Assembly (NCBI RefSeq): GCF_000685295.1
Contig: NZ_ARYL01000005.1
Location: 62,001-126,000, forward strand
Length of the DNA stretch: 64,000 nt
Origin: Hyphomonas oceanitis SCH89
GTDB taxonomy: Bacteria; Pseudomonadota; Alphaproteobacteria; Caulobacterales; Hyphomonadaceae
Direction of reading: 5' to 3'
The position numbers and the translations under genes are program-made. Numbering within the stretch: position 1 is the first letter of the stretch; every line of letters begins with the position of its first letter. The notes under the pieces were generated by a model. That model ran no database searches and was not told the DNA's origin. It was given only the letters and a program-made list of their open reading frames with translations. Below, one piece after another: positions 1 to 64,000 of this stretch.

Positions 1-423
1 GGCGGACCGACCCCGAACCCGACCTATGAGGAAGTCTGCAGCGGCCGCACGGGCCATACGGAAGTCGTGCGCGTCGTGTTTGACTCGTCAAAGGTCACCT
101 ATGGCGAGCTGGTGAAACTTTTCCTCGAAAGTCACGACCCGACCCAGGGTATGCGCCAGGGCGGGGATGTCGGCACGCAATACCGGTCGGCCATTTACAC
201 GACCAGCGATGCGCAGGAAGACACGGCCCATCAGATGGTCGAGGCCTATCAGGGCGCGCTGGCCCGTTCCGGTCACAGCGCGGGCATTACGACCGAGATC
301 AAGCCGATCGATAAGTTCTACTATGCCGAGGACTATCACCAGCAATACCTCGCCAAGAATCCGGCAGGCTATTGCGGCATTGGCGGCACGGGCGTGTCCT
401 GCCCGATCGGGCTCAGCGTCTAG
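1..423 (+). CDS. msrA: Peptide methionine-S-sulfoxide reductase MsrA, 3' part
   Basis: The frame is open from base 1, so the start and the catalytic GCFWC region lie outside the window; 140 codons remain. The remaining part has family landmarks: a [11 protein letters not shown] stretch, the HDPTQ motif, the GTQYRSAIY block and a [13 protein letters not shown] stretch. MsrA reduces methionine-S-sulfoxide in proteins with thioredoxin. The C-terminal [10 protein letters not shown] keeps two cysteines that could act as resolving residues; this is inferred from MsrA proteins in general. The TAG stop at 421-423 is followed by an inverted repeat. Confidence 0.93.
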
Positions 424-450
424 GACATTCCGGGTCTTGCTCCCTGAGCG

Positions 451-535
451 CTCATCCTGAGCGAAGTCGAAGGATGGGCGCGGGCTTCCAGAGATGATCG
501 TACAGGGCTCGTCCTTCGACTTCGCTCAGGATGAG
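451..535. repeat. Long inverted repeat, REP-like
   Basis: Two 24-base arms at 451-474 and 512-535 are exact reverse complements (the left arm starts CTCATCCTGAGCG), separated by about 37 bases. It lies between two convergent genes, msrA and a membrane protein, and could fold into a long hairpin that ends both transcripts. This sequence type resembles dispersed palindromes in alphaproteobacterial genomes. That it is repeated elsewhere in this genome is inference; only one copy is in the window. Confidence 0.75.
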
Positions 536-556
536 CCCTTTTCATGTCGGGAGGGT

Positions 557-1624
557 CTAGGAGCCGAAATTCATCGAGAAGCGCTTGCGCGTCTCGATCA
601 TGGTCTGCGCCTTGAACATGGCGTCCGAGGCGGTCTGTGCCTTCTGGATGGCCGGATCGCCTCTCAGGGCCTCAACCACCAGCGACAGCTGGGCGATCGC
701 CTCCTGAACCGTCTTCTGGTCGAACTGTTTCTCTGCGCGGGCGAGCAGGGCCCGCCCAAGATCCATCCGGGCCTGCAGGACAAGCGCTGAGTCGGATGTC
801 GTGTCGACCGCTTCGAGGTGCGCGCGGCGCATGGTGATCACCCGGTCGAGCGCGGCCAGGTCGCCCATGGCCTCCGCCACATGCACGCCGGATGCACAGA
901 AGTCGGCCTCAAGCTCGCTCCGCACAACAGGCGCTACGCCCCCTGCCCCCGCCATCATCCCGTCCAGCGCTTCGGCGAGCAGTTTCATCTTTTCAGGCCT
1001 GAAGGCCTGCGGATTGGCCAGCGCCGGCTGCAGCTTCTTGGCCAGCAGGTAGGCCGCGACCCGCGGCATCTCGCCGTCCAGCGCGTCAAAGCGACCGGGC
1101 AGCGGAATGCTGAAGGCCCGGGCTTCGTCTGCCCGCAGGCCGCCGCCGCGCGACAGGCCCTGAACGACCAGCCCATCCGCTCCCTTGCCGATGCGGCTCG
1201 CCCAGACCAGCATGTCGGCATCCGCCGTCGCGAGGCGCTTGCGGGCCTCAGCCAGAATTTTCTGCTCCGAGCCGCCCGTGATCTGGCCTGTGCTGACAAC
1301 GCGGAAAGGCGCGCCGAAATTGAACTCGGCGAGATGGTCCTGGATGGCCGCTGTCAGCCATTTGCGCGTCCGCCCGGCTCCCGGCCCCGTTGGCCGCGCC
1401 AGAAGGATGCGATAGCCCGGCTCCTTGCTGCGGCGGAAAGCCCGTGCACCGGCTGCGTTGCGCATGCGCGTCACAAGCGCGCGAAGGCCCGAGAACAGGA
1501 GGAAAATCAGCACAAGGCACAGGAGCACGGCCATCGCGAACCCGAACGTCGCGAACTCATGGGCACTGAGCGCATGCGTCTCGACCCAGTCTTCAGCTGC
1601 CGTGAACCAGCCTGTTTCCAGCAT
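557..1624 (-). CDS. Hypothetical membrane-anchored protein
   Basis: No family recognised. The reading frame could start earlier (1678), but the Met at 1624 has a GAGG about 9-13 bases upstream and gives 355 residues beginning MLETGWF. One hydrophobic segment at about residues 26-47 is followed by basic residues, then a soluble region. That region has a first part near a possible Rossmann-like or substrate-binding fold (residues about 70-150) and an alpha-helical, Ala/Leu-rich C-terminus that looks TPR-like. It is divergent from gluQ and convergent with msrA. A membrane-tethered scaffold is the most that can be inferred. Confidence 0.7.
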   Translation of the reverse strand: MLETGWFTAAEDWVETHALSAHEFATFGFAMAVLLCLVLIFLLFSGLRALVTRMRNAAGARAFRRSKEPGYRILLARPTGPGAGRTRKWLTAAIQDHLAEFNFGAPFRVVSTGQITGGSEQKILAEARKRLATADADMLVWASRIGKGADGLVVQGLSRGGGLRADEARAFSIPLPGRFDALDGEMPRVAAYLLAKKLQPALANPQAFRPEKMKLLAEALDGMMAGAGGVAPVVRSELEADFCASGVHVAEAMGDLAALDRVITMRRAHLEAVDTTSDSALVLQARMDLGRALLARAEKQFDQKTVQEAIAQLSLVVEALRGDPAIQKAQTASDAMFKAQTMIETRKRFSMNFGS

Positions 1625-1745
1625 GGCAATTGACCTCGTTAACGCCAAGGCGATACGAGCCTTGCCCTTCTGTGGCAACAGGTAATCACTGTTAGACCGG
1701 GCGATCCCGCGCTAGCATCGCCATGCGGCATCAATGGGAGGGCAC

Positions 1746-2591
1746 GTGTCAGAATTTGTCACCCGTTTCGCGCCGTCCCCCACGGGGCACCTGCATCTCG
1801 GCCACGCGGCCTCGGCCTTCCATGTCTGGGATGCGGCCCGCGCAGCTGGCGGACGCGTGCTGCTGCGCCTTGAGGATATCGACCAGACCCGCTGCCGCCC
1901 GGCATACGAGGCCTCCATTCTCGCCGACCTGAAATGGCTGGGCCTCGACTGGTCCGGCCCCGTCCGGCGCCAGTCGGACCATTTCGACAACTATGCGAAG
2001 GTCATCGACAGCCTCAATGAACGCGGCCTGATCTATCGCTGCTTCAAGACCCGGCGCGAGATCGCCGCCGCCCTGCCCGCCGGCGTCGACCCGGACGAAG
2101 CCGGCTATGTCGGCAAGCCGTTTTCGCCGTCAGAGGAAGCCGAGTACCTGAGCCGGGGCCATGCCTTTGCCTGGCGGCTGTCCCTTGCCCGGGCAAGGGA
2201 CGCACTCGGGCCACGCTACGGCACACTGTCGTACATGGAAGAGACTGCGAACTGTCCAAGAACGGTCCGGGCTGACCCGCAAGCGTTCGGCGATGTCGTC
2301 CTAGCCCGCAAGGACACGCCCGCCAGCTACCATGTCGCCTGCTGCCACGATGATGCGCTGCAGGGCGTCACCCATGTCATTCGCGGCGAAGACATACGCG
2401 CCATGACCAGTGTGCATGTCCTTTTGCAGGCGCTGATGGACTGGCCGACGCCGCTCTACCGCTTCCACCCGCTGGTCCTTGGCCCCGACGGTAAAAAGCT
2501 CTCCAAACGCGCCGGCGACAAGGGATTGTCGGCCTACCGCGAAGAAGGGATGACACCAGACGATATCCGGGCCATGACCAGCGCCGCATGA
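1746..2591 (+). CDS. gluQ: Glutamyl-Q tRNA(Asp) synthetase (GluQ-RS/YadB)
   Basis: A shortened glutamyl-tRNA synthetase homologue of 281 residues without an anticodon-binding domain, as expected for GluQ-RS, which attaches glutamate to queuosine 34 of tRNA-Asp. It has the class I HLGH motif near the N-terminus and KLSK as the KMSKS equivalent. An ATG at 1734 is in frame, but GGGAGG at 1736-1741 is well placed for the GTG at 1746, so GTG is preferred. Oddly, the region that in E. coli GluQ-RS holds a zinc site (CxC plus a later Cys) here reads RCFKTRREI with a single Cys. The last 4 bases overlap the next gene (ATGA). Confidence 0.9.
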   Translation: MSEFVTRFAPSPTGHLHLGHAASAFHVWDAARAAGGRVLLRLEDIDQTRCRPAYEASILADLKWLGLDWSGPVRRQSDHFDNYAKVIDSLNERGLIYRCFKTRREIAAALPAGVDPDEAGYVGKPFSPSEEAEYLSRGHAFAWRLSLARARDALGPRYGTLSYMEETANCPRTVRADPQAFGDVVLARKDTPASYHVACCHDDALQGVTHVIRGEDIRAMTSVHVLLQALMDWPTPLYRFHPLVLGPDGKKLSKRAGDKGLSAYREEGMTPDDIRAMTSAA

Positions 2592-3490
2592 CCTCCCTGG
2601 AAACACACTCAACACCCCTGACACGTCACTGGATCGGACCGCTCATGGTCCTGACCGGCGGCATATGCATTGGCTTTGCACCCATCGGCCTCCGGCTGGG
2701 ACTGGGCGAACTGGGGCCGCAGGGCATCGCCTTCTGGCGCTATGTCTTTGCCGCCCCGCTCTTGCTGGGCCTCGTCTTCTTGATCGAGCGCCGGGCGCCG
2801 CGCCCCCCAAACCGGTTCGTGCTGCTCGCCGGCACCTTCTTCACGCTCGACATTGCCCTCTGGCACTGGGGCCTGACGCTGACCACCGTGTCGAATGCGA
2901 CATTCATCGTGAACCTCGGCAACGTGTCCGTCGGTTTCGTCGCCTGGCTATTCCTGAAGGAGCGCCCGACCAATATCTGGTTTGTTGCCATCCTGCTGGC
3001 AGTCGCAGGCGCCGCGGCCCTGTCGCTGGGCGGAGAAGTCGGCGGCAAAGGCGACATACGCGGCGACCTGCTGGCCCTCGGGGCAGCGCTGCTCGTCTCG
3101 GGCTACATGCTCTGCTCGAAACTTGCCCGGCGGCGCCTTGGCGGTATCGAGACCATATTCTGGCTGACCATTGTGGAAGTCTGCGTCGGCGGGCTTATTC
3201 TGCTGGTGTCGGGCGAACCGCGCCTGCCGGCCACACTCAATGGCTTCGGCGTGCCCCTCTTCCTGGCCATTTTCGTGCAGATCATGGGTCAGGGCCTCAT
3301 CATTGCAGGGTTGGGGCGAACACCCGCCGCCATTGCCGGCGTCCTCGTGGTCGTCCAGCCCGTTGTCGCGGCGGCCATTTCATGGGTCATGTTCGACGAA
3401 CCGCTCACTGCCCTGCAAGCTGGCGGCGCCGTGGCCATTCTCGTGGCTGTGTGGCTCTCGCAACGCGGAAAACCGGTCCCGATCGACTAA
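2588..3490 (+). CDS. EamA/DMT-family transporter
   Basis: A 300-residue integral membrane protein with about ten hydrophobic segments in two EamA repeats (roughly residues 15-150 and 160-295). The second repeat has the typical GLGRTPAAIAGVL...QPVVAAAISW pattern. DMT proteins export or import small metabolites; the substrate cannot be read from sequence. Its ATG lies inside the gluQ stop (ATGA overlap), so it is probably translationally coupled to gluQ. The link to queuosine or glutamate metabolism is only positional. Confidence 0.9.
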   Translation: MTSLETHSTPLTRHWIGPLMVLTGGICIGFAPIGLRLGLGELGPQGIAFWRYVFAAPLLLGLVFLIERRAPRPPNRFVLLAGTFFTLDIALWHWGLTLTTVSNATFIVNLGNVSVGFVAWLFLKERPTNIWFVAILLAVAGAAALSLGGEVGGKGDIRGDLLALGAALLVSGYMLCSKLARRRLGGIETIFWLTIVEVCVGGLILLVSGEPRLPATLNGFGVPLFLAIFVQIMGQGLIIAGLGRTPAAIAGVLVVVQPVVAAAISWVMFDEPLTALQAGGAVAILVAVWLSQRGKPVPID

Positions 3491-3568
3491 ATCGCGGCGA
3501 TTGAATCGAAACTGCCACAAAACTCGTCTATCACTCCCCCCATCGTATCTGATCGGGGAACCAAAGAC

Positions 3569-5161
3569 ATGCGCACTTCCATCGCCGCCCTCATGACGGG
3601 CCTCGCGCTCGCCGCCACCTCCTGTACAACGCCGCCGCCTGCCGAAGCGCCTGACGCACTGGCCACCACCGAAACCGCTGCGCCCCCTGCCCCGCTCCGC
3701 CCGGGCCTCGTGCCGGAACAGGCAGGCGATTCCTATTATGTCTCAGCCGCGGCCGCCGTGCAGAAGCGCATTGACACGCAAGGCGTGAAGCCCGCGAAAA
3801 ACGTGATCCTCTTCATCGGCGACGGCATGAGCATTCCCACCGTCACCGCCGCCCGCATCTATGCCGGCCAGAAGCGCGGCCTTGACGGCGAGTCCTACTC
3901 GCTGACGATGGAAACCCTGCCGCACATGGCCCTCTCGAAAACCTACAGCCATGACTATCAGGTGGCCGACAGCGCCTCGACCGCGACGGCCATGACCGCT
4001 GGTGTGAAAGTCAATTCCGGCACGCTTGGCGTCCTCAAGGAAGCCACCCGCAACAATTGCGCGCTGGCACAAGGCAACGGCACCGATTCCATCTTCGACC
4101 TTGCCGAGCGCGAAGGCCTTGCGACCGGCATCGTCTCCACGGCCCGCATCACGCATGCAACGCCGGGGTCGACCTATTCGGAAACCCCGAACCGCGACTG
4201 GGAATCCGACGCGGATCTCAAGGGCGGCGATGCGGGAGACTGCAAGGATATCGCCCGCCAGCTGATCGAATGGCCGGAAGGCGACGGGTTCGAAGTCGCC
4301 ATGGGTGGCGGACGCTCCGCCTTCCTGACCGAAGCTGAAGCCGACCCGGAAAACGACGGCAAGACCGGCAGCCGCAAGGATGGCCGCGACCTGACCGCCG
4401 AATGGGTCGCCAAGGGGCCCGAGCATGTCTACATCACCGACCAGGCAGGCTTCGATGCCACCGACTTTACCTCGAATGTGAAAGTCCTCGGCCTGTTCGA
4501 ACGCTCGCATATGCAGTTCGAAATAGACCGCGCCAAGGATACGGCCGGCGAGCCTTCGCTGGTTGATCTCACCAAGGCAGCCATCACCCGCCTGTCGCAG
4601 GATCCGGACGGCTTTGTCCTGATGGTCGAAGGCGGCCGCATCGACCATGCCCACCACGGCGTCAATGCCGCCCGCGCGCTCGACGAGACCGACGCGTTCG
4701 ACCAGGCCATCGCTGCAGCCCTCGACATGACCGACAATGACGACACGCTGATCATCGTCACCGCCGACCATTCCCACACGATGACGATTTCCGGCTACCC
4801 CCAGCGCGGAAACCCGATCCTCGGCAAGGTCGCGACGGGCCTCGACGACGACCACATGATGGCGCAGGACGGCAAGCCCTACACGACGCTCTCCTATGCC
4901 AGCGGCATGACCGCCTGCCGCATGGTTGAAGGCGAGCCGGACTGCACGCGCGAAGACCTCTCCGATGTCGACACGACCGATCCCGACTTCCAGCAGCCCT
5001 CGCTGGTGTTCATGGGCTCTGAAACCCATGGTGGCGACGACGTGGCGATCTTCGCCACCGGCCCCGGCTCGGAACTCGTTTCCGGCGTCATGGAGCAGAA
5101 CGAGATCTTCCACGTCATGGGCCGCGCCAGCGGTCTCGTGAAGGCAGCCAGCGAAGAATAA
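3569..5161 (+). CDS. Alkaline phosphatase, PhoA superfamily, lipoprotein
   Basis: 530 residues. The N-terminus is a lipoprotein signal with the lipidated Cys at residue 19 (AATSC), followed by a Pro/Ala-rich linker. Metal and catalytic motifs of the alkaline phosphatase family are present: GDGMS (Asp85), DSAS with Ser135 as the expected nucleophile, a VEGGRIDHAHH block, TADHSH and ETHGGDD. It should release phosphate from phosphomonoesters at the cell envelope, bound to a membrane by its lipid. No Pho box was recognised upstream. A second, unrelated alkaline phosphatase (PhoD type) lies at 50440. Confidence 0.93.
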   Translation: MRTSIAALMTGLALAATSCTTPPPAEAPDALATTETAAPPAPLRPGLVPEQAGDSYYVSAAAAVQKRIDTQGVKPAKNVILFIGDGMSIPTVTAARIYAGQKRGLDGESYSLTMETLPHMALSKTYSHDYQVADSASTATAMTAGVKVNSGTLGVLKEATRNNCALAQGNGTDSIFDLAEREGLATGIVSTARITHATPGSTYSETPNRDWESDADLKGGDAGDCKDIARQLIEWPEGDGFEVAMGGGRSAFLTEAEADPENDGKTGSRKDGRDLTAEWVAKGPEHVYITDQAGFDATDFTSNVKVLGLFERSHMQFEIDRAKDTAGEPSLVDLTKAAITRLSQDPDGFVLMVEGGRIDHAHHGVNAARALDETDAFDQAIAAALDMTDNDDTLIIVTADHSHTMTISGYPQRGNPILGKVATGLDDDHMMAQDGKPYTTLSYASGMTACRMVEGEPDCTREDLSDVDTTDPDFQQPSLVFMGSETHGGDDVAIFATGPGSELVSGVMEQNEIFHVMGRASGLVKAASEE

Positions 5162-5173
5162 ACTGCCTTACGT

Positions 5174-5203
5174 AGCGGCCGGGCTGTTCAAATCCCGGCC
5201 GCT
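5174..5203. terminator. GC-rich hairpin after the alkaline phosphatase
   Basis: A perfect 10-base stem AGCGGCCGGG / CCCGGCCGCT (5174-5183 and 5194-5203) with a 10-base loop begins 12 bases after the phosphatase stop. There is no U-tract, so it may terminate weakly or protect the 3' end of the message. Confidence 0.55.
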
Positions 5204-5270
5204 GCGCAATGCTGGCGGCTGAGACCCGTGCGCCATCAAGCGAGCGCCGGGCCAAACCGGAGGAAACACG

Positions 5271-6371
5271 ATGAAAGCTGCCGTCATGCGGGCGCCCAAT
5301 GCGCCGCTCTCGATCGAAGAGGTCACGATCTCCAAGCCCGGCCCGCGCGAAGTGCTCGTGCGGCTGAAGGCTGTCGGTGTTTGCCATTCGGACGTGCACT
5401 TCTGGGACGGCGCCTTTCCGACCGAAATGCCGGTCATCCTCGGCCATGAGAGCGCAGGCATTGTCGAGCAGGTCGGCTCCATGGTCAGCGCGGTAAAGCC
5501 CGGCGATCATGTCGTCTCGATCCTCTCGCCTTTCTGCGGCACCTGCGAATATTGCCTCACAGGCCATATGTCGGTCTGCCACACGGTGAACGGCGAACAG
5601 TTCAAGCGCGGCCCGACAGAGGCGCCCCGCCTGTCGATCGGCAAGGAAAAGGTCTCCCAGTTTCTTAACCTCTCTTCCTTTGCCGAACAGATCCTCGTCC
5701 ACGAGAATACGCTCTGCGTCATCGACAATGACATGCCGATGGACCGCGCCTGCCTGATCGGCTGCGGCGTCATAACGGGTGTCGGGTCCGTGTTCCACGC
5801 CGCGAAAGTCGAGCCTGGCTCGACCGTGGCCGTGCTCGGCTGCGGGGGTGTCGGCCTCTCCACGATCAATGGCGCGGCGATTGCCGGTGCCTCGCGGATC
5901 ATCGCTGTCGACCTTTCAGACGAAAAACTGGCCATGGCGAAGAAATTTGGCGCCACCGACTTTGTTAATCCAAAGAATGGCGACCCGGTCGAACAGGTGA
6001 AGGAACTGACGCAAGGCGGCGTTCACTATGCCTTCGAATGCGTCGGTCTGAAGCTGACGGCCGAGCAGGGCTACATGATGATGCGCCCGCGCGGCGTGAT
6101 GACGGTGATCGGCATGATCCCGCCCGGCGTGAACATTGAAATCCCGGGAATCGAACTGCTTGTTACAGAAAAGCGGCTACAGGGTGCGGTCATGGGCTCG
6201 AACCGCTTCCGCATTGATTTCCCAAGACTTGTGACACTTTACCAACAGGGAAAACTCCACCTCGACGACCTTGTGTCCGATCGGATCGGTCTTGACGGGT
6301 TGACCGGTGCGCTCCAGAATCTTAAAGATAACAAGGGTTCCGTCGCTCGACAGGTTGTCATGTTTGACTAA
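5271..6371 (+). CDS. Zinc-dependent alcohol dehydrogenase, MDR superfamily
   Basis: 366 residues with an intact medium-chain dehydrogenase layout. The catalytic zinc ligands sit in GVCHSDVHFWDG and GHESAG, the structural zinc lobe in a C..C..C.......C pattern (CGTCEYC and following), and the NAD(P) fold in GCGGVGLS. The sequence is closest in style to class III-like or aryl-alcohol enzymes (ECVG, MGSNRFRIDFP); the alcohol oxidised is unknown. A GGAGG lies about 6 bases before the ATG. It stands alone between a terminator-like hairpin and a response regulator gene. Confidence 0.9.
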   Translation: MKAAVMRAPNAPLSIEEVTISKPGPREVLVRLKAVGVCHSDVHFWDGAFPTEMPVILGHESAGIVEQVGSMVSAVKPGDHVVSILSPFCGTCEYCLTGHMSVCHTVNGEQFKRGPTEAPRLSIGKEKVSQFLNLSSFAEQILVHENTLCVIDNDMPMDRACLIGCGVITGVGSVFHAAKVEPGSTVAVLGCGGVGLSTINGAAIAGASRIIAVDLSDEKLAMAKKFGATDFVNPKNGDPVEQVKELTQGGVHYAFECVGLKLTAEQGYMMMRPRGVMTVIGMIPPGVNIEIPGIELLVTEKRLQGAVMGSNRFRIDFPRLVTLYQQGKLHLDDLVSDRIGLDGLTGALQNLKDNKGSVARQVVMFD

Positions 6372-6395
6372 GAATCTACGGGAAAACGTGCGCCG

Positions 6396-6411
6396 TTAAC
6401 GGGAATGTTAA
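6396..6411 (+). promoter_or_regulatory. Paired TTAA boxes upstream of the response regulator
   Basis: GTTAAC occurs twice (6395-6400 and 6407-6412), which puts two TTAA cores 8 bases apart. The CtrA consensus of Caulobacterales is TTAA-N7-TTAAC, so the spacing is one base too long for a standard site. It may be a weak CtrA-like site or chance. Confidence 0.3.
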
Positions 6412-6476
6412 CCATCTGAGGTAGCTTGTTAGAAACTAGCTGCATGAAAATGGGAACGAAAGGAGGGCCTGTTCAT

Positions 6477-6881
6477 TTGACCAATATGACCAAGCCGCCT
6501 CAAATCCTTATTGTCGAAGACGAGATCCTCATCGCGATGGATCTTGAAGACATGGTCGCCGAAATGGGCGGGGCCGCTGTTGCCTCCGCCCATACGATTC
6601 AAGCAGCCATGAAACTTGCCGAATCAATCGAAGCCGATGCGGCCATTCTCGACGTGGATGTGGCTGGACAGCTTGTGTTCCCGGTCGCCGATATCCTTGC
6701 CGCACGGGGCATCCCCTTCCTGTTCAATACAGGCCATTCGGCTGAGGACATTCTCCGAGCGCGCTATCAATCAGCTCCGATCTGCCGCAAGCCCACGCTT
6801 CCGCGCCAGCTCAAGTCTGCCCTGAAGCAGCTTCTCTCATCAAAAAATGATTCGGTCGGCAGCGGGCCCCTGCCAGCCTAG
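6477..6881 (+). CDS. Single-domain response regulator
   Basis: A receiver domain with no output domain, 134 residues from the proposed TTG. Expected motifs are present: the acidic pair in IVEDE, the phospho-acceptor Asp in AILDVDV, Thr in FNTGH and Lys in CRKP. AGGAGGG at 6461-6467 is about 10 bases from TTG 6477 and 19 from ATG 6486, which favours the rare TTG; an upstream ATG at 6426 has no such site. Proteins of this type often pair with HWE kinases, but the HWE kinase here is 55 kb away. Its TAG stop shares a CTAG with the end of dapD. Confidence 0.88.
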
Positions 6882-7705
6882 TCGCGCAGCAGCTCGTTGA
6901 CGCCGGTCTTGGACCGCGTCTGGGCATCCACCGTTTTCACGATCACGGCGCAAGCCAGCGATGGTCCGCCATTCTTGTCGGGCAGCGTTCCCGGGACGAC
7001 GACCGAATAGGGCGGCACCTTGCCATAGCTGATCTCGCCCGTCTGGCGGTTCACGATCTTGGTCGACTGCGTGATGAAGACGCCCATCGCAATCACCGAT
7101 CCTTCACCCACAACCACGCCTTCAACCACTTCAGACCGCGCGCCGATGAAGCAATTGTCTTCAATGATGGTCGGATTGGCCTGCAGCGGCTCCAAGACGC
7201 CGCCGATACCCGTTCCGGCGGAGATGTGGCAGTTCGCACCGACCTGCGCGCACGAGCCGACTGAGGCCCATGTGTCGATCATGGTGCCTTCGCCCACATG
7301 GGCGCCAATGTTCACATAGGACGGCATCAGCACGGCATTCTTCGCGATGAAGGCGCCCCGGCGCACGGCGCACGGCGGCACGGCGCGGAAACCGGCTTCG
7401 ATAAAGTCCGCCTCACCCCAGCCTTCAAATTTCGACGGCACCTTGTCCCACCATGTGCCTGGGCCGGGGCCGCCTGGAACAATGCCATTCGCGTTCAGGC
7501 GGAACGACAGGAGCACGGCCTTCTTCAGCCACTGGTGCACGGTCCAGCTGCCATCAGCTTCCTTGCTTGCAACGCGTGCTTCGCCCTTGTCCAGCAGGTC
7601 GATAGCAGCCTCGACAACTTCGCGCACTTCACCGGTTGTTCCGGTGGAAAGCTCATCACGGCGCTCCCAGGCGCGGTCGATTACGTCAGCAAGGGCGTGG
7701 GTCAT
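6878..7705 (-). CDS. dapD: Tetrahydrodipicolinate N-succinyltransferase DapD
   Basis: Transfers succinyl from succinyl-CoA to tetrahydrodipicolinate in the lysine/diaminopimelate pathway. From the Met at 7705 the protein is 275 residues, the usual DapD length; a longer in-frame start at 7768 would overlap the upstream gene and looks wrong. It has the left-handed beta-helix hexapeptide series ([25 protein letters not shown], with GIGGVLEP and [11 protein letters not shown] further on). It follows the nucleotidase gene by 25 bases and is the last gene of an argB-to-dapD operon. Confidence 0.96.
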
Positions 7706-7730
7706 TTCGGCGAGTCTCCGGTGGGCAGGC

Positions 7731-8474
7731 TTAGAGTGTTTCAATCGCCGCTTCGAGAAAAGCGGCAAGGTCGCCCGTCACATAGTCGATGTGATCCGGC
7801 CCGTCATCCCCAAGAACATCAGAGAGGTTCGCAGGACGCGCCTCGATCGGTTCATGGCTCCAGTCCTTCTCCGAATGGACAAGAACCGTGGTGAAACCGA
7901 CATCCTTGGCGGGCGCCAGGTTGCGCGCGAGATCCTCGAAGAAGATCGCGCCGTGGGGGTCGACATCATGCAGTTTCAGGAAGGCGGCATAGGAGGCAGG
8001 CTTTGGCTTGGGCACATAATCGGAATCCTCGATTCCAAAACTGCCATTGAACAGATGTGAGAGCCCCATCTTGTCGGTCACCTGCTCGGCATGGCCGCGC
8101 GAGCCGTTCGTATAGACAAACTTGCGCCCCGGCAGACGCTCCAGCGCGCTTCGCAGGTTCGGCAGGTCTGGCAGGGGGCTCAGGTCTATTTTGTGGACGT
8201 GACCCAGAAAGTCAGATGGGTCTATCTTGTGAACTGTCATGAGGCCAGCCAGCGTGGTGCCATACTCCGCATAGTATTGTTTCTGGACCTTGCGTGCTTC
8301 TGCCGGCGGCAGCATCAGCAGGCGCGAGACAAAATCTGTCATCCGCGTATCGATCTCGGCAAAGAGATCGCACTCGGCAGGGTAAAGCGTATTATCCAGA
8401 TCGAACACCCAGTCGCGGACATGCCCGAAACTGCCAAACGGCGTGATATGCACGCCCGCGCGATTATCGGTCAT
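7731..8474 (-). CDS. Pyrimidine 5'-nucleotidase, HAD superfamily
   Basis: 247 residues from the Met at 8474. HAD motif I is DLDNTLYP, motif II is the YTNGS block, motif III lysine is in KPKP and the acidic motif IV is FFEDLARN. The layout matches the yeast SDT1-like pyrimidine 5'-nucleotidase subgroup, which dephosphorylates UMP/CMP or related nucleotides. Its first bases overlap the end of the DUF1036 gene by 11 bases, and it leads into dapD. A link with lysine or arginine synthesis is not obvious; the gene order is common in alphaproteobacteria from general knowledge. Confidence 0.9.
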
Positions 8475-9501
8475 TCTGGCTCGCCTTTGCAAAGTCGCGC
8501 TCGAAGAATTCAAATACCAGCTTGCGGTCCACCGGTGGTGGTGCCGCCTGAAACAGCGCCGTGCGATAGGCCGAGGCCTCGCACTCGTCGCGCCCGATGA
8601 TCGCAAACTTGGACCGGCCAACACAGAACGCATCAGACGCCTTGGCCAGCGTGCGGATCGTGTCGCCATCCTCCATCTCGCCATAGACGTAGTGCTCCTG
8701 CCCGCTGAGCGGCCTGTCGAGCACGCGTGAACATCCGCCCGCTTCCAGCATCCACCAGCCCCGGCTCTCCCAGCCCTCCGAACCGCGCCGCGCAATCGCG
8801 CTCCAGATTCGGTTCTTGGTGCGGTTACAGACGGTAAAGCCCACGCCGCGGCCGCGCTCCTTGGCGACCTGCTCGAGGAAATCGATCAGGTCCGCCTCGG
8901 ACGTCGTCGCCGGGAGGCCGTTCTTCTTCAGGAATTCCGCAATTGCGGCACGCGTCTTGTGGCCGATATTGCCGTCGATCACACCAGACACGACACCCGC
9001 CTCTTCCAGCAGCCGCTGGATGCCCGCCGCGCGGGCTTTCTCGGCATCATAATTGTCGATCTCGGTGAACGGCGTCATCCAGCGCGTGCGCCGGGTGACC
9101 TCGACCGCCCGAAAGCCGCGCGCTTCGAGCCCCATGGCCGCACATTCCGGCGGGCTTTCCAGCGAGAAGCTACCCGTCGGGTCAACGCAAAGCTCGGTAT
9201 TGCCGCCCCATTCGCGCACGCCGCCACGATGGGCAGATGAAGTGCGCGCATAGACGAAATGGAATTTCGGCTCCAGCGGGCCGGGCAAAGCCAGCTTGCA
9301 GCTGCCGGGCTGAAGCTTGATCCAGCCTTCGACCGTGATGCCCTTGGCTTCCGGCCGACCGATCGCCGCCTCGATAATATAGCTGGTGCGATTGCACAGC
9401 GACCAGCCGTCATTGCTGTCCTGCGCAGCAGCCACCTGGCCGAAGCCTACAAAAGCGGCCAGCAGACCGAGGATTTTAAGAAACGAGCGTACCTGCGCCA
9501 T
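8464..9501 (-). CDS. Exported protein with two DUF1036 domains
   Basis: 345 residues from the Met at 9501, which opens a clear signal peptide (hydrophobic core GLLAAFVGF, cleavage near AAAQD). Two DUF1036-like halves are visible, each starting with a CNRT motif (GWSLCNRTS near residue 33 and FTVCNRTKN near residue 216). Each half also has Trp and Cys pairs that may form disulfides. Between them is a helical stretch resembling a peptidoglycan-binding type 1 fold ([15 protein letters not shown]). The function is unknown; a periplasmic cell-wall role is inference. It overlaps argB by 26 bases and the nucleotidase by 11. Confidence 0.87.
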
Positions 9502-10372
9502 GTTCTGTGAATAACTCCAGGAGGAGGGCATGCGGCGCACGCCCATCAAGTATCACAGCCGCCCCGACACCATGATTTACGGAATGCGCGGCAGTTTCAA
9601 GCTTGGGAATCATACCGCCTGCAGCTGTGCCGTCCGCGATCAGCCCCGGAATATCCGCCACGGGGATTTCCCGCATCAGTTTCTTGTCCTTGTCGAGCAC
9701 ACCGGCCACATCCGTCAGCAGCAGGAGACGGCTCGCGCCCAGCGCCGCCGCCAGCGCGCCAGCAGCGGTGTCAGCATTGATATTGTAGCGCGCGCCATCG
9801 GCGCCAACGCCCACCGGCGCCACGACCGGAATGAGGTTCGCATCGGCCCGCAGCATGGCCAGCAGCACGGTCGTGTCCACCGCGCTCGGCTCGCCGACAA
9901 AGCCAAGGTCCAGCACCTGCTCGATATGGCTGTCAGGATCTTTCGACGTCTTCGTTGCCTTTTCGGCGCGGATCAGATTGCCGTCAGAGCCCGACAGGCC
10001 AACGGCCTTGCCGCCCGCCTGGTTGATCGCCCGAACGATGGATTTGTTGATTGGCCCTGAGAGGACCATCTCGACAACTTCCATCGTCGCTTCATCGGTC
10101 ACCCGCAGTCCGCCTTTGAATTCGGACGTGATACCCAGCTTTTCCAGCAGGTTGCCGATCTGTGGCCCGCCGCCATGCACAACCACCGGATGGATGCCGA
10201 GCGCCTTCAGCAGCACGACATCGCGCGCAAACCCGGCAGAAAGCGCCGGATCAACCATGGCATGGCCACCATATTTCACCACGATGGTCTGTCCGGCATA
10301 GCGCTGGATATAGGGCAGGGCCTCGGACAGGGTCTTTGCCGTGAACTGGGCCTGGGAAGCGGTATCTGTCAT
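9476..10372 (-). CDS. argB: Acetylglutamate kinase ArgB
   Basis: Phosphorylates N-acetylglutamate in arginine synthesis. The amino-acid kinase landmarks are [18 protein letters not shown], the SGSDGNLI block and the [18 protein letters not shown] segment. The Met at 10372 gives 298 residues, the usual length; a Met at 10387 adds five residues and has its AAGG directly against the ATG, so it is less likely. It heads a minus-strand operon (argB, DUF1036, nucleotidase, dapD). Its expected upstream neighbour engB is 2.9 kb away, behind an opposite-strand acylase gene. Confidence 0.95.
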
Positions 10373-10519
10373 TGCGCGGCGCGCCATCCTTCATCGTGTA
10401 ACACTTGCGCCAGCCTCATAAGGCGCTTTTCGGCCCGGCGAAACCCTCGCATTCCGCACGCGACATCCGTGCGCCAAGCCGCTAGGCTCCGGCAAAAGAC
10501 AAATCAGGCGGGGAAATTC

Positions 10520-12679
10520 ATGATGAAACGCATTCTGGCGGGCGTTGCAGCGCTCCTTGTTATCCTCCTGATCGGTGCCGGAATCTTCCTGTGGGACCCG
10601 CTGCCCGCCAACCCGTCCGCCGCCGAGCTGTCCGCTGCTGCCGCAGATTATGACGCCGAGGTGATCCGCGACGAATTCGGCGTACCGCATGTGCATGGCG
10701 CGCGCGACGCGGATGCCGCCTTTGGCCTCGCCTATGCCCATGCCGAGGATGATTACGAGACGATCCAGGAAACCGTTGCCGCCGGGCGCGGCATGCTTGC
10801 CCATTATCGCGGCCAGGATGCCGCCCCGGTCGACTATCTCGTTGCCCTGCTTGGTGTCTGGGATACGGTGGCCCTGCGCTACGAGACGGACGTGCCGGAA
10901 GATGTGAAAGCCATGGCCGAGGCCTATGCGGCCGGCCTCAACCTCTATGCCGCGGAAAACCCCAAGGCGACCTGGCGTGGCCTTGCCCCATTCACCGCAG
11001 AGGATGTCGTCGCAGGCTTCATTTTCAAGACGCCCTTCTTCTACGGGCTTGATGACACGTTCATGGGGCTCTTCGGAAATGACTATACCCAGACCATTGC
11101 GCTCGACCCCGCCGAAGGCCGCAAGGCTTTCCTGATCGGGCCGAAGACCATGGCGGAGCGCGGCTCCAATGGCATCGCCGTCTCAGGCCGCCGTGCGGGC
11201 GATGACGTCACACGGCTGATGATCAATTCCCACCAGCCACTGACCGGCCCTGTCGCCTGGTACGAAGCCCAGCTCACCTCCGATGAAGGCCTCGACATCA
11301 CCGGCGGCCTCTTCCCCGGCACACCGGTTATCCTGCACGGCTTCACGCCCGATCTCGGCTGGGCCAATACGGTCAGCGCACAGGATCTGGTCGACACCTA
11401 TGTCCTCACCGTCAACCCGGACAATCCGCACCAGTACAAGCTCGACGGCGAATGGGTGGACTTTACCGAAGCGACCGTCACGCTGCACGTCAAACTGTTC
11501 GGCCCATTTGCCCTCAAGGTGAAGCGCCCCGTGAAGCGCTCCGCGCAAGGCCCCGTCATCGAGGCCAAGCACGGCACTTATGCCGTGCGCTATGCCGGCA
11601 TGGGCGAGATCCGCCAGCTCGAGCAATATTACCGCCTCAACAAGGCCGGGGACATGGACGGCTTCATGTCCGCCATGTCGCTCAACGCCCTGCCCAGCAT
11701 CAACTACATCTATGCGGATAAAGACGCGAACGTCGCCTTCATCCACAATGCGCAATACCCCGCCCGCAATGATGCCTGGGACTGGTCAGGCGACATGCCG
11801 GGCGACAGGTCAGACCTCATCTGGCAGGGCTATCGCCCGTGGGATGACGTGCCGAAACTGGTCAATCCCGTCTCTGGCCTCGTCTTCAATTCCAACAACA
11901 CGCCCTATAGCGCGACCGATGGCCCGGATAATCTGAGGCAAGAGGATTTTCCCCAGTCCATGGGCCTGCAGTTGAACCAGACCAACCGCGCCCAGCGCAT
12001 GATGGAACTGACCGACGGCAAGAGCCCGATCAATGAACCGGACCTCCTCGCCATCAAGTTCGACACGGTCTATTCCGCCAAGTCCGAAGCCGCCGACCTG
12101 ATCGCGAAAGTCATTGCCATCGACTGGAGCCAGGAGCCGGAAATGGACGCGGCTGCCAAGCGCCTTGCCGCGTGGGACATGAACATGAATGCCGAGAGCC
12201 GCTATGCCGCCCTCGGCGGCCTCACCGTGCTGCGCGAGATTACTGCCAAATACACCCACCAGCCCGCACCCAAGCCTGAAACGGCCTTCCGTGAGGCCGT
12301 TGAATGGTTGATGGTCCACCATGGACGCGTCGATCCTGAATGGGGCGAAGTGAACCGGCTCGCCCATGGCGATGTCAGCCTGCCGATCAGCGGCGGTCCG
12401 GACACCCTGCGCGCCGTCTATCCCGATGCCATGCGCGATGATGGCACGCTGCACATGACCGCCGGTGACACATGGATCGCCCTTGTTGAATGGGACCGCC
12501 AGGGCCGCCAGACCGCCCGCGTCATCAGCCCCTATGGCAGCGCCATCAAGGACACTTCATCGCCCCACTATACCGACCAGGCTGCCCTCTTCGCCGCCGA
12601 AGAATGGCGCAAGGCCCACCTCACGCACGAAGACGTGGTGGCAAACGCCACGCGGACATACCATCCGGGCAAGGATTAG
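10520..12679 (+). CDS. Penicillin acylase family, likely acyl-homoserine-lactone acylase type
   Basis: 719 residues. It begins with a hydrophobic signal or anchor (about residues 4-25) and continues as a pro-enzyme of the N-terminal nucleophile hydrolases. The self-cleavage site is visible at ERG-SNGIAVSG, making Ser216 the expected N-terminal nucleophile of the beta chain. It is followed by INSHQP and HGFTPDLGWANT, as in PvdQ/QuiP-type AHL acylases. Substrate preference cannot be decided; lactone signals or other acyl amides are both possible. It is on the strand opposite to its neighbours and splits argB from engB. Confidence 0.9.
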   Translation: MMKRILAGVAALLVILLIGAGIFLWDPLPANPSAAELSAAAADYDAEVIRDEFGVPHVHGARDADAAFGLAYAHAEDDYETIQETVAAGRGMLAHYRGQDAAPVDYLVALLGVWDTVALRYETDVPEDVKAMAEAYAAGLNLYAAENPKATWRGLAPFTAEDVVAGFIFKTPFFYGLDDTFMGLFGNDYTQTIALDPAEGRKAFLIGPKTMAERGSNGIAVSGRRAGDDVTRLMINSHQPLTGPVAWYEAQLTSDEGLDITGGLFPGTPVILHGFTPDLGWANTVSAQDLVDTYVLTVNPDNPHQYKLDGEWVDFTEATVTLHVKLFGPFALKVKRPVKRSAQGPVIEAKHGTYAVRYAGMGEIRQLEQYYRLNKAGDMDGFMSAMSLNALPSINYIYADKDANVAFIHNAQYPARNDAWDWSGDMPGDRSDLIWQGYRPWDDVPKLVNPVSGLVFNSNNTPYSATDGPDNLRQEDFPQSMGLQLNQTNRAQRMMELTDGKSPINEPDLLAIKFDTVYSAKSEAADLIAKVIAIDWSQEPEMDAAAKRLAAWDMNMNAESRYAALGGLTVLREITAKYTHQPAPKPETAFREAVEWLMVHHGRVDPEWGEVNRLAHGDVSLPISGGPDTLRAVYPDAMRDDGTLHMTAGDTWIALVEWDRQGRQTARVISPYGSAIKDTSSPHYTDQAALFAAEEWRKAHLTHEDVVANATRTYHPGKD

Positions 12680-12692
12680 CCCTTAACCACAA

Positions 12693-12715
12693 CCCCTCTC
12701 CCTCTGGGAGAGGGG
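12693..12715. repeat. Hairpin repeat after the acylase gene
   Basis: Arms CCCCTCTCCC and GGGAGAGGGG are separated by TCT, a perfect 10-base stem. It starts 14 bases after the acylase stop and could act as its terminator. A second short inverted sequence (CGCCCAACGGGCG) follows within 20 bases. Such CT-rich palindromes are commonly dispersed in proteobacterial genomes; copy number here is unknown. Confidence 0.65.
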
Positions 12716-12774
12716 GGACCCGCGCCCAACGGGCGTGAGAGGTGAGGGCCACTTATCCAACCCCAATCGACCCC

Positions 12775-12789
12775 GGCGTATAATACGCC
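12775..12789 (+). promoter_or_regulatory. Palindromic TATAAT promoter just before a small gene
   Basis: GGCGTAT-A-ATACGCC is a 15-base palindrome that contains a perfect TATAAT at 12779-12784. The ATG of the next gene starts exactly 8 bases after the last T, so a transcript starting at the usual distance would begin at or next to the A of ATG. No good -35 box is visible 16-18 bases upstream, which limits confidence. Confidence 0.45.
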
Positions 12790-12791
12790 CG

Positions 12792-13196
12792 ATGTCGGAC
12801 TTCAGCCTCTTCCGCCCCATGCAGGGCCTGCCATGGTACCTCGTACCGATCTGGCCGCTGATCTTCCTGCGCATCCAGCGCCTGCGCGCATGGCTCAAGG
12901 CCAATGGCGGCCCCGGTTCGCAAATGCTCTGGGCCGTCACCAATCATGGCCGCGTGGATGTGGTTTTCCTCTCGGACGACCTATCCGTGCATCCTTCGTG
13001 CATTTTCCGTGCACCGGTATCCGATCGGCTCACCCGCGCGCTCGCAGGGGAAGACCTGCTTTCTCCTCCCATCCCGCTTTCCCAGCGCACGCTGGGATCC
13101 AGTCCAGCAGGCACAGCTCCTTGCGGCTCTGGGCCCCAGCTTTCGCTGGGGATATGGCTCTTTGTGGAGAAACTGGGCCCAATCCCGGACACCTGA
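12792..13196 (+). CDS. Small hypothetical protein with repeat-derived tail, possibly truncated
   Basis: Open for 134 residues. The first 65 or so look like a genuine protein: MSDFSLFRPMQGLPW, a hydrophobic Trp/Pro-rich segment (about residues 12-28) and a basic WLKANGGPG region ending at VVFLSDDLS. From about residue 90 the frame runs through a hairpin repeat (13080-13151), so the tail is probably not conserved and the original gene may have been cut off. There is no Shine-Dalgarno; a TATAAT sits directly upstream. Family not recognised. Confidence 0.5.
   Translation: MSDFSLFRPMQGLPWYLVPIWPLIFLRIQRLRAWLKANGGPGSQMLWAVTNHGRVDVVFLSDDLSVHPSCIFRAPVSDRLTRALAGEDLLSPPIPLSQRTLGSSPAGTAPCGSGPQLSLGIWLFVEKLGPIPDT
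13080..13151. repeat. Pair of hairpin repeats inside a small gene
   Basis: Two stem-loops close together: TCCCAGC-GCAC-GCTGGGA at 13080-13097 and CCCCAGC-TTTC-GCTGGGG at 13134-13151. The second has the same design as the hairpin at 38256 (CCCCGGC-TTTC-GCCGGGG): a 7-base stem closed by a TTTC loop. The bases between (GATCCAGT and so on) fit a dispersed alphaproteobacterial repeat unit. They sit just before the 3' end of engB. Confidence 0.65.
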
Positions 13197-13260
13197 CCCG
13201 GAATCCCAATCTCAAAAACAGGAAACACACCCCCAAGCGCCTTCACAGGCGTCGCTGGCG

Positions 13261-13899
13261 TTACAGCATCGCAATCTCGGCGCGCAGCTCGGGGATGCCC
13301 CAGCCCTTTTCGGACGAGGTCATCATCACGAACGGGTGGGCCGCGCCATGCTTCTTCAGCTTGGTCTCGATATCCGTCACCAGTTTGTCGACTTCGCCCT
13401 TGTTGAGCTTGTCCACCTTGGTCAGCAGGATCTGGTAGGTCACCGCTGACCCGTCCAGCATCGCCATGACTTCTTCGTCCGTGTCCATCAGGCCGCGGCG
13501 GGCATCAACCAGCAGGAACACCCGGCGCAGGCTTGGCCGCCCGCGCAGGTAAGATCGCGTCAGCTTCATCCAGGCTTCAGCCTGCGTGCGGCTGACCTTG
13601 GCATAGCCAAAGCCCGGAAGGTCGACGAGATAGAGCTGGTCTTCGCCGACGGTGAAATAGTTGAGTTCGCGCGTCCGGCCGGGCTCGGCCGAAGAGCGGG
13701 CCAGCTTGTTACGGCCGGTCAGCGCGTTGATCAGGCTCGACTTGCCGACATTGGAGCGACCCGCAAAGCAGACTTCCGTGCGGTCAGCCGGTGGCAGACC
13801 TTTAAGGTCGACCACGCCCATGACGAATTCGACAGGGCCAGCGAACAGGAGCCGCCCGGTTTCGATCTGGTCTTCACTCGGGACGGGGCGGGAATCCAT
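13261..13899 (-). CDS. engB: Ribosome biogenesis GTPase EngB (YsxC/YihA)
   Basis: A 212-residue GTPase needed for large-subunit ribosome assembly. G1 is GRSNVGKSS (residues 47-55), G3 is DLPGFGYA, G4 is TKVDKL and a G5-like SSEKGWG closes the domain. It begins 3 bases after yidC ends, so both are probably on the rpmH transcript. In many alphaproteobacteria argB follows directly; here it does not. Confidence 0.95.
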   Translation of the reverse strand: MDSRPVPSEDQIETGRLLFAGPVEFVMGVVDLKGLPPADRTEVCFAGRSNVGKSSLINALTGRNKLARSSAEPGRTRELNYFTVGEDQLYLVDLPGFGYAKVSRTQAEAWMKLTRSYLRGRPSLRRVFLLVDARRGLMDTDEEVMAMLDGSAVTYQILLTKVDKLNKGEVDKLVTDIETKLKKHGAAHPFVMMTSSEKGWGIPELRAEIAML

Positions 13900-13902
13900 G
13901 GC

Positions 13903-15732
13903 TCAACCCGCCGGTTTCTTCTCGCGGCCAAGCCAGCGCGAGATTGTCTTGCCGAGCTCGGTATCGACCCCGTTGCGGCGCATGATGAAATACTGCTGCG
14001 CAAAGGACAGCGTATTGCTCCACACCCAGTAGAGGACGAGGCCGGCCGCAAAGCTGCCGAACACGAACATGAACACGATCGGCATCGCCTGGATAACCAT
14101 TTTCTGTGTCTTGTCCGTCGGCGCAGGATTGAGGCTCTGCAGCATTGCCATCGTCGCCCCGTAAAGCAGCGGCAGGATACCGATGCCGATAATCATGCCG
14201 ATCACCGGGATCGCCTTGATGTCGGATGCCGCCCAGGGCAGCAGGCCGAACAGGTTGCCAATGGCCGTCGGGTCGGGCGCCGAAAGGTCCTTCAGGAACA
14301 GGAACGGCGTGTGGCGCATTTCCAGTGTCACATAGAGCGTCTTGTAGAGCGCGTAAAAGATCGGGATCGTCACAACGAGCGGCAGGCAGCCGCCGATCGG
14401 GTTGGCGCCTTCCTGCTTGTAGAGCTTCATGATCTCCTGCTGCTTGCGCTGCGGATCGGCGGCAAAGCGCTCGCTGATCTCCTTCATCGGGTCCTGCAGC
14501 TTCTTCATCTTGGCCATGGACTTGTAGCTCTGGTTGAACAGCGGCACGAGCGGCAGCTTCACGAGCACCGTGAAGGCCAGGATCGCCCAGCCGAACGAGC
14601 CGAGCACGCCCGCCAGATATTCCAGCACATAGAAGAAAGGCTTGGTCAGGAAGAACGCCCAGCCCCAGTCGATGGCATCGACCATGCGCGGGATGCCTTC
14701 CTTGTTCTGATAGTCCTGCAGAACCTGGAAGCGCTTGGCGCCGGCAAAGATGCGGTTCTGGACGGTCTGGCTGGCGCCCGGCGCCAGCGTGATCGCGTCG
14801 CTTTCGGTGCGCACTTCCAGCGGGCCGCCGGTGGCGATCGCCTTTTTGTTGAGGCTCGCATCGAACGCGCGGTCCTGCTGGGGCACAAGCGCGCCCATCC
14901 AGTATTTGTCGGTCAGGCCCCACCAGCCGCCTTCGCTGGACGGGAAGGTGCCTTCGGCGGTCTCGCCGTCGATCTTCTTCAGTTCCAGCAGCGGCTTGTA
15001 TTTCTTCATCCGCAATTCGCCATCCACCACGCCCATCAGGCCCTGGTGGGCAAGACCGCTGGCCGTGGCCGAACCGGGATCTGTGACTTCAAGGAAGTCC
15101 TTATAGGCGCCGTGGCGCTCGACCGAGCCGATGGCGCGGACAATGCGTTCGCCGGAGCCTGTGTTTGTCAGGGTGTCCTCGAAAGAGAACATATAGTCCT
15201 TGTCGACCGAAATCGTCCGCTCGATCGTCAGGCCGTCCGTTTCAAGCCGCAGCGTGATTGGCGTCGCCGGGGTCAGCTCACGACCGCCAACCTGTACCCA
15301 GGGCGAGTTACGACCGGCGACCAGCGCCTTGCCATCCGCCCAGTAATAGGTGGCGAAATAGCCATACTCAGCCGATTCCGGACGGAACAGGCGCACTTCC
15401 TGGGTCTTCTCGACCGTCAAATAGTGCTTGCGCAGGCTGAGATCGTCGATGCGCGAACCGGCGAGGCGGATCGATCCGTCGACCGAATCGGCCTCGAACT
15501 TCACGCGGCCAGGGCCGGAAATGGCTTCATCGACCGTCTTGGTCGCGGCGATAGCCGGCACATTGCTCAGCTCGCTGGCGGTCACGCCCGGCGTTTCCTC
15601 GGCCTTGATCGCGGCCTGCTGGGCCTCAAAGCGCTTCTGGGCCGGCTCCATGAAGACCTTCTGGTACCCGAAAACGAAGGCCACCATCAGTGCCATCGCG
15701 ATCAGGAAATTGCGCTGATCTTGCTTTTCCAT
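13903..15732 (-). CDS. yidC: Membrane protein insertase YidC
   Basis: 609 residues, the size of a Gram-negative YidC. There is an N-terminal membrane anchor (FLIAMALMVAFVFGYQKVF), a large periplasmic beta domain (roughly residues 60-350) and a C-terminal bundle of about five membrane segments. The bundle includes GWAILAFTVLVKLPLVPL and a GGCLPLVVTIPIFYALY block. It inserts and folds inner-membrane proteins with or without SecYEG. It follows rnpA by 54 bases; that gap is too short for yidD, which often sits here. Confidence 0.97.
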   Translation of the reverse strand: MEKQDQRNFLIAMALMVAFVFGYQKVFMEPAQKRFEAQQAAIKAEETPGVTASELSNVPAIAATKTVDEAISGPGRVKFEADSVDGSIRLAGSRIDDLSLRKHYLTVEKTQEVRLFRPESAEYGYFATYYWADGKALVAGRNSPWVQVGGRELTPATPITLRLETDGLTIERTISVDKDYMFSFEDTLTNTGSGERIVRAIGSVERHGAYKDFLEVTDPGSATASGLAHQGLMGVVDGELRMKKYKPLLELKKIDGETAEGTFPSSEGGWWGLTDKYWMGALVPQQDRAFDASLNKKAIATGGPLEVRTESDAITLAPGASQTVQNRIFAGAKRFQVLQDYQNKEGIPRMVDAIDWGWAFFLTKPFFYVLEYLAGVLGSFGWAILAFTVLVKLPLVPLFNQSYKSMAKMKKLQDPMKEISERFAADPQRKQQEIMKLYKQEGANPIGGCLPLVVTIPIFYALYKTLYVTLEMRHTPFLFLKDLSAPDPTAIGNLFGLLPWAASDIKAIPVIGMIIGIGILPLLYGATMAMLQSLNPAPTDKTQKMVIQAMPIVFMFVFGSFAAGLVLYWVWSNTLSFAQQYFIMRRNGVDTELGKTISRWLGREKKPAG

Positions 15733-15786
15733 GGAATTTTGCCCCGGAGGTTTATGGGCGCCAACTCGCAGATCGAGGCGGCACGG

Positions 15787-16155
15787 TCAATCAGCGGCGA
15801 GGCTTATCAGCGCGCTTTCCATATCGTCAAGCAAACGCGTCCAGCCAATGTCAGCGGTCGCATCCCGCGCAATGAAGACATAGTCGGTTCCGGGCTTGCC
15901 AAACCGGGGCAGAAGAAGACGCGCGGCCTCACGCAAACGGCGCTTTGCGCGGTTGCGGACAACCGAATTGCCGACCTTCTTTGTCGCCGTGAACCCTTCA
16001 CCCATATGCGTGCCGGGGGTCTCGCCGGTCCGCTGTCTCGCCTGTACCACAACGGATTTGCGCCGTTCGGCCTTGCCGCTGCGCACAAACAAGAATTGAG
16101 GCCGCTTCGCCAGGCGAACGACCTCAATCGGAATGTCTTGATTGTCCTGCGGCAT
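15787..16155 (-). CDS. rnpA: Ribonuclease P protein component RnpA
   Basis: 122 residues from the Met at 16155 (MPQDNQDIPIEVVRL). The frame stays open further upstream, but those codons overlap rpmH in another frame and are not expected to be translated. The RNase P signature is clear: a KKVGNSVVRNRAKRRLREA block that binds the RNA subunit, with FLFVRSGK and YVFIARDATA strands. It helps the RNA subunit mature tRNA 5' ends. It follows rpmH by 44 bases. Confidence 0.95.
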   Translation of the reverse strand: MPQDNQDIPIEVVRLAKRPQFLFVRSGKAERRKSVVVQARQRTGETPGTHMGEGFTATKKVGNSVVRNRAKRRLREAARLLLPRFGKPGTDYVFIARDATADIGWTRLLDDMESALISLAAD

Positions 16156-16199
16156 GGGCAGCTCCCGGCCTTTCAGGCAGCGGGAAGGTCGTGTCTCGC

Positions 16200-16334
16200 C
16201 TAGGCGGACAGTTCCTTGCGGCCTTTTGCCCGACGGCGTGCCAGAACCTTGCGGCCGTTTTTGGTGGCCATGCGAAGGCGGAAACCATGGGTACGCTTGC
16301 GGCGCAGGTTGCTCGGCTGGAATGTACGTTTCAT
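16200..16334 (-). CDS. rpmH: 50S ribosomal protein L34
   Basis: Translating the minus strand from the Met at 16334 gives 44 residues starting [18 protein letters not shown] and ending GRKELSA, a standard L34. It is very basic and heads the rpmH-rnpA-yidC-engB operon. Its promoter is visible about 45 bases upstream. Confidence 0.97.
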
Positions 16335-16372
16335 GGGTCTGCTCTAAGGCTGATGTGTCTCGGAAAGAGGGG

Positions 16373-16401
16373 CCAATACAGGCCACAGACACGAAGGTCA
16401 A
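16373..16401 (-). promoter_or_regulatory. Sigma-70-like promoter of rpmH
   Basis: Read on the minus strand: TTGACC (16396-16401), a 17-base spacer and TATTGG (16373-16378). The predicted transcript starts near 16366 and gives a leader of about 32 bases before rpmH. Confidence 0.65.
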
Positions 16402-16467
16402 GGCAGCCGGGCAGTATCCGGGGTAATTTCTGCGCATCGGACGTGGCGCATCTAACCCTTCCGCGCC

Positions 16468-17841
16468 CTAGAGCAGCAACTCATTATCCGCCTCTTCCGC
16501 CGGTGTCTCGTCATGCATGGCAAACGCGATACCAAAAGACAGGATACCGACCCGGCCGGCGGTCATCAGGATGATTATGATGAGCTTCCCGAGAACGGAC
16601 AGATCACCCGTCAATCCCATACTTATACCGACAGTGCCCAGCGCCGAAATGCACTCGAAAACCATGACTTCGAAGGACGCGCCCGGCTCGGTCAGCGACA
16701 GAAGGAACATGGCGAGTGTCAGCAGGATCATGAAATAGAAGAATGTCGCCCCCGCCGCCTGCAACCGTGAGGCAGCGATACGTCGCTTGAAAAGCCTGAC
16801 ATGGGCACGCTGCTTGAGCGTCGAGCGAACCAGCCCGACCATGGCGGCAAAGGACGTGGTCTTTATGCCGCCGCCTGTTCCCGAAGGCGATGCCCCAATC
16901 GCCATCAGGAAGAACATCACGAGCAGGGTCGCATGGCTGAGCGCGCCGATCGGCACCGTGTTGAAGCCAACGGTGGTAGATGCAGACATGGTCTGGAAGA
17001 AAGCCGCAAGCAGTCGGTCGAGGGGGTCCAATGCCGCAATACTCGGTTCGGCGACAAATAGAATGATCGTCCCGATGAGCAGAAAGGCGGCCGTCATGCG
17101 AATGATCAGCTTGCTGGTGAAACCGAGATACACAGATCGCCCCGTCAGGTTGCGCCAGATGTCCCAGATGATCAGGAACCCCATCGCGCCGAACAGGCTG
17201 AGCGCCGAAATCACGAAGTTCAGCCCGGGATGGCCCGCAAGGCCCTCGAAACTGTTGCTGTTGAGGCTGAAGCCGGCTGTGCAAAAGGCAGACACAGAAT
17301 GAAAGATCGCGCTCCAGACGGGGTTGCTGATCCCCTCCGATGCAAAGATCGCATAAAGCGCGATCGCCCCCACCAGTTCGCAAATCAGCGTGAAAAGGAT
17401 GACCGTGCGGATAAACTGGGCCGGACTCGATCCATTCGGCAGTGAAAAGGCTGCCATCGTCACGCGTTCACGTATCGGGATCAGGCGCTCATGGGTCGCG
17501 AGCATCGCAAACGATCCAATCGTCATGTAGCCAACGCCGCCTGCCTGAATCAGCAGGAGAAGAACAATCTGGCCCCAAATATTGTAGGTGCTGCCCGGAT
17601 CAACCGTGACCAGACCTGTTGTCGAGACAGCAGATACTGCGGTGAACAGGTTATCTATCTGCCTCACCGGCACATTCTGCATGAAGGGCAGGGACAAAAG
17701 TGCCCAGCCGATAAGCATGTAGAAGACGTATCCGAAGACGAGCAGCTTGGCCGGGTTGATGCGAAGCAGCATCGCGCGGGCACCTTTGTGTGTCTCAAGA
17801 AGGGAGCGGCGGAAGACGTCCAGGACACGAGCCTCTGGCAT
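16468..17841 (-). CDS. Potassium uptake channel subunit, KtrB/TrkH family
   Basis: 457 residues from the Met at 17841, which has AAAGGTG upstream; longer in-frame starts exist at 17910 and 17985. Four pore-loop repeats can be read from their filter-like motifs: STTGLVT, CTAGFS, TTVGFN and GTVGIS. They are separated by paired membrane helices. The length and short N-terminus fit KtrB better than TrkH. It needs a cytosolic KtrA/TrkA-type NAD-binding partner, and none is in the window. It is upstream of rpmH on the same strand but separated from it by the rpmH promoter. Confidence 0.9.
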   Translation of the reverse strand: MPEARVLDVFRRSLLETHKGARAMLLRINPAKLLVFGYVFYMLIGWALLSLPFMQNVPVRQIDNLFTAVSAVSTTGLVTVDPGSTYNIWGQIVLLLLIQAGGVGYMTIGSFAMLATHERLIPIRERVTMAAFSLPNGSSPAQFIRTVILFTLICELVGAIALYAIFASEGISNPVWSAIFHSVSAFCTAGFSLNSNSFEGLAGHPGLNFVISALSLFGAMGFLIIWDIWRNLTGRSVYLGFTSKLIIRMTAAFLLIGTIILFVAEPSIAALDPLDRLLAAFFQTMSASTTVGFNTVPIGALSHATLLVMFFLMAIGASPSGTGGGIKTTSFAAMVGLVRSTLKQRAHVRLFKRRIAASRLQAAGATFFYFMILLTLAMFLLSLTEPGASFEVMVFECISALGTVGISMGLTGDLSVLGKLIIIILMTAGRVGILSFGIAFAMHDETPAEEADNELLL

Positions 17842-18014
17842 GAGAGCACCTTTGAAGTTGCGCACCACAACGTGAAGAGACGCCGCAAAGTTCCGTCTGC
17901 ACAGCGTCATATCAGCATGCCAGCCATGCGCGCAACGTGTACCCGGCTCTTTACACGGCCAGCCGACTTGGCTCACACTCGCCACGGGCGGGCAGCAAGA
18001 ATCAAGGGATATTC

Positions 18015-19199
18015 ATGCGTTTCCTGCGCTCTGCCATCCTGTGCCTCAGTGCCGCGCTCGCCGTACCGGCCGCCTTGGCCCAGGCCATCGACTATGACCG
18101 TCTGGACCAGCGCCTGACGCGCCTTGCCGCCGATGATGAGATCGTCGGGCTTTCAGTTGCCGTGATCGAGAATGGCGAGATCCGTTTCGCCAAAGGCTAT
18201 GGCTTTACCGAGATCGGCGGCGCGCCTGTGACTGACACGACCGTGTTCCGCTGGGCCTCGCTCTCCAAGGGCGTGGCCGCCAGCCAGGTCGCGATCCTTG
18301 CCGAACAAGCCAGACTGAACCTCACTGACACAGTGTCCAAGTTCAAGACATCGCTGCGCCTGCCGGGCGGCGGCGAAACGCGCGCAACGCTGGAAGATGT
18401 CCTCTCCCATCGGCTCGGCATTGTCTCAAATGCCTATGACACGACGCTGGAAGACGGCCGTGACCCGGTCGAGATCCGTGAAAGCCTGCGCGGCCTGAAG
18501 AATATCTGCGCCATCGGCGAATGTCATAGCTACCAGAATGTTGCCTTCGATACCGTTTCGGAAATCGTCGAGCAGGTGACCCATTCCTCCTATGCCGACA
18601 CGGTGGAGGCCTCGATCTTCCGGCCCCTCGGCATGGTGACGGCCAGTATCGGCCGGGCTGGCCTGCAAGGTTCGGACTCCTGGGCAAGACCTTATGCGAA
18701 ACGCTCAAAGGAGGCAGGTCCCCCGTTCGAGAAGATCGTGAATGACGATTATTACCGCGTGCCCGCCGCTGGCGGCGTGAATGGCTCTGTCCGAGACCTT
18801 GCTCTCTATGCCCGCGCGCAGATGGGCCTCGTGCCAGACGTCCTCAGCGATACGGCCCTCACCATGCTTCAAACACCGCGCATCTATACCAGCCGCGAAC
18901 AATCGGGCCTCACAAGGCGCTACAAGGGCCACATGAAGGATGCCCGCTATGCCCTTGGCTGGCGCGTCTACAAATATGGCGAGACCGGCAACCGCGTCGT
19001 CGGCCATCGCGGCGCCGTGGAGGGCTACCGCTCAATGATCCTGTTTGATCCGGAACGTGACACAGGCATCGTGGCGCTCTGGAACTCCAGCTCCCGCAAG
19101 CCTGTCGGGATCGAGTTCGAAGTCATGGACATGGCCTATAACCTGCCCGCGCAGGACTGGATGGAAATCGACACGGAATCAGCTGGCGGCAGCAAATAG
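18015..19199 (+). CDS. Serine hydrolase, beta-lactamase/class C family
   Basis: 394 residues starting with a signal peptide (FLRSAILCLSAALAVPAALAQA). The active-site pattern of penicillin-recognising hydrolases is present: S82-L-S-K85 (SxxK), Y173-Q-N175 (YxN), and HRG near the C-terminus in place of KTG. It may be an esterase, D-amino-acid peptidase or beta-lactamase-like enzyme in the periplasm; sequence alone does not decide. AAGGGA precedes the ATG. It is divergent from the potassium channel gene across 173 bases. Confidence 0.9.
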   Translation: MRFLRSAILCLSAALAVPAALAQAIDYDRLDQRLTRLAADDEIVGLSVAVIENGEIRFAKGYGFTEIGGAPVTDTTVFRWASLSKGVAASQVAILAEQARLNLTDTVSKFKTSLRLPGGGETRATLEDVLSHRLGIVSNAYDTTLEDGRDPVEIRESLRGLKNICAIGECHSYQNVAFDTVSEIVEQVTHSSYADTVEASIFRPLGMVTASIGRAGLQGSDSWARPYAKRSKEAGPPFEKIVNDDYYRVPAAGGVNGSVRDLALYARAQMGLVPDVLSDTALTMLQTPRIYTSREQSGLTRRYKGHMKDARYALGWRVYKYGETGNRVVGHRGAVEGYRSMILFDPERDTGIVALWNSSSRKPVGIEFEVMDMAYNLPAQDWMEIDTESAGGSK

Positions 19200-19307
19200 C
19201 TCTCCTATCGCGATCACGGGGCTTTGATCGCAGGCCAATCAAGCGTTACGGGCATGTCATCCGGTGATAGGATATAGGTTCCGGCTGAATCCCGAGGAAC
19301 CTGTCCC

Positions 19308-20111
19308 GTGCAACCCGCCCGCGCCCTGCTTGCCACCCTGTTGATTGCGATGCCGCTCGCACTGCCCGTCATGGCAAGGGAAGCGGAGGCCGGGATCACA
19401 ACAAGAGACACTGTCATGACAGAGGCCCAGCACGCCCCGTGGACGGCGCTCCTGTCGAAATATGTGCACACCTCCCCCGATGGCGTGAACCGGTTCGACT
19501 ATGCCGCCCTGAAAGCCAGCCCGGCGGATCGCGCCGCGCTCAATGCCTATATTGCCGGTTTCGAGACCATGGACCTGTCCGGCGACAACAAGGCCGCATT
19601 CGCCGCCTGGGCCAATCTCTATAATGCCGTCACTGTGCGCCATATCATCAGCAAGTATCCCGTCCGCTCAATCAGGGATGGGTTCCTGTTCGGCGGCCCC
19701 TGGAAGAAGGTGAAAGTCATGGTCGGCGGCCGGGAAGTCTCGCTCGACGATATCGAGCACAAGATCCTGCGCCCGACCTTCCACGACCCGCGCGTGCATT
19801 ATGCCATCAATTGCGCCGCCATCAGCTGCCCCAACCTGATGGCGCGGGCCTGGGAGCCCGCCACGCTGGACGGTGATCTCGATGCGGCTGCCCGTGCCTA
19901 TGTCAACGATCCCCGCGGCGTCACGGTGACTGACGGAGGCCTCATCCTCTCGACGATCTATGATTGGTTCAAAGCCGATTTCGGCGATTCCCGACAGGGC
20001 GTCATCGACCATTTGCTCAAATATGCCGATAAAGGCCTCGCCCAGCAGATCAACGCCAATCCGAAGATCCGCTCCTACACCTATGACTGGTCCCTCAATG
20101 ACACAGAATGA
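19308..20111 (+). CDS. DUF547 domain protein, exported
   Basis: 267 residues from a GTG with GAGGAAC upstream. A signal peptide (LLATLLIAMPLALPVMA) is followed by a DUF547 fold: AAWANLYNAVTVRHI, the GGPWKKVKV block, a DIEHKILRP helix and HYAINCAAISCPNL with its conserved HxxxNC..SCP cysteines. The family is of unknown biochemical function but the conserved His, Asn and Cys suggest an enzyme. It overlaps the next gene by 14 bases and so belongs to a cluster with a TVP38 membrane protein and a flavin reductase. Confidence 0.9.
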   Translation: MQPARALLATLLIAMPLALPVMAREAEAGITTRDTVMTEAQHAPWTALLSKYVHTSPDGVNRFDYAALKASPADRAALNAYIAGFETMDLSGDNKAAFAAWANLYNAVTVRHIISKYPVRSIRDGFLFGGPWKKVKVMVGGREVSLDDIEHKILRPTFHDPRVHYAINCAAISCPNLMARAWEPATLDGDLDAAARAYVNDPRGVTVTDGGLILSTIYDWFKADFGDSRQGVIDHLLKYADKGLAQQINANPKIRSYTYDWSLNDTE

Positions 20112-20847
20112 GCCTCAAACCGACAAGCCCACACCGCTCGCTATCCGACTTTGGCCGCTTTACGTTATCGCGGCAGGTATCATCGCCGCCTGGGCGTTTG
20201 GCCTGTTCGACTATCTCTCGCTCGAGACACTCCGCACACAACAGGATGCGCTACGCAGCTTTGTGAGTGAGCATCTCTTCCTGGCCGTAGCCGCTTATAT
20301 TCTCATCTATGCCGCTGCGACGCTGTTCATGCTGCCCGGCGCGCTCTGGATAACGATTGCGGGCGGTTTCCTGTTCGGCCTCTATGGTGGCACGCCGGTG
20401 ACCATTGTCGGGGCGACACTGGGCGCCAGCCTTCTCTTCTTTGCCGCGCGAACATCCGTCGGCGCCGCCTTGCGCGAGCGCGCCGGGCCCTTCGTCAAGA
20501 AGATGGAGCGCGGCTTCCAGGAAGACGCGCTCTCCTACATGTTCGCGCTGCGCTTCCTGCCGGTCGTGCCTTTCCCGGTTGCCAATATCGCCCCGGCCAT
20601 TCTCGGCGCAAAATACCGCGACTATGCGATCACGACAGCGCTCGGCATCATTCCCGGCGTCATCGCCTATACGTGGATCGGCGCCGGACTGAGCGCCACC
20701 TTTGCAGCGGGCGAGGAACCAAACTTTGCCAGTGTCGCCAAGAACCTCATACCTGCAGTCGTTGCCCTCGGCGTGGTCTCGCTGATCCCGGTCATCTACA
20801 AGAAACTCTTCTCGAAAAAAGCCGCCAAGCTGGAAAGCGCCCTTTAA
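20098..20847 (+). CDS. TVP38/TMEM64-family membrane protein
   Basis: 249 residues with about five or six membrane helices. The central VTT/SNARE-associated domain is recognisable: LFMLPGALWITIAGG, GATLGASLLFFAAR and LRFLPVVPFPVANIAPAILG. Proteins of this fold include DedA-type undecaprenyl-phosphate or phospholipid transporters, so lipid translocation is a reasonable but unproven idea. The start inside the end of DUF547 (14-base overlap) and the stop directly touching the next ATG imply one transcript. Confidence 0.9.
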   Translation: MTQNEPQTDKPTPLAIRLWPLYVIAAGIIAAWAFGLFDYLSLETLRTQQDALRSFVSEHLFLAVAAYILIYAAATLFMLPGALWITIAGGFLFGLYGGTPVTIVGATLGASLLFFAARTSVGAALRERAGPFVKKMERGFQEDALSYMFALRFLPVVPFPVANIAPAILGAKYRDYAITTALGIIPGVIAYTWIGAGLSATFAAGEEPNFASVAKNLIPAVVALGVVSLIPVIYKKLFSKKAAKLESAL

Positions 20848-22293
20848 ATGCATGATACAAAACTTCAGGTGACGGATCACAAGGCTGATCTCGTAGTCAT
20901 TGGCGCCGGCTCAGGCGGCCTCTCGGCTGCGGCTGGCGCGGCCATGTTCGGTCTCAAGGTCGTACTCTATGAAAAAGGCGAGATGGGTGGCGACTGCCTG
21001 AACTATGGCTGTGTTCCGTCCAAGGCTCTGATCAGCGTTGCCAAGGCGGCCCAGTCTGCCCGCGACGCCGGCAAATATGGCGTAACAGTCGGGGCGCCGA
21101 CAAGTGATTGGGAAGCGGTCAAGGCGTATGTCTCCCAAGTGATCGAGACCATCGCACCGGTCGACAGCCAGGAGCGGTTCGAAGGCCTTGGCGTCACCGT
21201 TATCCGTGAGGCTGCGCGCTTCGCCGATCCGGACACGATTGTCTCGGCCACGAGCCGCACCCGCGCACGGCGCATTGTCGTCGCCACCGGCTCCACCGCT
21301 TTCATCCCGCCCATCGAAGGCCTGAGCGGCGTACCTTACCTGACGAACGAGACCATTTTCTCGATGCCGGACTTTCCCGAGCATCTCGTCATCCTCGGTG
21401 GCGGCCCCATCGGCATGGAACTCGCGCAGGCCTTCACCCGACTGGGCGCGAAGACCACAATCATCGAAATGGGCAAGGCGCTCGGCAAGGCCGATCCTGA
21501 CCATGCCGCCGTTACCCTTGGCGCCTTGCGCGCGGAAGGCGTGACCGTGCTGGAAGGCCACAAGGCCGTGCGCGTGTCCGGCGAAGGTGGGCGCATCAAG
21601 GTCCACGCCGAACACGAAGGCGTCGAAAAAGTGATCGAAGGCAGCCACCTCCTCGTCGCCGTCGGCCGGCGCACCATGCTCGACGGGCTCGATCTCGAAG
21701 CCGGCAAGGTCGATTTTGATCGCAAAGGCGTCGTCGTCGGCGACAATCTCCGCTCAGGCAGCAATTCGCGTGTCTGGGCACTGGGCGACGCTGCCGGGCG
21801 CGAACAGTTCACCCATGTCGCGGGCTGGCATGCTTCCGTCTTCTCGCGGCGCGCCTTCTTCAAGCAGCGCACCAAGGCCGACAGCCTCCCCATACCGGCG
21901 GTGACTTATACATCTCCGGAAGTGGCCCAGATCGGCCTCATGGAAGCCGAAGCGCGCGAGCAACACGGCGACTCTATCGCGACCTCCTCCTTCCCCTTCC
22001 ACGACAATGATCGCGCAATCGCCGAGGGCAAGACGCTCGGCGAAGCCAAGCTTGTCATCCGAAAGGGCAAACTGGTCGGCGCCTCGATTGTGGGCGAGGG
22101 GGCAGGGGATATTATCCAGATCCTCGCCGTCGCCATGTCGAACGGTTTGAAGGTGCAGGACCTCACCAATTTCATCTCGCCCTATCCGACCCGTTCGGAA
22201 GTCGTGAAGCGCGCCGCCTCTGCCCATTTCACAGAGGCGCTCTTCGGCAAGACAGCGAAGCGCCTTGTCGGCTTGCTCCAGCGTATCCCGTGA
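20848..22293 (+). CDS. FAD-dependent pyridine nucleotide-disulfide oxidoreductase
   Basis: 481 residues. It has a FAD-binding GAGSGG near residue 19, the redox pair C50-LNYG-C55, an NAD(P) fold at GGGPIGMELA and a second FAD contact at ALGDAA. The C-terminal dimer domain ends in PYPTRSEVV, where lipoamide dehydrogenase would have a His in HxxxxE. There is no heavy-metal domain at the N-terminus and no Cys pair at the C-terminus, so it is neither a normal Lpd nor MerA. It starts on the base after the TVP38 stop; such pairings recur in bacteria and may pass reducing power to a membrane partner (inference). Confidence 0.9.
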   Translation: MHDTKLQVTDHKADLVVIGAGSGGLSAAAGAAMFGLKVVLYEKGEMGGDCLNYGCVPSKALISVAKAAQSARDAGKYGVTVGAPTSDWEAVKAYVSQVIETIAPVDSQERFEGLGVTVIREAARFADPDTIVSATSRTRARRIVVATGSTAFIPPIEGLSGVPYLTNETIFSMPDFPEHLVILGGGPIGMELAQAFTRLGAKTTIIEMGKALGKADPDHAAVTLGALRAEGVTVLEGHKAVRVSGEGGRIKVHAEHEGVEKVIEGSHLLVAVGRRTMLDGLDLEAGKVDFDRKGVVVGDNLRSGSNSRVWALGDAAGREQFTHVAGWHASVFSRRAFFKQRTKADSLPIPAVTYTSPEVAQIGLMEAEAREQHGDSIATSSFPFHDNDRAIAEGKTLGEAKLVIRKGKLVGASIVGEGAGDIIQILAVAMSNGLKVQDLTNFISPYPTRSEVVKRAASAHFTEALFGKTAKRLVGLLQRIP

Positions 22294-22308
22294 GCTAGTT
22301 CACCTAGG

Positions 22309-23739
22309 GTGAGCGACGAGACCCGGCCCGCCCTTGCACGCGACCTGCCCGCACCCGCGCTCTCGCGCTGGTTCGAAAGCCTTTCCTTTCGCCTGTTTGC
22401 CCTCACGCTGGGCTCGGTCCTGCTGGTCGAATCGCTGATTTTCGTGCCCAGCGCCTCAGGCTTCCGCAACAGCTGGCTGAATGAGCGCGTACAGGCTGCC
22501 CGCACGGCGGCCCTCGCGCTTGATGCGTCGCCTTCGCGCAATGTGTCTGATGAATTATCCGACCAGCTCCTGATGAGCGCCGAAGTTCTCGCCGTGACCG
22601 AAATCGAGGACGACATGCGCTTCCAGCTGCTGCCAGCGCAGCAACCGGTCGAGGGCGAAACCCACAATATCGACATGCGCGGCTCGACCATGATGGGCCG
22701 GTCCTTTGCCGCATTGGGCGCATTCTTCGCCCCTAGCGACAGGATTCTCGTCATCCAGGCGGATGGGTCCGCGCCCGGCCGTGTGCTGGAGATCGTCGTA
22801 CCGCAGGCGCCGCTCAAGGCCGCGATCAGCGCCTATGCGCGGCGCGTTGCGAGCCTGTCCCTGCTGATCGCCCTCGTGGCGGCAGGCATTATCTACGTGA
22901 TGCTTCACCTGCTTGTGGTGCGCCCGATGCGGCGTGTTACGCTCAGCGCGGAGCAATTCCGCGATGATCCGGGCGCTTGGTCACGGCGCCTGCCTCCAAC
23001 ACGGCGCCGCGACGAGATCGGCCGGGCCCAGAACGCCCTCGCCGACATGGAAGAAACGGTCGCCACAAGTTTCCGCAACAAGACCCACCTGGCCGAACTC
23101 GGTACGGCGGTCGCCAAGATCAATCACGACCTGCGCAATTCGCTCGCCTCGGCGCAACTCGTCTCCGATGTGCTGGCCAGCTCCGAAGACCCCCGCGTGC
23201 AGAAGGCCGCGCCGCGCCTTGAACGCGCGCTAGAACGCGCCATCACGCTGGCCACTGAAACGCTCGACTATGGCAAGGCGACGCCGACACCGCCCCGCAT
23301 GGAAGCAGTGATACTGCGCGCCGTGCTGGACGAGGCCGCCGCTGAAGCGCTCGGCGCGCATCCCGATATCGTATGGGAAAACAATGTGCCTGCAGGCCTG
23401 CAGATACAGGCTGACGCCGACCACATGCACCGTATCACGAGCAATCTGGTGCGTAATGCCGCCGAAGCCATGACCCCGCGGGTCGAGGGGCCTTCGCGCA
23501 TTGTCGCCTCTCTCGGGCCGGACGGTCTGGATTTCACCGACAATGGCCCCGGCATACCGGATTCCGCGCGCGACAACCTGTTCCGGCCCTTTGCGGGCAG
23601 CGCGCGGCGTGGCGGCACAGGCCTTGGCCTTGTCATCGCGCGGGAGCTGGCTCAGGGCATGGGCGGAAGTCTTGTCCTCGCCGAGACGGGCCCGGACGGT
23701 ACCGTTTTCCGCCTCCGGCTGCCGGGCCTCGGCGCGTGA
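22309..23739 (+). CDS. Sensor histidine kinase
   Basis: 476 residues from a GTG. Membrane segments at about 24-46 and 182-206 flank a periplasmic sensor of some 135 residues; a HAMP domain follows. The dimerisation helix has the phospho-acceptor in INHDLRN (His273). ATPase boxes are NLVRNAAEAM, DNGPGIP and GGTGLGL. No response regulator is adjacent; the receiver protein at 6477 is 16 kb away. It lies 15 bases after the flavin reductase and may sense envelope redox or lipid state (inference). It overlaps the RluA gene by GTGA. Confidence 0.9.
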   Translation: MSDETRPALARDLPAPALSRWFESLSFRLFALTLGSVLLVESLIFVPSASGFRNSWLNERVQAARTAALALDASPSRNVSDELSDQLLMSAEVLAVTEIEDDMRFQLLPAQQPVEGETHNIDMRGSTMMGRSFAALGAFFAPSDRILVIQADGSAPGRVLEIVVPQAPLKAAISAYARRVASLSLLIALVAAGIIYVMLHLLVVRPMRRVTLSAEQFRDDPGAWSRRLPPTRRRDEIGRAQNALADMEETVATSFRNKTHLAELGTAVAKINHDLRNSLASAQLVSDVLASSEDPRVQKAAPRLERALERAITLATETLDYGKATPTPPRMEAVILRAVLDEAAAEALGAHPDIVWENNVPAGLQIQADADHMHRITSNLVRNAAEAMTPRVEGPSRIVASLGPDGLDFTDNGPGIPDSARDNLFRPFAGSARRGGTGLGLVIARELAQGMGGSLVLAETGPDGTVFRLRLPGLGA

Positions 23740-24383
23740 GCGTCTACGCTCCGCCGCAAGGCAAGGTCTGCTATCTCCACACGGACCCGGACCTGATCGT
23801 TATCGACAAGCCTGCCGAACTTCTGTCCGTACCCGGGCGCGGACCCTACAAAGCTGACTGTGCCATCGCCCGTGTGCAGGCGGACTATCCTGATGCGCTG
23901 ACCGTTCACCGGCTCGACATGTCGACCAGCGGCCTGCTTGTCTTTGCCCGGTCAAAAGCCGCCCAGCGCCATCTCGCCATCCAGTTCGAGAAAGGCGGGG
24001 TGGAGAAGACCTATATTGCCGATGTCTGGGGCGTGCCGGAAAATACCGCCAGCCTCATCGACCTGCCGCTTGGCCAGGACTGGCCAAACCGGCCTCGCCA
24101 GAAAGTCGACCCTGACAAGGGCAAGCCGAGCCAGACGCGCTATGAGACGATTGCCAGCCATGCCCATGGCGCGCGCCTCAGCCTCACGCCGCTGACCGGC
24201 CGCACGCACCAGCTGCGCCTGCACCTCGCCGCCATCGGCCATCCCATCCTCGGGGATGACATCTATGCCCATACCGATGCGCTAGGCGCGGCCGACCGGC
24301 TTCGCTTGCATGCAACATGGATGCGGTTCCGCCACCCTGCGAGCCAGGACTGGCTGTCATTCGAGGCCGTTTGCCCTTTCTGA
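23736..24383 (+). CDS. RNA pseudouridine synthase, RluA subfamily
   Basis: 215 residues from a GTG that overlaps the kinase stop. It has the catalytic Asp in HRLDMSTSG, the KTYIADVWG strand and the GRTHQLRLH motif. There is no S4 domain, as in RluA, which modifies U746 of 23S rRNA and U32 of some tRNAs; the exact target is inferred. Translational coupling to a sensor kinase is odd and probably reflects gene packing. Confidence 0.9.
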   Translation: MSVYAPPQGKVCYLHTDPDLIVIDKPAELLSVPGRGPYKADCAIARVQADYPDALTVHRLDMSTSGLLVFARSKAAQRHLAIQFEKGGVEKTYIADVWGVPENTASLIDLPLGQDWPNRPRQKVDPDKGKPSQTRYETIASHAHGARLSLTPLTGRTHQLRLHLAAIGHPILGDDIYAHTDALGAADRLRLHATWMRFRHPASQDWLSFEAVCPF

Positions 24384-24394
24384 CGAAGGGTCCG

Positions 24395-24433
24395 TTGACT
24401 CCTTCGCCACCGGGCATTATCGTTTTACGATAA
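24395..24433 (+). promoter_or_regulatory. Promoter overlapped by a 17-base inverted repeat
   Basis: TTGACT (24395-24400), a 17-base spacer and TATCGT (24418-24423) make a good sigma-70 promoter. TTATCGT-TTT-ACGATAA (24417-24433) is a perfect inverted repeat covering the -10 box and the predicted start point. It could be a repressor operator or a 5'-end hairpin on the message of the following gene. Confidence 0.6.
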
Positions 24434-24447
24434 GATGGAGTTCCAAC

Positions 24448-24876
24448 ATGCACGCCGAGATTGTTCGCCTTTCGCTTCACCATGTCGATATCAAGATCGT
24501 CAATGAGGAGCGCATGCATGTCCTGCAATGGCGGCGTAACCTGCTATGGGATGAAGTGCTGCTCGACGGGAAACGCCAGGCGGCGAGCCATGGCCTCTGG
24601 GGCCGCGAAAATGTCTATGGCCTTGTGTTTGGCCGGGACCTCGACGGTTCGGGGGGCGAACAGGTCATGTTCCTGATTGATCCGGGTGTTGGCTATACAA
24701 GCTGGTCGTCGGGCGAACAGCGCGTCAAAGGCGTCCGTCTCGAAGGCCGTGACGGTCCGCTCGTGTCGTACGGTACGCTTGATCCGAAATCGCTCGAAAA
24801 GCCCGCCACCTTCTCCGACTGGATGAAGAAGTCGATGGGCATGAACTGGGGCACGGATATTTCGCGCCCCAATTAG
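24448..24876 (+). CDS. Hypothetical protein, 142 residues
   Basis: No family recognised. The ATG at 24448 has a GGAG 8 bases upstream, and the gene has its own promoter (24395-24423). The protein has no signal peptide or membrane segment and is rich in Trp, Gly and Asp: WRRNLLWDEVLLDGKRQ, a GLVFGRDLDGSGGEQ block, and YTSWSSGEQRVKG. Its alternating strands suggest a small beta-rich cytosolic protein. It ends 8 bases from the convergent OmpA-type gene. The palindrome over its promoter suggests regulation. Confidence 0.8.
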   Translation: MHAEIVRLSLHHVDIKIVNEERMHVLQWRRNLLWDEVLLDGKRQAASHGLWGRENVYGLVFGRDLDGSGGEQVMFLIDPGVGYTSWSSGEQRVKGVRLEGRDGPLVSYGTLDPKSLEKPATFSDWMKKSMGMNWGTDISRPN

Positions 24877-24883
24877 ACACGCA

Positions 24884-25333
24884 TCAGCTTTCCGGGATCA
24901 GGCGCACTTCGGTCTTGCGATTGAGCGGCGCTTCGACGCCGCCGGTCTTGATCGCGCCCTGATCACCATAGGCCACAAGATGCACGCGCTGGGCATCGAC
25001 ACCGCGCGTTTCAAGTGCCGCCAGAACAGCATCGGCCCGCTTGGCGGAAATCACTTCATTGGTTGCCGAATCACCGCTGGCATCGGCGTGGCCTTCGATC
25101 TCCATCTTGTAGAGATCGCAGCGCGAATAGGATGCCGCGACAGCGTCCATCACGGCATCGGATTCTTCAGAAAGCTCGGTCGCGCCTTCCTCGAAATAGA
25201 TGGCGAAGGATTCAGCGCTGCAATCCGGCGCAGGCAGGGCGACTTCGGCCGCCACAGGCTCAACCGGCGGAACCGGACGCGACACACAGGCCACCAGCAA
25301 AAGTGGCGCGAACAAATAGACAGAAATTTTCAT
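24884..25333 (-). CDS. OmpA-family peptidoglycan-associated lipoprotein
   Basis: 149 residues from the Met at 25333. A lipoprotein signal (LFAPLLLVAC, lipidated Cys at residue 16) is followed by a Pro/Val linker and an OmpA C-like domain. The domain has IYFEEGATELSEES, GHADASGD (peptidoglycan Asp) and KRADAVLAALETRGV helices ending in NRKTEVRLI. It should sit in the outer membrane and bind diaminopimelate in the cell wall. It follows hrpB by 51 bases on the same strand. Confidence 0.9.
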   Translation of the reverse strand: MKISVYLFAPLLLVACVSRPVPPVEPVAAEVALPAPDCSAESFAIYFEEGATELSEESDAVMDAVAASYSRCDLYKMEIEGHADASGDSATNEVISAKRADAVLAALETRGVDAQRVHLVAYGDQGAIKTGGVEAPLNRKTEVRLIPES

Positions 25334-25384
25334 CAGACTCTCCAGCAGCGCCAATCAATCCCTTATGCATGGATTGGTTCCCGC

Positions 25385-27823
25385 TCACAGCCTTTTCTTG
25401 GTCCGCCCCTCATGAGCCCGCGCATTGGCCGGATCATCCGGCCAGTCATGCTTGGGATAGCGCCCGCGCATGTCCTTCGCCATGTCGCGATAGCCATTAG
25501 CCCAGAAGCGCGGCAGGTCCTGCGTGGTCGCCGCCGGTTTCATGCCCGGCGACAGCAGCTCCACCGTCACAGGCACACGGCCGGACGCAATCGCAGGATG
25601 CGTCGCAAGGCCATAAAACGCCTGCGCCCGAGCCGACACCAGTGGCGCGCGCGGGTCCACATAATCAACCGAAGCGGTCTGGCCGGAGGGCAGGGTGAGC
25701 GCCAGCGGCGCATGCAGCCGCAGCGCCTCCTGCACCTGCCAGTCGAACGATGCTACCAGCGCCTCGCGCACTTTTCCGGCCGCGGGAACCTGCGCGCCCT
25801 GCCGCTTCAGCAATGGCATCAGCCAATCAGGCGCATCCGCCAGAAGACTCTCAATCGACCAATCGGCGCCCTCAATCAGTCCGGCCTGCACAAGCACGCG
25901 CAGGCGTCCCAGCGTCTCCTCCACCACATCTTCCGCTCCAATCGCCCCAAAGCCTTCCGTCACAACGGCATCCAGCATGGCTTTGGCCGCAACGGCGGGC
26001 GCAGGTTTCGGCAGCGGCGTTTCGGACAGCACGATGGCGCCCAGCGCGCGCACGCGCCTTGCGGCAAACTTGCCCGTCTTCGGATCAAAGTCTGCCCGCT
26101 CTTCGGTCGTCACGCCACTAGCCAGCGCATCCGCCTCGCTGATCGGCGCGGCCAGCGTAATCCGCGCCTGACCGCTCGCCCCGCCAAGATCCGCAATCAC
26201 CAGCCAGTCGGACTTCGCCAGCGCGTCCGTGACCGGCAGCGTGGCCGCGCGGCCCGACGCCATCAGGTAGACCCCCTCACTGCCAGGCCGGGCCCGCGCG
26301 ATCTGGTCCGGCCACGCCCTGGCGAGCAGCGTCGCCACATCGCCTGAAGATGCCGCGCCCTTGCCCCAGGTCTTAGCCTGCTGTTGCAGCGTCCGCGCGC
26401 GCGGCGACCGCTCCGCCCGGAAGCGCGACAGGCGTTCGCGAATGTCGGCCGCATTGCCGCCCATCCCGCGCTCACCCGCGAGCGCCGCAATCTCTGCCGC
26501 CAAGGCGCGTTCGCCGGGCGATCCGGCCCCGGCCACAAGCGCCGCAAGACGCGGCGCAAGCGGCAGACGCGCCATCTCCGCCCCTAGCGGGGTCAGACTG
26601 CCCGCATCATCCAGCGCACCGAGGCGCGTCAGCATGTCGGTCGCCGCTTTCAGTTTTCCTGCGGGCGGCGCATCAAGCCATGTCAGGTTGCCCGCATCGC
26701 GCTCGCCCCATTCGGCGAGCGCCAGCACGAGACCCGAAAGATCGCTGCCAAGAATTTCCGGCTGCGGCGCGGCGACCAGCCCGCGTGTCGCCGCTTCGTC
26801 CCAGAGACGGTAGCAGACGCCCGGCGCTGTGCGCCCCGCCCGCCCCCGGCGCTGGTCAACCGAAGCCCGCGATGCCTTCACCGTTGTCAGCCGTTGGCCG
26901 AGACCCCCCGTATCATCCTCGGCCACGCGGGCGAGGCCAGAGTCGATCACGACGGTCACGCCTTCAATCGTCAGCGCACTCTCCGCAATATCGGTCGCCA
27001 GCACAATCTTGCGGATACCGGGTGGGGCAGGGGAAACCGCAGCATCCTGTTCAGCCGGCGACAGCGCGCCGAAGAGCGGAGCCACACGGCAGTCTTCCGG
27101 CAGATCCTCCAGCCGCTCTGCGACATGCGAAATCTCCCGCGCACCCGGCAGAAAGACGAGGATGGAGCCTTTTTCCTCCCGCAGCGCCCGGCGAACCGCC
27201 GCCGCCATCCGGTCCTCGATCCGGTCAGTCGATCGACCAAGATAGCGTGTCTCCACTTCGAACTGCCGCCCCGCACTCTCGATAACCGGCGCGTCAATGA
27301 CAGTGGCCACCCGGCCCGTATCCAGCGTCGCCGACATGACAAGAATGCGCAGATCCTCCGCCAGAACGCCCTGCGCCTCCAGCGCGAGGGCCAAACCAAG
27401 ATCAGCATTCAGGCGCCGCTCGTGGAATTCGTCAAAAATGACCGCTCCGACGCCCTTCAATTCAGGGTCTGACAGGATGCGCCGTGTGAAGAGGCCGTCC
27501 GTAATCACTTCAATGCGCGTTGCGGCAGAGACCTTCCGGTCAACGCGCGTCGTCAGGCCCACGGTCTGCCCCAAAGGCTCGCCGAGGCTTTGCGCCATCC
27601 GCACCGCCGCCATGCGCGCGGCCACACGGCGCGGTTCCAGCAGCAGAATGCGTCCCGGAATCACCACAGGCCCGCCCGTCAGTCCGGCCAGCGCCAGCGG
27701 AACGCGCGTTGTCTTGCCAGCCCCCGGCGGCGCAGCGAGCACGAGGCGATGGCCGTCGCGAAGCGCGCCGCAGACCTCGTTCAGCACATCATCAATCGGC
27801 AGGGGAGACATCGCGACGCTCAT
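25385..27823 (-). CDS. hrpB: ATP-dependent helicase HrpB
   Basis: 812 residues from the Met at 27823 (MSVAMSPLPI); an in-frame start at 27907 adds a poor N-terminus. DEAH-type helicase motifs are in order: GAGKTT (residues 34-39), DEFHER, SATLD, TDIAESALTIEGV and QRRGRAGRT, followed by a helicase-associated region and the HrpB C-terminal domain (LPRFWANGYRDMAKDMRGRYPKHDWPDDP-type tail). The role is poorly known; RNA remodelling is assumed from the family. It is divergent from the symporter gene. Confidence 0.95.
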   Translation of the reverse strand: MSVAMSPLPIDDVLNEVCGALRDGHRLVLAAPPGAGKTTRVPLALAGLTGGPVVIPGRILLLEPRRVAARMAAVRMAQSLGEPLGQTVGLTTRVDRKVSAATRIEVITDGLFTRRILSDPELKGVGAVIFDEFHERRLNADLGLALALEAQGVLAEDLRILVMSATLDTGRVATVIDAPVIESAGRQFEVETRYLGRSTDRIEDRMAAAVRRALREEKGSILVFLPGAREISHVAERLEDLPEDCRVAPLFGALSPAEQDAAVSPAPPGIRKIVLATDIAESALTIEGVTVVIDSGLARVAEDDTGGLGQRLTTVKASRASVDQRRGRAGRTAPGVCYRLWDEAATRGLVAAPQPEILGSDLSGLVLALAEWGERDAGNLTWLDAPPAGKLKAATDMLTRLGALDDAGSLTPLGAEMARLPLAPRLAALVAGAGSPGERALAAEIAALAGERGMGGNAADIRERLSRFRAERSPRARTLQQQAKTWGKGAASSGDVATLLARAWPDQIARARPGSEGVYLMASGRAATLPVTDALAKSDWLVIADLGGASGQARITLAAPISEADALASGVTTEERADFDPKTGKFAARRVRALGAIVLSETPLPKPAPAVAAKAMLDAVVTEGFGAIGAEDVVEETLGRLRVLVQAGLIEGADWSIESLLADAPDWLMPLLKRQGAQVPAAGKVREALVASFDWQVQEALRLHAPLALTLPSGQTASVDYVDPRAPLVSARAQAFYGLATHPAIASGRVPVTVELLSPGMKPAATTQDLPRFWANGYRDMAKDMRGRYPKHDWPDDPANARAHEGRTKKRL

Positions 27824-27975
27824 GGGGCGCAGACATAGGGCCGGGGGGCATTGCAGGGCAATGGGCATTACGTGGGCAGCCAGCCCGACCACTGGCAAAA
27901 TCGCCATCTCGGCATTTGCCTTCCCCGCAAAGCCCCCCTACCGTCCCGGCTTCAAATGACTCATGGGAGTGGCGT

Positions 27976-29289
27976 ATGGGCTGGTGGTTCAAGATAGATT
28001 TGTGGAAGCGGGTGATGGTCGGCCTGGCGCTGGGCGCGATCACCGGGCTCATCCTGCGGCAGGTCATGGGGGCGGAGGCCGCTGGCGCCAATGTCACCGC
28101 ATGGGCCAAGCCCATCGGCGATGCCTTCATCAACCTGATCAAGATGCTGGTTGTTCCGCTCATCTTCACCACGCTTGTTTCGGGCGTGCTGGCCATGGGC
28201 GACCCCAAGAAACTCGGCAGTCTCGGCGGCCGCGCCCTCGGCATGTATATGTGCACGACGCTGATCGCAGTCTCCTTCGGCCTGCTGATGGGCTCGATCA
28301 TCCAGCCCGGCGCCGGCTTCGATACGACCACCGTTAATCCGGCTGACATGGAAAACACGCGCGCCCAGCTCGCCGCCAATCCGCAGCCCGGCAGCGTCGC
28401 CGAGCAGCTGATGAACACGATCCTGTCGATCATCCCGACCAATCCCGTGGCCGCCATGGCCAATGGCGACGTCCTGCCCATCATTTTCTTTGCCATCATG
28501 TTCGGCATCGGCATCCTCGTCTCCGGCGATGCCGGCAAGCCGCTGGCCAATGTGATGAACAGCGCCGCCGAAGCCATGATGAAGCTGACACTGATCGTCA
28601 TGGAAACGGCGCCCATCGGCGTCTTTGCCCTGATGGCCTGGGTCCTCGGCGACCGGGGGCTCACCATTCTCGCCGTGCTCGGCAAGATGACGGCGGCGCT
28701 CTATATCGCCTGCGCCCTGCACATGCTTTTCACCTTCGGCTTCGTCATCAAGGTCATTCTGCGCCTGCCGCTGTTCGACTTCTTCAGGGGCGCCGTGGAT
28801 GCGCAGGCCGTGGCCTTCTCGACCTCGTCGTCCAACGCCACCCTGCCAATGACCATGTCCTGCGCCACGCAGAACCTCGGCATCAGCAAATCGATTGCCT
28901 CCTCGGTCCTGCCACTCGGCGCGACCATCAACATGGACGGGACGGCGCTCTATCAGGGCCTGATCGCCCTGTTTGCTGCTCAGGCGCTCGGCCTGCCGAT
29001 GACGTTCAGCATGTATTTTACCATCGCCCTGATGGCGACGCTCGTGTCGATCGGCACGGCAGGCATTCCTTCAGTCAGCCTGTTCCTGGCCGCCACCACG
29101 CTCAGCGTTGTTGGCGTGTCAGCAGACCAGACCGTACTGATCATCGCTCTTCTCTTCCCCTTCGACCGCATCCTCGACATGGCGCGCACGGTGACCAACA
29201 TCACTGGCGACCTCGCGGTTGCAACGGCGGTCGCCAAGTGGGAAGGAGAGTTCGATGAAGAGGTCTTCCGAGCCCGAGACGCCGTCTAG
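27976..29289 (+). CDS. Dicarboxylate/amino acid:cation symporter (DAACS)
   Basis: 437 residues with about eight membrane helices and two re-entrant hairpins. It has the family's serine-rich motif STSSSNATLP and the NMDGTALYQG segment with its substrate and sodium-binding residues. It should take up C4-dicarboxylates or acidic amino acids with Na+ or H+. GGGAGTGG precedes the ATG; the frame extends upstream but antisense to hrpB, so this start is preferred. The PAP2 gene begins inside its last 35 bases. Confidence 0.93.
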   Translation: MGWWFKIDLWKRVMVGLALGAITGLILRQVMGAEAAGANVTAWAKPIGDAFINLIKMLVVPLIFTTLVSGVLAMGDPKKLGSLGGRALGMYMCTTLIAVSFGLLMGSIIQPGAGFDTTTVNPADMENTRAQLAANPQPGSVAEQLMNTILSIIPTNPVAAMANGDVLPIIFFAIMFGIGILVSGDAGKPLANVMNSAAEAMMKLTLIVMETAPIGVFALMAWVLGDRGLTILAVLGKMTAALYIACALHMLFTFGFVIKVILRLPLFDFFRGAVDAQAVAFSTSSSNATLPMTMSCATQNLGISKSIASSVLPLGATINMDGTALYQGLIALFAAQALGLPMTFSMYFTIALMATLVSIGTAGIPSVSLFLAATTLSVVGVSADQTVLIIALLFPFDRILDMARTVTNITGDLAVATAVAKWEGEFDEEVFRARDAV

Positions 29290-30013
29290 GCACAGAATGC
29301 GGCGCACCGCCCTGGCGGTGCCCGCAGCCCTCTGCGCGCTTGTCCTGGCGCTACTCGTCTCCGGCATCGCGGGTCTATGGGATATTGATGTCTTCGACCG
29401 GAGCATCACCGACCAGGTGCCCGGCCTTCGCACGCCCGCGCTGACCAATGTCATGCTCTTCGTCTCCGCCTTTGGCGACGCGGTCTATCTCTGGTTCATG
29501 GGGCCTCTGGTCCTCGTCACCCTCGGCCTCTATCGCAACTGGCGCGCTCTCGCCGCCTATTCGGCGGTCTTCGTCCTGACGCCCATTATCGTCCGCCTCG
29601 TCAAGGCCTGGGTCGCCCGGCCCCGTCCAACCGTTGATCTCTATGGCGGCGTCGAAGCCTTCAGCTTCCCGAGTGGCCATGCCACCAATTCCACCCTCAT
29701 CTATGGCGGGCTCGCCCTGCTCGCCTTGATGACGTTCAAGGGTGCCGCGCGCTTGTGGGCGGTCGGCTGCCTCTCCGTACTCATCCTGCTCATCGCGGCA
29801 TCCCGCATCTATGTCGGCGCCCACTGGCCGAGCGACACGCTGGCGGGCCTTGCGCTCGGCGGCCTGATGCTGTGCGGACTCGGAACGGTCACGGAATACC
29901 CCGCGAATAACCGCTCAACACTCTTCACTGTCACCGCACTGGCCCTGACGGGGCCCCTCTATGCCCTGCTGACGCTGCCGGCCGCGCGCATGCTCTATCA
30001 CGCACTCGGTTAG
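29255..30013 (+). CDS. PAP2-family membrane phosphatase
   Basis: 252 residues, about six membrane helices. The three phosphatase motifs are intact: KAWVARPRP, PSGH and SRIYVGAHWPSD. Such enzymes remove phosphate from undecaprenyl pyrophosphate, phosphatidate or related lipids on the periplasmic face; the substrate is not decided. GGAAGGAG is placed before the ATG at 29255. It overlaps the symporter by 35 bases and is 11 bases ahead of the MATE gene, so the three probably form an operon. Confidence 0.9.
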   Translation: MKRSSEPETPSRHRMRRTALAVPAALCALVLALLVSGIAGLWDIDVFDRSITDQVPGLRTPALTNVMLFVSAFGDAVYLWFMGPLVLVTLGLYRNWRALAAYSAVFVLTPIIVRLVKAWVARPRPTVDLYGGVEAFSFPSGHATNSTLIYGGLALLALMTFKGAARLWAVGCLSVLILLIAASRIYVGAHWPSDTLAGLALGGLMLCGLGTVTEYPANNRSTLFTVTALALTGPLYALLTLPAARMLYHALG

Positions 30014-30024
30014 GCTGGCCGCCG

Positions 30025-31329
30025 ATGCTGACGCGCCGGAAGGTCTTCTCCCTCGCCATTCCCATTGTGCTGGCACAGGCTGCGACCGCCACGACCGGCA
30101 TTGCCGACACGTTCGCCATGGGCCGCTTCGGCGACAAGGCAGACCTCGCAGCCGTCGCCATCGCCGCCGTCGCATACAGCTTTATCTATTGGGGTTTTGG
30201 CTTCCTGCGCATGTCCACAACAGGCCTTGCAGCACAGGCCAATGGCCGTGACGACGCGCCGGAAGTGCGGGCCACATTGCTACGCGCCCTGATGCTTGGC
30301 GCCGCCATCGGCGCAGTCCTTTTCCTCCTTTCCCCGCTGCTGCGCGGGCTCACCTTCGCCGCCTTTGCCGGAACCGACCATGTGGAAACCCTCGCCGCAG
30401 GCTATTTCAACGCCCGCATCTTCGGCGCCCCCGCCTACCTGATGGGATTGGGCATTACAGGCTGGCTGATTGGCACGGGAAAGACCGGTCAGATGCTGGC
30501 CGTACAGATCGTGATGAACAGCGTGAATGTCGGGCTGGATATATGGTTCGTGGCCGGGCTGCACCTTGGCCCGACAGGCATTGGCGCCGGAACAGCCATT
30601 GCAGAATGGACGGCGCTGGCCTTCGGACTGGTTCTCGTGCGCGACGGCTTCAAGGCACCTGCCCGACTGCTGGACAAGGCACGCCTTGTCGCCCTGTTCT
30701 CGGCCAATCGCGACATCATGATCCGCACGCTAGCCCTCGTGTTCAGCTTTGGCTGGTTTGTCCGCTCCGGCACTCTCATCGGCACTGCGGCAACAGCTGG
30801 CAACGAAGTCCTGCTGCAATTCATCACCGTGTCAGCCTTCGTGCTCGATGGCTTTGCCTTTGTCGCCGAGAAGGAAGCAGGCGAAGCCTTTGGCGCAGGC
30901 AACAGCAAGCGGCTCGGCCGGGCCATGCGCCTGACGTCTGAGTTCGCGCTCGGCTTCGGCGCCCTGTTCGCCCTGACTTATTTCCTCGGCGGCGGCTGGC
31001 TGATCAGGGCCTTTATCGCCGACCCGGAGGCGCGCCGCGCGGCACTGGATTTCCTGCCCTTCTGCGCTGCTGTGCCAATCATCGGCGTTGCGGCCTGGCA
31101 ATTGGATGGGCTGTTCCTGGGCACAACGCAGGGCAGGGCGTTGCGCACGGCCGGGCTTATATCTGCAGCCCTCTATCTGGCGACCGACATGGTGCTGCGC
31201 CCGGTATGGGGAAATGCCGGTGTCTGGACCGCTTTCCTGCTGATGTATGTCTATCGCGCGGCGGCACTGGGCTGGTTCGTGCCGGGGCTCTTCAGAGGTC
31301 TTTCCCGACCGCCTGTTCCAGCCGCGTAA
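30025..31329 (+). CDS. MATE-family efflux transporter, DinF type
   Basis: 434 residues with about twelve membrane helices in two halves. The N-terminus (SLAIPIVLAQAATATTGIADT) and the internal LNVGLD-like and FVAEKEAGEAFGAGN segments are typical of the DinF branch of MATE exporters, which expel cationic compounds against H+ or Na+. Its last 38 bases overlap the 3' end of pyrD on the other strand. Confidence 0.9.
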   Translation: MLTRRKVFSLAIPIVLAQAATATTGIADTFAMGRFGDKADLAAVAIAAVAYSFIYWGFGFLRMSTTGLAAQANGRDDAPEVRATLLRALMLGAAIGAVLFLLSPLLRGLTFAAFAGTDHVETLAAGYFNARIFGAPAYLMGLGITGWLIGTGKTGQMLAVQIVMNSVNVGLDIWFVAGLHLGPTGIGAGTAIAEWTALAFGLVLVRDGFKAPARLLDKARLVALFSANRDIMIRTLALVFSFGWFVRSGTLIGTAATAGNEVLLQFITVSAFVLDGFAFVAEKEAGEAFGAGNSKRLGRAMRLTSEFALGFGALFALTYFLGGGWLIRAFIADPEARRAALDFLPFCAAVPIIGVAAWQLDGLFLGTTQGRALRTAGLISAALYLATDMVLRPVWGNAGVWTAFLLMYVYRAAALGWFVPGLFRGLSRPPVPAA

Positions 31330-32344
31330 ACCCGTCGGCCTTCAACAGGCCAGCCAGTTCCGAATGGACCCGGCTGACAAGCCCGGGGCCTTCATAGACC
31401 ATTGCCGAATAGAGCTGTACCGCATGGGCACCGGCCCGAATCTTGGCATAGGCATCGGCGCCACTGGCAATGCCGCCAGCCCCAATAAGATCAAACTCAC
31501 CCTTGAGCGACCGGGCAAAGGCTTTCAACACTTCAGTCGAAGGCGCCATGAGCGGGGCGCCGGACAGGCCACCCGTCTCGGCCTTGTCACGGCTGGTCAG
31601 GCTGTTTGGCCGGGCAAGCGTGGTGTTCGAGACGATAAGTCCCGACAGCCATGCGCCCTGGTTGCGCACGACCCCGACAATATCGGCAATCGCCTCGGCG
31701 TCGAGATCAGGGGCCACCTTCAGGAAGACCGGCTTCCCCGCCCTGTCGGCTACGCCGCAGGCCGTGAGGAGGGATTCAAGCGCGGCCTTGTCCTGAAGGC
31801 CGCGCAGGCCGGGTGTGTTGGGCGAGGAAATATTGACGGTGACATAGTTCGCATGGGGCGCGACCGCCTCGATGCCGCGCACATAATCGGCAATCCTGTC
31901 AGCGCTTTCCTTGTTGGCTCCGACATTGGCCCCGATAGGTGGCGCAGCGCGGTATTTCGACAGGCGCCGCACGAAGTAGTCGAGGCCGAAATTGTTGAAC
32001 CCCATCCGGTTGATGACGGCCTTGTCTTCACTGAGGCGAAAGAGGCGCGGCTTCGGATTGCCCGGCTGGGGCAGCGGCGTGACCGTGCCGCATTCGATGA
32101 AACCAAAACCGAACCGCGCGACGGACGAAGGCACTTCGCAATTCTTGTCAAAGCCCGCCGCAAGACCGACAGGGCCTGCGAATGTCAGGCCGGATTTGGG
32201 CAAAGTTGTTGCCAGGATCGGATCAATGGCTGGCGCCTTGAGAGGCACGCCAAGCCCCTTTTCCAGCGCTTTGATAGTCGCGGTATGGGCCGCTTCCGGC
32301 GGCAGGAGTTTTACGGCGGCAACGCCGATATCAGTCAGCCCCAT
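31292..32344 (-). CDS. pyrD: Dihydroorotate dehydrogenase (quinone), class 2
   Basis: 350 residues. It oxidises dihydroorotate to orotate with ubiquinone in pyrimidine synthesis. The N-terminal helix region for membrane docking is present, then GLAAGFDKN, an INRMGFNN segment, NISSPNTPGLR with the class 2 catalytic Ser, and GGIASGADAYAKI near the phosphate site. It starts on the base after the DUF952 stop, so both are co-transcribed. Its 3' end overlaps the MATE gene by 38 bases. Confidence 0.96.
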   Translation of the reverse strand: MGLTDIGVAAVKLLPPEAAHTATIKALEKGLGVPLKAPAIDPILATTLPKSGLTFAGPVGLAAGFDKNCEVPSSVARFGFGFIECGTVTPLPQPGNPKPRLFRLSEDKAVINRMGFNNFGLDYFVRRLSKYRAAPPIGANVGANKESADRIADYVRGIEAVAPHANYVTVNISSPNTPGLRGLQDKAALESLLTACGVADRAGKPVFLKVAPDLDAEAIADIVGVVRNQGAWLSGLIVSNTTLARPNSLTSRDKAETGGLSGAPLMAPSTEVLKAFARSLKGEFDLIGAGGIASGADAYAKIRAGAHAVQLYSAMVYEGPGLVSRVHSELAGLLKADGFTRLEQAVGKDL

Positions 32345-32686
32345 CTAGAGATCCTCCGGCATGGTTGGCGTGCCGCTTGTATCCGGGCGAAGCTGCCAAT
32401 GACGGCTGGCAAGCGCAATGGAAAGATCGCCATAAAGATGCGGAAACAGCGTGCCGCCACGGCTCGGTTCCCATTTCAGGGGCGGCAGGTCTGCCACGGC
32501 GAATTCAAGAAGATGCACGACGGGCTGGCCTGAATAATAGAGCCGGGCCGTCTCCGCGACGGTCCCAATGCCTGACAGGTGAACATAACCATCTGCCGCG
32601 TCCAGTGGGACAGACGTGACGCCAGCAGCTTCTGCGGCGGACCAATCGGCTTGGCTAAGTAATTTGTAGACATGCGTGTCGCTCAT
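32345..32686 (-). CDS. DUF952 domain protein
   Basis: 113 residues beginning MSDTHVYKLL. It has the DUF952 pattern: YKLLSQADW at the start, DGYVHLSG in the middle, LKWEPSRGGTLFPHLYG and a closing LYGDLSI region. The family is small, cytosolic and of unknown function, possibly an ADP-ribosyl-type fold from distant similarity. It is directly upstream of pyrD with no gap, an order common in alphaproteobacteria from general knowledge. Confidence 0.88.
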   Translation of the reverse strand: MSDTHVYKLLSQADWSAAEAAGVTSVPLDAADGYVHLSGIGTVAETARLYYSGQPVVHLLEFAVADLPPLKWEPSRGGTLFPHLYGDLSIALASRHWQLRPDTSGTPTMPEDL

Positions 32687-32793
32687 TGGGCGGTTTCAGC
32701 AGGCTTTGGGCGACCGCGCAACGGCGCGTGACGCCCTATGCAGCGGAACCCGGTTGGTCCGCCCGCGTTTGGCTGCAAAGAAGGAATTATTCC

Positions 32794-33126
32794 ATGCTGA
32801 CCAGAACCCTCGCCATACTTGCGTTGTCCACAGCTTTTAGCCCCGTCGCGCTGGCCGATCCTGGTGCGCATGGCGGCCCTAAAGCGTGTCCGCCCGGGCT
32901 TGCCAAAAAAGGCTGTATCCCGCCCGGACAGGCCAAGAAATATGACATTGGTGGCCATCTGCCGCGTGAATATGACCGGTTTCGCGATTACGATCGCTAC
33001 GACCTGAAAGCACCGCCGCCGGGATATTACTATTCGCGTGTCGATGATGACGTGCTGCTGGTTGATGAAGACACGCGCACAATCATCAGCCTTGTTTCAA
33101 TTCTGGGAGCACTTGCGCAGCAATAA
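32794..33126 (+). CDS. RcnB-like small exported protein
   Basis: 110 residues from the ATG at 32794 with AAGGAA upstream. A signal peptide (LAILALSTAFSPVALA) is followed by CPPGLAKKGCIPPGQAKKY, as in RcnB/CigR-type periplasmic proteins, and a YYYSRVDDDVLLVDEDTR motif at the end. RcnB modulates nickel/cobalt efflux in E. coli; no rcnA-like efflux gene is near, so metal handling is only a family-level guess. It is followed 19 bases later by a DUF4112 gene. Confidence 0.8.
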   Translation: MLTRTLAILALSTAFSPVALADPGAHGGPKACPPGLAKKGCIPPGQAKKYDIGGHLPREYDRFRDYDRYDLKAPPPGYYYSRVDDDVLLVDEDTRTIISLVSILGALAQQ

Positions 33127-33145
33127 GAGCGCAAAGGGGGGATAA

Positions 33146-33568
33146 ATGGGAAAGGATCGCACAGCGGATAGCGAACTCCTGAATGTACAGCTCGGAAACG
33201 GGCGAACGCTCGAGGATGAGTTGCGCCACCTGCAGATGTTTGCACGTGTGCTGGATTCGCGCTTTTCGCTGATGGGCATGAAGTTCGGGCTGGATTCAGT
33301 GCTCGGCCTTGTGCCTGTGGCGGGAGACGTCGCGACGGGTCTGGCTGGCACCTATGCGCTTTACACCGCTGCGCGGCTGAAGCTTCATCCCATCGCCCTG
33401 GCGCATATCGGCTGGAACCTGCTGTTCGATACGACGCTGGGAGCAATCCCTGTATTTGGTGATGCGTTCGACTTTTTCTTCAAGTCGAACACCAAGAATG
33501 TACGCGTTATCGAGAAGCATCTTCGGCGCAAAGTGCAGAAACAGCTGAAGAACCAGCCCTTGGCCTAG
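33146..33568 (+). CDS. DUF4112 domain protein
   Basis: 140 residues. The DUF4112 core is clear: FGLDSVLGLVPVAGDVATG and a matching second half LFDTTLGAIPVFGDAFDFFFKSN, giving a helical hairpin membrane region. GGGGGGA lies before the ATG. Function unknown. The C-terminus is basic (LRRKVQKQLKN). It shares its TAG stop with the opposite-strand coiled-coil gene through one CTAG. Confidence 0.87.
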   Translation: MGKDRTADSELLNVQLGNGRTLEDELRHLQMFARVLDSRFSLMGMKFGLDSVLGLVPVAGDVATGLAGTYALYTAARLKLHPIALAHIGWNLLFDTTLGAIPVFGDAFDFFFKSNTKNVRVIEKHLRRKVQKQLKNQPLA

Positions 33569-35331
33569 ACGCCTGAATCTGATGCGCGACCGAGGATCCA
33601 GCCGCCTGTCGGAGCCTCGCAGGCGGCAAAACGGCCGCGTTCCTGTCCCGGGAAGGCATAGGCAATGTCGCGGCACGTAACGGACACTTTCATCGGCATG
33701 ACATCGGCGACGTAGCGGACGACGGAATCGGTTGCCTGACCGGTATAGCTGATGGGGCGGACCGTGGGCTTGCTGGCCTCGCGCGTTGTGGAGCGTTCAA
33801 TACGGATCTCGAGTTTGCGACCATCCGGCGTAGCAAGGATCTGCGTGGCGCCATCGGCCTCGATTTCGACGAGGCGGAGGAAGTCATTCTGCAATGTTTT
33901 CAACAGCGTGGGATCGAGCGCTTCAGCGGCGGTCAGCTCAACGCGCTCGGCCATGAATTCATCGACATTGCGCGGACTTGGCAGGGCTTCAGCGGCCGCG
34001 AAGGGGCGCACTGTGGGGGCAGACTGGGTATAGGCCGGGGTATTCGCGGACCGTTCCGTGACCGTTCGCGGGTTACCAGCGACCAATTTGGGGCCCATGG
34101 CGGGTTTGAGCGTGGCCGCCGCCGGGACCGGGCCTGTATAGGCGGCCATCTGGAGCGGAGCTTTTGGCGTGGCCGTCGGCTTGACCGCGACCGAGGCAGG
34201 CACCGCGACGGAGGCGTTCAGCGCGGCGAGGCGGCGCTCTTCAGCCTCGGCAGCGGCGAGACGCTTCTTCTGGTTTTCCGAGGCGATGGCCGCGAGGCGT
34301 TTCTGCTCGGCGGCGGCATCGGCCACGCGTTTGGCTTCGGCATCTGCGGCCTGCCTGGCCTTGAGATCGGCGACACGTTGCGCTTCGGTTTCAGCCTGGG
34401 CGACGCGGCGGGCTTCGATCTCGGCGAGGCGTTTGGCCTCTACCTCAGCGGCGGCGGCCTGTTCGGCCTCCAGCGCGGCCTGGCGCTGGGCATCTGCCTC
34501 GGCGACCCGGGCGGCTTCAGCTTCGGCCAGACGGGTCTTTTCCTGCTCGGCGGCAGCATTGCGGGCGCGTTCGGCGGCGGCATCCTGCTCAGCCGCTTCG
34601 GCGAGGCGCTGGGCCTCTGCATCGGCAATCGCATTAGCCGCTTCGACGCGGGCCTGTTCGGCCTCGGCGGTGGCGGCTTCACGTTGCGCGGTGTCAAAGG
34701 CGGCCTTGCGGGCGGCCAGCTGGTCAGCCACGCCCTGATAATTGAACCATTGGGTCGGCGCGGTTCCGACAGGTGTGGAGGCCTCCGCCATAGCGACAGA
34801 TGACGCGGCGCTGGGTGCGATAACCGGATCGAAGGTGGCTACACTCGAAACGTCAGTTTCCGAACCGGACTCAGCCTCACCATTATTCAGCGCGCTGTCG
34901 GCGGCCATGACGGAGAGGCCTGCGAGGCCCAGAACAGCGATGCCGGCAAAGGCCAGCTGGGAAATGTCTGCCAGGCGGCTGCCGGAATCATCATCGTCGT
35001 CATGCCCGCCGCCCTTGCCATTGCGGCCCAGCGGCAGGAGGCCCGGATTGGCAGACACGGCGCGCAGCGGCCGGATGGGGCCGCGATTGTGCGACGGCTT
35101 TACGGGCTTGGTCGTGTCGGAGGCCTTGGCCTGGATACCGGAAATGATGGCGAGGGTGGATTGCGGGCGCACGGCATCGCGTGCGCGCAGGCGGGCCCGG
35201 AAGGGCATGTTCATGTTGGCGCGCTCCTCGGCGCGGCGACCGGCATCCTGCGCGGCGCGCACCGTCTGGCGCACGCTTTCCGGAATCATCGGGCGAACCG
35301 GTTCCGGCTTGGTGAAATCCTTCGTGAACAT
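33565..35331 (-). CDS. TolA-like coiled-coil membrane protein
   Basis: 588 residues, unrecognised family. It has a basic, Pro-rich N-terminus (1-105), a five-residue Asp run at 111-115, and one membrane segment at about 124-144. A long Ala/Glu/Arg-rich coiled coil follows at about 200-372 with few breaks, then a low-complexity linker and a C-terminal globular part (about 490-588) with two Cys. The layout (anchor, long periplasmic helix, end domain) recalls TolA or a cell-wall spanning bridge. The helix-coding DNA is internally repetitive. Its function is not known. Confidence 0.75.
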   Translation of the reverse strand: MFTKDFTKPEPVRPMIPESVRQTVRAAQDAGRRAEERANMNMPFRARLRARDAVRPQSTLAIISGIQAKASDTTKPVKPSHNRGPIRPLRAVSANPGLLPLGRNGKGGGHDDDDDSGSRLADISQLAFAGIAVLGLAGLSVMAADSALNNGEAESGSETDVSSVATFDPVIAPSAASSVAMAEASTPVGTAPTQWFNYQGVADQLAARKAAFDTAQREAATAEAEQARVEAANAIADAEAQRLAEAAEQDAAAERARNAAAEQEKTRLAEAEAARVAEADAQRQAALEAEQAAAAEVEAKRLAEIEARRVAQAETEAQRVADLKARQAADAEAKRVADAAAEQKRLAAIASENQKKRLAAAEAEERRLAALNASVAVPASVAVKPTATPKAPLQMAAYTGPVPAAATLKPAMGPKLVAGNPRTVTERSANTPAYTQSAPTVRPFAAAEALPSPRNVDEFMAERVELTAAEALDPTLLKTLQNDFLRLVEIEADGATQILATPDGRKLEIRIERSTTREASKPTVRPISYTGQATDSVVRYVADVMPMKVSVTCRDIAYAFPGQERGRFAACEAPTGGWILGRASDSGV

Positions 35332-35502
35332 CGGGCAGTCTTACGCCCCTAAAGGCGCCTCTGTATGAAACGGTGTTGGCCGATTATAGCCGCTTAGGCA
35401 TTCTTTAACCATAGGAAATGGCCCGGCCCCCGGCTTGTCATCACGGGCTTCTGTCCTTAAGGCAACACCCATTGAAAACACGCACAATAAAGGTGCACGC
35501 GC

Positions 35503-36744
35503 ATGTCCAAGGCCAAAGCCGCCCCGAAGAAAGTCGTCCTCGCCTATTCCGGCGGCCTCGACACATCCATCATCCTGAAATGGCTGCAGACCGAGTTCGG
35601 CGCCGAGGTGGTGACCTTCACGGCGGACCTGGGGCAGGGCGAAGAACTGGAACCGGCCCGCAAGAAGGCGCTGGCCGCTGGCGTGAAGCCGGAAAACATC
35701 TTCATCGAGGATGTGCGCGAGGAATTCGTGCGCGACTTCGTGTTCCCGATGTTCCGCGCCAATGCCGTGTATGAAGGCGTCTACCTGCTGGGCACGAGCA
35801 TCGCCCGGCCGCTGATCGCCAAGCGCCAGATCGAGATTGCCGACATGGTGGGCGCCGATGCCGTGTGCCATGGCGCGACCGGCAAGGGCAATGACCAGGT
35901 GCGTTTCGAGCTTGGCTATTACGGCCTGAACCCGGACATCAAGGTGATTGCGCCCTGGCGCGACTGGGAGTTCAAATCCCGGACCGACCTGATGAAATTT
36001 GCCGAATCCCACGGCATCGAAATCGCCAAGGACAAGAAGGGCGAGGCGCCCTTCTCGGTGGATGCAAACCTGTTGCACTCGTCCTCCGAGGGCAAGGTTC
36101 TGGAAAACCCGGCCGAGGAAGCCCCGGAATTCGTGCACATGCGTACGGTGAGCCCGGAAGCGGCACCGGACAAGCCGGAAGTGATCACGATCAGCTTTGA
36201 ACGTGGCGATGCCTGCGCCATCAATGGCGAGGCGATGAGCCCGGCCACGATCCTCACGGAGCTGAACGCCTATGGCAAGAAGCACGGCATTGGCCGGCTC
36301 GACCTGTTGGAAAACCGCTTTGTCGGCATGAAGTCGCGCGGCATCTATGAGACGCCGGGCGGCACGATCCTGCTGGTGGCGCATCGCGGCATCGAACAGG
36401 CCACGCTCGACCGGGGCGCAAGCCACCTGAAAGACGAGCTGATGCCGAAATATGCCGAGCTGATCTATAACGGCTTCTGGTGGAGCCCGGAGCGCGAGAT
36501 GCTGCAGGCGGCCATCGATTACTCGCAGCGCTGGGTGACCGGCGACGTGACGATCAAGCTCTACAAGGGCCAGGCCTATCTCATCGGCCGCTCATCGCCC
36601 TATTCTCTGTACTCGGAGAAGATCGTGACCTTCGAAGACGACCACGGCGCCTATGACCAGAAAGATGCGGAAGGCTTTATCAAGCTGAATGCGTTGCGGT
36701 TGAGATTGCTGGCGGGGCGTGATCGGAAGTTCGGGAAGAACTGA
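35503..36744 (+). CDS. argG: Argininosuccinate synthase ArgG
   Basis: 413 residues. It joins citrulline and aspartate with ATP in arginine synthesis. It has the PP-loop SGGLDTS (residues 16-22), TADLGQG, a [11 protein letters not shown] segment, [10 protein letters not shown] and the aspartate-binding region near [13 protein letters not shown]. It complements argB at 9476. It is followed without a gap by a TTG-started unknown gene. Confidence 0.97.
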
Positions 36745-37251
36745 TTGAAGGCTGCGATATATCGACTCTCGGGACCAATCGGTTTTCTGATAGCGGTGAT
36801 GTCCGTTATCGCAGTGACATACCCGTTGCAGATGGCCCATCGCGATTGGCAGATTTGTTTTGATGCCATCTCAGGGCCCTTAGGCGCGCCGCGCGGCCTG
36901 TCGGACCTGACGTTGGGACAGCAGATTTCGGAGTTCTTCAGGGCAATAAACCCGCTCACTGCGTACTTTGCTGTTCTTGTTGGCCTCGGTTTTGCGCCAT
37001 TCGTTCTCGGAGCATCAAAAGCACCTACACTTCGTAGCAGATTCGTCTGGCTGTTGGGCCTTGTCGCCGCATGCTCGCTAGGCATCTGGGTATCTGGCAG
37101 ATTGGATGCCTCCATCTGGCATGATTGTGACCGCAAGGGCGCAGAGGTGGGTGCCCTCGTAATTCCTTTGCTTGTTTGTATGATGTCTGGCGTGTTCGCT
37201 GGCATTACGTTTCTGATCGGCAAAGCCATCCGCAAGAGTAGGGCGGGTTGA
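36745..37251 (+). CDS. Hypothetical membrane protein, AT-richer
   Basis: 168 residues if it starts at the TTG touching the argG stop (36745). Four membrane segments are visible (about 8-28, 68-90, 99-118, 135-160). The Shine-Dalgarno is weak (GGGAAGAA inside argG), so expression may depend on argG translation. The bases are clearly less GC-rich than argG, and codons such as ATA, TTT and GAT are frequent, which suggests recent acquisition. No family recognised. Confidence 0.6.
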   Translation: MKAAIYRLSGPIGFLIAVMSVIAVTYPLQMAHRDWQICFDAISGPLGAPRGLSDLTLGQQISEFFRAINPLTAYFAVLVGLGFAPFVLGASKAPTLRSRFVWLLGLVAACSLGIWVSGRLDASIWHDCDRKGAEVGALVIPLLVCMMSGVFAGITFLIGKAIRKSRAG

Positions 37252-37345
37252 GCGCGCGATACCCACCATTGGTTCTCGCCGCAGGAATCACCCAACTGTT
37301 TAAGAGCGCTAATCTCTAGTGGAGCATTCGGGTGATGGGTTCCCA

Positions 37346-37362
37346 GATGGCCTGCGGCCATC
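37346..37362. repeat. Hairpin upstream of the GIY-YIG gene
   Basis: GATGGCC-TGC-GGCCATC is a perfect 7-base stem with a three-base loop. It is framed by CCCA and GGGG and lies about 80 bases before the GIY-YIG start. It resembles the REP-like hairpins at 13134 and 38256 in layout but not in sequence. Confidence 0.55.
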
Positions 37363-37441
37363 GGGGATGACGCGTGTTGGGAGGCTTGATCTTTTATCGG
37401 TACGCCGTTTCATTCCTGTCGCGAGGCAGGGGGAGGACGCC

Positions 37442-37744
37442 ATGGCAAATGAGGATCGCATCATTGCGGTTTACATGATGGCGAACCGGAAGAACGGGAC
37501 GCTTTACATCGGCGTCACATCCCATCTTGTGCAGCGAACGTGGCAGCACCGGGAGGGAACTGCGGCGGGATTCACCAAGACCCATGGCTGCAAGAGGCTC
37601 GTCTGGTACGAGGTGCACGAATGGATCGAGGCGACGATTGCGCGGGAGAAATCCCTGAAATCCTATCGTCGGCAGAACAAGATAAACCTGATCGAAAAGA
37701 TGAATCCCGACTGGAAAGACCTTTGGTTCGAGATCACGGGGTAA
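37442..37744 (+). CDS. Small GIY-YIG nuclease-domain protein
   Basis: 100 residues from the ATG at 37442 with GGGGGAGGA upstream. The whole protein is one GIY-YIG domain: VYMMANRKNGTLYIGVT with its two Tyr motifs, the catalytic Arg in LVQRTWQHR and the conserved Glu in IAREKSLK. Stand-alone proteins of this type are widespread and often multicopy in alphaproteobacteria; the substrate is unknown. A hairpin repeat sits upstream and another downstream. Confidence 0.88.
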   Translation: MANEDRIIAVYMMANRKNGTLYIGVTSHLVQRTWQHREGTAAGFTKTHGCKRLVWYEVHEWIEATIAREKSLKSYRRQNKINLIEKMNPDWKDLWFEITG

Positions 37745-37813
37745 GCGCTTGCCATCCCCGGCGCCCTGCCTAAATTCAGGCCATGAGGCGAAATACCGGA
37801 GGAGAGCCGGGAC

Positions 37814-38221
37814 GTGAAGTTCTACCAGATTACCTATTGGAAAATGCCGCCGATCTCGGTGATGACCTATTGGGTGCACAGGCCGCTGGACGGCGAGAGC
37901 CTGAATACGGCGACAATGTTTGACCCGCCGCGGCCGGGCCCCGTGCCGGGCGAAGGCTGGCCGGTGCTGATGGTGGAAATTGACGGGGTGGAACTGGTGT
38001 TCACCTCGCTGGCCGAACTGGACGCCTATGTCGAAGTGATGTCGCGCCAGCCGCTACCCTCGACGCGGGAACTGTCGCGGGAAAAACCCATCGGCCCGAA
38101 CAAGCACTGGCTGAGCCGCATGCCGAAGAAGGCGAAATCGACCAAGCATCGCGAGAAGGCGATCAAATACCTGAGCGAGATACGCGGGGCGTTTGCGGCA
38201 GTGGCGGAACGCCCCTTCTGA
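37814..38221 (+). CDS. Hypothetical protein, 135 residues
   Basis: Starts at a GTG preceded by GGAGAG. There is no signal peptide or membrane segment. The N-terminal part has YQITYWKMPPISVMTYWVHR, then a Pro/Gly-rich turn (PPRPGPVPGEGWPVL), a possible small alpha/beta domain to residue 80 and a very basic C-terminus (MPKKAKSTKHREKAIKYL) that could bind nucleic acid. Family not recognised. It is followed by a TTTC-loop hairpin. Confidence 0.65.
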   Translation: MKFYQITYWKMPPISVMTYWVHRPLDGESLNTATMFDPPRPGPVPGEGWPVLMVEIDGVELVFTSLAELDAYVEVMSRQPLPSTRELSREKPIGPNKHWLSRMPKKAKSTKHREKAIKYLSEIRGAFAAVAERPF

Positions 38222-38255
38222 GGGACGCCGAAGGACGGGCGCCGACGGCACGAGA

Positions 38256-38273
38256 CCCCGGCTTTCGCCGGGG
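38256..38273. repeat. TTTC-loop hairpin between convergent genes
   Basis: CCCCGGC-TTTC-GCCGGGG, the same shape as 13134-13151 with one compensated base pair change. It lies between the ends of two convergent genes and may stop transcription from both. The shared TTTC loop points to a dispersed repeat family. Confidence 0.6.
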
Positions 38274-38284
38274 ATGCGTGGGAC

Positions 38285-40063
38285 TTAGTCTTTCAGGCTC
38301 TCGACGATTCGGAGGGCGGCTTGCCAGCGGGCGGCATCGCCCACGCCAGAGAGGGCGCGGGACTGGAGTTCGGTGAGTGCCTTGTCCGGGCCGAGGCGGC
38401 GGACAGTGGTCATGGCGGTGGCGAAGTCTTCGGCGTCGCAATAGTCCGCCCTCGGTGTGCCGAAGATCCAGGCCGTGCCGGTCTTGCCTTCACGCTTGCC
38501 GAGGATGCAGCGCTGTTCGGGCTCAAGGCTGAGCCAGGTGATGGCCTGGAAATCCGGGAAGGCGGCGCCGAAAATATCCGAATGGCCGAGGTCAAGACCG
38601 CCCGTTGCGCCGGGCGTGGTATCGACCGTGTTGAGGCCCGCGAGCAGGACCGGCTCGCTCGCATCGCCCGCGCGGCGGCCGGACTTGTTGAAACGACTGG
38701 ACGCCTGCAGGGCGCGGTCCTTGGCGCTGGCATAGAGCGTCATGTCTTTCGCGAGGCCATGGACGCGGTCCATCATCTCGATGAAGTCATCAGCGTCGAC
38801 ATCGGGCGAGGCGAAGACGACCTGATCGAAGGGCGCAGGCACGGCGCGCTCGTCATCCGCCATTTCCTGCAGGGCACGAACGAGGAATTCATTGCCCATG
38901 GAATGGGCGACGATATTGACCCGTTCGGCGCCGGTCTGCTCGGTGAGAACGTGGAGGAAGTGCTCGAGGTCGTCGATCGTGGCCTGCGTGATCTGGGCGC
39001 GGTCGGCCTTGTAGCCGAACACGCTGCCGGCCGACGGCCATGAGTAGAGGACGGGAGCGCCATCAATCTCGAGGTCTACGGCGAGCTGGGCGGTGCGCTC
39101 AACCGCTGTCGGGAAATCATTATTGTAGCCGTGGATGAAAATGAAGATCTCGCGGCGCTGGGAGCGGGCGAGCGAGATGCGCACATTGGCGAGGAATTCG
39201 GCCATGGTCGCGTCGACCTGCATGTCACCGAGGATGACGTGTTTAGCGGGATCGGGTCGGCGGTCGAAGCTGAAAATGCTGGGCTTGGGAATATCGCCGA
39301 CGGCACGGTTGCGGGGCACGGAGACCATGACGCTGCCCGTGGCGAGCGGGGCCTGCTTACCGCCATAGTATTTGTAGGGATTAAAGACCGGCTTGCCGCC
39401 GACCATGGCGACGCGCTTGATCGTGGGGGCGCGGTTCGTTCCGAAGAAGACGCGGACGAGGTCAAAATCCGGCTCCGGGCCGAGGGCGCGGCTGCGGCTT
39501 GAGGCGGCGGCGAAGGCGCGTTCGCGACCGCGTTCAACGCTTTCGGTCAGCGCGTCATCGACATTGAGGCCGGTGATCTCGGCGATGCGGGCATTATCGA
39601 GATCGTTTTCGATGGCGAAGGCGAGCAGAGGCGCAAGGCGCGGATGGTCTGCGCCGAGATGGATGCGGACCTGCCTGATGGCGGCAGACAGTTCTTCGGT
39701 CGCGCGCGGTTTGTCGCCAGCGGCGAGGGCGATTTCGGCCATGCGGGCGCGCAGGTCGATCTGGTAGGCATAGTCTGGTGGTGTGGCCGCGCTCGCTTCG
39801 GTCAGCACCTGGCGATAGGCGACGAGGGCGGCTTCGGTCTGGCCGGCGTCTGCGAGGATGTCGCCAAGGTCTGCGCGCACGTCGCCCCTTATCGCAGGAT
39901 CGGCCAGCAGGGCGCGGGCCTGAGCGACCTGTTCAGCCATGTCCCCGGCCGCTTGTGCATCACCAAGGAGGACGAGGCGGTCCGGTTCGGGCTTGGAGGC
40001 GCAGGCGGCCATGAGGCCGAGAAGGCCAATGCAGATCAGCCTCGAAATGGTTTTGTGATGCAT
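38285..40063 (-). CDS. Lipoprotein with TPR-like region and DUF900 alpha/beta hydrolase
   Basis: 592 residues. A lipoprotein signal ends at Cys21 (LMAAC). Residues 30-170 are helical, TPR-like, with repeated Ala/Leu patterns. A DUF900-type hydrolase follows: FFGTNR entry motif, FIFIHGYNNDF, YSWPSAG, and the nucleophile Ser in AHSMGN, with the acid and His further on. It probably acts on esters or amides in the envelope; the substrate is unknown. Its fusion to a TPR-like part and lipid anchor suggests a membrane complex. Confidence 0.85.
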   Translation of the reverse strand: MHHKTISRLICIGLLGLMAACASKPEPDRLVLLGDAQAAGDMAEQVAQARALLADPAIRGDVRADLGDILADAGQTEAALVAYRQVLTEASAATPPDYAYQIDLRARMAEIALAAGDKPRATEELSAAIRQVRIHLGADHPRLAPLLAFAIENDLDNARIAEITGLNVDDALTESVERGRERAFAAASSRSRALGPEPDFDLVRVFFGTNRAPTIKRVAMVGGKPVFNPYKYYGGKQAPLATGSVMVSVPRNRAVGDIPKPSIFSFDRRPDPAKHVILGDMQVDATMAEFLANVRISLARSQRREIFIFIHGYNNDFPTAVERTAQLAVDLEIDGAPVLYSWPSAGSVFGYKADRAQITQATIDDLEHFLHVLTEQTGAERVNIVAHSMGNEFLVRALQEMADDERAVPAPFDQVVFASPDVDADDFIEMMDRVHGLAKDMTLYASAKDRALQASSRFNKSGRRAGDASEPVLLAGLNTVDTTPGATGGLDLGHSDIFGAAFPDFQAITWLSLEPEQRCILGKREGKTGTAWIFGTPRADYCDAEDFATAMTTVRRLGPDKALTELQSRALSGVGDAARWQAALRIVESLKD

Positions 40064-40130
40064 CGTTTCGTCCCCTGACTTGCCCCATCAAACCCTAGCA
40101 TGAAGGCAAAAATATGGGACAGGCTTTTGC

Positions 40131-42125
40131 CTAGCGTTTCGGGCCTTTCACGGCCTGGAGCGTCGTGGTTTTGACATCGCGGCCAAGATCGACCTTGCGG
40201 CCACCATAGCTCGGTGCGCCGCTGGCCGCACCGGAGACCGCGCCGCGAACAGTACGTTCTGTCAACGGCGGGATGGCCATGGCCTGTGGGTTTGGACCGT
40301 TCTCATCGAACAGGCTGGCGAGCTGTTCCGTCATCGCGCCGCCGAGCTGTTCGGCGTCCACAATGGTGACGGCGCGCTTGTAATAGCGGGTCACGTCATG
40401 GCCGATGCCGATGGCGATCAGCTCAATCGGGCTGCGATTCTCGATCTCGTCGATGACCTGGCGCAGGTGGCGTTCCAGATAGTTGCCGATATTCACATTG
40501 AGCGTGGAATCGTCGACCGGCGCACCATCGGAAATGACCATCAGGATTTTGCGCTGCTCGGTACGGGCGAGCAGGCGGTCATGCGCCCAGAGCAGGGCCT
40601 CACCGTCGATATTTTCTTTCAGCAGACCTTCGCGCATCATCAGGCCAAGATTCTTGCGGGCGCGGCGCCATGGCGCATCGGCCTGCTTGTAGACGATATG
40701 GCGAATGTCGTTGAGGCGGCCGGGCCCGTTCGGCTTGCCGCCGCGCACCCAATCCTCACGCGACAGGCCGCCTTTCCATGCCTTGGTGGTGAAGCCGAGA
40801 ATTTCCGTCTTCACGCCGCAGCGTTCCAGCGTGCGGGCCAGAATGTCGGCGCACAGGGCCGCAACCATGATGGGACGCCCGCGCATGGAGCCTGAATTGT
40901 CGAGCAGGAGCGTGACGACCGTATCGCGGAAATTGCTGTCATCTTCCTGCTTGAAGCTGAGCGGCGCTGTCGGATCGGTGATGACGCGCGTGAGGCGAGC
41001 TGTGTCGAGCACACCTTCTTCAAGGTCAAAGCTCCATGACCGGTTCTGCTGCGCCATGAGGCGGCGCTGCAGCTTGTTGGCCAGTTTGGACACGGCGCCC
41101 TGCAGGCCTTGAAGCTGGTGGTCGAGATAGGCACGCAGGCGGGTCAGTTCTTCCGGGTCGCAAAGATCAGGGGCCTGCGCCACTTCATCATGCGCGCGCG
41201 TGAAGACCTGGTAGTTGAAACGGTCGCGTTCGTCGCCATCCCGGAAGTTCGGGCGTAGCGGCTTGGAGCCGTCATCGCTGTCGTCCGGCTCGTCGTCGGC
41301 TTCCATGTCGGCGTCCTGATCGACGCTGACATTGGTTTCTTCGCCGTCCATGTCCTCGGTGTCGCCAGCTTCCATTTCCTCGGCGGAGGCGCCCATGGGC
41401 TCTTCGGACTCCATGTCCTGTTCGCCCTGCTGGGATTGCTGGTCGTCTTCGCTCTCTTCCTGCTGCTGCTCGTCCTGGGACTCAGCCTCATCGCCCGACT
41501 GGTCTCCAGCCGTCAGATCACGGATCATCTCACGGATGGTGCGCGCAAAACCGGACTGGTCGTGCAACTGGCCAATCAGCTTGTCGAGCGCGCCGCCGGT
41601 ATCGGCCTCAACGCGGTCGCGCCAGACATCAGCCACGCGTTTGGCGCCTTCCGGCAGCGGACGGCCGGTCAGTTTTTCGCGCAGCAGGAATTCCAGGGCG
41701 GGTGCGAGGATCGCTTCGGGCTCTTCGGCGCCCATGGCAAATTCGCCGGACTTGCTGCGATATTCCAGGACGGCGTCGAGATTATTGGCCGTGCCACGCA
41801 TGGCATTGGCGCCGAGGCTTTCGATGCGCGCATGTTCTGCGGCGTCGTATACACGGCGCGGCAGGTCGCCCTGCGGACGGTGCTGGAGGTGGGCCGCTTC
41901 ATTATGGTGGGCCCGGCGGAGCGCCACGGCATCTGCCTCGCCGCGAATGCGCGCGGCAACAGGCGCGGGAACTTCAACCGGTGGCGGACGCAAGACGATA
42001 CGCGCGGCGTCTGACCCGGCATCATTGCCGAAGCCGACTTCGACCTCGCGATCGGCGCTCATCGCCTTGGTGGTGGCGGCAAGGGCCTGTTTGAAAAGTT
42101 CCTGAGGGCTTGTATCCTTCGCCAT
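40131..42125 (-). CDS. cobT: Cobaltochelatase subunit CobT
   Basis: 664 residues. CobT and CobS form the AAA+/VWA motor of aerobic cobalt chelation for B12. The middle holds a long acidic run (residues about 210-290, rich in Asp, Glu, Gln and Ser), and the C-terminal VWA domain has the metal-site motif DNSGSMRG. The start codon overlaps the last base of the hydrolase gene (TAATG). No CobN or other B12 synthesis gene is in the window, so its use for cobalamin here is inferred only from family identity. Confidence 0.93.
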
Positions 42126-42793
42126 TACTGCACCGCGTCTGAGAACAGGTCCAGCGTGCGTTTGAAGGCGAGGGCATCACTGGCGGCATCATGATCGTCG
42201 GAGCCCTGACGGGCAAAGCCGTGGGCGGCGTCATAGACGTGAACCTGCACATCCTTGCGGGCAGCGGTGAAGGCTTCAACGCTGTCCATGGGGATATGGG
42301 GATCATTCCGGCCGAAATGCGCCGCAACGGGACATCTTGGTTCGGCCGTCTGGAAGGAGGGCAAGAGGCTGCCATAATAAGCCGAAGCCGCGACAATTCC
42401 CCTGAGCCGGCAAGCGGCCAGATAGGCAATCGATCCACCATAGCAAAAGCCGGTGATGAAGACCGGACGCTCCAGCGCGTCAACGCAGGCGCCAATATCC
42501 GCCATGGCGTTATCCAGCCCGTTGGCGCGGGCATAACCAGCCCCTTCCGTCATGGCCTCGATAGAATGGTCTTCGCGGGCAAAGCCCGGCTTCTGACGAT
42601 CAAACATGGATGGCAGGAGCACTTCATAGCCTTCGGCCGCAAAGCGCTCACCTGCGCGGATCATGTCGGAATTGATACCGAAAATTTCCTGCACGACAAT
42701 CAGGCCGCCTTTGCGCACACCTTTTGCCTCGATGCGCACGGCACCGAAGACAAAGCCGTCATGGCTTTTAAGGCTCAGGCTGGTCGTGGTCAT
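42125..42793 (-). CDS. Dienelactone hydrolase family protein
   Basis: 222 residues. The active-site set of dienelactone hydrolases is intact: E36 in QEIFG, nucleophile C118 in GFCYGGS, D165 in FGRNDPHIP and H192 in DAAHGF. It cleaves lactones or esters in the cytosol; the natural substrate is unknown. It lies between cobS (14 bases upstream) and cobT (1-base overlap), so it is co-expressed with the chelatase motor. Confidence 0.92.
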
Positions 42794-42807
42794 TCAGATG
42801 TCTCCGC

Positions 42808-43791
42808 TCAGGCGACCTTCACCATCAACGCGCTCTCTGGCAGTTCCTCGGCAAAGCAGCGCTGGTACATCTCGGCCACGAGGGGGCGCTCGAGTTCATC
42901 GCATTTGTTGAGGAAGGTCATGCGGAAGGCATGGCCGAGATTCTGGAAGATCGCGTAGTTTTCAGCCCATGTGATCACGGTCCGCGGGCTCATTACGGTG
43001 GAGAGGTCTCCGGCCATGAAGGCATTCCGCGTGAGATCAGCGAGCGTGACCATCTTGGACAGTGTGTCGTCGTCCACACCGGTCGCCTTGGTCTTCACGA
43101 TTTCGACTTCGGCATCGTGCTCAAGATAGTTCAGCGTGGTGACAATGCTCCAGCGATCCATCTGGCCCTGGTTCAGTTGCTGCGTGCCGTGATAGAGGCC
43201 GGTCGTGTCGCCGAGGCCGACCGTGTTCGTGGTGGCGAACAGACGGAAAAACGGGTTTGGCGCGATGACGCGGTTCTGATCGAGCAGGGTGAGCTTGCCG
43301 CTTGCTTCCAGAACGCGCTGGATCACGAACATCACATCCGGACGGCCGGCATCATATTCGTCGAAACAGATAGCGACCGGGCGCTGGAGTGCCCAGGGCA
43401 GGATGCCTTCACGGAATTCGGTGATCTGCTTGCCCTCTTTGAGGACAATCGCATCCTTGCCGACCATGTCGATCCGGCTGACATGGCTGTCGAGGTTGAC
43501 CCGGATCATCGGCCAGTTGAGGCGCGCAGCGATCTGCTCGATATGAGTCGACTTGCCTGTGCCGTGATAGCCCTGGACCATGACGCGGCGATTGTGCTCG
43601 AAGCCGGCCAGAACGGCCATCGTCGTTTGCGGGTCGAACCGGTAGGACGGATCGATCTCGGGCACGTATTCGGTGCGGGTTTTGAAGCCGTGAACGGTCA
43701 TGGCCGTGTCGAGGCCGAAGACCTTCTTCACGTTGACTTTTTCTGTTGGCTTCAGGCCCTCAAGGGCATCGGTTTCGCTCATTACAGTCAT
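42808..43791 (-). CDS. cobS: Cobaltochelatase subunit CobS
   Basis: 327 residues, an AAA+ ATPase. Walker A is GYHGTGKST (residues 74-82), Walker B FDEYD (143-147), with a sensor-like NTVGLGD block. It drives conformational work in the CobN-CobS-CobT chelatase. Starts at 43791 or at the Met nine bases later (43782) are both possible; no strong Shine-Dalgarno. First gene of a cobS-hydrolase-cobT operon. Confidence 0.93.
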
Positions 43792-43893
43792 GGAATTTCA
43801 GTCTCGTCGGGGAGGATATGTGGTTTCAGTATAGGTTCTAGCACGAGATGGGCGCGCGCCTAGTGCGACGTAGCGTAAGTAAGCCCCCTCAGA

Positions 43894-43907
43894 CACCCCC
43901 GGGGGTG
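43894..43907. other. 14-base GC palindrome in a divergent intergenic region
   Basis: CACCCCCGGGGGTG is a perfect palindrome in the 172-base gap between cobS and the Sel1-type gene. It may be an operator or chance; no standard protein site of this form is known to me. Confidence 0.35.
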
Positions 43908-43963
43908 ATGACAAGCCCTTATCCCGGTTCTAGATTTCACGATGAGGGTGGAGGAAAATAGCC

Positions 43964-45250
43964 ATGGTTTCAAGATTTCTTGCGCGCACAGCCCGGATGC
44001 TGGCTGGCCTGGCCCTGATGGCGGCGCCTGTTGTGGCGGTTGCGCCCCTCGCCTCTGCTCAATCGCTCAGTGTCGAGGACACAGCCCGCCCACAGGAAGC
44101 GACGGGCGACGCCTTGCTCAGGCTTGGCCGGGAATATGCGGCGGGGACGTATGGCGCGCCCGATTTCGAGCGGGCATCCGAGCTTTACCTGCAGGCCGCA
44201 GATGCGGGCACGGCGGAAGCCTATGCCGATGCCGCCGTGCTGAGGGCGACGGGCAAGGTCACCTCAGGCGACGAGGCGGAAGACAATATTGGCGCCAGCT
44301 ACCTCTACATGGCCGGGGCTGAAGCGGGCTGCATCACCTGTATGAAGTCCCTCGCGCGGATGTATGAAATGGCACCGATCGGCGTTGAGCGAAATCTGGG
44401 CGAGGCGCTCGTCTGGTATACCAAGGCCTACGAGATGAGCATCTTCAAGACGGATGCTGAATTCGAGAATATCAAACGCGTCTCGTCCGAGGCCTATTAC
44501 GCGGCCGTGGATGAACGGGATGCCGGAAATCACTGGGAGGCCTATAACGCCTTCAAGACCCTGTGCGACTTCAAGGGCCCGGCCGCCTGCTACATGCTGG
44601 GCCTCTATCAGGGCGCAGTAAACTCCCCCTATGGCAAGGATGAGCGGGCCGCGCTCGCGCCGCTCGCTTTCGCTTGTGACAATAGCATACCGAAAGCCTG
44701 CGAGAACCACGCCCGACTGACCGGATTTGTTGGGCCGAGTGCGGGCTATTCCAATGGCTATCGGGCCGAGCGCTATTTCAAATCCCAGTGCGACTCCGAC
44801 ACGCCGGACTATAGCGCCTGCTTCAATGTCGCCTGGCTGAACTATTATACCGATTATGGGCTGAACAATTGGCAGACGATCCGCACCTATTCCACCAAGG
44901 CCTGCTTTCAGGGCGGCGATAGCATGGGCTGCAGCCTGGCAATGAAGATGGCCAACATGATGGGCCCACCACCCGGATCCATGCCGACAAAATCAGGCGG
45001 GAACTGGGGCCGGAGCGTCGACAACGCGATTGGCGGGATTTTCGCGGCGTTGGCCAGCGGCGCGAGCGCGTATGCGAGCACTGGCAGTGTCGGCTCGTCG
45101 GGCAGTTATTCTTCGTCCGGTTCGTCTTCCTCGTCGAACAACGTCTCCACTTGGCAGGACAATCGCGATTGGAACGACGCACTCAGGTCCACGGCCAATA
45201 TCGGCACGGCCTATTCCTCGTCCTGCCGCCCCGGCAACAAGTACTGCTAG
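43964..45250 (+). CDS. Sel1/TPR-like exported protein
   Basis: 428 residues. Signal peptide to about residue 32 (VVAVAPLASAQS). Then several Sel1-type helical repeats are visible: LRLGREYAAGTYGAPDFERA, LYMAGAEAGCITCMKSLARM, WYTKAYEM, TLCDFKGPAACYMLGL and more. Many Cys occur in pairs (CITC, GCS), which suggests disulfides in the periplasm. The last 80 residues are Gly/Ser-rich and low complexity, ending in Cys. GGAGGAAAA precedes the ATG. Sel1 proteins usually scaffold protein complexes; the partner is not known. Confidence 0.8.
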   Translation: MVSRFLARTARMLAGLALMAAPVVAVAPLASAQSLSVEDTARPQEATGDALLRLGREYAAGTYGAPDFERASELYLQAADAGTAEAYADAAVLRATGKVTSGDEAEDNIGASYLYMAGAEAGCITCMKSLARMYEMAPIGVERNLGEALVWYTKAYEMSIFKTDAEFENIKRVSSEAYYAAVDERDAGNHWEAYNAFKTLCDFKGPAACYMLGLYQGAVNSPYGKDERAALAPLAFACDNSIPKACENHARLTGFVGPSAGYSNGYRAERYFKSQCDSDTPDYSACFNVAWLNYYTDYGLNNWQTIRTYSTKACFQGGDSMGCSLAMKMANMMGPPPGSMPTKSGGNWGRSVDNAIGGIFAALASGASAYASTGSVGSSGSYSSSGSSSSSNNVSTWQDNRDWNDALRSTANIGTAYSSSCRPGNKYC

Positions 45251-46917
45251 GGCGCGGACGCGTCAGCGCTCCAGACGACTTCGCCCCCAACCATGGTCAT
45301 CAGCGGTTTGGCCTCAAGGATTTCGGCTTCCGGCACGGTCATCAGGTCGCGGTCGAAGACGGTGAAGTCGGCGAGTTTGCCGGGTTCGATGGTGCCGAGA
45401 TCATCTTCTTCGAAAGCAGCGTAGGCTGCGTTCGATGTGAAGAGAGCGAGCGCCTCTTCCCGCGTCAGGGCCTGTTCAGGGTGCCAGCCTTCGGCGGATT
45501 CGCCCTTGAGGCTCTTGCGGGAGACGGCGGCGTAGAACTCGATCAGCGGAGAGCCAACCTCGACCGGCGCGTCAGACCCGCCCGCCACAACCGCGCCGCT
45601 ATCCCAGAGGCTACGCCAGGCATAGGCGCCCGCGAGACGCTGCAGACCAAGGCGAGAGGGAGCGAAAAACAGGTCACCAATGGCGTGAGAAGGCTGCATC
45701 GAGGCAACCAGGCCGTTTGCGCCGACGCGCGGGATATCGGCAAGCGCGAAGTTCTGGGCGTGTTCGATACGCCAGCGATGGGAAGCATCGTAGCCACCCG
45801 CCTCAACCGCTTCGAGGATGCGCCTGTCGGCCAGATCGCCAATAGCATGGATGGCGAGCTGGACATTGGCGGCATCCGCCCGCGCCATGATGGCGGCGAG
45901 GTCTTCCGGGCTCATCAGGGCGAGGCCCGATGTATCGGGACGGTCGCTATAGGGTTCGATCAGCAGGGCGCCGCGGCTGCCGAGGGCGCCGTCCATATAG
46001 ATCTTCACGGCGCGATTGGTGATCGTGTCCGTTTCCATTTGGCGACCCGCCGCGATATCGAAGCCTTCAGCATCCAGCGCATTATAGAGCCGGATCGGCA
46101 GGCGGCCCGCCTTGTCCAATTCTTCCATCAGGGGAATCTGTTCGGGTGCGACGCTCATATTGTGACCGCCCGTCCACCCGCGCGACGCATAAAGCTTTGC
46201 GCCAGTTTCAAGCGCCGTCTTCAGGCCTTCCGCATCCGGCGCAGCCACCAGGGGTGCGACGAGATTCATCGCATTGTCGATGAGGAGGCCATTTGGCGTG
46301 CCGTCTTCATTGCGCTCGATACGGCCGCCTTCAGGATCGGGCGTGCCCTTCGTAATCCCAACGGCAGCGAGCGTCGCGGAGTTCACGACCATAGCGTGGC
46401 CGTCTGAGCGTTGCAGGATGACTTTGTAATCCGCGCTGACAGGATCGAGGTCAGACGCCATGGGCATGCGCGCCTCAGGCCAGCCGGTTTCGATCCAGCC
46501 GCGACCGAACACAACCGAGCTCGGTTCCTTATCCGCCACTTCCGCCTCAACGCGGCTGACAAGTTCAGCCACCGAAGCGGTGCCCTCAAGGTTCAGGGTC
46601 AGTTCGCGCTGGCCGACGCCCAGAAGGTGGACATGCGCATCAGTGAAGCCGGGAAACATGACCCCGCCCTTGAGATCGATGAGTGTAACCTCGTCCTCGC
46701 TCCAGTCGGCAGAGGCTGGTGGAACAGTCGCGGTAATGCGCCCATCCGCGCCGACAATGACCGCCTCGACCGTCGGCTGGTCCGGGTTGCCCGTATAGAT
46801 CGTGCCGCCTGTGATGACGGTGACTTTTGCAGCCGGGGCCGTTTCAGGCGGGGGCGGTGCATTTCCGCCGCATGCGGTGAGCAGGAGCGCGGCAAAGGCG
46901 AGGCAGGCGGTGCGCAT
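45247..46917 (-). CDS. Lipoprotein amidohydrolase, YtcJ-like
   Basis: 556 residues. Lipobox LLLTAC with Cys at residue 16, then a metal-dependent amidohydrolase. FTDAHVHL supplies the HxH metal pair, and DGALGSRGA, AIHAIGDLADR, HAQNF and GSDAPVE match the YtcJ/LAF3 branch. It hydrolyses amide or imine bonds of unknown metabolites, tethered to the membrane. Its stop shares a CTAG with the Sel1-type gene. Confidence 0.88.
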   Translation of the reverse strand: MRTACLAFAALLLTACGGNAPPPPETAPAAKVTVITGGTIYTGNPDQPTVEAVIVGADGRITATVPPASADWSEDEVTLIDLKGGVMFPGFTDAHVHLLGVGQRELTLNLEGTASVAELVSRVEAEVADKEPSSVVFGRGWIETGWPEARMPMASDLDPVSADYKVILQRSDGHAMVVNSATLAAVGITKGTPDPEGGRIERNEDGTPNGLLIDNAMNLVAPLVAAPDAEGLKTALETGAKLYASRGWTGGHNMSVAPEQIPLMEELDKAGRLPIRLYNALDAEGFDIAAGRQMETDTITNRAVKIYMDGALGSRGALLIEPYSDRPDTSGLALMSPEDLAAIMARADAANVQLAIHAIGDLADRRILEAVEAGGYDASHRWRIEHAQNFALADIPRVGANGLVASMQPSHAIGDLFFAPSRLGLQRLAGAYAWRSLWDSGAVVAGGSDAPVEVGSPLIEFYAAVSRKSLKGESAEGWHPEQALTREEALALFTSNAAYAAFEEDDLGTIEPGKLADFTVFDRDLMTVPEAEILEAKPLMTMVGGEVVWSADASAP

Positions 46918-46979
46918 GAGATGGCATCCTTCCGGTCAGGTCTGGAGATGACCGAGCAGACGGCGCGCATTACGGGAAG

Positions 46980-47192
46980 TCAAGGTTCGAACGAAAAGAC
47001 CGCCTCAAATGGGACGCCAAACGCAAGCGATATGCGAAAGGCAAGCTCGAGCGACGGTGCATACTTCTCCTGCTCGATGGCGATAATGGTCTGGCGGGTT
47101 GCGCCGACGGCTTCGGCGAGTTGCGACTGGGTCATGCCGCCCGTCTCGGCGCGCAGCGCCTTGATGTGGTTTCGGACCTTGCCCTTTGCCAT
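46980..47192 (-). CDS. XRE-family transcription regulator
   Basis: 70 residues, one helix-turn-helix domain: [21 protein letters not shown] is the DNA-binding unit with [15 protein letters not shown] after it. This short form is typical of regulators paired with a membrane protein. It begins 3 bases after the end of the membrane protein gene and shares its promoter, so it probably represses its own operon (inference). Confidence 0.9.
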
Positions 47193-47195
47193 CGC

Positions 47196-47669
47196 CTAGA
47201 CCCTGTAGAGCACGAGCGTGGCAACCATCTTCACGATGTGTGCAGCAAAGAGCAGCGCCAGCAGGGTAAAGACAATGCCGCTGGTCGATACGATCGCGAG
47301 TGGCGAGAGTACTGAGCTTGAATAGGTTTCCTGCATGATCAGGCGCAGTGCCAGGACATTCACGACTGTAATGATGAACCAGTGCGAAATGATCCCGGCG
47401 CGGCGCTCGATCTGCTGGTCACGCTCGTCCTCGAAGTCCGCGCTGTCAGCTGTCGCGTCATTCAGGACCGACCCGGCAATCGAGACGCCGGTCGTCACGA
47501 GAATCTCGCCGACAATCATGCCGATGATGACGGTGACATAGGTACTGAGCATCTGATCAGGCGGCAGGTCCACAACCTGCCAGCCATCGAGGAACCGCGT
47601 CTGCAGGAGCCAGACCGCCCAAATGGCGATCATGAGCGAGCCGAGAGTGCGGATTTCAGTCCATGACAT
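47196..47669 (-). CDS. Membrane protein paired with an XRE regulator
   Basis: 157 residues from the Met at 47669 (AAAGGAC upstream); the frame extends to 47801 but that part lies over the promoter. Four membrane segments are visible (about 9-26, 40-68, 98-116, 124-155), with an acidic loop (ADSADFEDERDQQIERRAG) between the second and third. This arrangement of helices and an ERDxxI motif recalls DUF2178-like proteins that partner XRE regulators, but assignment is not firm. Possibly a signal-transducing or immunity-like membrane protein. Confidence 0.7.
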   Translation of the reverse strand: MSWTEIRTLGSLMIAIWAVWLLQTRFLDGWQVVDLPPDQMLSTYVTVIIGMIVGEILVTTGVSIAGSVLNDATADSADFEDERDQQIERRAGIISHWFIITVVNVLALRLIMQETYSSSVLSPLAIVSTSGIVFTLLALLFAAHIVKMVATLVLYRV

Positions 47670-47698
47670 GCGCTTGTCCTTTCCCAGTGATGTAAGAT

Positions 47699-47745
47699 AT
47701 GTTTTACATAGCGATGGATTGGGACAATGTCCAACATGTTTTACA
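47699..47745 (-). promoter_or_regulatory. Promoter and candidate operator of the XRE/membrane operon
   Basis: Minus strand: TTGGAC (47729-47734), an 18-base spacer and TATGTA (47705-47710). A direct repeat ATGTTTTACA occurs at 47699-47708 and 47736-47745. A palindrome GGACA-A-TGTCC (47722-47732) overlaps the -35 box. The repeats cover -10 and lie just upstream of -35, as expected for an autoregulatory operator. Confidence 0.55.
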
Positions 47746-47799
47746 ATTTTATTCGCATGCTCAACGGGCCCGTTCCAGTCCCCAGACTCCCGGACAAAC

Positions 47800-47829
47800 A
47801 AAAACGCGCCCCCGAAGGAGCGCGTTTTT
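47800..47829 (-). terminator. Terminator of rpmB
   Basis: AAAAACGCGC (47800-47809) pairs with GCGCGTTTTT (47820-47829) around a 10-base loop. On the minus strand this is a stem ending in a U-run 25 bases after the rpmB stop, a typical intrinsic terminator. Confidence 0.85.
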
Positions 47830-47853
47830 CAGTTTGCCGGTCGCAAGGAGCGA

Positions 47854-48147
47854 TCAGGCGGCAGCAGCAACGGCCTTTTTGGCGATGTCGCGCTTGATCT
47901 TGAGGGCCTTGGACGACAGCTTGTCGTCCTTTGCCTTGGCCAGGAAGCCGTCAAGGCCGCCGAGCTTGTCGACGGTGCGCAGGGCTTTCGCCGCGATGCG
48001 CATCTTGAATTTCTGGTCGAGGGCTTCGGAATGAAGCGTCACGTCGATCAGGTTCGGCAGGAACCGGCGCTTGGTTTTCACCTGGGAGTGGCTCACCAGG
48101 TGGCCAACGATCGGCTTGGTGCCGGTAAGTTCACATTCGCGGGACAT
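47854..48147 (-). CDS. rpmB: 50S ribosomal protein L28
   Basis: 97 residues starting [21 protein letters not shown], a clear L28 with the [10 protein letters not shown] motif and a Lys/Ala-rich C-terminus. Zinc-type L28 has a CxxC pair; this form has only one Cys near the start. A promoter and terminator flank it, so it is a single-gene unit. Confidence 0.97.
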
Positions 48148-48191
48148 GGGCCTCGCTCCGATTGCATGTTCAGGGTTGTCTCGAAGGCGCG

Positions 48192-48221
48192 TCGTTACAC
48201 AGTAGGAGGGGGCCGTGTCAA
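48192..48221 (-). promoter_or_regulatory. Promoter of rpmB
   Basis: Minus strand: a consensus TTGACA (48216-48221), an 18-base spacer and TAACGA (48192-48197). The transcript would start near 48185 with a leader of about 37 bases. The 250-base gap to the next gene holds this promoter, the palindrome at 48348 and nothing else seen. Confidence 0.6.
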
Positions 48222-48347
48222 CTGCGAAGCCACATGCGAAGTACGAGTTTTACAGCCCCCTGTCATGGCCTGTGATGAATCTTGAGTGCAACCCGTCGCT
48301 TGATTGGGGCATTATAGGGGCAATCTTGTTCAGGCGCCGTTGGTGTT

Positions 48348-48367
48348 GCACCCTTATATAAGAGTGC
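48348..48367. promoter_or_regulatory. AT-cored palindrome upstream of the DUF3108 gene
   Basis: GCAC-C-CTTATATAAG-A-GTGC is a 20-base near-perfect palindrome that includes TATAAG on both strands. On the plus strand it would serve as a -10 giving a start near 48369 and a leader of about 29 bases with AAAGGA. No clear -35 was found. Confidence 0.45.
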
Positions 48368-48397
48368 GATGGGCCCCAATCCAAAGGATACGACCTG

Positions 48398-49291
48398 ATG
48401 AAACGCGCATACATGCTTGCTTCCGGCCTTGCGCTCGCAATGGCTGGCATCGCCGTGGCCGATACGTCGGGCGGCAGCAGCGCAGCTGCGCCGACTGTGC
48501 TGGCGGGTGTAAAGGCCGGAACGCCGACACGCATGATATACGAGCTGGAAGCCAAGGCCTATGTGCTGTTCATCCCGGCGACGGGCCGTGCAAGCTTTAC
48601 CGTCGACATGAAGCCGGACAATTACGTGATCAATTCCCGGGTCAAGGTGACCGGCATTGCGGACTGGTTCGTCAACTATGACATGGTCCTGCAGGCGTCC
48701 GGCTATACGCGCGACAATGCCCTGAAGACCTATTCCTATGTCTCTCAGAACCGCGACGGGAAGAAGAACCGCCGCGTGAACCTGACCATCGGCCCGGACA
48801 GCTTCAAGATGAAGGCCGATCCTGAGTTCGGAAACCTGGGCGATCCGGCCGCAACGACCGAGCAGGTGCTGAAGACAAATGACCCGATCACGGCGCTGAT
48901 CACGTTCGCGCTGGAACCGCGCGCACCGGGCGCCGACCCTTGCGGCGGGCCGATCCGTATCTTTGACGGACGCCAGCTGACGTACCTCCACCTGAAAAAT
49001 GCTGGCATGAAACAGGTCAAGACCGATGCCTGGTCGGGCAATGCCATTGAATGCCATGTGACGATGGAAAAAGTCGCCGGCTACAAGAAGGGCGAGTCCA
49101 ACAAGGATAATTTATCAGGCATTGATGGCCCGCTGCGCATGTGGCTGGCCCCGCTGGAAAACGGCACGACCGTGCCCGTGAAGATCCAGGCCGATACGGA
49201 CAAGATCGGCAAGATCACGCTTCAGGCCAAGAAGCTGCGGTTTGAACCGATCGTGACGGAAGAAGCGACTGTGACCTCGGATGGTCAGTAA
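48398..49291 (+). CDS. DUF3108 domain protein, exported
   Basis: 297 residues. Signal peptide (MLASGLALAMAGIAVA), then a beta-strand-rich DUF3108 domain: YELEAKAYVLFIPATGRASF at its start, VKVTGIADWFVNYDMVLQASG, and DGRQLTYLHLK near the middle. The family is periplasmic or outer-membrane associated with unknown function. AAAGGA is 10 bases before the ATG. Its position next to rpmB recurs in alphaproteobacteria from general knowledge. Confidence 0.85.
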   Translation: MKRAYMLASGLALAMAGIAVADTSGGSSAAAPTVLAGVKAGTPTRMIYELEAKAYVLFIPATGRASFTVDMKPDNYVINSRVKVTGIADWFVNYDMVLQASGYTRDNALKTYSYVSQNRDGKKNRRVNLTIGPDSFKMKADPEFGNLGDPAATTEQVLKTNDPITALITFALEPRAPGADPCGGPIRIFDGRQLTYLHLKNAGMKQVKTDAWSGNAIECHVTMEKVAGYKKGESNKDNLSGIDGPLRMWLAPLENGTTVPVKIQADTDKIGKITLQAKKLRFEPIVTEEATVTSDGQ

Positions 49292-49316
49292 GGGCAGGCG
49301 CAAGATGCCCTGCCCT
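49291..49316. terminator. Hairpin between DUF3108 and rluD
   Basis: AGGGCAGG (49291-49298) and CCTGCCCT (49309-49316) form a perfect 8-base stem in the 33-base gap between convergent genes. No U-run follows, so a weak bidirectional terminator. Confidence 0.5.
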
Positions 49317-49324
49317 TGCCGGAT

Positions 49325-50350
49325 CTAGTCGTGATCGTCCTTGGGCAAGAGGCGTAGCGCTGCGATAAGGCCCGTCATGTCCTCTGGCAAAGGTGCCTCG
49401 AAATGAAGGTCCTCTCCCGTAATCGGGTGGACGAAGCCGAGGACGGCCGCATGTAGTGCCTGGCGCTCGAACCGGCGGGCGGCATCACGGGCGGTATCGA
49501 AATCTTCGCCCGAGCCCCAGGCAGTCACGCCTTTTGACCTGCCATAGACGGGATCGCCGATCAGGCTGGCGCCGACATGGCTCATGTGGACGCGGATCTG
49601 GTGTGTGCGGCCTGTCTCAAGCGTGCATTTGACGAGCGCTGCAGCCGGCAGACCCGTTCCCTTGTCGCGCAGGCCGAATGTTTCGAGCGCCTTGTAATGC
49701 GTGATCGCCTCGCGTCCGTGGGTGCCGTCGGGATTGCGCACGACGGCCATTTTCTTGCGGTCGCCGGTGGCGCGGGCAATCGGCTCGTCGATCGTGCCGG
49801 ATAGAGGCCGCGGGGCGCCGCGTGTGACGGCAAGGTAGGATCGCTCGATGTCGTGTGTCGCAAACAGGGCCGAGAGGCCCACATGGGCCGCTTCGGTCTT
49901 GGCCGCGACCATGACGCCGGTCGTCAGCTTGTCGAGACGGTGAACGATGCCCGGGCGCTCAACGCCGCCAATGCCGGGCAACTGGCCCTCACAATGGAAG
50001 AGGAGCGCATTGACCAGCGTGCCGTCCCAGCTGCCGGGCGCCGGGTGAACGGCCATGCCTGAAGCCTTGTTGATGATGATGAGGTGTTCGTCTTCGAACA
50101 GGATTTCGAGTGGAATGTCTTCCGGCTGCGGGACAGCCGGCACAGGCTCTGGCAGGGCCAGCGTATAGGTGCTGCCTTCGACAACGGCCTTGCGCGGATC
50201 GTCGGTCGGCACGCCATTGATCATGACGGCGCCTTCCTTGATCAGGGATTTGGCGCGTGAACGCGACAGCGACCCGGCCCTCTCGGCAAGGAAACTGTCG
50301 AGACGCAGGCCGGCGTCTGTCGCGCTGGCGGTGAGAGAAATCGTTTCCAT
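49325..50350 (-). CDS. rluD: Ribosomal large subunit pseudouridine synthase RluD family
   Basis: 341 residues from the Met at 50350. An S4 RNA-binding domain (RLDSFLAERAGSLSRSRAKSLIKEG) is followed by the synthase: the catalytic Asp in HRLDKLTTG, and the GRTHQIRVHM motif. RluD modifies positions 1911/1915/1917 of 23S rRNA. An alternative TTG start at 50380 adds ten residues. A TATAAG lies 7 bases before the ATG, so the message may be leaderless. Confidence 0.93.
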   Translation of the reverse strand: METISLTASATDAGLRLDSFLAERAGSLSRSRAKSLIKEGAVMINGVPTDDPRKAVVEGSTYTLALPEPVPAVPQPEDIPLEILFEDEHLIIINKASGMAVHPAPGSWDGTLVNALLFHCEGQLPGIGGVERPGIVHRLDKLTTGVMVAAKTEAAHVGLSALFATHDIERSYLAVTRGAPRPLSGTIDEPIARATGDRKKMAVVRNPDGTHGREAITHYKALETFGLRDKGTGLPAAALVKCTLETGRTHQIRVHMSHVGASLIGDPVYGRSKGVTAWGSGEDFDTARDAARRFERQALHAAVLGFVHPITGEDLHFEAPLPEDMTGLIAALRLLPKDDHD

Positions 50351-50357
50351 TTGCACC

Positions 50358-50387
50358 CTTATAGACTTCGAGTTCGCCAAGCGTCAT
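50358..50387 (-). promoter_or_regulatory. Promoter of rluD, possibly leaderless
   Basis: Minus strand: ATGACG (50382-50387, 4 of 6 matches to consensus), an 18-base spacer and TATAAG (50358-50363). Seven bases separate TATAAG from the ATG, so transcription would begin at the start codon. The bases TTGCACCCTTATA (plus strand, 50351-50363) also occur at 48346-48358. Confidence 0.5.
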
Positions 50388-50439
50388 TCAGTTGTCGTAG
50401 TCGCGCCCTACAAGCGGCCCGAACTCACTGGAGGATATC

Positions 50440-52143
50440 ATGAGCGCAGTTACCCGACGCGGCCTTCTCGGCGCCGCAGCCACCGGAGCCCTTAGCCTTG
50501 CCGCGTGCGCAAAGCCAGCCACCAATGCATTGGCGCCCACCGCACCTGCCTATGAGGGCGACGTTTCCTTCGACCACGGCGTGGCATCCGGCGACCCGCT
50601 GCCGACCAAGATGATCCTCTGGACACGCGTCACGCCGAAGTCCGGCACGGGCCCGATCCCGGTGCGCTTTGACGTGTTCGCGGCCGATAATAGCGAGACG
50701 CCTCTCATTACGGGCATGACCAGCGCCGAGGCTTCGCATGATTTCTGCGTGAAAGTGGATGTGGCAGGCCTCAGCCCTGCGACCGTTTACACCTACCGCT
50801 TTACCGCCCTGACCAGCGCGGGCGATATCGCCTCGCCGGAAGGCCGGACACGCACGACAGCGGTATCAGGCACAACGCCTGTCCGGCTCGGTGTGGTCTC
50901 CTGTTCCAACTGGCAGTTCGGCTATTTCAACGCCTACAAGGCCCTTGCCGCCGAGCCAGACCTCGACGCGATCATTCACCTTGGCGACTATCTCTATGAA
51001 TACGGCGTCGACGGCTATGGCTCGAAAACGGCCGAAGCCCTTGGTCGCCTGCATGAACCAACAACGGAAATCGTCTCGCTCGACGACTATCGCAAGCGCC
51101 ACGCGCAATACAAAACAGACCCGAACCTGCAGGCCGCCCATGCCGCTGCGCCATGGATCTGCACATGGGACGACCATGAGAGCACCAATGACAGCTACCG
51201 CACCGGCGCCGAAAACCACAATCCGGACAAGGGTGAAGGCGAATGGTCTGACCGCAAGCTGCGCGCCATTCAGGCCTATTTCGAATGGATGCCGATGCGC
51301 GAACCGGAATCGGGCAACATCACCTCAGCCGTCTGGCGCGACTTCAGCTTTGGCGATGTTGCCACGATCTTCGCAACGGAGACCCGTCTGACGGGCCGTT
51401 CGCAAAGCATTGGCTGGTCCGATGCTGTGACCACATCCGACCAGACGGAAATGATGGCTCAGATTGAGGCGCATATGAAAGTCATCAATGACCCCGCGCG
51501 CACGATGATGGGCGCGGCGCAGGAAGCCTGGATTGATAAAGGCCTGAAGGAATCGGTCGCGGACGGCAAAACATGGCAGGTTATGGCTAATCAGGTCATG
51601 ATGGCGCGCGTCGCCCTGCCAGACATGTCGAAAGCCTTCACGCCTGAGCAAATCGCGCAGGCGATCCCGCAAGTCCAGCAGATGATCGGCTTCTCGGCTC
51701 TTGGCCTGCCATTCAATCTGGACGCCTGGGACGGTTATCCGGCAGCGCGCGGTCGTCTTTATGACAGCGTTGAGGCAGCCGGCGCCCGCCTTGTGACGCT
51801 GACAGGCGACATCCATTCGGCCTGGGCCGACACACTCGTGGATGACAAGGGCGAACGCGTCGGCGTGGAATTCGTGACCACGTCGATCACCTCACCCGGC
51901 ATCAGCGCTTATATCACCGACGTGCCGGACCTGGGCCAGCGCTTTGCCGACGCCAATCCTGAAGTCGAATGGCATGATCCGGAAGGCCACGGCTATATCC
52001 TGATGACGCTGACGCCAGAACGCGTCACCGGCGAATTCGTCAAAGTGTCGACAGTCCTTTCGACCGACTTCACGGCAGAGCGCGTTGCGACCTATGAAGT
52101 GACGCCGGAAGCCAAAGGTGTCTCGGCCCTGACCCGGGCCTAA
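50440..52143 (+). CDS. phoD: Alkaline phosphatase PhoD, Tat-exported
   Basis: 567 residues. The N-terminus has twin arginines (TRRGLLGAAATGA) followed by a lipobox-like AAC, so Tat export with possible lipidation. The PhoD metallophosphoesterase core follows an N-terminal beta domain: VSCSNWQ, HLGDYLYEYG, WDDHES and LTGDIHSAW. It releases phosphate from mono- and diesters with iron and calcium in characterised PhoD enzymes. GGAGG precedes the ATG. Unrelated in fold to the phosphatase at 3569. Confidence 0.94.
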   Translation: MSAVTRRGLLGAAATGALSLAACAKPATNALAPTAPAYEGDVSFDHGVASGDPLPTKMILWTRVTPKSGTGPIPVRFDVFAADNSETPLITGMTSAEASHDFCVKVDVAGLSPATVYTYRFTALTSAGDIASPEGRTRTTAVSGTTPVRLGVVSCSNWQFGYFNAYKALAAEPDLDAIIHLGDYLYEYGVDGYGSKTAEALGRLHEPTTEIVSLDDYRKRHAQYKTDPNLQAAHAAAPWICTWDDHESTNDSYRTGAENHNPDKGEGEWSDRKLRAIQAYFEWMPMREPESGNITSAVWRDFSFGDVATIFATETRLTGRSQSIGWSDAVTTSDQTEMMAQIEAHMKVINDPARTMMGAAQEAWIDKGLKESVADGKTWQVMANQVMMARVALPDMSKAFTPEQIAQAIPQVQQMIGFSALGLPFNLDAWDGYPAARGRLYDSVEAAGARLVTLTGDIHSAWADTLVDDKGERVGVEFVTTSITSPGISAYITDVPDLGQRFADANPEVEWHDPEGHGYILMTLTPERVTGEFVKVSTVLSTDFTAERVATYEVTPEAKGVSALTRA

Positions 52144-52147
52144 GACC

Positions 52148-52906
52148 CTAATCCAGCAAGCCGGAGAGGCGCATGCGGCCCCCATCGAGCCGCAGCGCCT
52201 CGCCGGTAATGAAGGCGGCCTCAGGCGACGCCAGGAAGCGGCAGGCGTCGGCTATTTCATCAGCCTGCGCCGTGCGCCCCAGCGGCGTGCGGCGTGTCGT
52301 CCAGCTCTGAACGCGCTCCTCGCTCGGCCTGACGGCGACAATGGCATTCACACGAATGGACATCTCGGCGAGTTCAACGGCGCCAGCGCGCATGACGCCA
52401 AGCACGCCATTCTGCGAAATGGTTTCGGTGAACTGGCCCGGCATGGAGGCAATAGCCGAGTAGGAGAGAACGAAAGTGATCGTTCCCTTCTGCCGCAGGC
52501 GCTCGACGCCAACAGTCGGCAGGTCTTCCTGTTCGGAGAGGCGCTCGGCGAAAACCTGCAGCGCGAGGGCCGTGCCACGAATGGATTTCGCGATCGCCTT
52601 GTCAAATTTATCGCTGGCAAAGTCGAGTAACGTGTCCGGCGCTTCCAGCTCAGGAATGATGACCGCATTATCGATACGGCCAAAGCCTTCAACGGCGGCC
52701 GTGAAGGCATTGCGCAGGCCAAGACGCGTGTGGAGTTCGCCGTGGTGGAGCACGACGCCATCCGGCACGGCGTTGCGCGCTGTGGCGAGACGCTCGGCGC
52801 TCGGATCAGCCGCCATGACGCGGTGGCCGGTTTCGCTGAAACGACGCGCGATGGCATCGCCGACTTCCCGGCCAAGGCCGAGGATCGCTGTGACGGGTTC
52901 GCCCAT
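52148..52906 (-). CDS. SDR-fold protein lacking the catalytic Tyr/Lys
   Basis: 252 residues of the short-chain dehydrogenase fold: an N-terminal Rossmann entry (LGLGREVG, residues 9-16), a FGRIDNAVI strand, and the C-terminal DEIADACRFLASPEAAFITGEALRLDGG typical of the family. Where classic SDRs have YxxxK the aligned residues are E161 and Q165, within TETISQNG. The Ser region (SYSAIASM) remains. It may bind a nucleotide or act as a structural partner rather than a normal dehydrogenase. It follows a small membrane protein gene by 5 bases. Confidence 0.85.
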   Translation of the reverse strand: MGEPVTAILGLGREVGDAIARRFSETGHRVMAADPSAERLATARNAVPDGVVLHHGELHTRLGLRNAFTAAVEGFGRIDNAVIIPELEAPDTLLDFASDKFDKAIAKSIRGTALALQVFAERLSEQEDLPTVGVERLRQKGTITFVLSYSAIASMPGQFTETISQNGVLGVMRAGAVELAEMSIRVNAIVAVRPSEERVQSWTTRRTPLGRTAQADEIADACRFLASPEAAFITGEALRLDGGRMRLSGLLD

Positions 52907-52911
52907 GGCGG

Positions 52912-53238
52912 CTATTCCCCGGCTGTTTCAGACGGCGCGGACGTTACGCGGGTGGGATTTCGGATATCGTCGCCCAGAATGGCAAGCCGGTCGTTCAGCC
53001 TGTGCAGGGCGGCGAGAATTTCGCCGAGCAGCCTGACAGTCACAAACAGGAAGATTATCAGCGCAAACCCGAACGCGAGCCGGGTAAGCGCCATGATGAC
53101 ATGACCTTTGAACAAGGCCAGCAAGGCCCCGAAAAGAACGAAAAGCGCAGCCATTAAGAGCGCCAAGCCCAGAATGGCCGTGGCCAGTTTCACCGCACCG
53201 AGTGTCATCGGTCGGTCCTGGTCTAGAATATCTCGCAT
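52912..53238 (-). CDS. Small membrane protein
   Basis: 108 residues from the Met at 53238, with GGAGGA well placed upstream. Two strongly hydrophobic segments (about 15-42 and 48-71) are followed by an amphipathic helix with RLLGEILAALHRLNDRL. Family not recognised. It is co-transcribed with the degenerate SDR (5-base gap), so a membrane-associated pair is possible. Confidence 0.7.
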   Translation of the reverse strand: MRDILDQDRPMTLGAVKLATAILGLALLMAALFVLFGALLALFKGHVIMALTRLAFGFALIIFLFVTVRLLGEILAALHRLNDRLAILGDDIRNPTRVTSAPSETAGE

Positions 53239-53310
53239 GGGTCGTCCTCCGCCCGTTGCCTGCACCAGTTCCCGGCGCGCCGGCGGAGGACCTGTTCCGC
53301 CTTTACTGCG

Positions 53311-53478
53311 CTAGCTGGCCTTCAACCATTGCAATTCTTCTTTAATCTTGAGTTTCTGTCGCTTCAAATCCTTTAGCTCAAGAGCATCAGCCGACGGGTG
53401 CTTCTGGGTTTGAGAAATCTTCTCATCCAGTTCGCGATGTTTGTTGGCGAGCTCACTGATCCGACCGTTGAGCGACAT
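53311..53478 (-). CDS. YdcH-type DUF465 small protein
   Basis: 55 residues from the Met at 53478 (AGGAGA upstream). It is a charged helical hairpin: RISELANKHRELDEKISQ then DALELKDLKRQKLKIKEEL, which matches the YdcH/DUF465 family. Function unknown; the family is often near cell-cycle or purine genes in alphaproteobacteria. Confidence 0.85.
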   Translation of the reverse strand: MSLNGRISELANKHRELDEKISQTQKHPSADALELKDLKRQKLKIKEELQWLKAS

Positions 53479-53592
53479 GGGCAGTCTCCTTCTGCGGTTA
53501 AGAACTTGTGTCTTTATTGCCACACTAAATCATAGAAGAGGGATGGCGTTAAGGGGGCGAGCCGCGCATTTCATGAGTTTAATAGTCTCGGA

Positions 53593-54279
53593 TCAAGCGT
53601 GGAGCGGTCGACCCGTTTTCCTGCGCGCTTTTTGGGCGAACATGTCCTGATCAGCCAAGGCGACCAGCGTATCGGCGCCCTGCCCTTCCCGCCATTCGGC
53701 AACACCGCATGAGGCGCCGATATGGACTTTTGGCGCTGCCTCATCCTCGCCATCGCAGACAATCAACTGGTCAATGAGAAGCGCCAGCTGGCTCGCCTTT
53801 GCCAGGCTATCGGCGTGGCTGGCCTGCGCGAGCACGATCCCGAACTCATCGCCACCGAGGCGCCCCACAATGTCGGTTTCGCGCGTATTCTTCAGCAAGA
53901 TATCCGAAATGCGCAGCAGGACATCATCGCCAGCGGCATGCCCAAAGACATCGTTGACCTTCTTGAAATGGTCCAGATCGATAAAAATAAGCGAAAGCGG
54001 CGTGCGGAAGCGCCCGGCCAGCGCAATTTCCCGGCGGACCTCCCGTTCGAAGGCCCGGCGGTTGAAGACAGGGCAGAGCGCGTCATTGTCGGCAAGAAGC
54101 TCGGCTTCGGCGAGTTCCGCCCGCAGGCGCGCGGCCTCTTCGCGCAGGGCAATCACCTCTTCGCTGAGCGCCTCCAGCGCAGCCCGCTCGCGGCGGCCAA
54201 GCGCGGCGAGATCGACCCCGAGAATGTCGAGTAGGGCGCGGCGTTGATCCTGCGAAACCTGATGGAATTCTTCCGTCAT
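53593..54279 (-). CDS. Diguanylate cyclase
   Basis: 228 residues from the Met at 54279. An N-terminal helical stretch with a coiled coil (about 30-65) leads into a GGDEF domain: substrate Mg site in FIDLDHFKKVND, active-site GGDEF at 142-146 and an intact inhibitory site RETD at 133-136, five residues before it. It makes cyclic di-GMP and is probably feedback inhibited. No sensor domain is recognisable. Divergent from the VOC-purEK genes. Confidence 0.92.
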   Translation of the reverse strand: MTEEFHQVSQDQRRALLDILGVDLAALGRRERAALEALSEEVIALREEAARLRAELAEAELLADNDALCPVFNRRAFEREVRREIALAGRFRTPLSLIFIDLDHFKKVNDVFGHAAGDDVLLRISDILLKNTRETDIVGRLGGDEFGIVLAQASHADSLAKASQLALLIDQLIVCDGEDEAAPKVHIGASCGVAEWREGQGADTLVALADQDMFAQKARRKTGRPLHA

Positions 54280-54360
54280 GGATAAAGGATATACGCGATT
54301 TGTGGCGAGGGGGAGACGTGCAGCAGATGATTCACCTGTGACGTGTAAACAGGGCACCAG

Positions 54361-54394
54361 TTGACCGCGCGCACGGCATTCTTATGGTGCGCGC
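54361..54394 (+). promoter_or_regulatory. Promoter with internal inverted repeat before the VOC-purEK genes
   Basis: TTGACC (54361-54366), a 16-base spacer and TATGGT (54383-54388). GCGCGCAC (54367-54374) and GTGCGCGC (54387-54394) form an 8-base inverted repeat that begins right after -35 and covers -10. This fits a repressor site for the VOC gene and perhaps purE-purK downstream. Confidence 0.5.
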
Positions 54395-54441
54395 TTTCTG
54401 GCAACTAAGACTACCCATACCGCTGAAAGACCGGTGCTTTT

Positions 54442-54825
54442 ATGATTGATCATCTCTCCATCAATGTTGCGAGCTTTGACCGATCGCGGGATTTCTATGA
54501 CCATGCTCTTGGTGCGATTGGTGCAGCGCTCGTCATGATGAAACCTGAAGAAGCGGGTGGACCGCCATCGGGTGGATATGGCCGTGGCAACAAGCCCACC
54601 TTGTGGATCACCCAGTCTTCCTCACCCCATACAGGCTTGCATGTAGCGTTCGTCGCGGACAAGCGGATCGACGTGGACGCTTTTTATAAGCGGGCACTTG
54701 AAGCAGGTGGCCGTGACAATGGCACACCGGGACTGCGTACCCATTACCACCCGAACTATTACGCAGCTTTCGTATTCGACCCCGACGGGAACAATGTCGA
54801 AGCAGTCTGTCATTTACCGGAGTAA
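54442..54825 (+). CDS. VOC-family (glyoxalase-like) protein
   Basis: 127 residues, two beta-alpha-beta-beta-beta units. Expected metal residues are visible: His4 near the start (IDHLSINV), His in GLHVAF, and Glu in NNVEAVCH near the end. This family covers glyoxalases, dioxygenases and resistance proteins; the substrate is not clear. It is 11 bases ahead of purE and less GC-rich than it. Confidence 0.88.
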
Positions 54826-54836
54826 CCACGACCAGA

Positions 54837-55325
54837 ATGACCACATCCCCAACAGTCGGTATCATCATGGGCAGTCAGTCGGACTGGCCGGTCATGCGCC
54901 ATGCCGCCGCCATTCTTGAAGAGATGGGCGTGCCCCATGAGGCGAAGATTGTCTCGGCCCACCGCACACCTGACCGCCTGACGGAATATGCCAAGGCCGC
55001 CAAGGCCCGCGGCCTGAAAGTGATCATTGCAGGCGCGGGCGGCGCAGCACACCTGCCCGGCATGACGGCAGCCATGACGCCACTGCCTGTTCTGGGTGTG
55101 CCGGTCCAGTCCAAGACCCTGTCGGGTCTCGATAGTCTTCTTTCCATCGTGCAGATGCCGCGCGGCGTGCCGGTCGGTACACTGGCCATTGGCGAGGCTG
55201 GCGCAGTGAATGCTGGCCTGATGGCTGCAGCCATCATTGCCCTCAATGATGACGCGGTCGCAGCAAAACTTGACGCCTATCGCGCAGCCCAGACTGATGG
55301 CGTCGCCGAGGTTCCCGAGGGATGA
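54837..55325 (+). CDS. purE: N5-carboxyaminoimidazole ribonucleotide mutase PurE, class I
   Basis: 162 residues. Class I motifs: GSQSDWPVM at the start, SAHRTPDRL and [11 protein letters not shown]. Moves the carboxyl of N5-CAIR to C4 in purine synthesis. Overlaps purK by ATGA, as usual for the pair. Confidence 0.96.
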
Positions 55326-56401
55326 CTGGCTTGCCACCCGGCGCCGTGATCGGGATTCTTGGGGGCGGACAATTGGGCCGGATGCTGGCCAGTGCGGCCA
55401 GCCAGCTCGGTTTTGATGTGCATGTCTTCTGCCCGGAAGACGATGCGCCTGCTGCGCGCGTTGCCATGAAGCACTGGCAGGCTGACTATGACGACGACGA
55501 TGCGCTTTCAGGCTTTGCCCGTGCCTGCGATGTGGTCACGCTCGAATTCGAGAATATCCCGGTCAGCGCCGTGGAAGCGATTGCCGCCACCGGCACCCCG
55601 CTGCACCCAGGGGCAAAATCGCTCGCCGTGTCGCAGGACAGAGCTGACGAGAAGGCTTTCCTCAACAGTATCGGCATCGCGACGGCGGATTACCGGACGA
55701 TTGATGCCGAGACTGACATCGCCGCGGCCCTTTCGACACTGGGCGGCAAGGGCGTCCTGAAAACGCGGCGGGATGGCTATGATGGCAAGGGCCAGGCATG
55801 GCTCAAAGCGGAAAGTGATATCTCAGTCGGCTGGCAAGCTGTTGGCGGCGCGCCGTGCGTGCTGGAAGCCGCCGTGGCCTTCGAACGCGAAATCTCTGTC
55901 ATCGTGGCCCGGTCCAGTAGCGGCGAGACCGCCAGTTGGGCACCGCCCCGCAATGTGCATGAAGAGGGCATACTTGCCCGCTCAATCGTCCCGTCCGGTC
56001 TTTCGCTTGAGGTTGAGGTGGAAGCGCGCCGACAGGCCGTGTCGCTGGTCGATGCGCTGGGTCATGTCGGGGTTCTGGCGCTCGAATTCTTTGTCATGGC
56101 GGATGGCAGCCTGATCGCCAATGAGTTTGCCCCGCGCGTTCACAATTCCGGCCACTGGACGCCGGAAGCCTGCCAGACGGGCCAGTTCGAACAGCACATA
56201 CGCGCCATTGCGGGCTGGAAGCTGGGCGACACGCATCGGCTTTTCGATGCGGAGATGCTAAACCTGATCGGTAAGGCAGGCCTGATTGATCCGGCCATGC
56301 TGGCCCCGAACGAGACGCTGACACTCTATGGCAAGCGCGAAGCGCGCGCCGGACGCAAGATGGGCCATATCACAACGCGACTCGGACCGCGAAAGGACTA
56401 A
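55322..56401 (+). CDS. purK: N5-carboxyaminoimidazole ribonucleotide synthase PurK
   Basis: 359 residues, an ATP-grasp enzyme: [12 protein letters not shown] at the N-terminus, [12 protein letters not shown] in the ATP lid, [14 protein letters not shown] with metal-binding residues. Makes N5-CAIR from AIR, bicarbonate and ATP, the substrate for PurE. Followed 4 bases later by a creatininase-family gene. Confidence 0.96.
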
Positions 56402-56405
56402 GCCC

Positions 56406-57161
56406 ATGCTGCTTCCCGTATCGACCTGGCAGGACATTGAACGCTGGCTCACAAAGTCACGCACCATCGTCATCCCGATCGGCTCGATGGAGCAGCACGG
56501 CCCGAACGGCTTTATTGGCACGGATGCCCTTTGCCCGGAAATCATTGCCCGCCATGCCGAGAGCCTCGCGCCAGAGGATATTCTCGTCGGGCCGACCTTT
56601 AATGTGGGCTGCGCGCAGCACCATCTCGGCTTCCCCGGTACGATCACGCTGCGGCCGACGACCATGATCGCAGCCATGACAGACTGGACCGAGAGCCTGA
56701 TGCGGCATGGCTTCGAGCGCCTCTACTGGTACAATGGTCATGGCGGCAATATCCACACGATCGAGGCGGCTTTCAGCGAGATCCACGCCCGGCGCAGTTT
56801 CGACCCGCGCGGGGCGGACAATCGCCCCGGTCTGTCGCTCAAGCGGCGCGACTGGTGGGATTTCCGTGACGTGATGGGCCTTTGCAACAAGCTCTATCCC
56901 GTCGGCCATGGCAGCCACGCGACGGCATCTGAAGTGTCGGTGACCTACCATGCTCATCCGGATCGGGCGCGGCCTGAGGTCGAAATGAGCCCGAAAATCG
57001 CCCCCAATGGCAAGATTGGCGACGCCGTACAGTATCGCCGCGATTTCCCGGATGGCCGGATTGGGTCTGACCCAACGCAGTCCAATGCGGAAGATGGTGG
57101 CAAGATTGTCGAGGCCGCCGCCAAGGCCATGCTGGAAGATGTTGCCCGCTTTTCTGCGTAA
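56406..57161 (+). CDS. Creatininase-family amidohydrolase
   Basis: 251 residues. Family motifs: PIGSMEQHGP (Glu and His metal ligands), GTDALCPE with the bridging Asp, YNGHGGN and a SEVS glutamate later. Members hydrolyse creatinine, guanidino or formamide compounds, including an archaeal FAPy deformylase in riboflavin synthesis. The position four bases after purK suggests a purine-related amide substrate, but that is inference. Confidence 0.88.
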   Translation: MLLPVSTWQDIERWLTKSRTIVIPIGSMEQHGPNGFIGTDALCPEIIARHAESLAPEDILVGPTFNVGCAQHHLGFPGTITLRPTTMIAAMTDWTESLMRHGFERLYWYNGHGGNIHTIEAAFSEIHARRSFDPRGADNRPGLSLKRRDWWDFRDVMGLCNKLYPVGHGSHATASEVSVTYHAHPDRARPEVEMSPKIAPNGKIGDAVQYRRDFPDGRIGSDPTQSNAEDGGKIVEAAAKAMLEDVARFSA

Positions 57162-57253
57162 AATGACACGGCCGACTACAGCAGGGAGACTGGCCACGCG
57201 CAGCGAAGGGCGGTATCAAAGTATGCTTCCAGAAAGGCGTGCGAACCAGATAC

Positions 57254-57985
57254 ATGCTCGACATTCAGAGGCTGGAAAAATCATTTGGCGCAAAGCATGC
57301 TGTGCGCGGGGTGTCCTTCCGGCTTGAGAAGGGCACGGTGCTCGGCTTTCTCGGGCCGAATGGCGCAGGCAAGTCCACGACAATGCGTATGATTGCCGGG
57401 GTGCTTGAGCCCGACAGCGGCGACGCACTGATTGATGGCAAATCCATTCTTTCCAATCGGCGCGAGGCGCAGCGGGCGCTCGGCTACCTGCCCGAAGGCG
57501 CGCCCCTCTACGAAGACATGACGCCGCCCGAGTTCCTGGTCTTCATGGCATCCGCGCGCGGCATGAACGGCATTGCGCGCAAGAACGGCGTGGAGCGCGC
57601 CATCGCAGACGCGCGCATTTCCACGGTGTGCGACCAGCGTATCGGATCTCTTTCCAAGGGCTATCGCCGCCGCGTGGGCCTTGCCGGGGCTATCCTTCAT
57701 GATCCGCCGGTCTTGCTGCTCGACGAACCGACGGACGGCCTGGACCCCAATCAGAAACGTGCAGTCCGCGCGCTGATCGCCCGCATGGCGCCGCACAAGG
57801 CGATCCTGATCTCGACGCATACGCTGACGGAAGTCCCAGCCATGTGCACGCGCGCCATCGTTGTCGACCGGGGCATGGTGATTGCCGATGACACGCCGGA
57901 GGCGCTGGCCCGGCAATCCGAGGACGGGACGCTGGAGGGCGCTTTCACCCGCCTGACCGATCAGGCCGAGGCGGAATCGGCATGA
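57254..57985 (+). CDS. ABC transporter ATP-binding protein, GldA-like
   Basis: 243 residues. Walker A GPNGAGKST, the signature SLSKGYRRRVGLA, Walker B LLLDEPTDGL and the switch His in STHTLTEV. First gene of a four-gene operon with a permease (ATGA overlap), a GldG-like protein and a DUF4340 protein. Outside the Bacteroidetes gliding system these clusters occur widely in proteobacteria with unknown function. Confidence 0.92.
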   Translation: MLDIQRLEKSFGAKHAVRGVSFRLEKGTVLGFLGPNGAGKSTTMRMIAGVLEPDSGDALIDGKSILSNRREAQRALGYLPEGAPLYEDMTPPEFLVFMASARGMNGIARKNGVERAIADARISTVCDQRIGSLSKGYRRRVGLAGAILHDPPVLLLDEPTDGLDPNQKRAVRALIARMAPHKAILISTHTLTEVPAMCTRAIVVDRGMVIADDTPEALARQSEDGTLEGAFTRLTDQAEAESA

Positions 57986-58740
57986 TGATGTGGCTGCGCG
58001 AACAATTCGGGGGGTTCACCGCCACCTATCGACGCGAACTGGGCGCCTATTTCGCGACGCCCATGGCCTATGTCTTCCTCGCTGTTTTCCTGCTCGCATT
58101 GGGAGTCTTCACCTGGGAAGCCTCCCGCTTCTTCGATACCGGTTCTGCCGATCTCGCGCCCTTCTTCGTCTGGCATCCGTGGCTCTACATGATCTTCCTG
58201 CCCGCCCTCGCCATGCGTCTCTGGGCAGACGAGCGATCGGCCGGCACCGATGAATTGCTGCTCTCCCTACCACTGGGCATGCCGGGGCTCGTGCTCGGCA
58301 AACTGCTGGCGGCATGGACCGTTGCGGGTGTCGGCCTCGCGCTGACGGCGCCCATGTGGGTGACAGTCAATGTGCTCGGCAGCCCGGACAATGCGGCCAT
58401 CATGCTGACCTATCTGGTGAGCTTCCTGATGGCCGGCGCGTATCTCTCAATCGGCGCCGCCATATCAGCCCTGACAGGCAGCCAGGTGACCGCCTTCGTG
58501 ATCAGCGTCGTCATCGCCTTCGTGTTCACGGCGGCTGGCTGGCCGCTCGTGCTGTCCGGCGTAAAGTCCGTATTCGGAACGGGCGGCGCTGAACTCGTTG
58601 CCTCATTCTCCTTCCTGACCCAGTTTGAAGGTGCGCAGCGCGGCGTACTGGAGCTGCGCGCCGTAGTTTTCTTTCTTGGCTTCACAGCCTTCTGGGCCAC
58701 GCTGAACGGCCTCTGGGCGACGCGGCAGAGGCTCGGATAG
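57982..58740 (+). CDS. ABC-2 type permease, GldF-like
   Basis: 252 residues, about six membrane helices: YRRELGAYFATPMAYVFLAVFLLALGVFTWEASRF at the start, MRLWADERSAGTDELLLSLP, GKLLAAWTVAGVGLALTAP. Matches the transmembrane partner of the GldA-type ATPase. Overlaps it by ATGA and is one base ahead of the GldG-like gene. Confidence 0.9.
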   Translation: MMMWLREQFGGFTATYRRELGAYFATPMAYVFLAVFLLALGVFTWEASRFFDTGSADLAPFFVWHPWLYMIFLPALAMRLWADERSAGTDELLLSLPLGMPGLVLGKLLAAWTVAGVGLALTAPMWVTVNVLGSPDNAAIMLTYLVSFLMAGAYLSIGAAISALTGSQVTAFVISVVIAFVFTAAGWPLVLSGVKSVFGTGGAELVASFSFLTQFEGAQRGVLELRAVVFFLGFTAFWATLNGLWATRQRLG

Positions 58741-58741
58741 G

Positions 58742-60640
58742 ATGAAGGCGAAGCATTACATGTTCGCCGCCACGGCCCTTGCCGCCACGATCTTCGTGTC
58801 GGGCAACCTGGTTATGCAAAAGCTGCTGTCCGGCGCCCGCGTGGATTTCACACAGAACAATCTCTACACGCTGTCGCAGGGCACGAAGGACACGCTGAGA
58901 GGCGTCGCCGAGCCGGTCGAAATCACCTTTGTCTATACCCGCGGTGTGGGGCAGGAATATCCAGCCGTGCGGGCCTATGCAGCACGCGTGCGCGAATTGC
59001 TGGAAGCCTATCGCAGCCAGTCCCATGGTCAGGTGATCGTTCGCGAGATTGATCCTTCGCCTTTTTCCGAGTCTGAAGACGAGGCGCTTGCTGCAGGCAT
59101 AACGGCGGTGAGCACAACTGGCACCGACCCGCTCTATTTTGGCATTATCGGGCGCAACGCCATAGACGACCAACGCGTCATTCCCTTCCTGGCGCCCGAG
59201 CACGAAGTCACACTCGAATATGACCTGACGCGCATGGTCGCGCGTCTGGATGATCCGGATCCGCCGCGTGTAGGCATTCTCTCCTCCCTGCCGGGCATGA
59301 CGGCGCCTGGCGGCGAAGGTGGCTATACGCTCCTGTCCGACATTGCGAAATCATTCGAAATCGTTCCGATATCGGAAGAGTTCCAGTCCCTGCCGGAGGA
59401 TCTGGATGTCCTCTTCCTTGCCCACCCACCTGAATTGGCGCCGCGTCAGGAATGGCTGATCGACCAGTATGTCCTGCGTCATGGCCGGGCCGTCATCATG
59501 GTGGACCCAGCCGCCAAGACCGCTGTCGGCAGCAGCATGTTCGATAGGGGCAATGATCACCCCCGCTCCGATCTTGGCGTTCTGGGCAAAGCCTGGGGCG
59601 TAAGCCTGTCAGAAGGCGCGGTTGCGGATGCGGCAAACGCATTGCCGGTGCCGGTCGATACAGGCAATGGCCGCACTGAAGAACTTGCACATCCCCTGTT
59701 CATCGGCGCGCCGTCGGCAGACATGAACCGGGACGACCTCGTAACGGCAGACCTTACGCGGACGGTCAATTTCGGCGCACCGGGCGCATTCGTTACGACC
59801 ATGTTGCCGGACGGGGTCAGTTTTTCCCCCCTCATCGAGACCGGACCCAGCCCCTCCTATATGGACGCAGCCGAAGCCGTGCGCGACATGACGCCTGGCG
59901 ATGTTCTCAAATCCTACAAGACGGCGCCGGAGCCGCTGGTTCTGGCGGGGCGTCTTTCAGGACCACTTGTCACGGCCTTTCCTGCAGGGGCGCCCGCCTT
60001 GGACGAACCCTCCGATCCGACACTGGCCGATTTGATGCGCGCAGAGGCGGCCAACGCACCGCCGCATATCAGCGAGAGCGAGACGGATGCAGAGATTGTC
60101 CTGATTGCCGATGTCGACACGATTGCGGATGATTTCTACATCGTGCCGGGGCGTGGCACGGTCGTTGCCGATGACGGCGCATTGGTGCTGAATGCGCTTG
60201 ATGCCCTTTCCGGTGGCGGCGAGCTGTCACGTCTTCGCTCGCGCTCACCGAGCCTGCGCCCGATGACCCGCATCGACAAGATGCGCGAAAGCGCCGAAGC
60301 CAAATATTTCCGCCAGCAGTCCGAGCTGGAAAGCCGCCTGGAGACGGCGCAGGCCCGGCTGGAAGAGCTTCAGGAAATTGGCGCTGCAGATGGTTTCTTC
60401 TCTGGTGACCTGGAGGCAGATCTCAGCGATTCCGAGCGTGCTGAGCTGACGAAGTTGCGAGCCGACATTATCGAGCTACGCGGCCGCCTGCGCGGAATAG
60501 AGCGCGATTATCGCCGCGAGATCGACCGGCTTGAAGGGACACTGAAGGTCATCAATATCTGGGGTGGCCCTCTCTTCGTTGGTCTGATCGGCCTGCTTGT
60601 CTGGCGCCGCCAGCGTCATCGTCAGGGGCGCAGCACATGA
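58742..60640 (+). CDS. GldG-like ABC system auxiliary protein
   Basis: 632 residues. One membrane segment near the N-terminus (about 7-25), a large extracytoplasmic ABC-type domain of the GldG/IFT kind (TLSQGTKDTLRG, FVYTRG, GILSSLPGM, HPPELAPRQEWLID, VDPAAKT), an Arg/Glu-rich coiled coil at about 515-600 and a final membrane segment at about 608-625. Thus both ends are in the membrane. It is coupled to the next gene by an ATGA overlap. Confidence 0.88.
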   Translation: MKAKHYMFAATALAATIFVSGNLVMQKLLSGARVDFTQNNLYTLSQGTKDTLRGVAEPVEITFVYTRGVGQEYPAVRAYAARVRELLEAYRSQSHGQVIVREIDPSPFSESEDEALAAGITAVSTTGTDPLYFGIIGRNAIDDQRVIPFLAPEHEVTLEYDLTRMVARLDDPDPPRVGILSSLPGMTAPGGEGGYTLLSDIAKSFEIVPISEEFQSLPEDLDVLFLAHPPELAPRQEWLIDQYVLRHGRAVIMVDPAAKTAVGSSMFDRGNDHPRSDLGVLGKAWGVSLSEGAVADAANALPVPVDTGNGRTEELAHPLFIGAPSADMNRDDLVTADLTRTVNFGAPGAFVTTMLPDGVSFSPLIETGPSPSYMDAAEAVRDMTPGDVLKSYKTAPEPLVLAGRLSGPLVTAFPAGAPALDEPSDPTLADLMRAEAANAPPHISESETDAEIVLIADVDTIADDFYIVPGRGTVVADDGALVLNALDALSGGGELSRLRSRSPSLRPMTRIDKMRESAEAKYFRQQSELESRLETAQARLEELQEIGAADGFFSGDLEADLSDSERAELTKLRADIIELRGRLRGIERDYRREIDRLEGTLKVINIWGGPLFVGLIGLLVWRRQRHRQGRST

Positions 60641-61686
60641 TCGACATTCGCCACGGTCAACGCGTGCGACGGCTTCAGGTGCTCGCCGTACTGGCGGGCC
60701 TGCTCACCGTGCTGGCCATCTTTCTGAATATCGGCGGAAACGAAACACCGCAGACGACGGGACGCATGGGCAAGCCGGTCTTGCCTGACTTTGCGGAGGC
60801 GCGGGCCGATGCGGCAGAAATACGGATCACCCTGGCAGATGAGTCCTATAGCCTGATCAATGGGCCCGACGGCTGGACGCTCAAAGGGTCGGGCGGCTAC
60901 CCGGTGCGGGCCGACCGGCTGGCGAGCCTTGCCGGGGGCCTCGGCGATCTCACATGGGGCGAAGGCCGCACGCGCGACCCTGGCAAGATGAACCGGATCG
61001 GCCTTGGCGATCCGCGTGACGGGGGTACCGGCGCCCTGATCGAGATCATCAACGAGGCGGGCACTGTTACCGCCTCCCTTATCACGGGCCGCAAGGGTTC
61101 GATTGTGTATGCCCGCCTGCCCGGCGAAGAGCAGGCCTTCCGCGTGAATGGCGACCTGCCACCGCTTTACAATCACGACGCTTGGCTGGACCTCGACATA
61201 ATCGACATCCATTCAGACGCGGTATCGGCCGTCCGCCTGTTTGATGCGCGCGGCAACAGTCTCTACCTGCAACGCTCTGTCGGTAGCAGCGATCGCAGTT
61301 TCCGGCCCGCTCCACCCTATCAGGACTATCGGCTCGTCAGCCGGATTGCCGCCTCTACGCCTGCCCTGGCGCTGACGCGCTTCCAGCCGATAGGCGTGAA
61401 ACCCGCCAGCAAACTGACAACCCGGCCGGTCGCGCGGCACATCACGGAAACGCATGACGGGCTGGAGGTTGACCTACAGGCCTATAGGGAGCCGGACGGG
61501 TATTTCGTCACGCTGCGTGCAATCGAAGCCGGCGAAGGCGCACAGCGGGGCAGTACGATCAATCAGAAAGCCTCCGGCTGGGCCTTCGAGCTGACCGAAT
61601 TTGACTGGAATGAATTCACGCCGAGCATTTCATCCATCGTCAGGCCACCGCAACCAAGCGACCCGGCCTCTCCAGCCCAGCCATGA
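60637..61686 (+). CDS. DUF4340 domain protein
   Basis: 349 residues. One membrane segment (about 9-28: LQVLAVLAGLLTVLAIF), then extracytoplasmic DUF4340 repeats with ITLADESYSLI, GWTLKGSGGYPVRADRL, MNRIGLGDP and TLITGRKGS-type strands. Consistently the last gene of GldA-F-G-type operons; function unknown but likely part of the same envelope complex. Confidence 0.87.
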   Translation: MIDIRHGQRVRRLQVLAVLAGLLTVLAIFLNIGGNETPQTTGRMGKPVLPDFAEARADAAEIRITLADESYSLINGPDGWTLKGSGGYPVRADRLASLAGGLGDLTWGEGRTRDPGKMNRIGLGDPRDGGTGALIEIINEAGTVTASLITGRKGSIVYARLPGEEQAFRVNGDLPPLYNHDAWLDLDIIDIHSDAVSAVRLFDARGNSLYLQRSVGSSDRSFRPAPPYQDYRLVSRIAASTPALALTRFQPIGVKPASKLTTRPVARHITETHDGLEVDLQAYREPDGYFVTLRAIEAGEGAQRGSTINQKASGWAFELTEFDWNEFTPSISSIVRPPQPSDPASPAQP

Positions 61687-61694
61687 AAATGAGC

Positions 61695-61724
61695 TTGAGC
61701 AGGCCGATAAAGTAACTGTAATAT
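61695..61724 (+). promoter_or_regulatory. Promoter of the HWE kinase
   Basis: TTGAGC (61695-61700), an 18-base spacer and TAATAT (61719-61724). The transcript would start near 61731 with a leader of about 36 bases containing AAGAGAA before the ATG. It separates the kinase from the ABC operon. Confidence 0.55.
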
Positions 61725-61766
61725 TTGCATTCGGCCCTATGTGGTCACGCCAAGAGAACTGGACCC

Positions 61767-63065
61767 ATGGCCATAGATCGCCTTCAGAGCGCCGCCCGGT
61801 GGGTTCTGTTACTTTTGGGTGCGCTTATCGCGGGTATGATCGTTGTAGGATATCTGATCCTGCAGGCCTTCTCCGCGGGCATTGAAAGCCGCGATCAGGC
61901 TGTCCTCAGTTCTGAGCGTACTATGCAGATACGGCGCATCCTGCTGTCGGCTATCAACGCCGAGACAGGGCAGCGCGGTTACCTGCTTACGGGAGACCCC
62001 GCTTACCTCGAGCCCCATACGGCCGCCAACCGCAACTATGACGCGGCCGTGAAGGCCTATTACGAAGCCAAGGATGGCGAATTGAATGCCTTGCAGGCAG
62101 ATCTGCTGCCTCAATTGACATCATTGCTGGACAAGAAATTTGCTGAACTGAACCTGACGGTGGATCAGACCAAACGAGGAGACCGGGACGCTGCGATGGC
62201 CATGGTCAGGACCGATATCGGACTGAACCTTCTTGCAGAAGCCCGGGACGTCGCAGCTGAACTGGAAGCTGAAGAGGTTCGAATATTACACAACGCCATC
62301 GCACGGGCAGAATCGACGGAGCAGCGCGCACGCGCCTTGCTCCTGTTTCTTGGCCTGGCGGCGCTCGCCGTCGTGCCTGGCATGATTTACCTGTTCTGGC
62401 GTGCCATGCGCTCGGAGCGGGCTGAGCGCTCCCTTGCGCTGACCCGGGCCGCCAAGGCGCAGACGGATTTGCTCGCCCATGAACTCAATCATCGCGTCAA
62501 AAACCTTTTCACCATCGTGCTGTCACTGGTCCGGCAGTCAGGCCGCACAACGCCGGAACATGCCGCAGCATGTGAAGTCATCCATGACCGCATTCACGCC
62601 CTGTCCCTGGCGCATGCCGCTGCGTTACGCAGTGAAAAGGATAACAGCCCCGTCAAACTGAACGATCTTATCGTCGTGCTTCTTGAGCCCTACGCCATGG
62701 GCCAGAATGTCTATGAAATCGAAGGTGCAGACATTGCTCTCGCACCGGCTGTGGTTACGCCGCTCAGCCTGATCATTCATGAACTTGCCACCAATGCCGT
62801 AAAATACGGCGCATGGTCGACGGATCAGGCGGGCGTAGTTCGCACGCTCTGGCATACCGAACATGATGCTGAAACTGCAACTGAACGCATTGTGCTGAGT
62901 TGGGAAGAAATAGGGGGGCCCGAGACTGATGCAGCCCACATTGGCAAGGATGGCTTCGGATCCCGCATGATCAATCTCAGCTGCCGCCAGATCAATGGCG
63001 AACCATCAAGTGAATGGTTGTCAGGTGGGCTGCATTTCAGGCTGTCATTCGACAACAATTTCTAG
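61767..63065 (+). CDS. CHASE3 sensor histidine kinase, HWE/HisKA_2 type
   Basis: 432 residues. Membrane helices at about 9-35 and 188-209 flank a CHASE3 sensor (ETGQRGYLLTGDPAYL is its usual motif). The kinase core has the HWE-type box HELNHRVKNLF with His242, and an ATP site with IIHELATNAVKYGAW; a canonical G2 box is missing, as expected for this family. No response regulator is adjacent; such kinases often act on the general stress response or single-domain receivers such as the one at 6477. Its TAG shares a CTAG with the DUF1223 gene. Confidence 0.92.
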   Translation: MAIDRLQSAARWVLLLLGALIAGMIVVGYLILQAFSAGIESRDQAVLSSERTMQIRRILLSAINAETGQRGYLLTGDPAYLEPHTAANRNYDAAVKAYYEAKDGELNALQADLLPQLTSLLDKKFAELNLTVDQTKRGDRDAAMAMVRTDIGLNLLAEARDVAAELEAEEVRILHNAIARAESTEQRARALLLFLGLAALAVVPGMIYLFWRAMRSERAERSLALTRAAKAQTDLLAHELNHRVKNLFTIVLSLVRQSGRTTPEHAAACEVIHDRIHALSLAHAAALRSEKDNSPVKLNDLIVVLLEPYAMGQNVYEIEGADIALAPAVVTPLSLIIHELATNAVKYGAWSTDQAGVVRTLWHTEHDAETATERIVLSWEEIGGPETDAAHIGKDGFGSRMINLSCRQINGEPSSEWLSGGLHFRLSFDNNF

Positions 63066-63739
63066 CGCGCTGGCAGGTCCATAGCAGCCAGCACACGGCC
63101 AAAGCCCGCTTCCTGAACGACCAGGGCGCAAGTCGACTTGCATACCGATGGATCAATCTCGACCCGGCCGCCCAGCCAGGGGCCGATTGAGGTAACGTGG
63201 GTCACCGGGTGAACCATATCGGTCGGATTGGCATCGCCATCCAGATAATCGATAACGAATATGTCCGTCAGTTCTTTCACATTGCCTGTGAGCTCAATCT
63301 TGCCGCCCTTGCGTTTGAGATGGGCCGGGGACGGGGCAACGCGGTTCGTGCGCTCCAGGGCAGATTCGACCTGAGGCAGCTTGTTCCCCGGGCATTGCTC
63401 GACACCATTATAAACCGTCTGGGGCGTATAGGGCCCACGCAGGCGGAAACGGTCAACATAGGCCCGCTGGCGATCCTTGGACTCGGACATGGCCATCGGA
63501 TCTTTTTCACCGAGATAATCCCAGTAATCGACAGACCATGTCAGGATCAGCACGTCATCCCGCTGGGAATCCACCTCGGCCAGCGTGCGATGTGCTTTGG
63601 GGCATGCGCGGCAATTATGCGATGCAAACAACTCCACCAGCACCGGCGAGGTATCAGCGACAGACATCGGCTGGCGCGCTGCAGCAGGCAGGGCAGCGAA
63701 CAGCGAGATGGCGAGGATAAGGATGCGGGCGTGTTTCAT
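63062..63739 (-). CDS. DUF1223 thioredoxin-like exported protein
   Basis: 225 residues from the Met at 63739. Signal peptide (ILILAISLFAALPAAA), then DUF1223: VLVELFASHNCRACPKAHRTLAEV with a thioredoxin-like CRAC site, TWSVDYWDYLGEKDPMA and YTPQTVYNGVEQ. Probably a periplasmic redox protein. It lies next to acnA, an order frequent in alphaproteobacteria. A promoter with -10 ending 9 bases before the ATG suggests a nearly leaderless message. Confidence 0.88.
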   Translation of the reverse strand: MKHARILILAISLFAALPAAARQPMSVADTSPVLVELFASHNCRACPKAHRTLAEVDSQRDDVLILTWSVDYWDYLGEKDPMAMSESKDRQRAYVDRFRLRGPYTPQTVYNGVEQCPGNKLPQVESALERTNRVAPSPAHLKRKGGKIELTGNVKELTDIFVIDYLDGDANPTDMVHPVTHVTSIGPWLGGRVEIDPSVCKSTCALVVQEAGFGRVLAAMDLPAR

Positions 63740-63748
63740 GACAGTCTC

Positions 63749-63778
63749 GTTATAGGCCCATGCCAAATCGCATGACAA
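63749..63778 (-). promoter_or_regulatory. Promoter of the DUF1223 gene
   Basis: Minus strand: TTGTCA (63773-63778), an 18-base spacer and TATAAC (63749-63754). The start of transcription would be about two bases before the ATG at 63739. Confidence 0.6.
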
Positions 63779-63800
63779 TCACAGGGGTGTGAGGACTGTT

Positions 63801-63834
63801 AAAAGCCCCCCGCGTGCGAACGCGGAGGGCTTTT
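63801..63834 (-). terminator. Terminator of acnA
   Basis: AAAAGCCCcCCGCGT and ACGCGGaGGGCTTTT pair around a GCGA loop, with one A/C mismatch. On the minus strand the stem ends in a run of U's, 27 bases after the acnA stop. A clear intrinsic terminator that also separates acnA from the DUF1223 promoter. Confidence 0.88.
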
Positions 63835-63860
63835 GAAGATCAGATTGTGCGAACCGGCCC

Positions 63861-64000
63861 CTAGAGCGCCTCACGCGCCAGGTTGCGCAGCACGTAGTGG
63901 AGGATGCCGCCATTGCGGTAATAATCCAGCTCGTTTTCCGTATCGATGCGGACACGGCACTCAATGCTTGTGGTCGAGCTATCAGCCTTCGTGATCGTGA
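63861..64000 (-). CDS. acnA: Aconitate hydratase AcnA, C-terminal end
   Basis: Only the last 45 codons are in the window; the start lies beyond base 64000. The sequence ends NELDYYRNGGILHYVLRNL and a short tail, which is the standard C-terminus of aconitase A (citrate/isocitrate isomerisation, citric acid cycle). Confidence 0.93.
   Translation of the reverse strand, partial: TITKADSSTTSIECRVRIDTENELDYYRNGGILHYVLRNLAREAL

Follow-up and report, generated by a model that had tools for sequence, protein, structure and literature searches.

A COG0398-type DedA protein and a flavin disulfide-type reductase in one gene run with a putative CenK-type kinase in Hyphomonas oceanitis

CenR is an essential regulator of R. 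sphaeroides and C. crescentus (PMC9275681, PMC11389396). In R. sphaeroides, its kinase CenK is the product of RSP_1056, which has no response regulator gene nearby, and binding of CenR upstream of cenK was not seen (PMC9275681). Direct repeats are the form described for CenR sites in R. sphaeroides, and published CenR targets include tolQ; in S. meliloti the CenR site is an inverted repeat, AGTCAC-N6-GTGACT (PMC9561847). RSP_1057 and RSP_1058 are assigned the role 'Detoxification' and belong to the RpoHII and RpoHI regulons, both of which also include CenR (RSP_0847) (PMC3441632). Proteins of the COG0398 DedA family, essential for both C. crescentus and D. shibae, are proposed lipid scramblases tied to aerobic metabolism; in some bacteria they are fused to PF07992/PF02852 (PMC10127716). 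The same source describes a first re-entrant tip devoid of acidic residues and a second with at most one of two basic residues (PMC10127716).

The window, a stretch of 64,000 nucleotides from H. oceanitis SCH89, contains a run in which apparent counterparts of these elements lie side by side:

17937..19199, + strand: serine beta-lactamase-family protein, upstream neighbour
19213..19228, + strand: CenR-like operator ATCACGGGGCTTTGAT, 80-95 nt 5' of the DUF547 start codon
19308..20111, + strand: DUF547 protein, GTG start (PF04784, 3.6e-23, 82.3 bits against a cut-off of 27)
20098..20847, + strand: TVP38/VTT (COG0398-type DedA) membrane protein (PF09335, 4.7e-21, 76 bits against a cut-off of 33.9; alignment)
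20848..22293, + strand: MerA-like FAD/NAD(P)H disulfide-type reductase (PF07992 and PF02852)
22309..23739, + strand: orphan sensor histidine kinase, putatively of CenK type as judged from context (HATPase_c, 4.2e-18)
23736..24383, + strand: RluA-family pseudouridine synthase, a neighbour outside the proposed module

The preliminary description of four tightly packed genes on one strand was borne out: the DUF547 and TVP38 genes overlap by 14 nt, the TVP38 and reductase genes abut, and 15 nt separate the reductase and kinase genes. A consensus scan of the + strand revealed no promoter-like or terminator-like sites between the genes of the run. The run extends past the kinase, which the RluA-like gene overlaps by 4 nt. 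Since the four-gene order and the strand are kept in 33 of the 34 reductase-holding genus loci (the remaining one is cut off within DUF547 by the end of its contig), the run is not due to chance.

The gene run, the co-occurrence of its members, their association through order swaps and one fusion, the joint loss of three genes and a genus-conserved operator are direct results of computation. We lean slightly towards reading the operon as an inner-membrane redox/lipid module set by CenK-CenR, with the kinase at its end being cenK. The system had been put forward as undescribed, which is partly right: fusions of COG0398 DedA proteins to oxidoreductases, joining the same two families, are already published, whereas here the genes are separate and are accompanied by a predicted exported DUF547 protein, a kinase and a CenR-like operator, with neither a kinase nor DUF547 mentioned in the part of that paper covered here (PMC10127716).

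TVP38 and the reductase are the tightest pair of the run. In a set of 133 alphaproteobacterial families, one genome each, TVP38 is present in 65 of the 67 genomes with the reductase and adjacent to it in 53 of these 65; these reductase counts omit 11 weaker rows (E about 1e-111 to 1e-101) judged to be a second reductase class, which held the sole match of genomes G128 and G147, the contig-cut row of G147 being possibly a true member. Adjacency survives order swaps, the reductase being first in 8 genomes and TVP38 in 46, with the five weakest TVP38 rows left out. In one case the two are fused in a single 716-codon ORF (L188), and no other pair was seen fused.

The glutathione/lipoamide-type disulfide reductases use an HxxxxE acid-base pair, and mercuric reductase delivers Hg(II) through a C-terminal vicinal Cys pair. 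The window reductase has the redox pair C50/C55 (CLNYGC; codons 20995-20997 and 21010-21012), which is invariant in all 19 aligned sequences and comprises its only cysteines, so that a C-terminal Cys pair is missing. HxxxxE is not found; in the expected place is YPTRSE (residues 446-451, 22183-22200), where Tyr replaces His and where Y446, P447, T448 and E451 are invariant in two alignments (14/14 and 19/19 sequences). It had been noted beforehand that this reductase keeps the Cys pair and lacks the His; both points are confirmed, and two aligned mercuric reductases also have Tyr at this position. The Foldseek matches, at TM about 0.87, include MerA and lipoamide dehydrogenase; the title of one match, 4k8d, names C558/C559. 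Fold, Cys pair and the Tyr in place of the catalytic His are thus shared with MerA and related flavin disulfide reductases. In contrast to MerA, the window protein has an extra C-terminal amphipathic helix at about 463-479 (22234-22284), whose percentile was taken from the highest-scoring of up to 13 tail windows and is thereby biased upwards. It also scores below the curated cut-offs of all 25 NCBIfam models among the matches listed (70 matched), including the MerA model (331 against 454). Identity with MerA was rejected, since the C-terminal Cys pair is missing and another gene of the genome (L002) encodes a better candidate, one with a CC tail.

The window TVP38 contains no cysteine. In 14 aligned TVP38 sequences, with the five weakest rows again left out, no Cys is conserved and 10 have none at all. 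A thiol relay from reductase to TVP38, one way in which the reductase could power its partner as had been suggested, is therefore unlikely on this sequence evidence. At the level of the sequence alignment, invariant acidic residues are absent and a single Arg (R152) is invariant.

The kinase has two hydrophobic segments, as read from its sequence, and HAMP, HisKA and HATPase domains, an architecture of CenK type. HisKA (26.8 against 26.9) and HAMP (22.9 against 25) are significant and lie just under their curated cut-offs; the putative phospho-acceptor is His273 (codon 23125-23127). No response regulator gene was found among the eight genes scanned near it. At E<=1e-60 each of 62 genomes contains one match. 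The kinase is probably CenK, the orphan envelope kinase, a call based on gene context and on this single match per genome. The R. sphaeroides data on RSP_1056-1058 fit the TVP38-reductase-kinase order of the Rhodobacterales loci examined. Features shared with CenK-CenR are the two-helix build of an orphan envelope kinase, the lack of a regulator gene close to it and a CenR-type TCA-N8-TGA site ahead of a run that ends with the kinase (PMC9275681, PMC9561847, PMC11389396, PMC10746171). The main text of the R. sphaeroides CenR paper does not name the TVP38-reductase pair as a CenR target; neither RSP_1057 nor RSP_1058 appears there by name, and neither CenR binding nor CenR-dependent expression is reported there for them (PMC9275681).

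Of the 54 genomes that have both kinase and TVP38, 42 have the two no more than 2.5 kb apart; the kinase is adjacent to the reductase in 36/51. TVP38 stands beside the kinase, with the reductase elsewhere or not found, in G124, G139, G114 and G037, and Caulobacter sp. HMWF025 has TVP38 beside the kinase (L200) and L138 elsewhere in the same genome. DUF547 is the looser partner: 33 of 36 genomes with it also have the reductase (same 133 families), and it adjoins TVP38 in only 10/34. Co-occurrence of the four families is largely seen in these figures. One obligate four-protein system is not supported, the kinase being kept without the other three genes in three genus genomes and, at the thresholds used, found with neither TVP38 nor reductase in 8 of the 62 kinase genomes. 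The three genus genomes form one clade and lost DUF547, TVP38 and reductase jointly, in one event; in them the beta-lactamase-family gene is contiguous with the kinase. They suggested that the kinase is an unrelated neighbour, a view weakened by its class-wide adjacency.

To score the operator, a CenR matrix was derived from 31 sites published for R. sphaeroides. The site at 19213..19228 is the best match, at 12.9 bits, compared to a 99th percentile of 12.6 and 12.1 for random 150-nt windows in two runs. The DUF547 upstream counts cover 33 of the 34 genus loci, one being cut by its contig; these loci do not count as independent observations. A CenR-like site above the 95th percentile precedes the operon in 30/33 and TCA-N8-TGA in 26/33. 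Of 65 other TVP38-led operons, 43 are preceded by such a site. In 30 further loci, 8/29 TVP38 upstream regions were above the 95th percentile and no sites were detected before the reductase or the kinase; reductase-led loci passed in 0/3 cases. A per-cluster upstream control with crude start calls gave TVP38 39%, DUF547 36%, RNase P protein 19% and others 0-16%; OMPA starts in genus loci, another control, were somewhat raised (2/12 passing the 95th percentile and 0/12 the 99th). A direct-repeat search for TGA-N8-TGA on either strand gave 9/33 loci before DUF547 (shuffle mean 1.95) and 1/34 before the kinase (shuffle mean 2.25). With its nearly palindromic form, the operator might instead be the site of a different regulator. 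For an AhpC/TSA gene behind a second genomic site, identity with the S. meliloti target srlA is not supported, 2axo, a solved SrlA homologue, being absent among its 12 matches.

We judge control of the operon by CenR, as predicted from these sites, to be somewhat favoured; confidence is lowered by the scarcity of the site before DUF547-led operons outside the genus (3/11 named loci pass; 1/11 further loci above the 95th percentile). That the operator is real and serves another regulator with a TCAC-N6-KTGA palindrome is possible, if the less probable reading. Besides these few sites, it draws on the tolQ positive control, which failed: across the order, 1/30 upstream regions (the tolQ loci returned for 37 genomes) was above the 95th percentile, and any site above 11 bits within 1500 nt above tolQ was found in only 5/30. 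It also draws on the near-palindromic form, set against the R. sphaeroides direct repeats. The S. meliloti CenR site is, however, itself an inverted repeat (PMC9561847), six genus loci read TCAC[T/C]GCCTCGTGA, and none of 400 permuted matrices matched the result of the real one. The earlier proposal of a kinase sensing the state of the module, and the idea that it controls the module, gain from the CenR-like sites before the operon and lose from the failed tolQ control.

A different and somewhat unlikely account limits the functional unit to TVP38 and the reductase, DUF547 and the kinase being neighbours by conserved order at a core site. It agrees with the tightness and sole fusion of this pair, with the survival of the kinase after loss of the other three genes and with the separation of DUF547 from TVP38 in 26 of its 36 genomes. 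The surroundings are also conserved: the named loci, the best 80 of at least 590 and therefore leaning to close relatives, contain RNase P protein (47/80), YidC (46/80), GTPase (40/80), PP-loop (29/80) and amino acid kinase (23/80) genes. Since such core neighbours (RNase P protein, YidC, GTPase, amino acid kinase) occur in many relatives, some of the linkage could reflect ancestral gene order. Against this account, TVP38 still adjoins the kinase in genomes from separate branches of the TVP38 tree in which the reductase was relocated or not found; DUF547 was lost together with TVP38 and reductase, and two genomes in which it lies away from TVP38 keep it next to a different gene of the run (following the reductase in G187, preceding the kinase in G190). 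The genus operator evidence also counts against it. MerA, RclA and hypothiocyanite reductase reduce a metal ion or a reactive electrophile. A detoxification pair, in which the reductase acts on such a substrate that TVP38 helps to move and envelope signalling is incidental, would suit the MerA-like fold with Tyr for His and the 'Detoxification' role and stress regulons of RSP_1057/RSP_1058 (PMC3441632). It is doubtful, given the lack of a C-terminal Cys pair in the reductase, the better MerA candidate elsewhere and a TVP38 with neither conserved Cys nor invariant or nearly invariant acidic residues.

Returning to a module set by CenK-CenR, we propose, with little confidence, a biochemical scheme. 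CenK would phosphorylate CenR, encoded elsewhere, which would act at the predicted operator before DUF547. The reductase, held at the membrane by TVP38 and presumably by its own C-terminal helix, would pass electrons from NAD(P)H through FAD to Cys50-Cys55 at the inner face, and its target would be an oxidant that is small or lipid-borne, not a protein disulfide. If scramblase-like, TVP38 may move lipid between leaflets, and DUF547 may act on the periplasmic side. It is conceivable, if improbable, that lipid movement or the lipid/quinone redox state at the inner membrane, produced or relieved by TVP38 and the reductase, feeds CenK while CenR sets the amounts of DUF547, TVP38 and reductase, in one alphaproteobacterial envelope homeostatic loop. 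No literature linking CenK to TVP38-reductase fusions was found. If cenK does sit with, and through CenR control, a COG0398-flavoreductase operon, two questions, including that of the CenK signal, become testable jointly.

The DUF547 protein has a signal-peptide-like N-terminus and is predicted to be exported. Searched with Foldseek against PDB and viral models, its model (pLDDT 89) gave no hit at E<=0.001, and the best VIA Z was 4.7. Cys169 and Cys174 (19812-19814 and 19827-19829) are invariant, and the CxxxxC motif was present in all 24 aligned sequences.

The DUF547, TVP38/VTT, reductase and sensor kinase genes form a compact run at window positions 19308-23739:

19308-20111, + strand, DUF547 gene
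20098-20847, + strand, TVP38/VTT gene
20848-22293, + strand, flavin disulfide-type reductase gene
22309-23739, + strand, sensor kinase gene

The DUF547 and TVP38 genes overlap by 14 nt, TVP38 and reductase genes abut (0 nt), and the largest gap, 15 nt, separates reductase from kinase, as expected from the preliminary description of overlapping or abutting genes on one strand. An RluA-like gene overlaps the kinase 3' end by 4 nt. It is followed by a conserved 188-aa ORF (24310-24876), present in many genus loci, for which no Pfam or NCBIfam match was found. The RNase P protein gene (15787-16437, - strand) is located near the run.

DUF547, TVP38 and reductase are present in 34 of 37 genus genomes (own included) and jointly absent from three, G007, G029 and G034. 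All three retain the kinase (63-66% identity), which is contiguous with a beta-lactamase-family gene and the RluA-like gene (loci L094, L095 and L096). Since these genomes form one clade (support 0.997), a single joint loss of the three genes is indicated. Alignments of the four proteins were then used to search one genome from each of 133 alphaproteobacterial families. Reductase was present in 67 genomes, TVP38 in 75, DUF547 in 36 and kinase in 62, with a single kinase match at E<=1e-60 in each. The reductase figure leaves out 11 weaker matches (E about 1e-111 to 1e-101), taken to be another class of reductase; among them are the sole matches of G128 and G147, the latter truncated at a contig end and perhaps genuine. 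Fisher tests on presence, uncorrected for ancestry, ranged from 2e-24 (reductase-TVP38) to 2e-6 (DUF547-kinase). Reductase and TVP38 were both present in 65 genomes and adjacent (within 400 nt, one strand) in 53 of them; reductase and kinase were adjacent in 36/51 and TVP38 and DUF547 in 10/34, while TVP38 and kinase lay within 2.5 kb in 42/54. A count of gene order that leaves out the five weakest TVP38 matches has TVP38 leading in 46 places and the reductase in 8; the pairing is thus kept when the order changes. Locus L188 encodes both proteins in a single ORF of 716 codons. Among the best 80 of at least 590 named loci, TVP38 was adjacent in 79, the kinase in 70, and DUF547 was found in 14. 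One of the named loci, L124, is an alphaproteobacterial-type block in a Cytophagaceae-titled record, possibly a misassigned bin.

The link is firmest for TVP38 and reductase. DUF547 is next to TVP38 less often, and the kinase was found with neither TVP38 nor reductase in eight class genomes at the thresholds used. Part of the linkage may be inherited gene order, since in many of the named loci (L108-L187) the run is surrounded by the same conserved core genes (RNase P protein, YidC, GTPase, PP-loop protein, amino acid kinase). The kinase nevertheless stays beside TVP38 without an adjoining reductase in four genomes (G124 and G139, with the reductase elsewhere; G114 and G037, where no reductase was found), and in Caulobacter sp. 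HMWF025 it is next to a second TVP38, with DUF547-TVP38-reductase elsewhere in the genome. The TVP38 proteins of such kinase-only pairings are scattered over the TVP38 tree. DUF547, too, can adjoin another member of the set: it follows the reductase in G187 and directly precedes the kinase in G190 (L189), about 1.46 Mb from TVP38 and reductase. A strong CenR-like site (15.3 bits) is found 188 nt before this last DUF547. We conclude that chance alone does not account for the run. Its solid core is the TVP38-reductase pair, to which DUF547 is an optional addition, and the kinase, of CenK type, is a neighbour linked to TVP38.

The reductase matches PF07992 and PF02852, and its nearest solved structures by sequence are mercuric reductase (5x1y, 1e-72) and lipoamide dehydrogenase. 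Its closest named relatives among the matches listed are from Hyphomonadaceae MAGs (69-70%), Hyphomonas sp. TMED17 (67%) and Henriciella aquimarina (65%), which places the host most probably in the Hyphomonadaceae. The redox pair Cys50 and Cys55 is invariant in 19/19 aligned reductases, as are Tyr446, Pro447, Thr448 and Glu451. Two aligned mercuric reductases have PYLTMAE and PYLTMVE at the latter place; the absence of the usual His, correctly described earlier together with the Cys pair, is therefore a MerA-like trait. Unlike MerA, the window reductase lacks a CC tail and has no cysteine beyond Cys50 and Cys55. Elsewhere in this genome, the gene L002 (G000:C62:4938-6290) encodes both CVNIGC and the C-terminal CC tail and is a separate MerA candidate. 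The best 18-residue stretch of the last 30 reductase residues is amphipathic and basic; within its own protein it reaches the 93rd percentile or higher in 13/19 reductases and the 55th-87th in the remaining six, a measure that takes the best of up to 13 tail windows and so favours high values. The model (pLDDT 90 overall) has helices at 462-466 and 468-479, with lower confidence in the tail (77 and 83 per ten residues) than in the core. The tail may dock to the membrane.

The earlier suggestion that the reductase powers TVP38 fares poorly as far as a thiol relay is concerned: 10 of 14 aligned TVP38 sequences, including the window protein, are cysteine-free, and no Cys is conserved among the 14, which speaks against electron relay through TVP38 thiols. 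DUF547 has, on reading its sequence, a signal-peptide-like N-terminal segment, and its CxxxxC is invariant in 24/24 aligned sequences. Comparison with solved structures gave no match below E 0.4 by sequence and none at E<=0.001 by Foldseek with a good model (pLDDT 89); the best second-look Z was 4.7, a value that does not mark the fold as either new or known.

Published work already describes fusions of TVP38-type DedA proteins to this reductase family and proposes a scramblase role for these DedA proteins, which are essential in C. crescentus and D. shibae (PMC10127716). In a search with most subscription papers outside its reach, no literature was found pairing DUF547 with TVP38 or mercuric reductase, or joining TMEM64, mercuric reductase and histidine kinase; CenK with DedA gave unrelated matches only, CenK being absent among the broader matches listed. 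The matches listed for DUF547 alone deal largely with plants.

A TCA-N8-TGA motif is present upstream of DUF547 in 26/33 genus loci, vs 3.2% of 3510 tiled 200-nt windows of loci. With a matrix built from 31 published R. sphaeroides CenR sites (PMC9275681) and random windows as background, this region exceeded the 95th percentile in 30/33 genus loci and the 99th in 23 or 26 of 33 (two background draws). Nine other gene starts were scored in the genus loci, and not one exceeded the 99th. Among the best 80 of at least 590 named loci, 43/65 other TVP38-led operons passed the 95th percentile (48/64 with DUF547-containing loci left out). In neither set did any of 400 matrices with permuted columns attain the fraction observed. 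In six genus loci the putative operator reads TCAC[T/C]GCCTCGTGA, which fits the S. meliloti CenR repeat AGTCAC-N6-GTGACT (PMC9561847).

No response regulator gene was found among eight kinase neighbours scanned. In R. sphaeroides, CenK (RSP_1056) is described as a kinase with two helices whose gene has no regulator gene close by (PMC9275681, PMC5442454). Table 1 of PMC3441632 files RSP_1057 (RpoHII) and RSP_1058 (RpoHI) under 'Detoxification', with CenR (RSP_0847) in both regulons; the main text of the CenR paper (PMC9275681) names neither gene. Rhodobacterales loci among the best 80 of at least 590 have the order TVP38-reductase-kinase, and RSP_1058-1057-1056 probably corresponds to TVP38-reductase-CenK.

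Upstream regions of tolQ, a published CenR target, contained a CenR-like site in only 1/30 cases in the host's order, so the CenR regulon may differ there or the matrix may be picking up sites of a different regulator. Outside the genus, the 95th percentile was passed by 3/11 DUF547-led operons and, in further loci, by 1/11 DUF547 starts and 8/29 TVP38 starts; the operator is thus a strong feature of the genus and of Rhodobacterales-type loci rather than a general one. RNase P protein genes, too, have upstream regions that score above the 99th percentile of the CenR matrix, in 7/47 cases. The gene run is most economically read as a membrane redox/lipid module controlled by CenKR.

Across the whole own genome (G000, 4.28 Mb), the extended motif ATCAC-N6-KTGAT has five occurrences, against none for its backward control:

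before the DUF547-led operon of the window
L234, G000:C24:45708-45723, near-identical copy ATCACGCGCCTTTGAT, 76 nt before an exported AhpC/TSA-family (peroxiredoxin-like) gene
L235, 61 nt before an integrase-domain fragment
L231, inside a gene
L233, 445 nt before a glutathione-reductase-like gene
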